Below, one piece after another: positions 1-64,000 of a DNA stretch of 64,000 nt. The stretch spans positions 4,154,001 to 4,218,000 of the forward strand of contig JAFCIZ010000006.1 of NCBI GenBank assembly GCA_017871115.1. Reading direction: 5' to 3'. How positions within the stretch are numbered: position 1 is the first letter of the stretch; the number at the start of each line of letters is the position of its first letter. The stretch comes from Cunninghamella blakesleeana. Taxonomy: Eukaryota; Mucoromycota; Mucoromycetes; Mucorales; Cunninghamellaceae. The notes below the pieces were generated by a model, which saw only the letters and a list, made by a program, of their open reading frames with translations, did not search any database and was not told where the DNA came from. Made by a program: the position numbers and the translations under genes.

Positions 1-451
1 AATGTATTAAACTACTTTCGTATTAAAAATAAAAGAATAAATATAATTTTTTTAATAAAAAAGAGAAAAAAAAAGAGGAATGGTATTTTTTTTTAAAAAT
101 CATTATCAAAAAATTGAAAGGGGTTTAAAGCCCGCCGGATTTTTTTTGGTGATCATTGATTTTTTTATATTATTTAAAGAATCTATACTCTACCATAAAT
201 ATAATGATATTATACCAATATATCATCATCACTATCTGATAATACTAATGTTACAAATAGCGTATATTAGTATTTTATTTATAAATTTAAGATAGTATGT
301 ATAAATAATATATTAAATATTACTAGATTTTTTTTTCATTCAATGTAATTAATATTTATACTTTGTATAATTTTTTTAATTTTACTTTATTTTTTTCAAG
401 TGGATGAAATATAAATAGATTTTTTTCACAGTCATTTTTTGTCATTATAGA

Positions 452-496
<45 letters not shown>

Positions 497-780
497 GTTT
501 ATAAAATAATTTTCCTCCTTCTTTAAACTAGGAATATATTGGTATCTTTTAATAGGACAACACTGTGCCACTTAATCTTTGGAATTTTATTATCAAACCA
601 AAAATATTTGTTCGAAAATGATTGGATATGGAGTTTAAAATAAATTAAGTCTTTTGGTTTTTCGTTTAAAAAAGAAATTTTTTTTTTCCACCTTTTTTTT
701 TTTTTCTTTTCTTTTCTTTAGACTTCTTTTTTTTTAACAAAAAAAAACTTACTTTTTTTTATTAATTGATCTATATTATT
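1..780. other. AT-rich flank and putative promoter of the bZIP gene
   Basis: No convincing gene. A 71-codon ORF at 80-295 is low-complexity and ignored. The last 120 bases before the gene are dominated by T-runs (about 660-760), as is usual just upstream of genes in this window. I saw no clear TATA box or unfolded-protein-response element. Confidence 0.5.
456..491. repeat. (AT)n microsatellite
   Basis: About 17 AT dinucleotides in a row, lying in the upstream region of the bZIP gene. Confidence 0.9.
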
Positions 781-796
781 TTCCATTGGGTGGTGG
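781..796 (+). promoter_or_regulatory. Leader segment complementary to the HAC1 intron
   Basis: TTCCATTGGGTGGTGG, 117 bases upstream of the ATG at 913, is the exact reverse complement of CCACCACCCAATGGAA at 1705-1720 inside the predicted Ire1 intron. Sixteen consecutive pairs, nine of them G-C, are striking in such AT-rich DNA. In budding yeast a 5' leader/intron duplex holds unspliced HAC1 mRNA untranslated. I infer the same role here, provided transcription starts upstream of 781, which the sequence alone cannot show. Confidence 0.75.
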
Positions 797-912
797 TTTA
801 TATAGATCTGTTTTATTATTATTCTTATTACTTAATTGAAAAAACAACAGCTTTCTCTCTCTCTCTCTTTTTTTTTTTTTTGACTCTTGTTATAAACTTT
901 ATTAATATTATC

Positions 913-2040
913 ATGGCCAATACTGTTAGTTCTACTACTACTTCAAGTGATAATACTTTAACTGATTTGTTATCATTCCCTATGGATTTTTCTATTGATC
1001 CTTTGATGACTTTTCAAAATACCTCTTCATGTTCTCCTTCTCCTCTTTCACATAATGAAGCCTTGTTTCCTTTAACTTCTGAATTAATGTGCTCTTCTTC
1101 TCCTTCGGATGGTTCAACTGTTTCTTCGGATAGCAGTTCTACTATTGGTTCTCCAAATATGATGACGATGCCTACCATTACTAAGAAAAAAGGAATGAAA
1201 ACTGGAACAACCAAAAAAGCAAGACTTTCATTGGAAGATAAAGATCAAAAAACCAAAGAAAGAATATTAAGAAATCGTGCAGCTGCTCAAGAATCTCGTG
1301 ATCGAAAACGTAAATATGTTGCTGATTTAGAAACTACTAATAAAAGATTAACAACAGAAAATGAATCAATGAATAAACGTATGAAATTATTAGAATTGGA
1401 AAATCAATCTTTACAACAACAATTGGCTCTTTTTGCTCAACAATTGGCCCAAGTTCAAGCTTCTCAGCAACAACAACAACAAAAAGTGAATAATACCTCT
1501 TCATCATCATTATTATCGTCATCTTCCTCTTTATTTACTCATGGCTTTTGCGATTCAGCACGGATCGTAATAAAAGGTTTATCTTGTTTATTATGAAAAA
1601 AATCAATCTATCGTAACTGTGTACCAAAATTGAAGTGAAATATCAAGTATATAGATCAACTCTTTTAAAAAACTGTAATGAAGTTCTCAACCAAAAAATG
1701 AATCCCACCACCCAATGGAATTTTTATTTTGATATTTGTTATTTAAACTACTACTATACTCTACTTCAACAATGGACCCTTTTGATTGATTGATACTTTA
1801 TATTTTTTTATATACATACGATAACCTTTTCTCCCTGCAGCGGAGGTTGTGAAGCAAATGAAGGTTGAAAATGGTGATAATAACGATGATGATGAACAAC
1901 ATGACTATATGCCCTCTCCTATGTTATCTCCTCCTATCTCTTCCTCTTCTGAATGTGAAACGGATGATGAACCTATTTCTCCTCCTCAACATATTGAATT
2001 GGATGATTTATTTGATTGGGATGGTCAACAAACTTTTTAA
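913..2040 (+). CDS. HAC1: HAC1/XBP1-type bZIP transcription factor with Ire1-type intron
   Basis: Likely master regulator of the unfolded protein response. I chose the ATG at 913, the first ATG after the T-rich leader. Unspliced, the frame stops at 1594-1596 (227 aa). Removing 1559-1837 joins exon 1 (913-1558) to exon 2 (1838-2040) in frame and gives 282 aa. The N-terminus (1-100) is Ser/Thr-rich. The basic region at about 112-135 contains KERILRNRAAAQESRDRKRK, which fits the Hac1/HacA/XBP1 class, and a leucine zipper follows to about 180. A poly-Q stretch precedes the splice junction at residue 216. Exon 2 supplies an acidic tail ending ELDDLFDWDGQQTF, a plausible activation domain like the tail gained on splicing of yeast Hac1. 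The unspliced form instead ends RIVIKGLSCLL. The bZIP call is firm; HAC1 identity rests on the RNA signals as well as the domain. Confidence 0.87.
1548..1570 (+). promoter_or_regulatory. 5' Ire1 splice-site stem-loop
   Basis: Stem TTGCGATT (1548-1555) pairs with GATCGTAA (1563-1570): eight pairs, two of them G-U. It closes a seven-base loop, CAGCACG (1556-1562). Ire1 sites are seven-base loops cut after the third base, a G, so the predicted cut is CAG|CACG after 1558. The yeast HAC1 5' loop has the same CAG at this position. Confidence 0.82.
1559..1837 (+). other. Predicted non-spliceosomal (Ire1/tRNA-ligase) intron
   Basis: A 279-base intron starting CACGG and ending CTG, so not GT-AG. Its length is close to the 252 bases of the yeast HAC1 intron and far from the roughly 20-26 bases of XBP1 and filamentous ascomycetes. 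Its length is a multiple of three, but it carries the in-frame stop at 1594-1596, so removal swaps the C-terminus. It contains the leader-complementary segment at 1705-1720. Confidence 0.8.
1705..1720 (+). promoter_or_regulatory. Intron segment complementary to the leader (attenuator)
   Basis: CCACCACCCAATGGAA is the perfect reverse complement of 781-796. It lies about 150 bases into the predicted intron, so it would be lost on splicing, as expected of a block on translation of unspliced mRNA. Confidence 0.75.
1830..1846 (+). promoter_or_regulatory. 3' Ire1 splice-site stem-loop
   Basis: Stem TCTCC (1830-1834) pairs with GGAGG (1842-1846), one pair being U-G, closing the seven-base loop CTGCAGC (1835-1841). 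The loop is identical to the 3' loop of metazoan XBP1. The predicted cut is CTG|CAGC after 1837. An outer AAC/GTT pairing could extend the stem across a bulge. Confidence 0.82.
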
Positions 2041-2397
2041 AAAAAAATAATATTTTGGATTCCTCTTTTATTTTTTTTATATTGTTGATTAGCTTATTTT
2101 ATTGTTGTTTATATATATATATTCATATTTAATTCATTGATTTTTGCATTTGTTTTCTGTTTATAGTTACTTTTTACTCTTACTCCTTAATCTTAATTCT
2201 TTTTTTCTTATTCTTTACATTTATAAAATAAAATATTCAGATTTATTATTCTCTTAAAAAATTATATTAAAGGTCTTTATAAAAAAAATGATTGGGATAA
2301 TATATATATTAAAAAATAATAAATAGTAATAATAAACAAAAAAGACTTTTCTTGAAGGATAGGGTATCAATTTGCTATTTTAATTAAAAGAAAAAGG

Positions 2398-3871
2398 TTA
2401 TATAGAAAAATTAGAAATATCATCTGGGCCTGACAATTTAGGTTGAAAAGGTGGGGTACCTAAAATAATAATAATAATAATAAAAGAAAAAATCGATTTA
2501 ATCAATGATAAATATATATATAATTATGATTATGATTTTGATTGTTCTTACTTTGATATAAACGATCCCAATCGATACCATTAAAGAATGGATGTATCTT
2601 AATTTCTTCATACGTTAATCTATTTTCTTTTTTATCTAATAGCCTTTTTTTTTTTACAAAAAAATATTAATAAAAGAAAAATATTCGTATTATTTAGTTT
2701 TTCTTATTTTATTTTCTTTGTATGCATATTGTTAATAGTATTAAATATTACCTATTGATAAGATCTTTGGCATGATCAGATATAGGAAAATCTGGGTTAA
2801 ATGATATGGAACCCTATTAAAAATAGAAATATGAAAAAACAAATAGAAAAAAAAAATAGTGAATAAAACGTTTCCTTTTTTACATTTCTTTTTTTAATTA
2901 TTTTATATTCTAAAAATAATTACCTTATGGAACAAAATCTTTTTATAAGTATCGAATTCACCTAAATCACTATAAAATGGAGGCACTTCTTGTAACATTT
3001 CATATAAAACAGCACCAGCTGACCACCAATCCACTTCAACACCATACGAGAGTTGATTATTTTGAAGAGATAATAAAATTTCAGGAGAAATATAATCACA
3101 AGTACCTACTGGTAAAGAAGACGGAGAAAAAGAGACTTGGTCAATCGGTATACTCGAACCAAAATCCGTTAATTTAATATGACCAGAAGCATCTAGTAAG
3201 ATATTTTGGGGTTTGATATCACGATGAAGATAACCTAGTTGATGAAGGAAATGAATTGATTCAACGATTTCTGCCATATAAAACTTTGCCTGATCTTCTT
3301 TTAAAATTAAATTAGGCTGTTGCCGATCTAATAAACTAAATAAATCTCCACCAGGCATATATTCCATAACAAGATAAATAGAGTGATCATCTTCAAAAGA
3401 GCAATAAAGTGTTGGTATATATTGTTGTTGTTGAGAATAATGTTGATCATGATAATAAATGGATTTTTCATGTTCAATAAATACCTTATCTTTGGATTGT
3501 TGTAAATAGCTTTTATTTTGTACTTTCATAGCATAGATTTGTTGATTCATTTCATTTTTTACTATATAAACTTGGCCATATTGTCCTTTTATAAGTGGTT
3601 GAATGATTTGAAAGTCGTCTTTGGTAAAGTCCGTTTTCTTTTTTTGTATTGTATTTTCTATTCATAAATAAACATAACGGTAACAATTAATTAATAATAT
3701 GAATTAGTAATACCATTATCACTTTATTTAACATTCTTTTTATTTACTTTTTAAGGATGTATAATAAGTTGATAAACGATTTAAAGGTATTGATTTATGG
3801 AAGGGGTAAGTATTATTTAAGTAAGGTAAGCAAGTATTTGATTCAGTTGACGGATTAGATATAAACAACAT
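2398..3871 (-). CDS. AGC-family Ser/Thr protein kinase, DMPK/citron-like
   Basis: Five exons: 3871-3748, 3657-2924, 2813-2752, 2643-2552 and 2459-2398, all in phase, 357 aa. It is almost entirely kinase domain. Visible motifs: glycine loop GQYGQV, lysine in YAMKV, alpha-C glutamate in IEHEKS, HRDIKPQN, DFG in LTDFGSS, and SPE in DYISPEIL. The C-terminal IHPFFNGIDWDRL and TPPFQPKLSGPDDISNF are the AGC extension, and its wording is closest to the myotonic dystrophy kinase/MRCK/citron group. There is no coiled coil or PH domain after the kinase, so it is a short member. The start at 3871 (MLFISNP) is preferred to an upstream Met at 4057 because the stretch between is Phe-rich and looks untranslated. 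Substrate unknown. Its stop faces the HAC1 stop, 357 bases away. Confidence 0.85.
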
Positions 3872-4541
3872 AATAAATAATAATAATAATAATGTGTAGT
3901 AATATATGAAGAAGAAGAAAACTACAAGGAAGAAAAAGAAAGAGGAGCAGAGAAAGAAAAAAAAAAGTGTCGCAGTTAAAAAACTAATGTTTATGCAAAA
4001 ATCCGTGAGAGTTGATCCAAAAAGGGAAAATGGTAAACAATAAAATAAAATGGCCAAAGATTAAAAATTACCAAATATTAAAATATAAAAAATAAATTAT
4101 GTGACAACAGATGATAAAGTAGTTAAATTTATATAGTATAAATAAATACTTACTACACCTACACTTTAAAATAGCATCTTTTTTTCATGAAGTATAAATC
4201 TTATAGAGATTGATAGGTATATTTTCAATTCTTTGCAAGAAAAAAAATACTTTGTATATATATTCCTTTTACTTCAAATAAAATTTATGATCGTTTTTTG
4301 GTTGATTTATAAGCTACATTTTATCTTCTTTTTTTGGTTTTTTAAATTTCAAAAAAATAATTTAATTTAATTACATAAATAATGATTTTTTTTTAAAAAA
4401 AAAAAAATGTATGAAAATAAACAAAGTATATATATTCAACAATATATACAAAATAAATAATATAAAATAATAATCAAAAATAAATAAAATAAATTAATCA
4501 CATATATAATAAAAATAATAAAAAAAATTCTAAGGTTTAGT
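3872..4541. other. Intergenic: kinase promoter and kinesin 3' end
   Basis: AT-rich, with no gene recognised. It holds the 5' side of the kinase gene and the 3' flank of the kinesin gene, which follow one another on the minus strand. A T9A13 tract sits near 4386-4407. Confidence 0.5.
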
Positions 4542-7500
4542 TTATATCATGGAAGCAACCCATTCCTTCATAATATTTTGATCTTCTGCTTGACATTGAT
4601 ATGTATTCATAGAGGTATAAATAGTGAAGGTATTGTTGATTTCCTAAAATATATATATATATATATAAAGTTAATAAATATTTTTATACGGCATAAGTAA
4701 TGATGGTTATTTTTATTTACCTTTGATGAAGGATTTACTCGTACAGCTTGAATATACAAAATTTCTAGTTCATTTGCTTCGTTTTCATTTTCATATAAAA
4801 TAAGATAAGGTCTATTAAAGAAATATATAAAAAAAAGGTAAATAAACGAATATTTTCTTTTCCTAATCACGACAATACTATTCTAAATATATTTACCTTT
4901 TTAATACAAACCACCGTTGTATCCATTCCAAAGAATCGTCATTTTCAGTTTGATCATTAGCATGTGGACTATTCAATAAACGTATTTTTAGGTATCCATA
5001 ATGATGTAACATAAAGGAATCTTTTTTATTTTGTTCACTACAGTTTAATAATAATAATATAATATATATTAATTTATTTTTTCTCTATCTTTTTCCTTTT
5101 TGTTATTAGTATAGCTATATTTATTTTACCTTAAGATAAGTTGATGAACATCATAAAGTGGTAAAGAAAATTGGGAATCCAAAGTAGGAGATAGTTGCTC
5201 AGCTGAACCAAATTCATTAATTAATTGTAAACCGGTTCTTTGGGCATGTTTTGCATGAATCCATCTTTGTACAATAGCTTTTAATTGAAGATGATTCTTT
5301 TGTTGCTGTTGTTCATCATGATCCTCTTCTTTTTTATCAAGTTGATTTTCTTGGAAGGTTAAAGAGACAGGGGATAATAATAATCGATCCATTGAGATAT
5401 GTCTTTTCTGTAAATAATCTAATAAGGCCAATGTATATCTTGTATCTTCTACTTCCAGCTTAGTAAGCATTTTACGTCTTGCTACATCATATTGTTTAAT
5501 CTTGTCTAATTGATGTTGTTGCCATTCATGATGTTCACTATTAACTTGTTGGTGAATATGGTAAGAGGATAATCGTCTTGGCCTTTCCCACACTCTAAAT
5601 ATACTAGCTACAGAAGTCTTGCGTTGTATTCCACCTGCTGCATTCTTCTTTCTATTATTGTTGGCTCCTCCTCCATCCTCCTGTGAACTTGAGAATAATT
5701 GCTTAAGTAAAGATTTATTTCTTTGTAATCCACCATTACCGCCATCACTAGTAATTTGTACACCAACGTCCATTTGGAAAGGAACGCCATGGAATGTCCA
5801 TTTAAGTGTTATATCAACGGTTTGATCATCTTCTGTAATACGATTTAATAAAGATGAGTTATGCATTGAACTATCCCATGCACCTTGAAGTGTAAGTGTA
5901 TCCTTTGTTTGCTTTGTTATTGTTAATGGAATAGATAAGTCTTGTGATGTGGTTGTTTTTGTTGTTGTAGTAGAATGATCATAGTCATTATTTCTTGGAC
6001 GAATGTTTCCAATCCATAATATTAATTCATCTAATGAGCTACTAGTATAATCATGGTCATCATTATCATCTTCTACCTCTTCCTCAGATAACTCTTGTTG
6101 TTCCCTTTCATATCCATTAAGTCGGCGATGGCGTTTTCTTTTTGGTAAAACCCAGTCATGTCGAATAGTTAGTATTATACGTCGTTGCTGACCTTGTCGT
6201 AATAAAAAGTTGCCTTGTTGATTATATTTTCTAAATGAGCTATTACTGCTACTCGTTGTTGCAGGGGCTGTTTTAACTTTAACAGGCGTATATTCGCCAG
6301 TCAATCTAGCAATTTCGCAAATTTCCAACCAAACAAAGACATTATGTTTTTTTTCTATAGAAGGCAATTGATGACTAGCACAAGGTTCATCTTTAAAGGT
6401 TGTTAAATAATCAGGTTGAGATTGACCATACACTTCAAAAGTAAGATGATCGTAACGTATAGCATTCAACATTTCTTCTGTCACCATCATTGAAAAAGTT
6501 TTGGCATATTCAAAATCAATACATTGGTGTTTATCGAATTTGCTTGCACAAGAGGTAGAAAGAACTTGATCATTATCTTTATTAAATGTGGTACCAAAAG
6601 AAGATAATCGGAATTGAACATGGACATGAGTGAATTCATTTTCTGATATTCCTGTCAAAGATCCTATACGTACTTCAAATACTAAATGTTGCCCAACTTG
6701 TAATGTATCATCTTGGTGCTGTTGTTTATTATTTTGGTCCATTTTATGGTTCGTTGTTGAGATGGACATAGAACCATTAACTTTTTTACTATTACTGTTA
6801 TTGTTGCTATTATTGTTATCATTCTTTTGCTGATCATTGGTGATGTTAGTAGTAGTAGTTGTAGTTGTACTATTGTTTGGACTAATAGGATGTCGTTCTT
6901 TTGATCTAGCAATGGGAGCAATTAACACTGTGACTTGACCAACTACGCGACATGTTCTTTGACAAAAGATATCCAATGTACGTTCAACAGGAATATGTAA
7001 AGCCAAATGCCTCATTCTGATTTTAGCCAAACCAATTAAAGCAAATTGAGGAGGATATGTTTCATAAAATAAATCCATTTCATTAGTAGGATGGCTACCA
7101 TTCCCAATCAAATGACTTCGTTGATCCGTTGCAAACTTGATTCCTTGCATATGTCTTAACCTTGTTTTTAACCGTTCCAAAGACCATAAATAAGTACATT
7201 GATGTTTGGAGTCGATTACCCTGACACCAATACAAGGTTTTCTAGCATCTAATAAAGTGGGATCTAAACGTGTTGCATGATTTTCTTCCTCCCAATTGGA
7301 TCCAGCACAAGTAGTATTATGAATAATGGTAAGCTGATAAACGACCTTTTTATTTAATTCTCTTGCTAAGGCATTGGCTTCATAAATTGTGGCACCATTC
7401 ATTAATAGATTCTCTGCTAAATGAACATAACGCTGATCACGCCAATGACGAATCACTTTACCAAGAATAAACCGATCATCTTCAGAGTAAGTTTCATTAT

Positions 7501-10500
7501 GTTGACCAGCCCCGTCTATAGGTGATGTAAGCTCGGGATCAGCCATAGTGATGGACATTGGATATAAACAAGAGAGTCGTTGAATTCTTTTCTCATATTT
7601 ATTTTTTTGTTCATCTAACTGCTGTTGTAATTCTTCTCTTGCCAAGCGAATAATTTCTCTATCAATGACCGATTCACTATCATCCAAATAAGAACTATAA
7701 TAACCACCTTCACCTAAAATAGTAGAGACAGAGGATGGAGTTGCACTACGTCTAAATGAAAAGGAGGAGGTGGATGAACAAGGTGACATGGGTAAGGAGA
7801 CACCACCTGCGCTTTGTGATGATTGTCTTTTACGTATACGTCTTTGTTTTGTAACATCATCAAATAGTTTTTCTAATTCTTCATTAGTTAAACTATCAAA
7901 GCATGTTGGAGCAGCTGTGCCATTATTGTTTTCTTGTTGTTGCTGTTGTTGTTCTTGTTGTTGGAAATAATTCATAATCACTTCCCTTCTAGCAAAATAC
8001 CAATCAGCATCACTGGCATCCATAGACCCATCCGATATTAGAGATCCAATGTTAGAATGAGTATCTGAATTATCATCACCAGTAGCATCACCATTGATGA
8101 TAGTAGTTGAATCATTTATATTTTCTTGTTGTTGCTGTTGAGTAATTGATGAAGAAGATTGACGCCGTTGTTTTTCTTTTTTATCTATGTTTTGTTGTTT
8201 TTGTTGTTCTATATCACGTTCTTTTCTAACTTCATCAGGATGATTAAATCTAAATACATGATAGTCACCAAGAATGATACGATAGCCATTGTATAATTGT
8301 TTAGGTTCTGATATATGGATACCATTAACCATGGTGATTGAGTTTTCTGCTGGATAGATTGTTATTTTTCCATCTTCTTCATTTTCAAATTTACAATGAT
8401 AATCTAAAATATTAGATCCACTTAAACGAATGCATTGTTTATTTTCATCATCAATGCGCCCAACAATGGTAGTACCGGGTTTGATTTGGTATACTAAACA
8501 TTCTGACATTAAAGGATCTTCATTGAGATTAACCAAATAAGGTATATTTTTAGGTGTATACACACCCATTTCATTCTTAGCCACAGAGATCCCCAATTCT
8601 GCTAAAGCGGATTCACGTTCTTGATGAATTTGTAATGTTGTTTGTACTCTTTCTTCCCATGTTTGGCCGACATCCCCAAGTAATTTTTGTGATGACTTTA
8701 ATTGTTCAACTACCTCCCGTTTTGTTAATTCTGTTGCGTTGCCATAAGCGTCTGTAATTAAAATAGGTTTGGAGGGTAATACTTGAATGCCACCGTTACC
8801 ATTGCTTCCATTTTCACTGATTTGAAGTTGCTCTGGATTAGGTACATAAGCAATTAATGATTGTTTTAAAGCTTGAATTTCACTTTTGAGGTCACGAATC
8901 ATTTTAACATTAGGATCTTCATTCACTACAGCTTTGGTTTTAATCTTTTTAGCTTGATCTGCATAACGTAATGTACTAAGTGTTTCATCATAATCAGCCG
9001 GTGAGATAGCTGCAACCATTGTTGTTTTAGAATTACCACCAAGCGAATCTTTTAATAACCATGTAAGTACCTAAAAAAAAAAAGTAGAGGAATAAAAATA
9101 ATAATAATAAATTAGTTAATTTAAAATTTCCACTTTTATAAAAATTTAATACTTACTGAATCACGATATGGAATAAAAGCATCTTTTTTTTTATGTTTAG
9201 GGTTAGATTGTTCAGCAAGTCCAGCAATAACTTTTCCTAATGTTGTTAAAGATTTATTAATATTGGCACCTTCTTTTAATCTAACACCAGTTGCTCCTGT
9301 ACTATTAGCTCTTTCACTACCAGCCAAATCTACTAAACTATAAATAAATAAAAGAAAGAAAAAATAAAATAAAAGTAAATAAATAAATGAACTAAATTAT
9401 AAGAATTAAAGATTTCTATATGAATATATAAAATGTATAAAAGTTGTACCTGATTCTAGCCACTTTTTCAGATTCTAATTTAGTTAAATCGTCCTTTCTT
9501 TTTTGTGTTAAAAATAAAGTAAAAACTGCATGTGACCGAGAAGAAGTTTCATTCATATTAGTTGCTGCTACTGTTCTAGCCTATAAAATATAGGAAAAGT
9601 AAAAATAAAAAGAAATTAATGTTGTTATTATTTAGTATGGAATTATTAGAATTCATGCAAGTAAAAGAAAATTTACCTTATTGCCTTCGTCCATCAAATG
9701 GTTGATATCATCAAAAGAATTAACCACTAGTCTCGATAAATCTTCCACATAAGGACCGGTAGATGGATGTTCACGTACTTTTAAATTCCCTTTATTTTTT
9801 GGATTTAATAAATCACGGACTTTTTCATTATAAATTTCAATGTAAGAGACTTCCACTCGATAAGTTACTTTATCGTCATTTGATTCTGCTGCACGATTAA
9901 TTCGGTTAAATAATTCTGAACAGCATTTTGGAATAATCCCTTTATCTTCACCATAACCCATCATAGAATAGGATTTACCAGAACCAGTCTGACCATCTAT
10001 ATATAATAATAAGGAGGAAAAGCAAATAAATAAATAAATAAATCATACATAATACATGATGCATATTAATTTTCATATTATTCATTATGTGAATATATAT
10101 ATATATATTAAAAACCTACAAGCAAAAATACAACAATTATAACCATTAAAAGCATGATCTAAAAGTTCTTCACCTAAATCATTATATACTGTTTTTTGGT
10201 CAGCATAATTTGGATCTTTTTTGTCAGCTGACCAATATGACTTGTCAAAAGTAAACGCCTTGAAATCTTCACTTTCTTTTCCAGTCCGTTGATCAGGAGG
10301 CCTAGATATAATGGTTTGATTGCCTTCCATTCTAATAAGACAAGTTGCGCCTTTTGCCAATTCTATTGAAATAATAATAATTATTAGTATTATTAAATAT
10401 ATTAGAAAAAGAAAAAAGAATATATATATATAGAGAGAGAGAGAGAAATAGAGTAAATAAACGTGTATTTATTTATTTATTTATTAAAGAAAAAAAAAGT

Positions 10501-10568
10501 TATATAATTTCCATACCTCTTGAATTGAGTGGTCTACAACGAACAACAACTTTGATATTATTATTCAT
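4542..10568 (-). CDS. Kinesin-3 (Unc104/KIF1-type) motor
   Basis: Plus-end-directed transport motor for vesicles and endosomes. Nine exons: 10568-10517, 10362-10120, 9996-9677, 9580-9450, 9337-9157, 9070-5130, 5037-4897, 4811-4721 and 4643-4542, all in phase, 1733 aa, the usual length for the family. The motor domain is residues 1 to about 345, with P-loop GQTGSGKS (about 100), switch I SSRSH (about 220) and switch II DLAGSE (about 254). The neck ends with [18 protein letters not shown], typical of kinesin-3. An FHA domain follows at about 490-585, then a long KIF1B-like/DUF3694-like body with low-complexity inserts (Gln, Asn, Thr). A C-terminal PH domain starts near 1630 (HHYGYLKIR) and ends MKEWVASMI, for binding phosphoinositides on cargo. 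Alternative: none serious. Confidence 0.95.
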
Positions 10569-12233
10569 TTTTCTATCTATTGTAATTCATTTGTTTTTTA
10601 AAAAAAAAACATATATAGGTAAATACTTTTGTTAAAGATGCTTATTATCACTATTAGTTGCTAAATTTTGCTGTTTGATATATTTTCTAATGAAGTCTTA
10701 CAATATTATACAAAGACAGATAAAAACAAATAAATATAAAAATATAAAAAAGAGATATATATATAAAAAAATAAATACAAATATACAAGATGATGATTTT
10801 TATAAAAAAAAAGAAAGAATGATATTTAATAATTTAAAAGGTTTGAAAGTTGTATTGTTTTAAATCAAAAATAACGAAAACAAGAGTTTCGTTATTTTCT
10901 TAATTCAATTTAATAAATAACTATCAGACTTTTTCTTATTTTTTTTAAAAAAAAAAAAAAAAATAGTAGTAATAGTAATAAAAAAAAGAAAAAGATAAGA
11001 AAGAGAAAAAAAAACCTGCAAATATGTTTTTAAAATTAAATTTTTATAATTATTTTTTTTTTTTTTTTGCAATGCCACATTGCGGACATATAAAAATGAT
11101 CATTATTTTTAGTTTTAAAAAGTTTCCAACCTTACTTTTTTTTTATTATTTATTATTTATTGATTCTCTTTTTTAGTAAACGATAATAAATGTATAAATT
11201 ATTACAACACAATAAACATATATAATTATACTTTATAATATTTTATAAAGACCTAATTTTTTTTTAAAAAAAAAAAAAAAATACGAGGATAAACGAAATG
11301 ACAGGTACAAAGGTACATATATAAAAAAAGGGGGGGCAACGGTGAAAAAAAGAAAAATAGCTACGAATAAACGTATCGGCTTCAAAAAAACGTAGTATTT
11401 ATTTTAAAAATAAAATCTCTCGATAATAATCGTATTATTTAGAGAATGTGGGCGAGATAATAAACCAACCGATAAATATAATCAGATGGAACCAAAGTGT
11501 AAAAGTTGGCTGAAAAATATAAAATATAGGGTACTGTACCTAGATTCCAAATATGGTTATCGGTACTCAATTTTAATTTTTTAAGGTTCAAACCAAATAA
11601 AAACAAAAAACAATTCATAAAAGCATGAGTGGGAGTGAGAAGTATATACTCCTTGAAAAGTAAAAAGATACTACATAGTTTTTAAAAAGGCCATAAAAAT
11701 GATGAAATATTTGACTATAAAGCATAGTGGAAATGAAGCTGGGTGGTAATGATGATTTGTTATAAATTAATATCGAGAATCATCAATTTAAAACAGTATA
11801 GCTCAGTTTGAAATTAAATCTATAAAACATCAAAAAAAAAAAAAAAAAAATACATGTAAAATAAATTATATAGGCTAAAAGATTATATTAAATGATGTTT
11901 TTTTTATGTAGAATTAAATGAAAAATGAAAAATGAATAAAAAGAATGACAATATATATAATATTCTTTTTTTTAAAAAAATAAATAAATAAATAAAAAAT
12001 ATATAGATTTTATAAACGAAAATTAGCCGCATGATTAGATTAAACAATTGGTTCCAATTTATTGTTTCAAGAGTTTATCTATTTTTCATTGTTAGTCGAC
12101 GCATTTTGCAATCTTTTTTTTTTTTTTTAAAAAAAAAAGAAGTATCAAATGTAAATTTATATTTATTTTCTATATAACAATATAATTAATAACATAGTAC
12201 AAATAAAATAAAGAATACATTTACATGAATATT

Positions 12234-13080
12234 AATATATATTCGTCATAGATGTGATTTAAGCTTTTTAATAGGGCTATTATTTCTTTTAAAGTTTCTC
12301 GACTGATCAGTTTCATGATAATTTCGTTCGCCTGACGATAAATAAAAATAAAAAATGAAAGAAACATTTAGTAAATTAAAATCCTTTTATATAAATTAAC
12401 TAAAAATGTTATTAGTTGATTACTAATATATTTCAAAAGAGGTATATTAATTGATATTAGTATAGTAAGGTCTTTTATTGAATGTATGTCTTATTTTAAT
12501 CTATGCACTTTTGATGACAGTATCTATGGTGATAAAGGTGAAGAGAAGATAGGTGAGATCATTTCAGGGTTTCTTTCTATAATAGGTGTTTTCTTTTTAC
12601 CTCTTCTTTTTCTTTCTTTTGAATATGAGCTGAAGTTGTTGTTTTTGTTTTATGGTTAATAAATTATTCAAGTGGATTTCTATTTTTTAACATTTCAAAC
12701 ATACCATAAGATTCATTGATTGGTAATTCATTTTCTCGAATACAATGGTGTATATGCTGAAGATTCATACTTTATTCTTGTTGAAGTTTTGAAGTATATT
12801 TTTCAAGTTACATATATGGAATATAAATGAAAAAAAAAAAAAAAAAAAAATACTTGAATTCAATGGGTTAATATTATTTTTATTTTGGCATGTATATATA
12901 AATTGTTTTTTTTTAAAAAAAATAATATTTACCAGGCTATATCTTTCTTCAAGTCAGCCTATTCTACTTTTTACTTGAGAAACATTCTGTAATTGCTGCT
13001 CATTTTCATCAATACTCTCGGATAATAGTATTCCTGTATTTTCATCAAATAATTATAATTGTATACTAGCAAAAAAATAG
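12234..13080 (-). pseudogene. Decayed protein-coding gene, family unknown
   Basis: Several short stretches translate with natural codon and residue patterns but are broken by stops. An exon-like piece near 12330-12237 follows a CAG acceptor and reads KLISRETLKEIIALLKSLN before a stop. A piece near 12770-12670 reads MNLQHIHHCIRENELPINES and is stopped at NPLE*. A piece near 13075-12930 reads LFDENTGILLSESIDENEQQ, with stops on both sides. Order and strand agree, so this looks like one old gene. I do not recognise the family. A live gene with unseen introns is less likely because stops fall inside the best-conserved pieces. Confidence 0.4.
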
Positions 13081-13144
13081 AAAAATAGAAACGGTAAAGG
13101 TAGTATAAAATAGAGTATGACAGCTAGCATGCTGAATTACATAT

Positions 13145-13180
13145 ATAGTAGTGATAATAATAATAATAATAATAATAATA
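13145..13180. repeat. (ATA)n microsatellite
   Basis: About nine AAT/ATA triplets in intergenic DNA upstream of the universal stress protein gene. Confidence 0.8.
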
Positions 13181-13673
13181 TAAAGAATATGGTTTTGAAG
13201 CTAACGTTAATCCAATCGAAAAATATTAATTATTGATAATAGGTGTTTTAATTTTTGATTAAATGAACTTGGATTTAAGCTATAGAAACTATAATACAAG
13301 AACTATATGAAATAGTTTTTAGCTTTAGTATGAATTAATAAAAAAAAAAAACCAGACTTAAAATAATAATAATTCAATCCATTCAACTAAAAAATGAATA
13401 TATGAAAGGCGATAATTTTTATATGAATTTGAAGTATAAATATATAAAAAAACGATGGAGCATTTTTTAAACTCAGCATGATGCATATGCATTATTTTTT
13501 TTTACTCACCTTGTTTTTCCGATATAATATTAAAAATAATCGAATGAGAAAAAAAAAAAGTGAAACCAAAAGAACAAAAAATATATATATTTGTACAATT
13601 ATTTTCTTTTCTTTCCTTTTCTTTTTCATATTCGATTTTCCAATTTTTTTTAACCAAATATACTTATAATACC

Positions 13674-14331
13674 ATGACAAGAACAGTACTTATTGGGTTT
13701 GATCATTCCGAAGCTTCTACCAAAGCTTTAGAATGGGTATTGAATCATAATATATTATTACCAAGTGATAAGATCTATATAGTGACTGTATTAAATGATG
13801 AAATCTTGGCATTTGAAGGATTTGGATTAGAGGCAGCAGCCATAGGACCAGCTACATGGGTAAATGATGATTGTGGTGAAGTGGCAAGTAAGGTTAAGCA
13901 AGATGCAGGAAAATTATTGCGAAGTGTTTTAGAAGTATTAGAAAAAAAAGGTGTAAGTGAGTAGAAAAAAAAAAAGATTATAAATAAATAAATAATAACA
14001 ATGATAATCCGTACTAAAAGGACATTTTGTTATTATTATTTATATTCATTTTAGTTAACAGCCATTCCAAAAGTATTAAATGGTGATGCAGGAGATGCTT
14101 TAGTTGTAGAAGCTGAACATTTAAAAGCAGATTTAGTCATTGTAGGATCAAATGGAAGAGGGTTTATTAAAAGGTATAAAAAAAATTAATGCAATAAAAG
14201 GATGCTTTATTAAAATGACAATAATAATAATAATAATTCTTTAATTGTTTTCCAATAGATCATTGCTTGGATCAATATCACAGCACCTTACAAACAATCT
14301 ACATTGCTCGGTTTTAGTAGTCAAACCTTAG
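13674..14331 (+). CDS. Universal stress protein (UspA family, ATP-binding type)
   Basis: Single-domain cytosolic stress protein. Exons 13674-13952, 14055-14173 and 14259-14331, in phase, 156 aa, the normal family length. The start at 13674 (MTRTVLIGFDHSE) puts the first beta strand and the conserved Asp at the N-terminus as expected; upstream in-frame codons are T-rich leader. The C-terminus carries VGSNGRGFIKRSLLGSIS, matching the ATP-binding signature G-2X-G-9X-G-S exactly, so this is the nucleotide-binding MJ0577-like class. The signature is interrupted by an intron after KR. Its 3' end faces the Nudix gene 200 bases away. Confidence 0.92.
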
Positions 14332-14530
14332 TAGCTGTGTATTTTTTTTTCCCTTTCTCTCCTTAATTCTATTCCATTTTATTATTATGTGAGAAAGCTA
14401 AGCCGCATGCAAACGAATAAACTCTTGAATCAATCACTAACCCATGCTTATTTTCAAGTTCTAAAAATAAATAAATAAATAAATACATACATTAATTTTT
14501 TAAATAAATGGTAACCACATCTACCTTATC

Positions 14531-15100
14531 TTATATTTTTGTTTCTTTACCTTGTAAATGAGTGATTAATTGTTCAATAGGTAACAACAACACACTTAAA
14601 CTCCATTCATCATCCTCTAATTGGGGTTTTGGTGGATGGTCAAGCGTAGTAATATCTAATTCCAATTGAGCTACATAACAGGTAGAATTGGTTAAACCGG
14701 GTTCATAACAAACGGGTTGTTTACTTAGTTGAATCCTATTTTTATCCACTTTATATCCGGTTTCTTCTAATAATTCTCTTTGAGCTGCATCAATAGGTGT
14801 TTCATTTTCATCTATCAAACCTTTTTTAAATATATAAAAAAAGGGATCAATTGATTTATTCAGTATTAATGTCACTTTCTCTCGGTCCCTTCTTTCTTTC
14901 CCACCTATTCATATTTTTACCTGAAGGAAACTCAATAGTATACTTTTCTAAAGCAGGACGATATTGCACTACTAAAAGTAATTGTGATCCAGTTTTCGTT
15001 TTCAAGTGAGCAATAATATCAACCGCTTTTTATATAACATAAAAAATAAAAAGGTTTGGATGTTTACTTTTCTTTTCTTTTAATAACACGTAATGATATA

Positions 15101-15131
<31 letters not shown>

Positions 15132-15319
15132 TTTTTACCATCAGCTTTTTCGGTAGTTGAAGTTGTTTTGCGTATACATCTTTCCCAAGGTCTTGTTATA
15201 CCATTGGTATCAATATAAGATAAAAGTTCAAGAGATAACCATTTCCCTTCACCGAGAGTTTGAACTGAAGTTGTTTTTATTTTCGGAAGTGAAGTCGAAG
15301 AAGAGGAAGAAAAAAACAT
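14531..15319 (-). CDS. Nudix hydrolase, ADP-ribose pyrophosphatase-like
   Basis: Probably cleaves ADP-ribose or a related nucleoside diphosphate sugar (NUDT5/YSA1 type). Exons 15319-15139, 15025-14921 and 14820-14531, in phase, 191 aa. The Nudix box reads G-x5-E-x7-RELLEETGY: the first Gly closes exon 2 (FPSG) and the rest opens exon 3 (LIDENET), so an intron of about 100 bases splits the catalytic box. Before it lies QYRPALEKYTIEFP, the usual strand-turn preceding the box in ADP-ribose hydrolases. The N-terminal 20 residues are Ser-rich and variable. Substrate is inferred from family pattern only. Confidence 0.88.
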
Positions 15320-16048
15320 GAGGTAATTTTTTTTTTCTTTCTTTCTGACTTTCTAATTATTATTATTTTTTCTTAAAAAATGAATTTTTCCTTTTTTAGA
15401 TGATATATATATATATTTATATATATATTTTTTAGTATTAACTGTGAAAACCAGGTTTAAAGTTTATCGAGGATGATTTAGATACTTGCATTTTTTTATT
15501 CTCTCCTGCTTTAATCTATAATAATATTTTTTTACATATTTATATATTCAATGATGTTATTTATTTATTGTTATCATGATTATCCAATCACATCTTTTAC
15601 TATTAAAACAACCGCATGATTGAAAAAAGTATTTTTTCAATTAAATTCAAGAAATGAATACAATGCTTACTTGGCATTATCTCAATTTTATTTTTTGTAA
15701 GTATACATATATATAATTATAAGCATATAAACGTTTATATATAATCGCTAATAAAATAGGTGGAAACAAGTTTTTTTATAGTATTTTTTTTTTAGTATGT
15801 GTATAAAACTGAAAGCATAAAATCGAAAAGATAAAAAAAATAGGAGTGGCCAAAAATTAGCTGCATCTCATTATAAAAAAAAAAAAAAAAAAAAAAGAGC
15901 CACTCCTTTTTTTATTCTTACTTTTATATTTTTTTTATATTCTTTTTCTCTTTTTTTTTTTTTACTTTTTTTCTTTTTTTCTTTCATTAATTTTTTATTC
16001 TTCTCTTTTGTATTTATAAAGAAAGCAAATCAGCACAAATTACCATAT
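15320..16048. other. Divergent promoter region, Nudix (-) and CLIP (+)
   Basis: 729 bases between two start codons pointing away from each other. The right half is T/C-rich, with long T-runs (15900-16000) just before the CLIP gene; an A22-like run is at about 15875-15896. No ORF or RNA recognised. Confidence 0.5.
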
Positions 16049-19000
16049 ATGAATCATAATAACAATACTAGTACTCGTATAGCACGATTATCAACCAATA
16101 ATGATCCTTCTTCAATTGAAATTAAAACTAATAATAATACAATAAAAAAACAGCATAGATCATGCCATTCATCATCATCATCAACATCATCATCATCTAC
16201 GATAAAAAAGAGCACCACAGCTTTTAAAATAGGACAAAGAGTTACAGTACCTAGTTTATGTGTCATTGGTATAATAAGGTATATAGGTGAAATTTCTTTA
16301 AAATCAGGTTTATGGATTGGCATTGAACTTGATATTGTAGGTACTGGTAAAAACGATGGCTCCATTAAAGGGTAATAGTGTTTTTTTTTTTTGATTTTGA
16401 TTTTGACATATAAATAGTTACACACACAAAAAGAAGCATATCTGGCTTTTAATTTCTTTTTTTCACTTGCTTTTTTTTTCACACTTATTTAACCCCTCTT
16501 CTTTTGTTTTTTTCTCTCTCTTTCTTTCTCCCTTTTTTTTCTTCTTTTCTTTTTTTTTTTATGGTTAGTGTACGTTATTTTGATTGTCCTTCGGAAACTG
16601 GTCTTTTTATTATATCTTCTAAAGTTAAACCATTAAGTTATTCATCTTCTACTACTTCAACTCACTCTTCAAACATGAATTCAATCACACCTATAAACTC
16701 AGATAAACCAAGTGTATCACAAAAAAAGCAAAAGAAACCCAATACCTCAAACGAACTACCAACAACGCTTGGTTCATCTAAATCAACACGTCAACCACGC
16801 CAACGATGTTCTTCCTATCAACCTACAACTACGACCACCAATTCGTTAAAGAAAAAGCCTACTTCTTCACTAAGCACACCTAAAAAACATCAGCAACAAC
16901 CACAACAACAAACAAATAAAGAAGCAAATACAACCATGGTCACACGAAAAACAATGACTCCATCAATAACAACAACAATAAAAAAATCATCTACTATGTC
17001 TTCTTTATCAACTTTACCCAAAAAATCAAAAACGCCTTTAAAACGTAAATCATCTCTCAATGATAATAATAATAATAATAATAATACACCAACAAGTAGT
17101 AAATCAACCATCAATCAAAGTAAATCAACCTTAAATCGTAATAGTAGCAATAGTAGAAGGACGGTAACACCAAAAAAACGTACAAATGCATCATCTACCA
17201 CCACAACAACAATAACAACAGAACCTGAAACAGTTTTACGTAAAAGTAAAAGTACAAGTACAAGAAAAACCGTAACAAAGGATGAATTAGCCAAAATGCA
17301 TGCTCTATTAGAAGAAAGTCGAAAAGAAAAACAAAAATTATCAGAAGAAATGGATGGAAAAGAAGCTGTTTGGGAACGATTGGTCTCTGCAAAAGAAAGC
17401 TACGCTCTTCAGGTGCAAGATAAACAGGCAGAAATTAATCAATTACAAAAATTACTTTCTCAATCTCAACAGCAAGTGAATCAATTGGAGTCTCAATTAA
17501 ATCATTACCATTCGTTATCCATGTCTCTATCTAATACAACCACCGATTCCTCATCTACAACCTCTTTATCATCAATAACCTCTACACCACCTCATAACGC
17601 CACTACAGCCACTTGCTTTATGAATGGAATGGAGCAACATTATATGAAACGAATTGAAAAATTAGATAAATTAGTTAAAGAGTGGCAGCATGATGCTCAA
17701 ACGTCTCATCAAAAGGTACAGGAACAACAAAGACAACATCAAGCTCAAATGGACCAGTTAAGAAGGGATTTAGCGGAAAGAGATCAAGCTACGGCAACTA
17801 TGGAAAGAGAATGTGAAGCCATTAAACAGACAAAAAATGAAACCATTTTAGCATATGAACTCACAATGAAACAGTGGCAGCAAGATCATGATCATACTTT
17901 AAAATTAAAGGAGGATGAAATAATTAGATTAACCAATATGATTGAAGAATTGAAATCGTGCCATTATTTATTACCGCCTACGCCTAATCATGATGATGAT
18001 GATGATGATGCTGTCGAAGATGATGATGATATAAGTATCTATCGACAACAACAAGACGATAACGAAGGTAATGAAAAGAAGACGAAAAAGATGTATTCCT
18101 CCAGAAGAAGATTAGAACAGCAATTAGAAATGACAACCTTGGCTTTAGATGAAGTACATCAACAACAACAAGGAATATTAATAGAAAATGAAAAATTAAA
18201 AACAGAAATCAGCCATTTGAATAATGAAAAATTAACAATGCATCAACAATATCAACAATTGGAAAAGGAATTAGAACATGAAATCAATGACAAACGGGTA
18301 TTGATGGAAGAAAGAGATGTATCCATTCAGAATCAATTGAAATTAGAAGAGGAATTAAAAGATAGTCAATTTACAAACGAGCGTTTAGAATATCAATTAG
18401 GACAATTGACACAGCGTTTAAATACCATTCAGTCAGAACATGATGATATCCAAGATCAACTTACAAAAGAAAAATCAGAAAAGAAGGATTTGCAACAAAA
18501 AATAATATCATTACAACAATCCCATGATGGTTTGGAACAAGAATGTAGTAAATTAATGGATGAAATGTTGACTTTGGAAGAATTATCTTCATCTTCTACC
18601 TCTACTTCGTCAATAAAAAGAAAATCAATCAATTCTACCATATTTTTAAAAAACGAAATTGATCGATTAAAACAACATATTCAAAAACAACAAGTAAAAA
18701 TAAATGATTTAGATGCCTCTCATCGACAAAAAATAAAACAATTACACCAAGATATACACCAATTGGAAATATCTATGGAACAAAAAGATTTTAAAATCAT
18801 GGAACTCGAAGAATTATGGCAACTTGAAAAAAGACGTACAAAACAACAACAACAACAACAATCATTACCTATATCACCTATTTCTGAAACAGCTCCATCT
18901 CCTAAATTTTTAAATTTTGGGTACATTCATGATAATAATAGTAACAGCGTAGAAGGAGAAGATGATAATAATGATGACGATTTATTTACAACAACTTCAT

Positions 19001-19284
19001 CTACAACCACTTATCTCAATGGCTCTTCTTGTACCTCTTCTTCTTCAACTAAAACTATGATGAATGATAATACTTCTTTATATTGTGAAATTTGTGAGTC
19101 ATATGGCCATGATGTCATAGGATGTAATAATTTGATAATGATGAACGACCTTTTAATATCAAATGATAAACAAAACATTCATATTAATAGTAGTAATAAT
19201 AATAATATGATGTATTGTGTCAACTGTGATTTATTTAATACCCATTCAACAGAAGAATGTCCAAACCAAGATGAAACTTTTTAA
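16049..19284 (+). CDS. CLIP-170-like microtubule plus-end tracking protein
   Basis: Exons 16049-16371 and 16569-19284, in phase, 1012 aa. Residues about 58-125 form one CAP-Gly domain, with GLWIGIELD, the signature GKNDGS, and VRYFDC after the intron; it binds EEY/F tails of tubulin or EB1. Then comes a long basic Ser/Thr/Lys region (130-410), as in CLIPs, where it helps microtubule binding. A Gln/Glu/Lys-rich coiled coil runs from about 410 to 900. At the C-terminus are two zinc knuckles, CEICESYGHDVIGC and CVNCDLFNTHSTEEC, and the protein ends DETF, the same last residues as human CLIP-170. Animal CLIP-170 has two CAP-Gly domains; this has one, like yeast Bik1 and Tip1. The upstream start at 16049 gives a Ser/Asn-rich leader; no better ATG was seen. 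Confidence 0.93.
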
Positions 19285-19908
19285 AAAATATATAACGATC
19301 GTTTTTTTTTATTTTTATTTTTTATTTTTTATTACTATTACTTTACTATTATTACTTCCTATTACTTATTATATATTTCTTAGTTTAAATTTTTTTTATA
19401 TATATCCCATTATTATTAGAATAAACTTTTTTGTCAATATCTGTTTAGTTTCATTTAATTTTAACCAACTTTTTATTTTTCTTGAAATGGTCGAATAATG
19501 AGTATAAATAAATAAATAAATTATATGAATCTATTATCCATTGTTGGTTATTATTTTTTTATAGTTGTTTTGAATGAAAGGGCTTTCATGTATAATAAAA
19601 AGTTGAATAAAAAATAAGGAAAAAAAGTTTATTACTCATTAATCTGGATAAGCTTTATATATTTGTATACACATATACTAATAAAATAAACAATAACTTA
19701 TGAAGAAAATCATGCATGAATTATCGTAATTATATGTAAAAAAATAAAGTGTTTAATAGATAAATAATTAAAAATAAAGTAATAATCACTTTAAAAAAAA
19801 TGTGTACATTTTTGCATATAATTTATTTTATATATGTATATTGTTGAAAATTTACTATAGCTAATATTAATTTAAATTTTCATAATGAGTGATACTTATT
19901 TTTATTTT
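19285..19908. other. Convergent 3' flanks
   Basis: AT-rich sequence between the ends of the CLIP and leucine-rich-repeat genes. No gene or structured RNA recognised. Confidence 0.5.
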
Positions 19909-22721
19909 TTAAAACCTTTCTAAACGAATAGCATCACCAGGAAAGTGATTAAAAGAAGTTAAATGAGGATGAGGATCAGTTATTTTAAAATATTCCCGTT
20001 GAAATAAAGCTTCTGATAAAGTATTTGACTTTCCATGATAAGTTATATTTGATGATGATGATGATGGCAATACTTCATGTGTATTGTCTATATTATTATC
20101 TTGATAATGATGAAGAATAGGCAATGAGAATTGGTTCGTATCATCGTAAAAATTTTTAAGTATTGATGAATACCCATAAAAATGATCCCTACTTTCATCT
20201 TCTTCTTCTTCTTGTTGCTGTTGTAGATCATGTATTGTAGAAGATGTATGGTTGCTTTCTGTAAGATTTAAAGCGCTTTCTAAACGTTTGGAACACCAAT
20301 TATCCGTAATAGATAAAATACGCTGAGCACTATCCATCGCGCATGCTGAGGAACACAGAGAATATCTGATAGGGACTTGCATTCGATTATTACATAACCT
20401 TGCCAAATAACCAACTTGAAAAGGTAATGCCATTGACCATTGACCACAATTATCACATTGTTTAGCTTTCTCTATGATTTGTTGCCTAATTAAACATGGT
20501 AACCATGATGGTAAGGCATTGGATAAAAAAGCGAGCCTTGTTTCAGGATGAATATCTAATCGACACAAAGAAAGTGTGTTTTGCTGATAAGGTGTTGCAA
20601 TAAGTCGTTGTTTATCACCTTTTATAAAACTGTCCTTTTCATATCCATTAAATTGAGAATAATTTCTACTATGGCTAAATTTAGTATAGCACTGTTTTGT
20701 TGCATGATTCATAATCCATTCGTGCTGGCATTTTTTTAAATATTGGTAAAGTGCAAGGTCTTTTAAAGAAGGAAAGTCTTGTGTGAATGAATCTATATAG
20801 TGTTGGAAATGTTCTTCTTCTTCTTCTTCTTCTTCTTCTTTTTCTTCTTCTATATTAGGTTCTTGCTCCTGTTGTTGCTGTTGTTGATCATAATTAGTTG
20901 ATTCTATTTTATTCAAATACAATAATATTTTTTTCCTTAACGTTTGGAGGTTGGATGGATATTTATTATCAAATACTGTCGTTGATATATATTTTAGTTT
21001 TTCCATACTAATTAATGGATACCAATTTGGTGTGCCATCTTCGGTATTATTATTTTTATTATCCATACACTGATCTTCATCATAGTCTTCTTTCAGTAAA
21101 TCTATTTTCTTGTAACAAAAAATTCCGTCTTTATGCTCTAACGAAGTATTTTCATATAATAGTAATGTTTTTAATGAACCACCAAAATGAAGATATTCTT
21201 CGTGATCATGATAGCCACTACTACTATCCATCATATTTACCATAGCTGTATACTCATTACTCTTGTTGTTGGAATTGGTGTCATAATATACCTTATTTTG
21301 TAAATTATCAAAAAAGAACGATGATGGTGTGGTTGAAGTTGAAGAATAAAATTTAGATTGATGGGTATGTATTCTTTTTGTTGGAAAAGCTATTGAAGGT
21401 ACTGCCAAGTCAATGTGTTGGTGTATCTCACAAGATGGAGCCAGTGATAAAATAGAAGGAGGTAAATAAGATAATTGATTTCTTCTTAAATCGATTTTCT
21501 CTAAATAGTGCATCCGATAAAATAAATAAGCTGGCAATTCCTTTAGTTGGTTTTGAACAAGACCTAATTTTGCTAAATAATGAAGATGCATCATTGTAGT
21601 AGGTAAATAGCGCAATTGATTATCATTTAAATTCAACCACTGAAGACTTGTTGCTAAACCAATTGTATCTGGTAAATAAGTTAATTGATTGATGGCTAAA
21701 TTGAGTCTACAAATTGGAATACGGCGTTTGGAAATATAGGTAAAGAATTGTGACGAGAGCTGTTTTAATTGACAGGTATGTAAATCAAGATTGACCAAGT
21801 GTCTATATTCGTATTTTAAAAAATCAGTAGGTAGAACTTTTATTGGATTACCAGACATATGTAAATGGGTTAAGTGAGTAGGTGGATCATAGACTAAGAT
21901 GTTTGGTAAGCTTTCAAAATGATTAAAACCAAGATTTAAGGTTTGAAGAGATGATGGAAAAACTCTATATTCTGGTAATGTTTGTAATTTATTTTTTTGT
22001 ATTAATAGTACTTTGAGTTGAATTAATCGATAAATTACAGGTGGCATATCTATAATCAATATATAAAAATAAAAACAAAATGAGTAATATTAATAAATAT
22101 CCTTCTGTCTTTTTCTTATTTTATTTATTATCTTCCTTTCTTATTTTTTTTTTATATAAAACGCACGATCAAATTCATTATTAGAAATATCAATCCCAAG
22201 TAAGTTTTGACACCGATCAAGGTCAGAAGGCAATTCTTTAAGAAAATTATTACTTAGAGATAACCAAGTTAATTGTGATAACTGAGGGAATATGTTCATA
22301 TTGATAAGCCTTAGTTGATTTTTTGCAAGTGAAAGAGAAGTAAGATTGACGAGTACAATGATCTCTTCAGGAAATTCAGTGAATTCATTGTTTCTTAATG
22401 TTATTTCACGTAATGAATGCCGCATGTCAGTTAACGATTTACTATAAGGTGCTAGTGTAGTTAGCATATTGTTACGTAGTAGTAACGTTTGAATATAACA
22501 TTTACGTTGGGATCGAAATAGATTATTTGTTGATTTTAGTACTGTATGCAATCTATATGTTAGATTTTTTTTATATTAAAAAAAAGGAAAATGAAAGTGA
22601 GAAAAAAAAAATCAATTTGATTTTTTTAAATTCCATTTATATATTATTTTATTAGAAAATATAAATAAACATACTCCTGTCTTCTATCATCGTAGTCTAA
22701 TAATGTGTTGTCATTTGTCAT
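19909..22721 (-). CDS. Leucine-rich-repeat protein with C-terminal Cys-rich domain
   Basis: Exons 22721-22675, 22552-22167 and 22049-19909, in phase, 857 aa. At least nine typical LRRs run from about residue 25 to 360, with patterns such as LTSLSLAKNQLR, LTWLSLSNNFLKELP and LQWLNLNDNQLRYLP; the spacing is that of intracellular, SHOC2/Ras-adaptor-like LRRs. A low-complexity linker has Gln and Glu runs. Near residue 680 is a compact conserved-looking block, CDNCGQW then LCNNRMQVPIRYSLCSSAC, with six cysteines that could bind zinc. No signal peptide or membrane segment. The intron 2 donor is taken as GTGCGT; a GTTTTA site two bases further does not keep frame. Probably a scaffold; partner unknown. 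Confidence 0.85.
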
Positions 22722-23046
22722 GGTTGTTTTTTAAAATATATGTATAACAATAATTTTCAATATTAGTAATATTGATGAGCAAAAAAATACAAACGTTGAC
22801 AATATCTATCCTTTCATCTTTTTCTTCCATTTATTATTTTAGTTATTTTCAGAAATTTCCGGTTTTTGAATCAATATCCAGTAACTAATCTTTACATCAT
22901 AAATAAATAAATAAATAAAAACCAAATAAAGTGAAACAAAGTAAGGTTTTAATATTGATTTCCAAATTTACCTTAATTTATTATAGTAAGACATTCACTT
23001 TTTTTTGTAATTTTTTTTTTTTTTCAACTCATTTTATTTTACTTTT

Positions 23047-24905
23047 CTAACTACTAAGTTCCAATTTAGCAATATCTAATAAATGATTAAATGATACTGG
23101 CGATATGGTTTTTAAAATTGACATAGTACAGCTATCACTAAGTAATTCTATATAATAATAGTAATATTAATGGTAATTAGAGAAAAAATACTTTGTTTTC
23201 CTATTTTTTTATATTTATATTATCCTATGTATTATATACCTTGATATACTTTTGGATCACATGTACATTTGTTAAAAGAGATAGGATTAATTGGACAGTG
23301 AGATATATCTGATTTTGAATAACCAATTTGGTCAAAAAAATGGACTTGACTTTTGTCTAAAAACATAGCCGCTGCCAAAGTATGAATAGTATCGCCCCAT
23401 CTATAAGTATATACATTGATGTATAGAAATAATTTTTTTGTAAGTAAATTAAGCTTTATATATTGATCTTGAGAAAAAAAATACATACTTTTCGTAAAAA
23501 AATCCACCAGCTTTATCTAAATGATCAAAGTATAATTGGTATTCTTTAGAGCGTAAAAATGATAAATCAACAATTTCAAAATTAGTCCAAATGTGGCAAT
23601 TATTGTAGTAAGCATCATCTATATCGCCCCCATTATCATTCTCAATTATCCAAGACATAATAGTATCTTTAGTGGGTTTAATATATTGGGGATAATTTTC
23701 TATAAATAATTTTGTCGTTGGCCATAATGTTGTAATAGCATCTGATTCTTCTTGCATAGCAATAACAAATCCTATGTATGAAATAAAAATAAGTATAAGT
23801 AAACACATTTATAATTATAATAGCAACCAAATACCTTATATATAGATCTATTTACCTAATTTTTTATTTTCCTTCTTCATTACACTAAAGGGATCAATAT
23901 CAATATCACATGAATAGTGGGATCCAGGTTCAACACGCCATGCATATTCTACATTTTTAAATAAGGGATGATGAAAGAATAAACCTGCTTGATATCTACT
24001 CATGGTAATTATTTATATATACATATATATTCATCATTACACCTTCCTTTATATACATATATATATATATATATATATTATCGTAATTATTTTTTTTTTT
24101 GTTATTACTACCTTAACTGTTGATGATAAGATATACTATCTCCTTTATACAAATTAAATAATTCCAAGATTGATTTTTCAGCACGAGAAACATCAATCCA
24201 ATTAGGATAATTCCAAGCTTCAGGATCAATTCTACCAAAATAGATAGGACTTGAAGTAGCTTTTTGAATGTATTTCTTAAAATCTGCACCAAAATATTGA
24301 TAATTTAATAAGATCCAAGGATAATGATGTTGGTGGTTAAATCGATCTTCTATATACCTAATAGTTTCTCTTGCAGCATTTAAATCTTCATTTGAAATAA
24401 TCATGTAGAATACTCCGCGTTGGGGGTGATTAATCCATACATTTACTGGAATATTAGTATCGTGAATAAAATCAAATGTGGATAGTTGTTGTATTTGTTC
24501 ATGTTCTAAAATGATATCTTTGTTATTATTATTATTTAACTTTGATATTGAAGATGGTTGATAGGCATCTCCCATCATATTATGAGCTTTATTCATTGTA
24601 TCTGTTGCAGCTGATGTGAATGATGAAGATGTGTTTTTAGTGGTTGTTCTAATTGCTTTTAATAACTCTTGATTATAATAAATATAGCATATGATTACAA
24701 ATACTATGGCGCAAAATAATTTCACAATGATCATCTCTCTTTTTCTACTTGACTTTACTCTTCTTGTAAATATATTATTCCTTCTCGTTAGGTCTATCTG
24801 GCAATATCTTTCATTAAAATATAGACTATGTGGTGATAATGATAAAGGAGATGACGATGAGATTGAAGTTGATGATTGGGTATTATCAGTAGGTAATAAA
24901 GTCAT
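23047..24905 (-). CDS. GT15 alpha-1,2-mannosyltransferase (KRE2/MNT1/KTR family)
   Basis: Golgi type II enzyme that adds alpha-1,2-mannose to O- and N-linked glycans using GDP-mannose. Exons 24905-24112, 23995-23856, 23771-23489, 23400-23240 and 23147-23047, in phase, 492 aa. The cytosolic N-terminus (about 57 residues) is followed by one membrane anchor near 58-80 (KLFCAIVFVIICYIYY), a Ser/Thr stem, then the catalytic domain. Family motifs: VEDRFN-like IEDRFNHQ, the block WNYPNWID, GDSISY, WRVEPGSHYSCDID, NNCHIWTNFEI (with the conserved Glu), GGFFYEKWGD and the HTLAAAMFLDK block. The acceptor of exon 2 could be TAG or the GAG three bases upstream; TAG gives QLRYQAG, the better family match. 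Confidence 0.94.
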
Positions 24906-25403
24906 TTTTGTTAATAATTCATATATCTGGTATGTATAAAATGAGCACTATTAAAGAAATAATAATAATAAAGAAAGAAGAATAAGCAATAAGAAAAATG
25001 TTTTATTTTATTTTTATATGTACGTTTTCATATTTATTTACAAAAAATGTTGAAAAAGACTAGTATTTCTTATTTACACCCCACATATTGAAAATCTTGA
25101 GTAGTTCTAAATACGTCCATGTTTACAGGATCTATGATATATGTCAAAAGATAACGAATTATTAAATATTATTTTTTTTAAAAAAAAATAATAGTATAAT
25201 ATAAAGGAAAATGTTATCAAAAGATTGAGAAGTTAAAAAAAAAGGGAAAAAAAAAAGAAAATTAAATGATTAAGTATATACACGTAATATTTATTTTTGT
25301 AAAAATTATTGTAAAAAAAAAAATTATGCAAGTACGTACATGTGTTGGAGGTAAAAGATCGGCAGGTTATAATTTATTGAGTGGTATGGCGGGATTAAAA
25401 TAT
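24906..25403. other. Intergenic, GT15 promoter
   Basis: About 500 bases between two minus-strand genes. It includes a T8A9-type tract near 25170-25188. Nothing else recognised. Confidence 0.5.
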
Positions 25404-25607
25404 TTAATCAATATCCATTAACATAGGGTCGCATTTTTCATAGTTAAACACCTAATATAAATAAGCAAGTTAATAGAGCTATTCTATTTTGAGGCTTTAT
25501 TTTTTTAGCCATATTATTTACACATAACTTACATTATTAATATTTTTATTATTATTATTCAGAGGGAAACTCATCCCATCAGAAAAGCTACAAAAAACAA
25601 AAAGGAC

Positions 25608-25647
<40 letters not shown>

Positions 25648-26313
25648 AAAACATGTGCAAATAAACTCCAAAAATAGTCGTGCGTTTGGTATACATATAT
25701 TATATAAATTAGGCTTACCTTGAAGGGGATGCCCGTAATACAAATTCTGGTATGCGTAGTTTATCTTCTCCTTGTTTTTTTTCCATAGGAAGCAAAGTTC
25801 CATTAACTACAGTAGCTACTATAGGTTTTTGTTGGTAAAATACTGAATAAATGTTATTATTTTCATTTGGATAAATTGATGTGTTGTTATTGGTATTATC
25901 ATTAATATCTTCATTTAAATATTGATCAACATTTTCTATCCTTTCACAATATTTTGATACAGTTGGATTTATTTTTAGATTTACATCCATTTCACAATCA
26001 GTCATTTGTATGTCTATATAAGAGTAAAAAAGATAAAAATAAAAAAAAAAGCATATAAATTAATATATAAGCAGTTGTAATATTATAATGAAAATAAGGT
26101 AGTTATAAACTTACCGTTTTCTGGAAAGGTGTCCAGAGTAACTTGATCAGATGTATTTAGTGATATTAATGGTGAAGTTTGATTTACTGTTATTGGAGGT
26201 AAAATTGTAGGATCCTGTTGTCTTTTTTTTCTCTTATTCTTATATAAATTGTTTTCGACAACTAAAGCTCGTTTTTTAGATTTAGGGTATTGATATGGTA
26301 AACTAGTCAACAT
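25404..26313 (-). CDS. Hypothetical basic protein, likely nuclear
   Basis: Four exons: 26313-26115, 26013-25719, 25587-25533 and 25451-25404, all in phase, 198 aa. I do not recognise the family. The N-terminus has two basic clusters, KSKKR and KNKRKKR, that look like a bipartite nuclear signal. The middle is Asn/Asp/Thr-rich and probably disordered. A conserved-looking patch reads KLRIPEFVLRASPSR. The protein ends NYEKCDPMLMDID. The intron phases and codon pattern make it a real gene rather than noise. It could be a small cell-cycle or chromatin regulator, but that is speculation. Confidence 0.65.
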
Positions 26314-29298
26314 GATTTTAATTTTTTATATTATTATATTGTTTTTAAAAGAAAAAAGAGAGAAAATAAAAATGAAGAGTATGCAAATATAAATACGTAA
26401 ATGTTAAGGAGAGAGAGAAAACAAAATGGAAAAGTAAAGAAAAAAGGTTATTATTTAAAAAAAATATTTTTTTTAAGCTTCAAACTACGGAGTTCAAAAA
26501 AAGTATACGATTAAAAAGACCAGCTTTAAAATAACATGAGTATTATATTACTTTTATAAGTTATTAATAAAAACTAAGTATATAACCCATATATTGATAT
26601 AACATTATATATTTATACGTATATGTATATGTATATTAAAGATTTCTTATTATTTCTTTTTTATGGCCATTTTATCTATATCTAAAATAAAAAAAATGTA
26701 GAAGGAACTAGATTAATCTTGGGGATAAAAATCATTTTGTAACACAATAAGTGATATAAAACTATGTCTATATACTTTTATTAGCTAGAATAATGATACT
26801 AAAGCTAATCAAAAAATAATATAAAGTAAAAGAAGCGTTGTAACTGAACATTTCTTGAATATGTTTCAATATCATAATCTTCCATGAATCAGTAAAAATG
26901 AAAAAAAAAAGGAAACAGGGTAACAGTAAAAATTGAGAAATTTGTAATATAAAAATTTATTACGGCTCTTTTACCCCTTTCAAATTATTTATCAATAAAC
27001 CGAAAAACATTGCATTAATAAATGATACAGAAGCATACATATTTTCATGATTTTAAAGGAATAAAATCAAAAACTACACATCTATGAAAACTATCGATTG
27101 GCTTTAATCGTTGGGGAATTAATGGACAATTATAATAGTATTGTTTGGCCAAAATACTCACTTGGATAAAAAAAGTATTAATTACATCATATATCACTAA
27201 CTATCCAAATATAGTAATTAAGTTAAAATATCTAGGTGGCTCTCATTCACTTTTAATTGATAGGAGCAATGATCAAAAAGTAAAGAATTGTATGGAAATA
27301 TAAATGTATGAACCAAATGAAAAAGATATCATTATTGGCAAAGAAAGCTATGTAATATCTTTATTTACATATAAAAAGCATAATGAGCTATGCCATAATA
27401 TATGATTACCATATTACACTTATTGCTGAAAACAAAGAATAAAAGGCTGTATAGCTTTGGAATTAATAAGTGATTAAATTAATTTCCAAATTTAAACAAG
27501 AAGCATTTTGAAAGCGTTGTAAACACTGATACACATCTAAAACAACAATAACAAAGTTTATTGGCAAACATTATCTTGCATTTTTAAAAAAGATAAAAAC
27601 TCGCAATTTTCCTTTTTACTTCATAGTATTGGATCTTTAAATACTCGAAAACTTTGGGATTCTATTGGTATGTAAAAAAATAATACTAATAAAAATAATA
27701 ACCATATATTGTTGAAACCCTTTTTCAAAATAAGAAAACGCACTTATTTTATTATTAATTTTTATTATTATTTAGGAATTTAAAAATATTCTATTGATTC
27801 TACCGCTACATGGAAAAAAATGACTTGAAGAAATAATGAAAGTTGAAAGAGTTGAAAAGACAAACGGTGAAATGTATACAAGTCAGTGTTTTAATATAAA
27901 GAAAGGAAGAAAAAAGAGAAATGATATCTTTAATAGTTAGTTTTAATTTATACCCATACTTATTTCATTTTATTTTTTGTGCTAAATAGTTTGAAAAGCT
28001 ACTTTAAAATATATTAAAGACAGTGATACTAATAAAACGAAAATAGTAATGATGATTAGTAGCAATTAAATTTTAAGATAAAACAACAGTATAAAATAGA
28101 AAAAATATTGCTGATAGTATTGCAGTTTCTCTTTGGGAAATTCGATTGATCAACTTCAAGATTCATTATGTTGTAGTCAAGAAAACTATGAAATTTTAGT
28201 AATGGATGCAATCAATCGGTTATGTAAGAAAATAAATAAGTGATTATTGTGGCAAATGGAGTGTGTAATTTGTCTTTTTTTTATATAAATTTTTTATTCA
28301 CATAAATACATTCAAGATATACTTGCATATATTATAGTTTATTTGTTTTCTAACTGTATAAATACATGTATAAAATGTATCATATCTTATTTACATCATT
28401 TTCTTTACAGACAAAAATTTTCTACTCTTACTTCAACTATTTATAACACAATACTCATATACGTCATAAATCTAATGTAACTATTTTTTAACATATTTGA
28501 TCGAAATAAATACATTATATATTTATGATTTTTGAACATTTGATAATATACAAAAAGGTCGACAAATTCCTTATATGTAACTTTAATTGTTTATCTAATA
28601 ATCCAGTGGTCTTTTTTTTTTTTAAAAAAAATCATCAATTCTCAATTAGGAAATTGGAAGTATTTACATTCACCAGCCTGATCAAATTGTGGCGTCAAAA
28701 AGTATTTATAATCCCTAATATAGATTTAAATTACTCTATAAAAGTCAATTAAAATAAAATAAAAATATGAAGTTGCTACGTACAAAAAGTAAAAGTATTA
28801 TTATTATTGTTATTATTGTTATATATATATATATATATATATATTTACAAATAGGTCCCTTTATTCATTATTTCCTACTATATATAATAGATTATTTATG
28901 TAAATCATCCATAATCCTTTTTTTCTATTTCATTAAACTAAATGCACCTTTATATATATTGTTGAAGAGCTTGTTTTCTTTTTCTTTTTTCTTTTTAAAA
29001 AAACATTCCAAATACATTTGTGTTAACTTGAGTAAATAAGAGGAAGCTTGTGATTCAAATAGTGTAACGTAGTTTTTTTTACCAAAAAATACTGTATATG
29101 TAGTACTTCTTTTAATTGGTTCATAAACCTATTTAAATCATTTTTTACATAGCAATATTCCTTTCTATTTATTTAAATTATTTAAATAGAATTTTTAATT
29201 CCATCTTTCTTTTTGTTATTTTATTTTTTGCATATATATATTTATATATAAAGGTCTTCTTTTAATTAGATTATATTTTTTATTTTTATTAAAGAAAT
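26314..29298. other. Gene-poor region with scattered coding relics
   Basis: No intact gene. The stretch 26314-26500 is the promoter of the preceding minus-strand gene. The centre (27100-28240) shows broken coding-like pieces listed separately. ORFs at 28525-29039 are driven by AT repeats and T-runs, including an (AT)n run near 28822-28844, and were not accepted. Confidence 0.5.
27100..28240 (+). pseudogene. Broken coding relic, family unknown
   Basis: Plus-strand pieces read like protein but are interrupted by stops: near 27230-27300 LGGSHSLLIDRSNDQKVKNC, near 27305-27380 YEPNEKDIIIGKESYVISLF, and near 28135-28230 SLGNSIDQLQDSLCCSQENY continuing to a MDAINRLCKK end. Their order suggests one or two decayed genes or an old mobile-element ORF. 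I cannot name the family. Confidence 0.3.
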
Positions 29299-29595
29299 AT
29301 GTGGCATCTTTCGATACAGACAAACAATTGTTCTGAATACAGAGTACGTGCAGAAAACTGCTATGGAATTGAAAACACCTGGATTCGAGTGGATAATGAT
29401 ACTCTTCTTTATTTTAATAATGGTGACGATTATTGTAGTAAAAGTAACGGTTCAGTGAGTCTTGATCGAAGCAAATGTAATATCTTTAGTAACTTTGCCC
29501 TTAGTTATGATACTAATGCAGCTTCACCTATCAGTCATGGCCATTTATTTATTGTATTAATTCTATTGTTATTCCTTGGTCAAAGATATTTGTAA
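29299..29595 (+). CDS. Small Cys-containing protein with hydrophobic C-terminus
   Basis: A 98-codon ORF with ordinary codon usage, unlike the surrounding AT noise. It has four cysteines (two near the N-terminus, NNCSEY and ENCYGI, then DYCSK and SKCNI) and a hydrophobic end, HLFIVLILLLFLGQRYL. That end could be a tail anchor or a GPI-attachment signal after the small residues NAASPIS. No signal peptide is present, so if it is a surface protein a 5' exon must lie upstream; a possible acceptor (AAAG) sits just before the ATG but I could not find the matching exon. Function unknown. Confidence 0.45.
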   Translation: MWHLSIQTNNCSEYRVRAENCYGIENTWIRVDNDTLLYFNNGDDYCSKSNGSVSLDRSKCNIFSNFALSYDTNAASPISHGHLFIVLILLLFLGQRYL

Positions 29596-29945
29596 TATAG
29601 ATGTTATTAAATAATTATAAAAACACATTAGTACATACCTTTCATTTAATTGTATTTAAAATATCATTATAATTTATAAATAAAATATACTTTAAAAAAT
29701 CTATAAAATATATGTGATGGCAAAAGGGACGGAGTGTGTTAAATGCATAGAATAAATAAAATGAGGTTGAAATATCAAATATAATGCAAAAAATTAAATT
29801 AAATTTAAAGACAGCATTATAAGCCTCTGATTTTTTTTTTTCCAGCGATAGTTTTTTTTTTTTTAAAAAAAAGTGGTAATTTTTTTTTCTTTCTCTCTTC
29901 ACTTTTTATATAAATATATATAAACATTATATATATTATTCAACA
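29596..29945. other. DRS1 promoter region
   Basis: 350 bases, AT-rich, with a T11A8-like tract near 29853-29872 and a pyrimidine-rich run before the ATG. No gene seen. Confidence 0.5.
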
Positions 29946-32900
29946 ATGGGGAAAAATGATGATGATTTTATTATGACTATCGATGACGACGATGAAACAG
30001 TTGTACCTCAAGAAGAAATAGAAACTTTAACCGATGAAGAAAAAGAAAAAGAAGAAGTGAAAAAACAAAAATCTAAAGATAAAAAGAAAAAGAATAAAAA
30101 GCAACAAGCTCAACAACAGCAAGTAGATCAAGAATTTAACAATCAATTCACTTTTTCTATTGATGGTGGCGGATCTTTAGGCCCTGAAAAACCTTGGGAT
30201 TTTACAGCTGCCCGTGATATGTTGAAAAATAAAGTACTATATAAGAATGGATAAATCATTATATATACTGCTACCTTTTTTCTTTATTTGTATACTGACT
30301 TTTTTTATTACTTCTATTATTATTACATTTATGCTTATTTTTTATTTTCTAGGATCTTGAACATACTTCTATTGATGATATCATTACAAAGAAAAGAATT
30401 CAACTTAAAGAAGCAAAGAAATCTAAAAAAGATAAAAAAGGTAAACAGTAAAATACATTAATATAGATTTTTTACTACAAAGGGAAAAAAAGTGAAAGAA
30501 TGACAGGTACACTGATAATAATAATATTAACAATATAATTTGATAATTTTGTATTCTATTTTTTATATTAGACGAATCAAAAACTACCACACAAAAAAAT
30601 ATCAAAGATAATGATAATAGTGAAAGTGATAATGATGATGGCGAAGAAGTAGAAGAATTGATTAGTGATGATGATGATGATTTAGCAGCAGACGGATTTG
30701 GAGCTGGAGCCGAAGATGAAACAATGGTTGGAGATGAAGATGAAGAAAAAAATAGTGACGACGATGAAGAAGAAAAAGAAGAAAGTAGTGATCTCAGCGA
30801 TACAGATACAGAAGATGAAGATCAAGATAGTATGGATGGAAATAATAGTGATGATGAAGAAGAAAAAGAAGATGAAGTCGAAAGAAAGGTATATAAAATG
30901 AAATACAACATAGAATGGGGGGTTTTTTTTTTAATTGTAATAAGAACAGTAATTCTAATCTAATAATATTATTATTTCATATTTTTGAATACATATTAAA
31001 ATATATAATAGAGAAAAGAAGCTTATTTCGCACCAGAAGAAGAAAATCAAGCCAGTGAACATCAATCATTCCAATCCATGAACTTATCACGACCCATATT
31101 AAAAGGATTAGCCAACTTGGGATTTGTGAAACCAACTGATATTCAAGCACGTACAATCCCTGTGGCTTTACTTGGTAAAGACATTTGTGGTGGTGCTGTA
31201 ACAGGTTCTGGAAAAACGGCTGCTTTCATTATACCCATCTTAGAACGTCTTTTATATCGACCACGCCAAGTTGCATCTACAAGAGTCTTAGTATTATGTC
31301 CAACACGTGAATTGGCTGCCCAAGTACATAGTGTAGCCGTAAAATTGGCTAGTTTTACAGATATTACCTTTTGTCTTTGTGTTGGTGGGCTTAGCCTTAA
31401 AAAACAAGAAGCAGATTTAAAACTAAAACCTGATGTTGTTGTTGCTACACCTGGGCGTTTGATTGATCATATTAGAAATTCAATGGGCTTTGGCTTAGAA
31501 GATTGTGAAATTTTAGTGATGGATGAAGCTGATCGGTAAGTAAAAAAAAGTAAAAAAAAAAAAAAGAATATCATTAATGCTAATGGGGCAACACTTATTT
31601 ATTTACTCTTTTTATAATACTTGATTTATTTTTATTATTTATTGGATGAATATGAATATAGTATGCTCGAAGATGGTTTTGCAGATGAATTAGGTGAAAT
31701 TATCAAATCATGTCCAAAATCAAGACAAACCATGTTATTCTCGGCTACTATGACAGACAATGTGGATCAATTAGTTAGAATGTCATTAAAGAATCCTGTC
31801 CGATTATTTGTAGATAAAAACAATCAAGCAGCCAGTCGTCTTATTCAAGAATTTGTTCGTATTCGTGCCAATCGTGAAGCTGATCGTTCCGCTATCTTAT
31901 TAGCACTTTGTAGAAAGACATTTAAAAAAAAGGTGATTATTTTCTTCCGTTCCAAAGCCGCTGCTCATCAAATGAAGATTTTATTCGGTTTAGTAGGATT
32001 AAATGCTGGTGAGTTACATGGTAACTTAACACAAGAACAGCGATTAGAATCTTTAGAACGATTCCGGGATCAAGAGATCGATTATTTAATGGCAACTGAT
32101 TTAGCTGCTCGTGGTTTGGATATTAAGGGGATTGATACAGTTATTAATTTCAACATGCCTACTCAATTTGCTCAATACCTTCATCGTGTTGGTCGTACTG
32201 CTCGTGCTGGAAGAAACGGAAGGTAAAATAATTATAATTATTTATTTATTTTTTTTTTTAAAAAAAAGAATGGGCTCATTTATATAATTTTTCAATATAT
32301 ATATATATATATATTTAAATAATATAGATCAGTAACATTAGTTGGTGAACAAGATCGTAAAATGCTTAAATTAGCTATTAAATCAGCTAATGGCACCCAA
32401 GTCAAAAACCGTGTTATTGCGCAAGATACTATTCAAAAATACAAAGAAAAGATTGATAGTATGTCAACGCAAATCCAAGAAGTATTACAAGAAGAAAAAG
32501 AAGAGCGAGCTCTCCGTATTGCGGAAATGGAAGTACGTAAATCTGAAAATCTATTAAACCATGGTAAGGAAATCTATTCTCGCCCTGCAAGAACTTGGTT
32601 CCAAACTGAAGCAGAAAAGAAAAAAGCAAAAGAAGCCAATCTTCCTAAAAAAGAAGTTAAAAAAGAAGAGGTAAAAAATAATAAGAATCATAAATAAATA
32701 AAATCAACGGATACATTTAAAAAACATAATGATTTCTAAGTATACTCATACAACAACTGCTATTGTTATTATTATTAATATTATTATTATTTATATTATT
32801 ATTGTAGACTGTAAAGCGTGGTAAGTATGATGGGTTGAGCCGTAAGAAACGTAGAAGATTACAGGCTATGGAAGGTGATGAAGATTATGAAAAAGATGCA

Positions 32901-32960
32901 CGTAAACAAAAATTCCAAGCTAAAAAAGCAAAAAAAGCAAATTTACCACGTAGATTATAA
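29946..32960 (+). CDS. DRS1: DEAD-box RNA helicase Drs1/DDX27
   Basis: Nucleolar ATP-dependent helicase for 60S ribosomal subunit assembly. Seven exons: 29946-30233, 30353-30440, 30572-30888, 31012-31535, 31662-32222, 32328-32670 and 32808-32960, in phase, 757 aa. The N-terminus is Lys/Glu/Asp-rich, with the FTFDG-like motif FTFSIDGGG and then long acidic runs. Core motifs: Q motif FVKPTDIQ, motif I VTGSGKT, Ia PTRELAAQ, Ib [23 protein letters not shown], and [13 protein letters not shown]. The region after the core ([14 protein letters not shown]) and the basic tail ([12 protein letters not shown], ending LPRRL) are characteristic of Drs1. An intron falls directly after DEADR. Confidence 0.96.
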
Positions 32961-34123
32961 AATCATTTATATGTATACATTCAATCAATCATTACAATAT
33001 AACAACAGCAACAAAAAAAAAAAGACATTACATACTATTTTTATAATTTTTTTTTATTATTTACTTGTATAACAAAGCATTCCTTTTTTATTTTTTATTT
33101 TTATTTTTTTAAAAAAAATATATATACATTTATAATAAAATTTATTAGCATTTATTAATTTATTTATTTTAAAAGAAATTAAACAACAGGAACCATTTTA
33201 TTTTATTTTATTTTTTTACTATATTTTTATGGAGGGCCGAGAGGATGGAAAGGATCGATCATTTTAAAAAATATGGTTTCACAAAAAAATGGAGTTTTGA
33301 AAAGCGTTTCTTTACAATAAACAATGACTAATAGAAGTTATGAAGGAATGGGTGGGAAGAATGAGCAAATGTTAATGATATAGGCACATATCTTCACAAT
33401 ATATCTATAAATCTATATAGTAAACTATAGTTTAATGCTTATTCAAGAATTTTTTTTAAAAAAATGTTCGGAAAAACACTTTTATTTATCATGCATTTTA
33501 TATATAAATATACGTAATAGGATCAAACCAGTAAAAAAAAAGAAAAAAAAAATTCTATTTTCTATCACCAGATATACTATCTTTTGAAAAAAGAGATTAT
33601 AAATTGAGGTAGAGTCGCCGATTTATATCTATTTTTTTTGTATATAAATTTCTAAATGTAGACTCACCCATATATTTTTGAGATGGACTCTAAAAAAAGA
33701 AAGTTAAGAACTATCAAATTTTTTTTCATTCCTAAACAATAGAAAACGCGGACAAAGAATTGATCAAAAAAAAGTTTGGATCTCTTTTTTGATTGGTTAA
33801 ATAAAAAATAGAGTGTAAGAGATGAGCCATTATTTTTTTTTTAAAAAAAAAACTAAATAGTTTTTACTATAATCGTAAAATCGTGGTATTTCAATTTATT
33901 TCCCATCAAATGTTATTTTTTTTTTTTTTTTGATCAAAAAAATTATATACAATAAATAAATAAATATAAAAAAAGTGATAAATAATAATAATAAATATAT
34001 ATATATGTAAAACATTGGTTCATAATAATTAACATAAAAAATAAAAATAAAAAAAATAAACATAAACATAATTGAGAAAGAAAAGAAAGGGTATAATAAT
34101 AAATCCATAAAAGGTGAATCTAT
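32961..34123. other. Convergent intergenic region
   Basis: 1.16 kb between the DRS1 and WRKY-like gene ends. It holds TnAn tracts near 33100-33118, 33454-33465 and 33831-33851, and no convincing ORF. Confidence 0.5.
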
Positions 34124-35413
34124 TTAAATTTCATTGATACGTTTAATAGTACTACAATCAGGAAGATGATGGCCTCGATATTTGATTAAATATTCACCGT
34201 TTCCTTTAAATAAGGTTGTTTTGTTCACAGGACAATTCTATTATTCATAATAAAAAAATTAAAAATAAATAAGGTTAATATAAATAAAATTATAAACCCC
34301 ATTTTTCCTTTTTTTATTATTATTATTTTATATATATACATATAAATTCCATTTTATTATATTTTATTTACCTGATGACTATTAGCACATTTATAATAAA
34401 TGCTTTTATACCCAGTCTTTTTATGAATTGTATTTCCGTTATTTCGCCATAAGTAATTATCGTTATAAGGGAATTCCCGAGTTTCAATAATGGCTGTAAC
34501 AGGTTGCATTTCTCTTCTTCTACGTTTATTGGATTTACTAATCATAGAAGAACTAGAAGTAGAAGTAATAGAAGAGGAGGAGGAGGAGGAGGAGGATGGT
34601 GTGATCATATTTGGATGTTTTTCATTTGGTGGTGAAGGTGGAGCTTGAAAAGATGAAGGTGGGGTAAATGGAGAAATAGGTATTTTTTTATTATTATTTT
34701 CCTTCTTGCTATCAAAAGATAATTCTGTGAAACTATATAAAAATAGAATAAAATAATGAGTATATAAAATTTACTTAATTACATATTTTTATTACTATTT
34801 ACCTTGATGGACTTGTTATATGTTGTATTGAGTTCTTATAATTGATATCATGAGAAGTTAATTTTGGTGATATAACAGAAGAATGAGACATAGGAGGAGA
34901 TGTTAAAGGTGGCAAAATGATAGCCGAAGGATGATGATGGTGATGGTGGTTCGACCAATCCATAGAAGATGAAGTAGAAGGGCGCTTTCCAAGAGGAGAA
35001 GGTGATGGTGATGATGATGACGACGAGATAGGCAAAGGTTGTAAAGTAGAAGGAGGAGGAGGAGATGGAGAAGATGAGGATAATGAAGAAGATGATTGTT
35101 TACGCCAAGTTTGACATTTGGTATCATTTTCATTTTGTTCAAGCTGTTGTTGTTGTATTAAATAATCTATCTCTTTATTTTTTAATTTAGCTTCTTCAGC
35201 ACGTCTACGATCTTCCTCTACTTTACTTGACAATATTAATTCTAATAAATCAGGTTGTGAAGCATATTGCTGTAAGATTCGTTCCAAATTAAATGTTTTA
35301 TTTTTATTATTATTATTCATTTCTTCTTGTTGCTGTTGTAAAGGTGATTTATTAAGTGGTAACTGTATTGCATATGGTTTTAATAAAGTAGAATTAGAAG
35401 CGTGTATTAACAT
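34124..35413 (-). CDS. WRKY/GCM1-like zinc-finger protein, frame broken in the finger
   Basis: Exons 35413-34803, 34732-34372 and 34238 onward. The N-terminal 320 residues are low-complexity (Ser, Pro, His, Gln) with one helical Glu/Arg-rich stretch (SKVEEDRRRAEEAKLKNKE). Then comes a clear WRKY-GCM1-type finger: DNYLWRNNGN, GYKSIYYKCANSHQ, NCPVNKT and YRGHHLPDC, giving Cys-Cys-His-Cys ligands in the order C-x6-C-...-H-H-x3-C. In exon 3 the frame from the splice site reads only to GKR and stops at 34196-34194. The rest of the finger (GEYLIKYRGHH to the stop at 34124) lies in the next frame, the shift being at an A4 run (34203-34200 on the minus strand). A homopolymer sequencing error, a pseudogenising indel or a frameshift event would each explain it. 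Likely a DNA-binding regulator. Confidence 0.72.
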
Positions 35414-36126
35414 ATTTTTATAAAAAAAAAGAAAATGAATATTTATAATATAAAAGAAGATATATCTATTATTTTTTTTTTTAAAAAAAAAAAAAGAGAA
35501 AGAAAAAGAAAGAGAAAATCAAAAAAAAGTAATTTTTTTTTATTTTAAAACTAAAAATGGGGGGAGTGGCGGGGAGATGGAAGAAAATTGTATAATTTTT
35601 TTCAGTGTGTGCGTTTTAGTTATAGGTTCGCCGATTGAAATAAACTATTATAAAACTTTTCGGTTTATTATTAATTCATTTTTTTTATTACCATTTTCAA
35701 TGTTTTATATTATTAACATAATCACTTCTCTTTTTTTTTTTTAACTATGTTCATCTTTAACTTTTTAGATAATAATTAGAAAGTGAAAAAGGATTGCATT
35801 TATTTTATAATAGATATATAAAAAACGTGTTTCTTCCCCCAAAATAAATAATTATCATACTACAACTGAAAAAAAAAAAAATATTTTTTTTCAATATTTC
35901 CCATTTTTCCCATCATAAACAAAACGAAAATGAAAAAAAAATAGGGACGAAAGGGTTCCTTATTTTTCACACCCCGATGAACTCGCCATCTATTTTAACT
36001 AATCAGAGATTAACGCTTATAATATCAAGCATCTAATTTATTACTTTATTATCATACATTTGTTATTATTATCCTCATGTTATTATATTATTATATCATA
36101 TATATTTATATATTATGTATTTATGT

Positions 36127-36127
36127 A

Positions 36128-36170
<43 letters not shown>

Positions 36171-36171
36171 A
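36127..36171. repeat. (ATCT)n tetranucleotide microsatellite
   Basis: About eleven perfect ATCT units in intergenic DNA. Confidence 0.9.
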
Positions 36172-38379
36172 TTTATGTATGGTATATACCGACGGAATAG
36201 TTTATAGCTTATTTTATAAATATATACAAATATAAATAGATAAATAAACAAGTAAAATGATTACAAAATACATAATAAAATATTGTAATCATCATCTGTT
36301 CTAGTCAAGTCTAAAAGTTATCATAAGAATTATTTTTTAGGGATCGAAGGGACGGTTGGGTTTTAATTATTTCATTTTCCAGTTTTTTCCAATTGGATGA
36401 TTACAATATTATGAAGAGAAAAAAACTTAATTGAGTCACAGTTTCCTCTTTTGAATAGTAATACAAGAAAAAAAGTGATTATGAAAGTTGTAAACCAATA
36501 AAGTAATTCATTTAAAATGGATGATTCTATTTTTCACACTTGAGTAACTTTTTACTTTTTCGTAGGGACTCGAGGGACTCGAGGGATTTTTTTTTATTTT
36601 TATTTTTATTTTTTATAATCATTGATTGGATAAATTTATTATTACCATTTATTTTTTCAAGTTTATTTATTACATAAAACAATCTCATCAATATATATAT
36701 ATCTTTTTTCATCTTTTTCTTTTTTTTCTTTTTTAATTTTTTTTAATTTTTTCGCATGATTCAATTAATTCACCCCAGATTTTATATATATATATGTATA
36801 TATATATATATTTATAAAAAGAATGAATTTGTATGTGGAGTAAAAAATATACTATACTCCGCGGACTGAAAGTCGTTTTTACTATAATGATAAAAAAAAA
36901 AGTAGTACAAAAAAATAGTTTTACCAATCATATTAGAGTTGATGACGAAGACTATAATATTAATTGTTCCCTTTATGCCAAAAATATATATAAAAAGAGT
37001 CTGAGCTTTCTTTTTTTATATGTATATAAATAAAAATAGGTATAAAAGGGTATAATAAAAAGGTTTAAAAAAAAAACTGTGTGTGAAGAGATATTAAAAA
37101 AAATAATTTAATTTGTAAATAGTATATTATTATAATTTCATTTCAAATATAGTATACGTGTTCTATTTAATATGAAACGTGTTTTGATCGTTATGGTGTT
37201 CTCTTTGAATCGGTGTTTTAAGCATAGTCATGTAAATTGGAAATTAATGATTTAAATAGTTACATATAAATAGATAATGAAGGTGTTATTTTCTTTAAAT
37301 ATGTACAATAAAACGGTGGAATAAAAAAAAAAATATTACTCTTTTGTCGATTATCATTAAAATTAATTGCGTTATAATTATTTTATAGTTCTAATTTTTT
37401 AAGGTCAGCTTACGGGAAGATTGGAAAAAAACTTATGCCGCATAAACACCGTATCAGTAATAGGAAAAATAAAAACAGAATAAAAAAAATTCTCCTTATG
37501 TTAATTGGGACAGTATTTCATAGATGAATACTTCAAATTATATGTATCATATGAAAAACCAAGCGATTATATACATTGCCAGATTTTGATAGTTTCTTTT
37601 TTAGGATGATTTTCATTCTTATTATTTTTATAGTTAACCATTATATTTATTCTATCTAGAGTTGCATTTCGGGTATATGTTTTGTATTATAACGAAAATA
37701 TAAGCAGCTATATGAGTTGATAAAAAACTACAATTATAAAAAAAAATTCTTTATTTATATCGTAGTTTGCATATATATAGGCTTCAAAGTGTAGTTGCAT
37801 TATATAAAACTGGGAAACTAGGCTTTTTGCTTTGTTCGCTGCCCATGACAAAATTATATCATAATACATATTTATATATAACTTGGATTATCTCGTGTTA
37901 GATTGTAGAAAACTCTAACTATTCATATATAACCCAATCATCCATTATATTTACATCCAAAACTGCAAAAATTTATTCATCTATACATATATAGCCATTT
38001 TAAAAAAGACTTCGTTCTAGCCTAAAGCATTATCATTAATATTAGTCAGTACATCTGTAATATAAGGTATGTTTTATTATTACTATCAATTAAAGTGATT
38101 TATTCGAAGCATGCTACAATAATATGATACAGTCTAGTGAACTTGCTTGTATTTTACTATGATATTTTTTTAAAAGAGAAAACATTTTATTTAAGAGTGA
38201 TTTTTTGCTCAGATCAAAATATATCTATTCAAGAAAACCTGAATCGAAAAAATATACTCAATATTTTCATAAATCCATACTAAAAATAAGTATCTTTTAT
38301 AAAATAATAAGAGTATATATAGTAACTTTTATTCAAACTAACTAAAAAACAATCTCTTATTTATTTACATTAGAATTAA

Positions 38380-39076
38380 TTCAGAATTAAGAAATGACGA
38401 GTAACTAAATAAAGAAGAAGAAGCAGAAAAATTTAATAATAAAGTTAGTAGAAAGGAAAAAGAAGAAATAAAATATGATATACTTATATAACAGGAGAGC
38501 AAAATTAAGATTTTTAAACTACAAGCTAAAAACACTCAAGTATATACAATCGTTCTTGGAAAATTAAATATAATAAAGGATTCTAACAAATTACTAGTTT
38601 TGAATTAGGTTGGATGTTTCGGTTATATGTATTTTTACAATTCAAGGACGATATCTATATAAAAAATGTGTATAAAGAACTGATATTACCAACAAACTAG
38701 CATAGCTCGATTAAGGGTATTTGCGAAGACAATGAATCATTGTTCCCAAGGAAAGTATGTAAATGAAAAATACGTTAGTGTATATATATATATATTAGTA
38801 CCCCGAACTATATACAAAATTATTTTCTTTCTATTATATAATATTTTAGAAACGAACACCAAGAATAAGTAATTATTGAAAATCATCAATATGGACAATA
38901 AACTAATTGGATTTGTTCGTCGTACTAATAATAATATATTAATAGAAAAAGATAATTTATCAAAGTTGACAACATTCAGCCTTAAAATTAATGGAGTGAA
39001 AAAAGCATGGGATCAAATAAAACTCAATATTAAATCTTTTATCAAGGATAAGGCTATCATTAATTTGTTCATCTGA
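38380..39076 (+). pseudogene. Broken coding relic, family unknown
   Basis: Successive plus-strand pieces with stops between them: 38415-38500 KEEEAEKFNNKVSRKEKEEI, 38505-38605 with KIKIFKLQAKNTQVYTIVLG, 38610-38760 with FRLYVFLQFKDDIYIKNVY and later GICEDNESLFPRKVC, and finally an open 66-codon stretch (38876-39076) containing GFVRRTNNNILIEKDNLSK. The Glu/Lys-rich start followed by compact hydrophobic pieces looks like a decayed gene. The final ORF may be its last exon. Not identified. Confidence 0.35.
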
Positions 39077-39630
39077 TTTTATTTTAATATTACTAATTTT
39101 TTAAAATATTATTATTATTCCTGATATATAAATATTAATATACATTAATGTATTTATTTTTTCCAGCTTTTTTAATCAGTATTTTATAAAAAATATATAC
39201 TGCATAGAACAAAATTGAATAAAATAAATACTCTGATATCTTTACGCAGGCTATAATCATCTATATTTTTTGTAAAGTATATTCCTTAGTCATAGAAAAT
39301 CTTTTTGTGTAATATGTTCTCGAAAAGGAATAAAAAGAGATGACTTGTAGTAAAGAAAACTAATCTTAACTTTTTGCAGAAGGACTTTGTCAATTTTTTG
39401 CAGCTATTTTTTAAAAAAATAAAATAAAAATAAATAGATATTTAATGTTAAATAATGTTCAAATTTAATATCAATTTTATTATTATGATAATTATTTTTT
39501 TTAAAAAAAACTGTACAAAAAAGTAAAAACTATTATTATTATTATAAAAAAAAGATAAAAAAAGATAAAAAAAGATGAAAAAAGATGAAAAACTAATTAC
39601 AGATGGTATAGTGGATTAAAATCAAAAAAA

Positions 39631-41389
39631 TTAATAATAAGAAAGTGAGACTTGAGTACGGTCATCTGTGATAGTTGGGTAGGCTGTTCGTTTTGGGTGT
39701 TGGACATCGGTCATATTATTTACATATATATGATCATCAGTGGATTGTTGTCGATGTTGATAGTGAGGATGATTAAACCCAATTGTTTTTTCAGATTGAT
39801 AATAAGTCGAAGCGGTTACTTGATCAAATTCAGTAGAGTTATTATTATTAAGATTATTATTATCAGAATGAAGACTTTGAAGAACATGAGCGACTTGATG
39901 AGTATTATCAGACATAGAATGATGATGAGTTCGGTTCAAATTAGCCAAAGCGGAATTAAATTGTTGTAATTCATCCTCACGAGCTACTCTTAAAGAGAGT
40001 CCAGGGATGCGATCCATAATTAATAAAATAATGTATGTCATAAAAAATGACCAACAAGCACCAGCCGTTGCATCTGCCAATTGATAAGGAACTTGCATCC
40101 AATGTTGGTTCATCCATCCACCCTTAATAACATGCCCATCTAACAAAGGAATATATTGTTCGGCCCAAATGCCTGTCATGATACTACCAATAAAGCCGCC
40201 AATCCCATGTATAGCAAAAATATCAGCAACATCATCAAAATTTAACCAATGCTTTAAATGAGCAGCTAAATTACAAAAGAAACCACCAAAGAACCCAATG
40301 GCAACAGCAGGACCTGGGCCAACAAAACCAGCAGCAGGTGTAATTGTGACTAATCCAGCAACGGCACCAGAACAAAAACTAAGAGCTGAAAAACTACCGT
40401 TGATACGATAATCCATTAACATCCAAGTAACGGCGCCCATAGAAGCAGCTAGATTTGTCACCACAAATGCCATACCGGCTCTCAAGGTGCCATTCAAAGC
40501 CGATCCACCATTAAATCCAAACCAACCAAACCAAAGAAAGCATGTACCTAAGACAACATTTGACATGCTGTGTGGTTTATAATCTTGTAAAATGCGTGGT
40601 TTATTACGTCCATTCCCCCCAATAATTAATGCATAAGCTAAACTGGCAAATCCACTGGTAATATGTACGGGTGTTCCTCCTGCAAAATCAAGGGCACCTA
40701 ATTTTGAACTCCATCCGTTAGGGTTCCATGTCCAACAAGCAATGAAATCGTATACTAGAGTTGACCAGACAAAGACGAACACAACTATAGGAAATAGTTT
40801 GGCTCTTTCGGCCGCTGTACCAATAGCTAATGCCGGTGTAAGCGCTGCAAACATACACTGAACTATTTTTTTAAAAAAAATAAGCAAATAAACATCATAA
40901 TTCATTTAATTTTTTTTTTTTTTTTCAAATATATAATTATTATAACAGCTTACATATCATAAAAATAAGCTCTGGGGTCTCGTCGCTTACAACAGATGGA
41001 TCTTCTAAAACACCGCGCAGAAAAGCATTATTAAGATTACCAATAAAAGAAGTGGCAGTTTTACTAAAACAAAGACTATAACCCCAAATAAACCACTATA
41101 TATAAAGGAAGAATAAGGATAAAATGGAATTAAAAAAAAAATAATAATAAATAATTATTTTATATTTATTTTTATATATTAATATTATCATTGTTTTTTT
41201 TTTTAGTACCTGCAAAGTAACAATGACTAAACAAAGTACACTAGACATGATCATTGATAAAGCATTTTTTGATGATTTTGCCATACCAGAATAGAAGTAA
41301 CCTATACCAGGAATCATAAGCCATACAAATGCAGTCGATGACAATACCCAGGCAAAATCATTTTGCCCATGTTGTGTGTTTGAATCCAT
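39631..41389 (-). CDS. Ammonium transporter (AMT/MEP/Rh family)
   Basis: Plasma-membrane ammonium uptake protein. Exons 41389-41210, 41095-40954 and 40862-39631, in phase, 517 aa. About eleven membrane segments are visible, starting with WVLSSTAFVWLMIPGIGYFYSG. The twin pore histidines are present, one in GGTPVHITSGF and one in IFAIHGIGGFIGS, and the family signature DFAGGTPVHI is intact. The cytosolic C-terminus begins IPGLSLRVAREDELQQFN, close to the conserved gating tail, and continues as about 110 low-complexity residues rich in His, Asn and Gln, probably regulatory. The N-terminus has no cleavable signal, as in fungal MEPs. The nitrogen-source regulation usual for the family cannot be read from the promoter by eye. 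Confidence 0.95.
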
Positions 41390-42014
41390 TGTTTATAAAT
41401 ATATTTATGTAGAAATAAGTTGATATGAATAATGATGTATTATTATGTTATTAATGATAGTGATGATGATGGTATGACTATATTAAAAAAATAAAAAAAA
41501 ATAAGAATAAAAAGATAAAGGAAAATAAAAAATAAAAATATTATAATATTAGATAAAAAAATAAAAAAGATCCCCTTTCAAGAGATAAGAATTATTTATC
41601 TTTTATCTATCCCATATAATATTTGATAACACTTTTTTTTTAAAACCCCATTCACACTCCCTAGACCAACTCCTTAATTATAAAATTTACTAACATGAAT
41701 AAGGTATATATAATGATAAGGCTCTTGTCATTGTTGATCTTAAATCTTTTTTTTTATTCTTCTCTTTTTAGGTTACCTAAATAATAATCTTATCATTGTA
41801 CATGATACTTGTTATACAACATAAATGAAGTTATACTTTCCCTTTTGATTCTATTCTAAAATAATAATATATAAATAAAGGGCAATATATTATAATGATA
41901 ATAATTAATATAAATAATATCGTATATATAGTATTCATATTATATTATTATCATTGTCTCAAAAAAAACGGCAACCTTACCAATCAACCACGAAAACCTT
42001 ATCGAGTCGGCGTT
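41390..42014. other. AMT promoter and ASA1 3' flank
   Basis: 625 AT-rich bases between two minus-strand genes. GATA-like TTATCT/AGATAA words occur (for example near 41580-41610), which in fungi can mark nitrogen-regulated promoters, but AT-rich DNA yields them by chance. Confidence 0.35.
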
Positions 42015-43647
42015 TTAATACAATTGCCACAAGCTGATTCTACCGTCTTTCCCACCACCAATTAACCAATGCATGTCTTGTTTCATTTCTGTAGCAAAAT
42101 TAACACAATAAACACTATCACGATGGTATGATAAAATTGCCAATGGCTTCATTGTTTTGACTGAATAGACTCTTATTCTAAAAAAAAAAATAGATAAATA
42201 AAAATTAAATTAAATTAAAAAAAAATTTAAAACTCACTATGTATAAACTTTAAAAAAAACAGTAATATTGATAATTATCAATTTCCTACCTTCCATCGTA
42301 TCCACCCGTCATAAATATTTTATTATCATTTCGTACTCTTATACATGCTATCCCTGGTTTTTTAGCTTTTATTTTTTTTAAAACATCTCCTTTTTTTAAG
42401 TTGCATTTTACGATTTGATCATCGATGCAAGTAGAATACGCATTATCTTGAAATATTGCCAAATCTAGTACTGTATCAAATAAAGGAAAAGAAGGAAAAA
42501 ATAAAATAAGCGGTGATGACAATAAAAATAAAAACAAGATAAACGTGTTTTCCAAATATATAGATCCCTGCATTTTTTTTCCTCTTCTTTTCGACTTACT
42601 TGGCTGCTGATGCTCTTGTATTTTCCATTTTAATTCAAATTGTTTTGATGATATAGTATAATCCCAAAGGACCACTTCTCCATTTTCATAGCCACTTAAT
42701 ATCCCAAGATGTTCATTATCTAATATACAAAGTTGCACGGCCATACATAGTCTTCTTTTTTCATTATCTTCATCACCAATGTTTTGAATGAGCCATTCCT
42801 TTTTAGTTAAATCAAAAATGTCAAGCTATTAATATAAATTAAGTAAGTGGATAAAAGGATAAAGGTAAATAAATTTCATCATTATAAATTTTATTTTGTT
42901 TTGTGTATATATTTCTATCCTTACTAGAGGTGTATCCCCTTTAGCGGGTAAACATATTAGAGTATTCTCTATATACAAAAAGATAAAAATAATACCGTAT
43001 ATAAATAAGTAAATAAATATAACGCTTTTATACTTGTATATATATATAATATTATTAGTTTTATTTATATATTTACCGTTTATTGTACATAAAGATAATT
43101 TACAATAATTCAGAGCATAATAATTCAACGTGTATATTAAGCTGGGTGGTCCTTTCGTTGAAAGTTTCAAATCTAATTGCCATATGTGTATCATATGATC
43201 GCGACCTTGACTTAATAATAGTAATAATAATAAATGAGATTAAAATGTTAAATGCAAGAGCCAAAAAATAAATAAATTAAGTTAAGCTGTGAAATATATA
43301 TATTCATTATATATGTACCTTATCAATTTATCATTATCAATTATATTAACACTTAATATTGATTCCTTATGTCCTTTCCATTGTATTATAGGTCGTCGCG
43401 TTTCAAAACTCCAAATAATGAGCGTACCTTCAGCGTCACTATTTTTTAAATAAACACATCCCAATTAGCTTTTCTTGTTAAAAAAAATATAAATAGAAAA
43501 TAGTACTACTTAATTAATACTTGTAATATAAATATTATTTTTTTACCCGGAAGCAATATATTTATCTTTTTCAAAAAAGCAACAGCTATTAACTTCAGCT
43601 TGATGGCCCCTAAAGATATATTCAGGTCGTAGTGGTAAATTTTGCAT
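42015..43647 (-). CDS. ASA1: WD40 protein of the ASTRA complex (Asa1/GNB1L-like)
   Basis: Beta-propeller protein; in yeast it is a subunit of ASTRA, which works with Tra1 and the TTT co-chaperone in PIKK assembly. Seven exons: 43647-43547, 43438-43319, 43210-43077, 42968-42925, 42825-42600, 42470-42290 and 42177-42015, in phase, 322 aa. It starts MQNLPLRPEYIFRGHQAEVN, with the early SGDAEGTLIIWSFETRRPI repeat typical of Asa1/GNB1L, and ends WLIGGGKDGRISLWQLY, the matching last blade. Seven WD-like repeats are visible. The gene is divergent from RRP9, with 284 bases between start codons. Other WD40 families fit less well at both termini. Confidence 0.82.
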
Positions 43648-43931
43648 AAAAAAATGAAGGAATGAGAGTAAGGTGCGATTCAAAAAAAAAGGCGAGGTTT
43701 AAAAAAATCAGAAAAAAGTGGCTTTGAGTCTTGGCGGAATTTTAATTTTTTTCTTATAAAAAAAGTTACCTTTCACATAATTTTTTTTCACTCTTTCCAT
43801 TTTTTTTTGACATAAATATACTAATTTATTCATTATATACACAAAAATAATATATAACTTAATATTAATAATAATATATAACAACAATCAATAAAAGTTA
43901 AATAATAGTAATATAAATAATATAAACAACA
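43648..43931. promoter_or_regulatory. Shared bidirectional promoter of ASA1 and RRP9
   Basis: Only 284 bases separate the two start codons, so control elements are probably shared. A short GC-richer patch (about 43665-43740) with GTGCGATTC and GGCGAGG stands out in AT-rich surroundings. Confidence 0.55.
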
Positions 43932-45105
43932 ATGAAAGATGCTTTTTTCACCTCTACTACAACAAAAAAAAGAAAACGATCTAATACTGCTACAAATAGA
44001 TCAACAAATGTAATAAATAATAAATCAAAACCACAAAAAAAGAAACAAGAATCAGACGATAATGAAAGTAGTGCTGATGAAATGGGACCTGGAAATATCG
44101 ATGATATGAATTTAGAAGAAAGTGAATTGGAATCTTCAGAAGAAGAAATCGAAGAAACAGCTGCTGAAAAACGTGTTCGTCTTGCAAAAGCTTATTTAGA
44201 AAAAATTGAAAACGACATTGAAGGTAAGAAAAAAAAAAAAAAAAAAAAAAGAGGGAGAGAGCCTATATACAAATATAAAGTATCATCATATAAATATTCA
44301 TGATTTTTTTCTATCAATATATACATTTACCTATATTTCTAGATGATTTTGCTGGTGGGTTTGATGCTGCAGATTTAGACCGGGATTTGATTGCAGAACG
44401 TTTAAAACAAGACGATGTAAATAAGATTAATAATAATGAACTAAAATGAAAATGAAAAATAATTAATTTTTTAATAATGTGAATAACTTATATTTTTATT
44501 AGGATGAATCTGCTGGAAGGTTACATAGACGTGTTGCTGATAAGGTATATATTGTATACGATGGATATAAAATAAATAAATAATAATTAAAAAGGAATCT
44601 TTAAAAAATTGATGCTAATGACAATATAATTATGTCTTTAGTTTGATTATTCGGTGTTGACAGAATCAAATTTAAAATCTATTCGAGGACATCAATTAGC
44701 AGTTACAGCAGCAGTTATTACAGATAATGGATCATTCATTTATACCGCTTCAAAAGATGGATCTATCATTAAATGTATGTAGACATATAACAACTTTAAG
44801 TAATACAATTTGTTACTCAGTATCATTCTCATCCTGACTTTTTTTTTTATTTAATTAATATATTTATAATAGGGGACGCAACTACTTTAAAAAAAATACA
44901 TATCTTTCCAGGTGGAAGAAAAAATGTTAAAAATTTTATTGGACATACTGATCATATTTATTGCTTAGCAACAAGTTCAGATAACCAATATTTAGCTAGT
45001 GGTGGTAAAGATAAAATAATTAACATTTGGTCTATTAAAGAGGATAAGCATATTGTTGCATTTTCACAACATCGTGATACTATATCGGTAATTATATGCA
45101 TATAA

Positions 45106-45139
<34 letters not shown>

Positions 45140-45967
45140 AGTAATAGTAATAAACAAATAATAACTTAAATAATAACCTTCTTATTCTTATTTTCTATAA
45201 TATTTGTACAACAGGGATTAGCATTTCGTAAGGGTAGCAATCAATTATATTCAGCATCATTCGATAGAACGATCAAACTTTGGAATATTGATGAAAGAGC
45301 ATATATAGAAACATTATTTGGACATCAAGATCAAATCACTGCCATTGATACCCTTGGTCGAGAGCGATGTATATCTACAGGAGGACGGGATAAAACAACA
45401 CGGTTATGGAAAATAGTAGAAGAATCACAATTAGTTTATCGAGGTGGAATTCAAACCAAAAATAAAGATGGGTCCAACAAACCACTTTATGTCGAAGGCT
45501 CCTTGGACTGTCTTGCTCAAATTGATGAATCTATATTTGTAACCGGAGGTGATAGTGGTCTTATTTCATTATGGGATATCAACCGTAAAAAACCTATTTA
45601 TTCTTCAGATATATCTCATGGTGTCAACGTATATGAAAATGAAGATAATGGTGATGTGATCAAAACACCTCATTGGATTACGGCTTTGGCTAGTTTGAAA
45701 TATTCAGATATATTTGTATCAGGCTCAGTAGACGGATATGTAAGGTTTTGGAAATTAGCCGCTGATAATAAAATGTTCACTCAAGTAGCACAATTACCTG
45801 TCAAAGGGGTAATCAATAGTTTACAATTTAAAACCGTATTCCCTTCGAACAAAACATATTTAATCATTGGTATTGGACAAGAACTAAAATTAGGCAGATG
45901 GTTAAAGTTGAAGGATGGTGTTAAAAACGGAACAAAAATTATAGAATTACCATTTATTAAAAAATAG
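43932..45967 (+). CDS. RRP9: U3 snoRNP protein Rrp9/U3-55K (WD40)
   Basis: Nucleolar U3 snoRNA-binding protein for 18S rRNA processing. Six exons: 43932-44223, 44343-44416, 44503-44544, 44642-44774, 44873-45087 and 45215-45967, in phase, 502 aa. The N-terminus is basic (KKRKR) then acidic (ESDDNESSADE), followed by the Rrp9 linker ETAAEKRVRLAKAYLEKI. Seven WD repeats follow, starting with SIRGHQLAVTAAVI and including the family-typical GLAFRKGSNQLYSASFDRT and TGGRDKTTRLWKI. It ends ELPFIKK. Length and linker motif distinguish it from other propellers. Confidence 0.94.
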
Positions 45968-47415
45968 ACTATCATTTCATTCTTTTTCATCATTTTATAA
46001 ATATATATATATATATATATTTGAATTATTTTATTTAATTTAATTTTAATACAAAAAAACATTTTTCATAACTTTTTATTATACATTTTTTTCTACACTT
46101 TCCTTTCGTCTTAGTATTTCTCACATATACATTTATATATATATATAGTTATATAAACGCAACTGCATTTTTTTTCTTCATATTTACTATAGTTTTACTA
46201 CGTACAAATATAATAAAATAAAATAAATAAAATAAAATGGTGATATTAAAGAGAATTTATTTTCATTTATTAAAACGAGCTTTATTCAAATATTCCAAAA
46301 ATGGATGAATTAATAAAAAATAAAAAATAAAAAATAAAAATAAATTAGATGATCAATATTGAAATAAGTGAATTGATTATTACGATATTTTTAAAAGTAA
46401 TACTAGTTTCTATATCCAAAAGCTTATTTCATTAAACTATGTATTGATTATTTCAATATGCTAAGGCGAAAAAATATATAAATTTGATAGGATGTACAAA
46501 AAAAAACGGATGGGAAAAAAATTGCATAAGAGTCATTACTGTTGTTATTCTACCTTTCACTTTTTTTTTATATGCTCCTGATTTTTATTTTATCATTCTT
46601 TACTATTTTTCTTTTTTTCTTGTATTTTTTTTTATTAGCGATACAGGCTCTTATCAGTAAAGTAACAATGATAAACAAATAGTAAAAAAGTAGTTATATA
46701 TCTGTAGAAGGTGTAAATTATAAAAAACTAACGAAATAGAGCGTTTATAAATACTAGCTATACTATTAATTGGGGTTTTTATTTTTATCTTTTATGGGCT
46801 AAAGACAATACCTAATTGAAACTCAATATATAAAATATTGGATGGCTATGGGGTCTTTAATAATTATAACTTAACCATTGTATACATACAAGATACATAT
46901 AACCATTTTATTCTCTACAAAAAATTACTCTTCTTGCGATATGCAGACCGAGTATATATTTATACAAAAGAATTTGACGAAAGATTATTTATTCAAGCAT
47001 ATTCCTTAGTAGTTTTAACGTACCCGTTCATACCATTAATAAAATTAAACCACAGACATAAATACAAGTTATTATTTGATTTTAAAATTTTCATAATCAA
47101 AATTATTTTAGCAGGTTTTTTTTGTAGGTTCTACCTTATACAATTTCATACAAATATTACGTAACTGCTTTTTTTTTTAATTTATCATTATGCATTCATT
47201 TTGGACATTTTATTTTAATCTTATTTTAATTTATCTTCACATATTTATATGATTTTGTACAGCAATAAACCTTAATGACTATACATAAATACACATTTTG
47301 CAATTAAATTTTTATAACGATACTACTCTATAAAAAAATATATTTATTACTTTTCTAAATAACAATAATAATTATAATAATTATAATAAAAATAAATTAC
47401 TGAAGATATGCTGAT
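45968..47415. other. Convergent intergenic region
   Basis: 1.45 kb between the RRP9 and CECR5-like gene ends. Short (AT)n tracts lie near 46000-46020. A 108-codon ORF at 46838-47164, rich in Tyr, Phe, Ile and Leu, was not accepted as a gene. Nothing else recognised. Confidence 0.5.
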
Positions 47416-49671
<2,256 letters not shown>

Positions 49672-49770
49672 TTTAAAAAAATAAACTGAGGAAGAGAGTA
49701 AAAAAACAAGGCACCAAAAAATTATTATAAAAATTCAATCCCCGCCAGTTTTTTTGCAAGTAATTGATCT

Positions 49771-49938
49771 AATATTACTACATACATACTAACCATATGA
49801 AATGGCTTTGGAAATCAAAAAAGAAAATCTACACTATATACATTATAATAAAAAGCTAAAAAGGTATATAATGAAAAAAAAATAGAATGACACTAAGATG
49901 TTCCAATTTTTCAGTTTTGCTATGAAATAATTTTCTAT
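49771..49938 (+). repeat. Diverged direct repeat, copy 1
   Basis: About 170 bases, roughly 80 percent identical by eye to 51201-51372 in the same orientation. Shared landmarks include TTACTACAT, TAACCATAT, AAAAGCTAAAAAGG, CTAAGATGTTC and TATGAAATAATTTTCTAT. Confidence 0.8.
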
Positions 49939-50700
49939 ACTCTTTGGTTATTTTTTTATTTTTCATATAAATCAGTATAAGCTTATTAATATACCTCCTA
50001 AAGATAATAAGACTAAATATTAGTCTTAAATAATATAGATATATTTTTTATTATGTAGATTCCTTTGAAAAAAACGATATCCAAGAATATAAACTGTATA
50101 CTCATCTATTAAAATTTTTTTAAAAAAAAATTAAATAATGGATAGTGTGGTCATCGATCCCAATTAATAATAACATAGATCCACCTAAGCTAAATATAAA
50201 AAAAGAAATAAAGAAGAAAGGTTATTTAGTTGAAAAAAGAAATGAACTGTGTGTAACTTTCCATTACTGATATAACTATTTAATAACCCAATCGATATAT
50301 CATTTTATATATATAGAGCCATATTATTGATATTATTGATATTAATCCTGATATATTTCTATTTTTGAGAGTATGGCTTGAAGAGAATTTCATATAAAAT
50401 AGCTATTTACACTGACTACTTTACATGCATTTTTCATTCAAGGCTACAACGAAGATAATGTTATGACCGCCAGTCCTTTCTTTTTTTATATAATAAAAAA
50501 GTGTTATGTAGAATTAATGAGGCAAAGTTTTTCAACATAGTGTTGGTGATATTAGTATAAACATTTTATTCATTGTTGCGGTAGTGTTAATGGTAGATAA
50601 TTTAGAGCACAACAGCTATTATTATTTATTTATTTTTTTAAAAAAAGTAAATAAATAATTAGCATTTATTTACAATAATTTTTAATATTTCAATAAGTTC

Positions 50701-50925
50701 TGTTTAGACTAAACCTTCTAGGAGAAGCTACTGGTACCATTAGCAAGCAACTTGAAGATAATGAAACTAATAACTGATTTAAACACTACCAGGTTCTCAC
50801 AAGTAAGGGGCTTGATTGAAATCAAACTATTCAATCTGTAAAAGATAACATTGATAAAAGAGATACCTCTCAGCCCGGTGTATACGCTCTTTTTGAAGAT
50901 TGATTTTAAAATACTATAACAAAAA
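50701..50925 (+). pseudogene. Coding relic between the direct repeats
   Basis: The plus strand reads LGEATGTISKQLEDNETNN, a stop, FKHYQVLTSKGLD, a stop, then NQTIQSVKDNIDKRDTSQPG and VYALFED before another stop. All pieces are in the same frame, so only a few substitutions separate it from an open frame. Family not recognised; its place between two direct repeats suggests a decayed mobile element. Confidence 0.4.
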
Positions 50926-51200
50926 ACAAAAATATATAGCCTCATATGTATTTTAAATATAGAAATATGGACTTATTTTTATGGTATGATTATATTATAT
51001 GGCTATTTTATTTAAAAACTATATCTTTTGAAAAGTATAAATTAAAGTTATTCAGAATGCTAGAATTTATTTATTTAATCTAATTTCCTTTTCAGGCTTT
51101 TTCAAGCAATTTCAGATAGAGGGTGGTTCGAGAGCCTGACACTCTGAATTGGCCAGAAATAACCCTTAGAGAAATTTTTGGTATTCCGATGTATATATTC

Positions 51201-51372
51201 TAGTATTACTACATGCACATTAACCATATCAAATGACTTTGTAGTTCATAAAAGAAAATCCACATTACATACATTATAGTCAAAAGCTAAAAAGGGATAC
51301 AATAAAAAAAAAAAATAGAATAGCCCTAAGATGTTCTGATTTTCCAATTTTGTTATGAAATAATTTTCTATT
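51201..51372 (+). repeat. Diverged direct repeat, copy 2
   Basis: Partner of 49771-49938, 1.43 kb downstream. Immediately before it lies a GC-richer patch (51092-51166) with the inverted repeat TCAGGCT/AGCCTGA. Confidence 0.8.
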
Positions 51373-52532
51373 TTTTTTTGATTATTTTTTTGATTTTCAT
51401 ACTCTTTTTTAACCTCTTTATTAATGCTTTTTATTCATGTCGTGAGTAACTGTTGTATGTGTTTTTGGTAAGAGTTATTTTTGTTAAAATAAAATATAAA
51501 AGTTTATATGTTGTATATAAATAAAAAGAGATTTCACTTAAGAAATAAAATATGTTTGTTATAGTTATAAAATGATTTTAATTAAGAAATTATTATAAAG
51601 TTAAAATAAAATAAAAATAAAAATTGGTTTGGACAAATAAAAATATTTATTATAAAGTATTATTTAAAAATTGATATTAATATTTGACAAAGAAAAAAAA
51701 ACAAAAGAGAAAGAAAAATACTCTTTCCTATTTAAAACAAAAAATAATATTTTGGGTGAGAAAGAGAATATCTGAAGTTAAAATCCCAGGGAAATGGATT
51801 TAAACAAAAAAATATATTTAATTACCGCCAGCTTGATCAGCGTGTGCGACATAACCCAAAGGAGAAAAATTAATAAAAAAATAACTATTTGTTCACTTTG
51901 AAAATAAATAACAAAGTATGTAGAAATTACTTAATAGTGATAAAATTATGTTACTGAAATTCTACTATGTATTTTTAATTCATTATTGATGGCAACATGT
52001 GGTACGTAGCGGCGAAAAAATGTAAGTATACTAAATTAACAGAATATGATACAGTTTAAACTTATCATGTTTCGCTAAAACTAGCAATATAAATTGATCA
52101 ACTATAGAAGAAGATTGTCATAAAGGCTGAAAAACATATGCTAATGTCCAGGAAACAAAGGAAATTAGTATATACGACTATTGTTTTGTATAAAAGGTCT
52201 TGAATAAAAATAAAAGTATACTTTGAATAGGAAAATGACCAGCACTGTCATCATAAAAAAAATTATAGGAGCTTTTTTTTAGTTTGGCCTACCAATTTTT
52301 ATTTTTTATTATTCCTACCTTATAATAGTTTTATTATTCTTATTAAGACATTACTAGCTACGTAATTAATGAAAAGTTTAGTAAAAAAAAAGATCCCGGA
52401 ATGCATATTTCCTATTATGTACTCCATAGTATCTGTATGTTATTTCTCAAACGATCAGTGACGAAGTAATACGAATTGTTTTTCCCTGAATTGAGCTAAA
52501 TTAAAAGCTAATAGCATTACTATTCTTTTGTA

Positions 52533-52537
52533 ACTAT

Positions 52538-52580
<43 letters not shown>

Positions 52581-52622
52581 TTATTTTTTTGTAACTATGC
52601 AAAAAAAACTTTATTTTTTTTT
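52533..52622 (+). repeat. Poly(A) of 39 bases with duplicated flank
   Basis: A39 at 52540-52578. The sequence before it (TTTTGTAACTATGC) and after it (ACTTTATTTTTTT) recurs at once around a shorter A8 run (52587-52620). It may be a retroposon tail or replication slippage. Confidence 0.75.
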
Positions 52623-53003
52623 ATTTTATAAAGTATCTTTCTCTTTAAAACACGGACATAAATTATTTTTGGAAAATTATATGTTTAAATCTTTTGTGAA
52701 ACCCGAAGTCTTTTAATACTTTATTTAAAGATAGCTGTTTCATGCAGCAAACACCATTCTTTTTTTTAAGAGTTTATCAACGATGATGATTACGAGGCTG
52801 TAGTACTACATAAAGTTTTATTTAATACAGTTTTATTTATTTATATTTCTTTTAACCTTTTTAATACACATTTTCAAAAAAATAAATAAAAATATAAGAA
52901 TGTAAATATAAATATGTAAATATGTTTTTTTCTTTTTTTTACATTACTCTTCCTTTATAATTGTTATATTAATTTCATAATTTAATTAATTCATATCTAA
53001 AAA

Positions 53004-54049
53004 ATGACCGTAATTATCTTACCAAAATATTTCTTACTGAAGAGTACATGGGAAGCTGAACTTTATGCATCAAGATACAGTAATGGTGAAACCACAAATA
53101 TGTTTTCTTTTTGTAAAAAAAAACCCGATGAATGTTGTTATTTAGAATTGGTTCATCAAAATGAAAACAAGTTTTCGTTTAAAATGGAAGATGGGTCTTA
53201 TGTTTATCAAGATGGAATTATATTGCGTGGTGATCGTGATAAAAAGTCCGAGTTTGAATTGATTACTTTAAAAGATAACCTATTTGCTATAAAGGGAGCT
53301 AATGGCAAGTTTCTTCGCACTCTTAATCCAATGAAGGGTTTTGATAAACTTACTGGTGTTAATCTTTGTATAGCTTATGTAGATAAAAATATTATAGATG
53401 AAGAATGTCATTTTAAAATTGATGAACCTTATTATCAAAAGGAAATCATCCGTCTCGATTATGATTTAAAAAATGCTGTTTCCAAACCTGGGAACCCTAT
53501 TGTAGCTGGAATTCATAAGGTGGAACCAAAAGGATATACCGAAGAAGCTACTATTACTTTTAGATATACAAAATCCGAAGTAGGAACTTGGAATAATAGG
53601 TAAAAAAAATAAAATAAAAAAATAAAATAAAAAAAAAATACATATATATGGAATTATTATCATATAATTTTTCTAATTTTTTATTTATTTTTTAAACAAA
53701 TAGTGTTGGCAAAGAATTAAGTATGACCACTGGATTCGAAGCTGGTGTGCCTAGTATTGCTAGTTCTAAACTTGAACTTTCTGTATCTGTTAGCAAACAA
53801 CGTGAATGGGGTGGTAGTAAAGGAAAAGAAATCACTATTGAAGGCTCTTCTAAAATTACTGTTCCTCCAAATAAAAAAGGTGTTATCAAGTTCATGGTGA
53901 GTCAAGCTGTATTAACTGTCCCATTCACTTATGTAACAAAAACATGGTACAATGATGGTAAAGTTATTGAAAAATCTGAAGCTGGTAAATATGTGAATGT
54001 GGAATCCTATAATACTTACACTTCTAATGAAGAATTACACGATATTTGA
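53004..54049 (+). CDS. Beta-trefoil plus aerolysin-like pore-forming protein (putative)
   Basis: Exons 53004-53599 and 53704-54049, in phase, 313 aa. The N-terminal ~145 residues look like a beta-trefoil or agglutinin fold, with short repeats of hydrophobic-Gly-x-hydrophobic type such as LFAIKGANGKFLRTL. From about residue 160 the sequence turns into long strands rich in Ser, Thr, Lys and Val (VEPKGYTEEATITFRY, SSKLELSVSVSK, KEITIEGSSKITVPP), the pattern of the aerolysin/ETX/MTX2 pore-forming module. Such lectin-aerolysin fusions are known in fungi and plants. There is no signal peptide; many family members are cytosolic defence or storage proteins. It stands alone in a repeat-rich region, so horizontal origin or rapid gain is possible. 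The toxin role is inferred, not shown. Family assignment is moderate. Confidence 0.66.
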
Positions 54050-55095
54050 ATATGATATTAATATATAAAAAATAATTGACCAAGTTGTATAAAAAAAGGC
54101 GTAAATATCGTAGTTGGTTATATCATTATTTTTAAATTTGTTTATTATGTTGATTAAAGTATTATTACTTATTTATATAATAATAAAATAAACAGTTGTT
54201 TTTAAAAGATATGTAGTTTATTTTGACATAATAATCATTAAATTATATATTGCTGTAAGTAGTGGTACCGATAGCAAAAAGAGACTGCGATTTTTTTTGT
54301 TGTATCTTTTTAAGGATATGCTTTATCTTTTTCCACGCATATTACAATCAATATAACAATGATTTACTCTTTTGTTCTTCTAATTATTGGTTTTTTTTGT
54401 ATATTTTTGGTAAAAATATACAGTTACTTAATAATGAAGAAAATATAATGGGAAGTTAAAACTAATACATCTGTTTTTACGAAATAATTTTTATCTACAG
54501 AAAGTGTCAATCCAACCTTTTTTTCTCTGAATTTTTAAAATTTGGTATTCGTGTTTATTTGTTTTTATGTTGATTTTTGTTATGTTTGACGTGTTCTGTA
54601 TTCTTATTTATTTATTTGCAGTCTAATAAATCTTAGTATTAGAGATTATATTGTATCAGATAGGGTTGCTATAGTTTATTATAAATAAAATCATTTCCAA
54701 GCCATTTTCAATATACAGTTTTGATTTAATAAATAAATATTATATATATAAAAATCATCAATTTCTGAAGAACTTTTTTTGTATTTTTTTAAAGAAATAG
54801 AGATGAAAATATATAAAATAATATCTATTTGAAAATGAATCTATTATTAACATAATATTTGCTTACCTAAACCACTCTTTTTTTTTTTTTTTTTGGTTAT
54901 TTAATAAGTTAAAAAGTTTTTTTTTGACTTTACTTATTTATTTTAATAAGTTAAAAGTTCGTGTTTTTGTTGATTAATGCTGAAAAAAAAGTAAAAATTT
55001 AATATCCGAAGTAACTGGCTATTTGTAAACAAAAAATTATTTACATATTTTTCTTTTCTCTTCTTTACTCTTTTTTTACATCATTTTATTGTTCT

Positions 55096-55326
55096 GGCTA
55101 GGTGGCTATACATTTTACTTTCAACAGTAAAATGGGTCTCGACAACCGACTCTACTTATATTGTGTAGGGTTCAAAAATTAAAATATAAGTGTTTCCGCC
55201 TGCTTAATCTTCGAGACTACGGTGGCTTGACCCAAAAGTCTCGACAATCGCGAGTTCTCCCAATAATACTACTTTTTAACAAGTCTTATTAATTGTGGAA
55301 CTACGTCGTTAGAAGATTAATATTGA
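55096..55326 (+). repeat. Tandem 230-base element, copy 1
   Basis: GC-richer than its surroundings and about 95 percent identical to 55362-55590. It can form ACTTATAT/ATATAAGT (55154-55161 with 55184-55191) and GAGACT/AGTCTC (55213-55218 with 55237-55242) stems. GGGTTCAAAAATT near 55168 weakly resembles a tRNA B box and TAGGTGGCTATA near 55099 weakly resembles an A box. It could be a structured RNA gene or a SINE; neither is proven. Confidence 0.75.
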
Positions 55327-55361
55327 CAATTTAATGATATTCTAGCAAGTAAAAAGCGCCA

Positions 55362-55590
55362 GGCTAGGTGGCTATACATTTTACTTTCAACAGTAAAGTG
55401 GGTCTCGACAACCGACTCTACTTATATTGTGTAGGGTTCAAAAATTAAAATATAAGTGTTTCCGCCTGCTTAATCTTCGAGACTACGGTGGCTTGACCCA
55501 AAAGTCTCGACAACCGCGAGTTCTTTCAATAATATTGCTTTAACAAGCCTTATTAATTGTGGAACTACGTCGTTAGAAGATTAATACTGC
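55362..55590 (+). repeat. Tandem 230-base element, copy 2
   Basis: Second copy, after a 35-base linker. Most differences from copy 1 are A/G or C/T changes, grouped near the 3' end. Both predicted stems are unchanged. Confidence 0.75.
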
Positions 55591-56597
55591 CTTTTTACTC
55601 CCGTTAGAATTATTACTCTTTGTTATGTTTCTTACAGGTAATATACTTTGCAAATGTATTTTTAAATTTTCTCCTCTTTCTTTCTGGATGGTGATGGGTG
55701 GTAGATATATGAATAAATATTATTTTTTAGGGATATCAATACTTTTTTTCAATATTTTGTGATATGATTACTATTTATCATTTAAAGGCTTTAAATTATA
55801 TTTTTTTATTACAAAGAATATAAAATTTTATTATTATTATTGTTACTATTGTTTTATTTGCTGTTATTAGTTCAATAATTTTGTTGGTTAAATTATATTA
55901 TTATTATAAAGGATAATTATACTTTAACTTATGAATACTCATAATAAAGCAACTTTTTAAAAAATATCGTATTGATTAAAAAATTTATTAAAATAAAGCA
56001 TAAAATTATAGATATGCATATTAGTTACATACTCCGTTTTAAATCTCTTTTTACTAAAAAGGAGAAATTGCTAACACGCTAATCAATTTTTTTTTTTTTT
56101 TTTTTGAATATTAATCAATAATAATATTATTTAATTAGGCTTATTTTTCTATTTTCTCTTAGATATTTTCTCTCTTTACTACATTTTCAATATATTTTAC
56201 GAGTATTCAAATGTCTACCAAAGATTAAAAACTTGTAGCTGGAAAGAAATTTATCAGTATAGGGAAAAGATACTGTAAACAATTTATCAAGTTACATGAT
56301 TTCATGGTTACTGTTGCTTAAAAAGATTTAATCTAAAGATAATAAAAATAATAATAGTAAAATACAAAAAAGTAAAATAAAACTAATAATATATATACCT
56401 ATAGTGCATTTTGTAAAATATAGTAGCTAATTTAAAAAGCTACACATAATAAATCATTTACTCTCGATAAGAATGTAGATAATAGTGATGCTAAATATAT
56501 ATATATATAATTTAATTGAAGTATTTAATTGTAAATACAGTAGTAAAATATCAAAATTAGCAACAACACATATAGCAAATAGTATGTACATACAAAT

Positions 56598-56617
56598 ATA
56601 CGCACGCACACACACAT

Positions 56618-56667
<50 letters not shown>
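56598..56667. repeat. (CA)n/(TA)n compound microsatellite
   Basis: ACACAC repeats running into about 17 TA units, in intergenic DNA. Confidence 0.9.
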
Positions 56668-56669
<2 letters not shown>

Positions 56670-57398
56670 ACCACACCCATACACATAAATGCTATTTTTT
56701 AATACGAAGGTGCACTCAAAACAATTATATCAATGCATGATGTATTAATCAATTTTAATAATAGCTTCATGAATAAAAATGAATTAGCAAACTCATTTTG
56801 CCTGATGGATTCTCTACTTCATCTTGGGGTTACTGTTCTTCAAAATTATAAAAATATATTTCATCTAAAAAAAGAATACAAATTGTTCACAAAAAAAAGA
56901 GCTGTATACTTTGATCTTTGTTTTAAAAATAAATATTATTTTGATATTATTTTTTTTTAAAAAAAATATCATTTTGTTATTATTTTTTCTCTCTCTTAAA
57001 TATCTACTAGAAAATGAATTTCATCTTGCATTTAATTTGACAAAGTAGATGAATAAATATCAATTCTTTGACAATGTATAAATCTAATTTATATATTTTG
57101 TTAAAGAGGATTGAGATAGGAAATAGATTGTATATAAAATCTCTTATATTTATTTTATTTTCATATATGATAGTATTTATAGAACAATTCATTTTTAAAC
57201 CTTTATATCTTTCTTTTTCTTTTTATTTTTTTTTTAAAAAAAAGTTTTGTATAATATAAAAACAAATAATAATAATAATAGGTTTGAATAGGAAAATAAT
57301 TATAATAAATTGACATTATAAGATAAATAATATAATAAATTAATAGAAATAAATAAAGATCGTCGTCATCGTCATCGTCCGCTTTCGTTTTTACTTTT

Positions 57399-58088
57399 TT
57401 AGTTGTTTTGGAGTTCGACTCTATGTTGTTCAGCAGTATTTAAAATTGATAATAAAAAGTTTTGTTGTTCAGCATCAATATCTTTTGTTAAAGCAGAATA
57501 GGAATCTATACGATTTTGTTGTAAATCTAAAAGAAAAATATAAAAATATAAAATAAATAATAATAATTTTTAGAAAATATTCAGTTATATAATTAAAAAA
57601 AAATCTATTTGTATATATAATTCTTACTTTTGAAAACTTGTTCAAACTCTACGTATGGGTCAATATCGTCTAATGGTGATTCAAATAATATTTCTTCCTC
57701 TATCTCTTCCTCATCTTCATCTACTTCAGATCCATCATTTCCTTCATTGGCAGCTTGTTGGGCTAAGAATTCAAGGTATTCAGCATCTTCGTCATGAACA
57801 TCTTCATCTATATTTTATATTTTAAAATAATAACAATAATAGTAAATAAAGATATAATAATGTAAATAATTAGCTTCCTATTTTAAAAAAAATTAAATAT
57901 ATAAATTATAATATAAATACTATCATTTGTATTACCATCATTATCTACAGTATCTTCATCACCAGTGCTACTACCTTCATATGCACTAGAATCATCTCCT
58001 TCTTCATAATCTTCGCTGTACATCTTTTCCATGTCTTCACGATCTATTATTATTTCAAAAAAATAAAATAAAAAATAATATTTATGTT

Positions 58089-58140
<52 letters not shown>

Positions 58141-59704
58141 AATAAAGATTAATTTACTTTCAATGGCTTTAGGTAAGCTTTTGAATACTGTCAATATTGT
58201 AGTAAGGATTTGTGACCATCCAGCTTGAAGTGATAAAGGAATTTGATCTGAAGGTAGAGATAATACAGCACATAATGATAAAATAATTAACTTTTTATCG
58301 TGCACTCTATATATATATATATATATAAAAGGAAAAAATAAGTAATCTGTTAGTATTGAGCAAGTTTACCATAGTTATATAGATTAAATTTACCTTGAGA
58401 ATTTATCCAATATATTAAACCACATAGTAAAGAAGCCTTGTGTCCATTGATTATTCTCGAGTAAACTAATTGTTAAAATAGGATTATAGTATATACAGTT
58501 AATTACCTATACAAAAATAAAAAATGAATTGGCATAAGTTAGTGGAAATATAAATTTATGCGTATATGAAACCAACGATAGAAAAAAAAATTAACCATAC
58601 CACTTCTAAACAGTGCACTTTAAATTCAGTAGATTTCATAGATCCAGTAAAGATATATTGAAAAGCAAGGTTCAAGAATGGTGGGATGTACTGTATATAA
58701 TAATAAAATAAAAGTATAGTAATTATTAGTCGACTCACTATATATATATATATAATAATAGTATATAGTTTGTATATATATTATCTTACAGAATCAACAT
58801 GACCTTTGCAGTTAAGTAATATAGATTCAATTAATTTACCTAATAATTAAAACAATAATAGTAATAAATAAGATAGAAAACTTTAATTATGTAGATCATA
58901 GCCATTACACTGTTATTATTATTATTATTTGATGAACTTACAAGCAGTTACTCTGTCAGATTCAGTTAAATGATCGCCTTTCATTACTGATTCGATAATA
59001 TCAAACATCATACGCTGAAAATGTTCGTTAGCAATAAATACATCTTTACCATAAGATATATAATTATCTAAAGGTGGGCCTACAGCATCCATAAAATCGA
59101 TAGCTGATTCCTTAAAAGCTTTATAAATTAATTCAAATACACTCCACATGGTTGGTGTTACACGTTTAGCTGAAAAAGTACAAGAGTCAATGATTTCAAA
59201 TATTTCATCATATAAATCCATAATTGAGTTTTCCAGAGTATAAGTAATGACAGGTAAAAGCGCATTTTCTAATTGTTGTAATACTTCAGGTGAACTTTCT
59301 AAGCTGAGAATTAAAGTACCAATTGTTTTCAATACCCCCATGGCCGCCATGGTTTTATCACTAAGTTCATCAATATCACCATTAATGGATCCATTTTCAT
59401 CGCCATCGTTTCCATGTTGTGCTTTAGCTTGTGAAAGTTCTTCCATGATTCTTAAAAACGTATCACGTAATTGAGTACAAAGTTGGACTGCAAAAGGTGT
59501 CAATTGTTCTGCAAATACTTCTACAAATTCTTCCATTACTGTGGATAAGATATCAACATCAATTTCATTGGTTAAATTGAGCAATTCTTGCATAATAAAT
59601 GGTAAACTGGGCTCCATAGCAGTACACACTGTATATTTTTTTAAAAAAATAAACATATAAATAAAATAATAATGAATTAAAACTCTAGTCAGCTTCCCTT
59701 ATTA

Positions 59705-59740
<36 letters not shown>

Positions 59741-62138
59741 AAAAAGCCATTTTATATTTATATTCACTTACCACTTTCATGTCTAATCATTGGTTGAAGA
59801 GCTAAAGCAGCTTGTACTTTTACAGGTAATTCATTATCACGAAGACATTGTAATACATTTTCATATAAGATTGTCACATTCTAATAATCATATGTATATA
59901 GATTAGTTTATTATTCTGCTCGTTATCTTTGTTTTTTATATCACTATTTCATATATATATAACTTACTTCTTCACTTGAAAAATCTAAATTACTGAATTT
60001 TCTTGTAATATCACATGCCTAAAATAAAAAATAAAATAAAAAATAAAAGTGACAAAAATGTGAATATGGGTCTATATTAATCATTAATATATTTGAATAA
60101 AGATGTATACAAGTTATAAACGCACTTACACGAGCACGAAGGTAAGGGAAGCGGCTTTTGAATTCGGGAAATACATGAGTAACAAAAAACCCATCCATCA
60201 TGTTTGCTACAGGTGATTTTTTTGCAAGAATATCATTTGCCAAACAACCAATCATTGCTAGTGCACCATCTTTTTCTCTTCCATTTTTTTGATCTTCAGG
60301 TGTTTCTAAATAGGCTACTAATACATTGTTAATGAACCCAAGAATACCCATGAATGTATGTTTTTTACGATTATGTGCCAAATTGATTAAAAGGTTGGTC
60401 ACATTGACTTGAGGTGAATTAAAATCTTCTAAAGGGTCTATATTGATATCAGTTATTATCAAAAAGAAAAAGGAGGAAAAGAAAAAGATAATAAATAAAA
60501 AATATAATATAACTATTATTTACTTATTATTATTACCAATTTTTTTATGTACAAAATCAATAGGATCATTTTGCCAAAGAATTTCATCTTCAAGAGAAAT
60601 ACATAATTGAGGGAAAATAAATTGACCAACTAAATTTTCAACATGAGGTTTCACTATTTGCCAAGTAATTTTATGTTTAACACTATCATCCAAAAAGGCC
60701 GCTGTTAACATTAAGCATTTATTAGAGATCCAAATTTCTTTTTTAATCCAACCATCAATTTGTCCGAGATAAGTTTGCAAAACATTAGGGGCAAAATTAT
60801 TCACAAAATGTTTAGCAAAGGCATTATAACGATTACCAATTCCAGGAGGTAATAAAGCGGGATTACCATATTTTCCAAATAAACTATTGAGACAATGATA
60901 GGCCCATTTTTTAGTTTTCCCCCAAAGATAAGCTTCACGTTCTGTTGGATCTTGTGGTAAACATTCTAATGGAATTCGTTTTTCAACAAGTTGTAAAAAT
61001 AAGGTGCACCAAGGAACTAAAGAATCGGATTCTTGTAATGTTTTTGGAAGATCAACATGAATGCTGGCATGATAAATTTTGAGACTTGTTTTTAACATTA
61101 AAGCTGCGTCTAAACTATCCATGGTTACTAAATTATTGCATATATTAAGAATGGTTGGGAAAGTTTGTTGAATAATATCTTGAAGTGGTTCACGTCGATC
61201 TGTATCTTTCCATCTGTACATTTAATAAAAAAAAAAAAGGATTTGTAAATATTCACGATTAAAATATACGAAATTCCTTTTTTTAATATATATAACTTAC
61301 TGGTAAACTTTTACAACTTCGCGTAATGCAAGTAACCCTACAGAAATAAGTCGAACATCATTGGATGATAAAAAGGATTGAACTTCATTAACAAAATTTG
61401 GCCATTGTTCTGGAAAATCATTATCTAAAATTGTATGAAGTGAGGATGCAAGTTGAACTCTATTATTATTAGTAATAAAAATAAATCATATATAATCATT
61501 AAATATATGTGCTTATATTTATCTTATATTCTTATATTCATTTATAATATAATAAAAAAAAAAGTACTTACTGAACAGCATTAGGAGCAGTGACTAAAGC
61601 ATGTAAAAGGCCATGCTTTACAGTATTTCTATCCGTTTCATTAATAGAAGACGATACATTTGCTGTACGGTCCCAGGCACGATATATTCTATTTTTAAAA
61701 TAGATAGCGGCTATGAAAAAAAGTATATAAGGCAAAAGAAAAAAAGTTATAAGAGATTCATATAAAGATAAGTTACCATTTCATATTGAATACTTGCTAT
61801 TATTTTTTCTCATTATTTTTATTTTTATTTTTTACCTGCTTGACGAGCACCTAATTCTAGCTCTTCAGAAGAAAAGATTTGTAAAACAACAGGGAGAAAA
61901 CCGTTTTGAGATTCAATCTATTTTCATGATATACAGTAATAATAATAACAATAACAAATATAATCGAGTTGTATATAAAAAAAAAGGTTTCAAAAAGCTT
62001 TTAATAAAAACCAAGTATTTATATACATCTCATTATTTATTTACTTACACTTCTTATGTTGAGTTCGGCCTGTTTATGCACATTAGGATCGGGATTATAG
62101 GTGGCAACAAAAAGTTGATATACTGAGTTTTGATCCAT
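57399..62138 (-). CDS. Importin-7/8-type karyopherin beta
   Basis: Nuclear import receptor working with Ran-GTP; orthologues of this class (yeast Sxm1/Nmd5) carry ribosomal proteins and histones. Sixteen exons, all in phase: 62138-62049, 61917-61836, 61710-61572, 61459-61301, 61213-60537, 60437-60130, 60018-59968, 59880-59772, 59628-58942, 58839-58790, 58690-58601, 58506-58394, 58306-58158, 58043-57936, 57807-57628 and 57526-57399. Product 1039 aa, as in human IPO7. The N-terminus has the importin-beta-N pattern ([33 protein letters not shown]). HEAT repeats follow, including [10 protein letters not shown] and [19 protein letters not shown]. Near the C-terminus are acidic runs ([23 protein letters not shown]) as in IPO7/8, then a short helix. 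Intron 13 contains a T42 tract. Confidence 0.95.
58092..58142. repeat. T42-A9 homopolymer tract in an importin intron
   Basis: Forty-two T followed directly by nine A, between exons 13 and 14 of the importin gene. A second T29 run lies in another intron of the same gene at 59707-59735. Confidence 0.95.
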
Positions 62139-62922
62139 AAAATAAAAGGTATTATATGATTGAGATGATAATAAGTAAAAAGTAATAAAAAAAAAGGGGA
62201 ATGAAAGGTAAAGAAAAGAAAAGGAAAAAAATAGAAAGGTATGATATCACGAAACTGATAAAAAAAGGAAAGAAATGAAAAAAAAAAAAAATTTTTTTCT
62301 TTGGTAACTTAAAAAAAATTAACAAAAGGCGTGATGCGGCGTTTAAATACTAAAAAAGGGGAACATTAAAGCCAGAATTATGAGTGAACTGACAATAGTA
62401 AAATTTATAAATGAATGAAATAAAAACTAGTTTGTTGCCATTGTTTATTATATTTATGATTTAGCACCTTATTAACGCGTAAAAATAAGAAATAGGGTAA
62501 TAGTTAAAAGATTCGTTTTGCGAAATAAATAATAAACAACTCTTTTTAGTATTTTGTACAACTTGAGAAAAAAAAGTGTCAATTTTATTTTAAGTACTAC
62601 ATATATATGTATTTACATAATAAAGAGGAAAAAATAAAAATAACAAAATACGATAATAGATAATAAAGGTATACTACTCTCCAATATTATTACTATTACT
62701 ATTATTATTATTACTACTACTACTACTACTACTACTACTATTATTATTATTATTATTATTATTAAATAAAATGATCATTTTTACTTTATATTATGATATT
62801 TATTGTAAAAAAAAATATGAAAAAAAAGGAACAAAGCTAATAGGTGTAAAGTAATAAATGATTTTATATATAATAATAAAAAAAAAAGGGTAAATAAATA
62901 ATTATAAAAAATAAAAAAATAC
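62139..62922. other. Importin promoter and CCT7 3' flank
   Basis: 784 bases. A GCGTGATGCGGCGTT patch near 62329-62343, just upstream of the importin start, is unusually GC-rich for this window and may be a control element. The right half holds the triplet microsatellite listed next. Confidence 0.45.
62686..62764. repeat. (ATT)n(ACT)n(ATT)n compound microsatellite
   Basis: About 26 triplets, with nine ACT/CTA units flanked by ATT units, in the 3' flank of CCT7. Confidence 0.9.
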
Positions 62923-64000
62923 TTAGAACATACCACCACGTCCACGTCCGCCAGGCATACCACCTCTACCACCAGCCATTTGAGCAGCATCGCTCTTTTT
63001 ATTTTTAATAGTTTCATCAACAGATAAAATTAAACAAGCGGCTTCAGTAGCAGCAGCAATAGCGTTGGTTTTAACTAAAGCAGGTTCCCAAACAAAGGCT
63101 TCATAATTATCTGTAATGGTTTCATTATTCACATCTACACCAAACCAAGTACCACCTTCTTGGGAATGTTTCATACGAAGTCGGTTAAGGATATCTGTAG
63201 CATCAAAGCCAGCATTATCACATAATTGACGAGGGATAATTTCTAAAGCTTTAGCAAAAGCACCAATAATTAATTGTTGTTTACCTTCAATGGTTCTAGA
63301 GTGTACACGGAGATATTTTGAAATTTCCATTTCAGTAGCACCACCACCAGCGACGACAAGATTATTTTTTATAGCACGACGAACAATCATAATAGCATCA
63401 TGTAAGGATCTTTCTACTTCAGCAATAAATTGTTCTGCACCACCACGAAGAATCAAAGTACATGTTTTGGCTTGAGGACATCCTTCAAAAATATTAAATC
63501 TTTCACCACCTACTTGTTTTTCTTCAAAGGAAGCACAAGTACCTAAATGTTCAGGGCGTAAATCAGTACAAGTAGATTGTATAGCACCACCAACAGCTTG
63601 AATTACACGATCCATATCATCTTTAGCAACACGACCAGCACAAAATATATCTCTATCAGCAAAGTATTGAGTGGCTAAATCACCAATAGGAAGTTTAGAT
63701 AAGACTACTTTAGCACCACTAGCAACAATAGCTTCAAGTTTTTGGAAAATAATTTGCCATTCAGCATCAACAATAGCTTGGTATTCTGATACTTGTTCAA
63801 CGCGTACTTCAGCATTATCTTTTTCTGCTTTAAGTTCTAATTCAACATTAAGACATAACACTTTAGGATCCTTGAATGATTTAGGTTGTTGTTCAAAACC
63901 GGCATAAGAGAAAGTCTTTTTAAAGGCTACACCATTGACTAATAATGATTCTTGCATGGCTCCACCAGCCACTCGTTTAATACCAATTAATCGTTCATTA
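62923..64000 (-). CDS. CCT7: TCP-1 chaperonin subunit eta (CCT7), 3' part
   Basis: Subunit of the cytosolic CCT/TRiC ring that folds actin and tubulin. The frame is open to the window edge, so the N-terminal third lies outside; about 358 residues are present in one exon. It starts within [13 protein letters not shown] and [20 protein letters not shown]. The apical and intermediate parts carry [28 protein letters not shown] and the ATP-site Asp in [10 protein letters not shown]. The C-terminus ends [16 protein letters not shown], the Gly/Arg tail that marks the eta subunit. It reads on the same strand as the importin gene, 784 bases downstream of the importin start. Confidence 0.96.

Follow-up and report, generated by a model that had tools for sequence, protein, structure and literature searches.

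We have identified in the HAC1 gene of the fungus Cunninghamella blakesleeana two 16-nt segments that are exact reverse complements of each other, one lying ahead of the start codon and the other within a long intron predicted to be excised by Ire1. This arrangement is best explained by a translational lock in which leader and intron pair in the unspliced mRNA until Ire1 releases them, an explanation to which we give a probability of about two in three. With less assurance, though still leaning in its favor, we hypothesize that this Ire1-released lock operates in the Mucoromycota as a kissing pair between two hairpin loops (777-799 and 1703-1722), so that the switch would not be an invention of the budding yeasts but would either be ancestral to fungi with long-intron HAC1 genes or have evolved more than once. 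Positions refer to the window, the whole 64-kb stretch of DNA that was analyzed, and features are on the plus strand unless stated otherwise.

A putative leader segment at 781-796 (TTCCATTGGGTGGTGG; 16 nt with 9 G/C, at -132 to -117 relative to the ATG) and an intron segment at 1705-1720 were reported as exact reverse complements by a first-pass annotation of this DNA, and a sequence check confirmed it. The complementarity is real and lies beyond chance. Within the 64-kb window, these two sites alone match the 16-mer with up to two mismatches. In the organism's own genome (31.9 Mb in 12 contigs) the exact 16-mer likewise occurs only at these two sites, and up to two mismatches yield 19 sites as against 17 for a reversed control pattern. 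The surroundings are AT-rich, with 20% GC in 640-912 and 28% GC in the intron, and the GC peaks of both regions coincide with the two copies of the 16-mer.

To assess rarity, 700-912 and 1559-1837 were dinucleotide-shuffled 277,786 times and perfect runs of at least 9 nt were scored. The best perfect run between the native regions is the 16-bp match with its 9 G/C. No shuffle among the 277,786 gave a run with 8 or 9 G/C, one gave 7 and 21 gave 6. Length alone is less rare, as runs of at least 16 nt, irrespective of G/C, were found in 80 of 277,786 shuffles. The expectation of the first-pass annotation that chance pairing was unlikely is borne out by G/C content that no shuffle matched and by a 16-mer pair unique in the genome. 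Whole-region duplex energy, in contrast, fails to single out the pair, which counts against the lock: when segment pairs with this geometry were taken from the genome, 599 of 1,786 were equal or better, a number attributed putatively to AT microsatellites, and against shuffles 1 in 500 was equal or better. Because of these two results, rarity was instead measured by how many G/C the perfect run holds. In a survey of perfect inverted pairs with arms of at least 9 nt lying 300-1500 nt apart, covering 182,843 bases (the window plus 39 loci), this pair was also the richest in G/C, with 9 versus 7 for the next best, which lies in a CAC repeat. The inverted-pair and hairpin-loop survey omitted the fetched copy of the HAC1 locus itself and one overlapping locus, and the inverted-pair background is tilted against the finding because most loci had been fetched for their resemblance to the motif. 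A second complementarity, 766-776 with 1649-1659 (11 bp, 2 G/C), was dropped, as runs of at least 11 nt occurred in 31,075 of 277,786 shuffles; its AT-rich segment 766-776 includes the 5' arm of the putative leader hairpin described below.

The gene that carries the pair had been called HAC1 in the first-pass annotation, and this identity holds. The open reading frame 913-1596 matches the bZIP domain (E 6.7e-10), an Ire1-type intron is predicted near its end, and the in-frame spliced product matches two annotated Mucorales proteins. The ATG at 913 and the intron at 1559-1837 are likewise as had been assumed. Exon 1 (913-1558, 646 nt) carries the bZIP domain, the predicted Ire1-excised intron (1559-1837, 279 nt) can be removed with the frame kept, and exon 2 (1838-2040, 203 nt with the stop codon) encodes an acidic C-terminus ending in DDLFDWDGQQTF. 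With the intron removed, the product has 282 aa in frame, as against 227 aa for the unspliced reading, which stops at 1594-1596.

Both ends of this intron are predicted to lie in hairpin loops, which the available portion of PMC8881652 gives as following the consensus CxG/CxGx for Ire1 (a slash marks the cut). The 5' splice-site hairpin (1548-1570) has a 7-nt loop, CAG/CACG, at 1556-1562 with a predicted cut after 1558. It folds at -9.2 kcal/mol (z -3.0), which 2 of 200 shuffles equaled, and is kept in the whole-mRNA fold. Its loop has CxG/C, and position 6 is C versus G in the consensus; this one departure was counted against the lock. The 3' splice-site hairpin (1831-1845, CUCC-CUG/CAGC-GGAG, predicted cut after 1837) has the loop CUG/CAGC, which fits the 7-nt consensus on a 4-bp stem in folds with context. 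Of the two splice hairpins claimed earlier, the 5' one stands, and the 3' one stands in its intron context (folds of 1500-1900, 770-2150 and 755-2150) but not as an isolated 27-mer (1826-1852), which does not form it and whose fold was equaled by 102 of 200 shuffles. A spliceosomal GT-AG intron at 1567-1840 (274 nt) was rejected by eye, as the frame is lost and runs into a stop, and no shift of the 1558/1838 junction was found by eye to give a GT-AG intron. A search of the organism's own genome gave no HAC1 paralogue, the only other match being weak (29% identity, E 9.7e-5), and there was no Rfam match within 600-2200 at E up to 1. The neighboring open frame on the minus strand, 2903-3550, is convergent with HAC1, contains a Pkinase domain (E 1.5e-46) and looks like part of an intron-containing gene.

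Forty-nine homologues were compared. The nearest is 97% identical across 79% of the query, a Cunninghamella echinulata protein shares 85% over 79% of the query, and mostly other Mucorales follow, which makes a Cunninghamella the likely host. The spliced junction CDSA-AEV (read as CDSAAEV) is annotated in two of the 49, from Hesseltinella vesiculosa (P0009) and Mucor lusitanicus (P0012), the unspliced reading CDSARI is found in 38, and nine have neither. The recurrence of CDSARI in 38 of 49 protein sequences suggests that the same departure in the 5' loop extends across the Mucorales. In Mortierella and Endogone, the proteins have QSAV and ESAA at this place, which at the protein level would allow a canonical 5' loop. 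When the spliced protein was aligned with seven annotated relatives, picked for their C-termini, the C-terminal motif L..L.DW.GQQ was invariant. The models from Mucor bainieri (P0014) and Parasitella parasitica (P0015) read through CDSARIAKKE and join exon 2 elsewhere than the M. lusitanicus model does; because of this difference, the Ire1 intron is probably misannotated in both. The unspliced tail (1559-1596) begins with RI in 38 of the 49 homologues and varies afterwards. In yeast HAC1, the corresponding tail is a degradation signal that removes leaky unspliced product, according to the available part of PMC5114014.

The genome also encodes candidates for the enzymes that such an intron would call for. 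A genome profile search gave one IRE1-type RNase domain (PF06479) over the cut-off, in two exons on contig C11, with a kinase domain upstream of it on the same contig. An RNA ligase domain of the tRNA-ligase, Trl1 type (PF09511) was found on contig C7 (E 6.6e-50), so that IRE1 and RNA ligase domains are both present in the same genome as HAC1. The ligase CPD domain (PF08302) was not found in the genome, and control genomes were equally silent. RtcB gave no match in this genome, in a search whose control was positive in 9 of 14 genomes.

Secondary structure predictions place the two segments in hairpin loops. The putative leader hairpin (766-810) has a perfect 9-bp stem (768-776 with 800-808, 2 G/C) and a 23-nt loop (777-799) that encloses the whole of 781-796; it folds at -12.7 kcal/mol (z -3.0), a stability reached by 2 of 200 shuffles. 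With the intron segment held open, a constrained fold predicts an intron hairpin (1695-1730) with a weak 8-bp stem (1695-1702 with 1723-1730) and a 20-nt loop (1703-1722). For 1500-1900 the predicted fold reaches -92.2 kcal/mol, a value that none of 100 shuffles equaled (z -4.9), and a long intron hairpin in this fold draws the two splice sites together. In the survey, 77 of 31,471 16-mers of comparable G/C lay inside hairpin loops of the leader kind, and 15 of 31,471 when the stem was to have at least two G/C. The loop placement of 781-796 was recognized post hoc and is no more than suggestive.

The energetics favor pairing and at the same time constrain its geometry. Holding both segments open costs the 755-2150 fold 9.2 kcal/mol, with the leader hairpin and both splice hairpins remaining; the cost is 6.0 and 4.0 kcal/mol when the segments are opened singly. 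Since the 16-bp duplex gains -30.1 kcal/mol, pairing should be favored by about 20 kcal/mol, before any penalty for a pseudoknot. Once the mRNA is spliced, no partner of 781-796 does better than -13.7 kcal/mol. The helix between 781-796 and 1705-1720 is absent from the minimum-energy fold computed without pseudoknots, which counts against the lock, and forcing the helix as a nested one costs 34 kcal/mol because the intron stem breaks. The model therefore works only with a loop-loop (kissing) contact, and the folds suggest that the two hairpin loops form such a kissing pair.

These placements bear on the reading that the pair is neutral, 16 nt having been copied by accident, through a template switch or a short inverted duplication, without any function. 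That the pair is known from a single genome speaks for an accident of this kind. Against it, the pair is unique in that genome and both copies fall in predicted loops and are split between leader and intron, the layout known from budding yeasts; we regard an accident as very unlikely.

Under the proposed lock, 781-796 would pair with 1705-1720 in the unspliced mRNA over a long range, probably loop to loop. The duplex is predicted, by analogy with yeast, to stop scanning ribosomes and hold back translation. Under stress, Ire1 would cut out the intron and with it the 1705-1720 partner, freeing the leader, and the Trl1-type ligase would join the exons after cleavage. The yeast-style block put forward in the first-pass annotation is partly supported: what stands is the HAC1 identity, the length and Ire1 type of the intron, a complementarity that exceeds chance, and energetics that favor pairing while leaving the predicted splice hairpins intact. 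The evidence for the lock comes from one genome, which counts against it in terms of conservation and covariation support. One homologue (P0044) has 51 residues ahead of its likely true start that resemble a translated leader and end in LLHWVGT before the Met, and the C. blakesleeana sequence ahead of the ATG reads FHWVVV, in frame, across the 16-mer. The fungus of P0044 possibly has a similar leader element, chance also being conceivable.

Pairing could be real and yet serve mainly some step other than the translational block, for example delivery of the mRNA to Ire1 or support of splicing. The long intron hairpin that joins the splice sites in space would suit such a role, and there is a precedent in yeast, where elements in the intron and the 3' UTR assist targeting of the mRNA to Ire1 (available part of PMC6116095). 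A leader duplex of about -30 kcal/mol would nevertheless be expected to hinder scanning regardless, and in yeast an 11-bp hairpin near the cap is enough for this, as given in the portion of PMC8881652 at hand. We consider a role mainly in another step highly improbable.

The lock has as its premise that the transcript begins upstream of 781, which would place 781-796 in the putative leader. The main threat to it is the TATA-like word TTTATATAG (797-805) straight after the segment, which could put the transcription start downstream of the element. It is possible, though we think it unlikely, that 781-796 is promoter DNA made up of an inverted CCAAT (ATTGG) and a G-rich element before a TATA box at 797-805; transcription would then start near 830, the segment would be outside the mRNA and the intron copy would have some other cause. 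The direct adjacency of TTTATATAG to the 16-mer agrees with this, as does its being uncommon as a 9-mer in the 64-kb window (two forward and three reverse sites). A CT-rich tract at 852-884 offers a further candidate start region, CT tracts being marks of transcription starts in fungi. The sequence ATTGGGTGGTGG does not, however, behave as a recurrent motif: it has four exact sites in the genome, two of them here and two within open frames of 495 and 367 aa, and 165 sites with up to one mismatch versus 149 for a control. CCAAT/ATTGG is common anyway, with 160 occurrences in 64 kb. The TATA-like word doubles as the 3' arm of the putative leader hairpin, which it overlaps, and the exact complement in the intron stays unexplained under the promoter reading. 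Promoter and lock may also coexist, a long leader being locked and a short one escaping, by analogy with Aspergillus niger hacA. The absence of an ATG from 631-912, considered as a sign of a long leader, was set aside as uninformative (P 0.16-0.22 in shuffles).

Among the matches listed in a literature search (titles and abstract openings, mostly without subscription literature), no title dealt with HAC1 splicing or attenuation in the Mucorales, and words that begin with Mucor or Rhizopus are absent from the main texts of PMC6222058 and PMC4891664. In the available parts of PMC8881652, PMC6116095 and PMC10608004, the HAC1 genes for which a leader-intron lock has so far been described belong to budding yeasts whose introns are long. 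If the lock in C. blakesleeana is true, the same solution would exist on a distant branch of the fungi, and whether its origin is shared or convergent would be testable by a comparison of Cunninghamella species. The silencing of an mRNA by its own unspliced intron could then also be studied in a second system, one whose geometry is loop-loop.

The fungi in which HAC1-type mRNAs have been studied differ in how the proposed lock compares with them, as far as the available sections of the cited papers describe. Neurospora, Verticillium and Cryptococcus (HXL1) share with C. blakesleeana an Ire1-spliced bZIP mRNA, but their introns have about 20-56 nt and leader-intron pairing was excluded or not seen (PMC4488935, PMC8071499, PMC6116095). 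The same sections of PMC4488935 and PMC8071499 state that leader-intron attenuation is not available to ascomycetes whose introns have about 20 nt, and that of PMC8881652 ties attenuation to the Saccharomyces clade. In A. niger hacA, a structured leader represses a HAC1-type mRNA, as is proposed here (PMC6627864, PMC8071499). There, a switch of start site may give a shorter leader under stress, and the TATA-like word at 797-805 would permit the same in C. blakesleeana. The A. niger element is an 18-bp GC-rich repeat with both arms in the leader of an mRNA whose intron has about 20 nt, whereas the partner proposed here is intronic. A leader repeat of this Aspergillus type (about 18 bp, GC-rich) was not found in C. 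blakesleeana, where the leader has only the 9-bp stem with 2 G/C (768-776/800-808).

The budding yeasts are closer. Leader-intron pairing is present or likely in S. cerevisiae, Kluyveromyces lactis and Hansenula polymorpha, according to the accessible parts of PMC6116095 and PMC10608004. As in C. blakesleeana, the HAC1 genes of K. lactis and H. polymorpha have long introns (297 and 177 nt) and complementarity to the leader that was deduced from sequence (same sources), although these are budding yeasts and the K. lactis leader element lies at -52 to -28. In S. cerevisiae, -38 to -20 of the leader pairs with 764-782 of the intron (PMC8881652, PMC5114014). The leader there has 68 nt, which places the duplex near both the cap and the ATG; at least 11 bp are required, and translation is derepressed when 24 bases are added between cap and duplex (PMC8881652, all as far as its available portion goes). 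C. blakesleeana differs in belonging to the Mucorales and not the Saccharomycotina, in the greater distance of its element from the ATG (-132 to -117 versus -38 to -20), a point against the lock, in the predicted placement of the copy ahead of the ATG within a hairpin loop and in that its pairing, repression and release are predictions. The likeness to S. cerevisiae HAC1 is nonetheless extensive in these partial accounts: both genes encode a bZIP protein and have a long Ire1-type intron near the 3' end of the coding sequence (252 nt there, 279 nt here), both have a leader-intron complementarity of more than 11 bp (an uninterrupted 16 bp here, in the region ahead of the ATG), and in both, removal of the intron would delete the partner of the leader element and replace the C-terminal tail.
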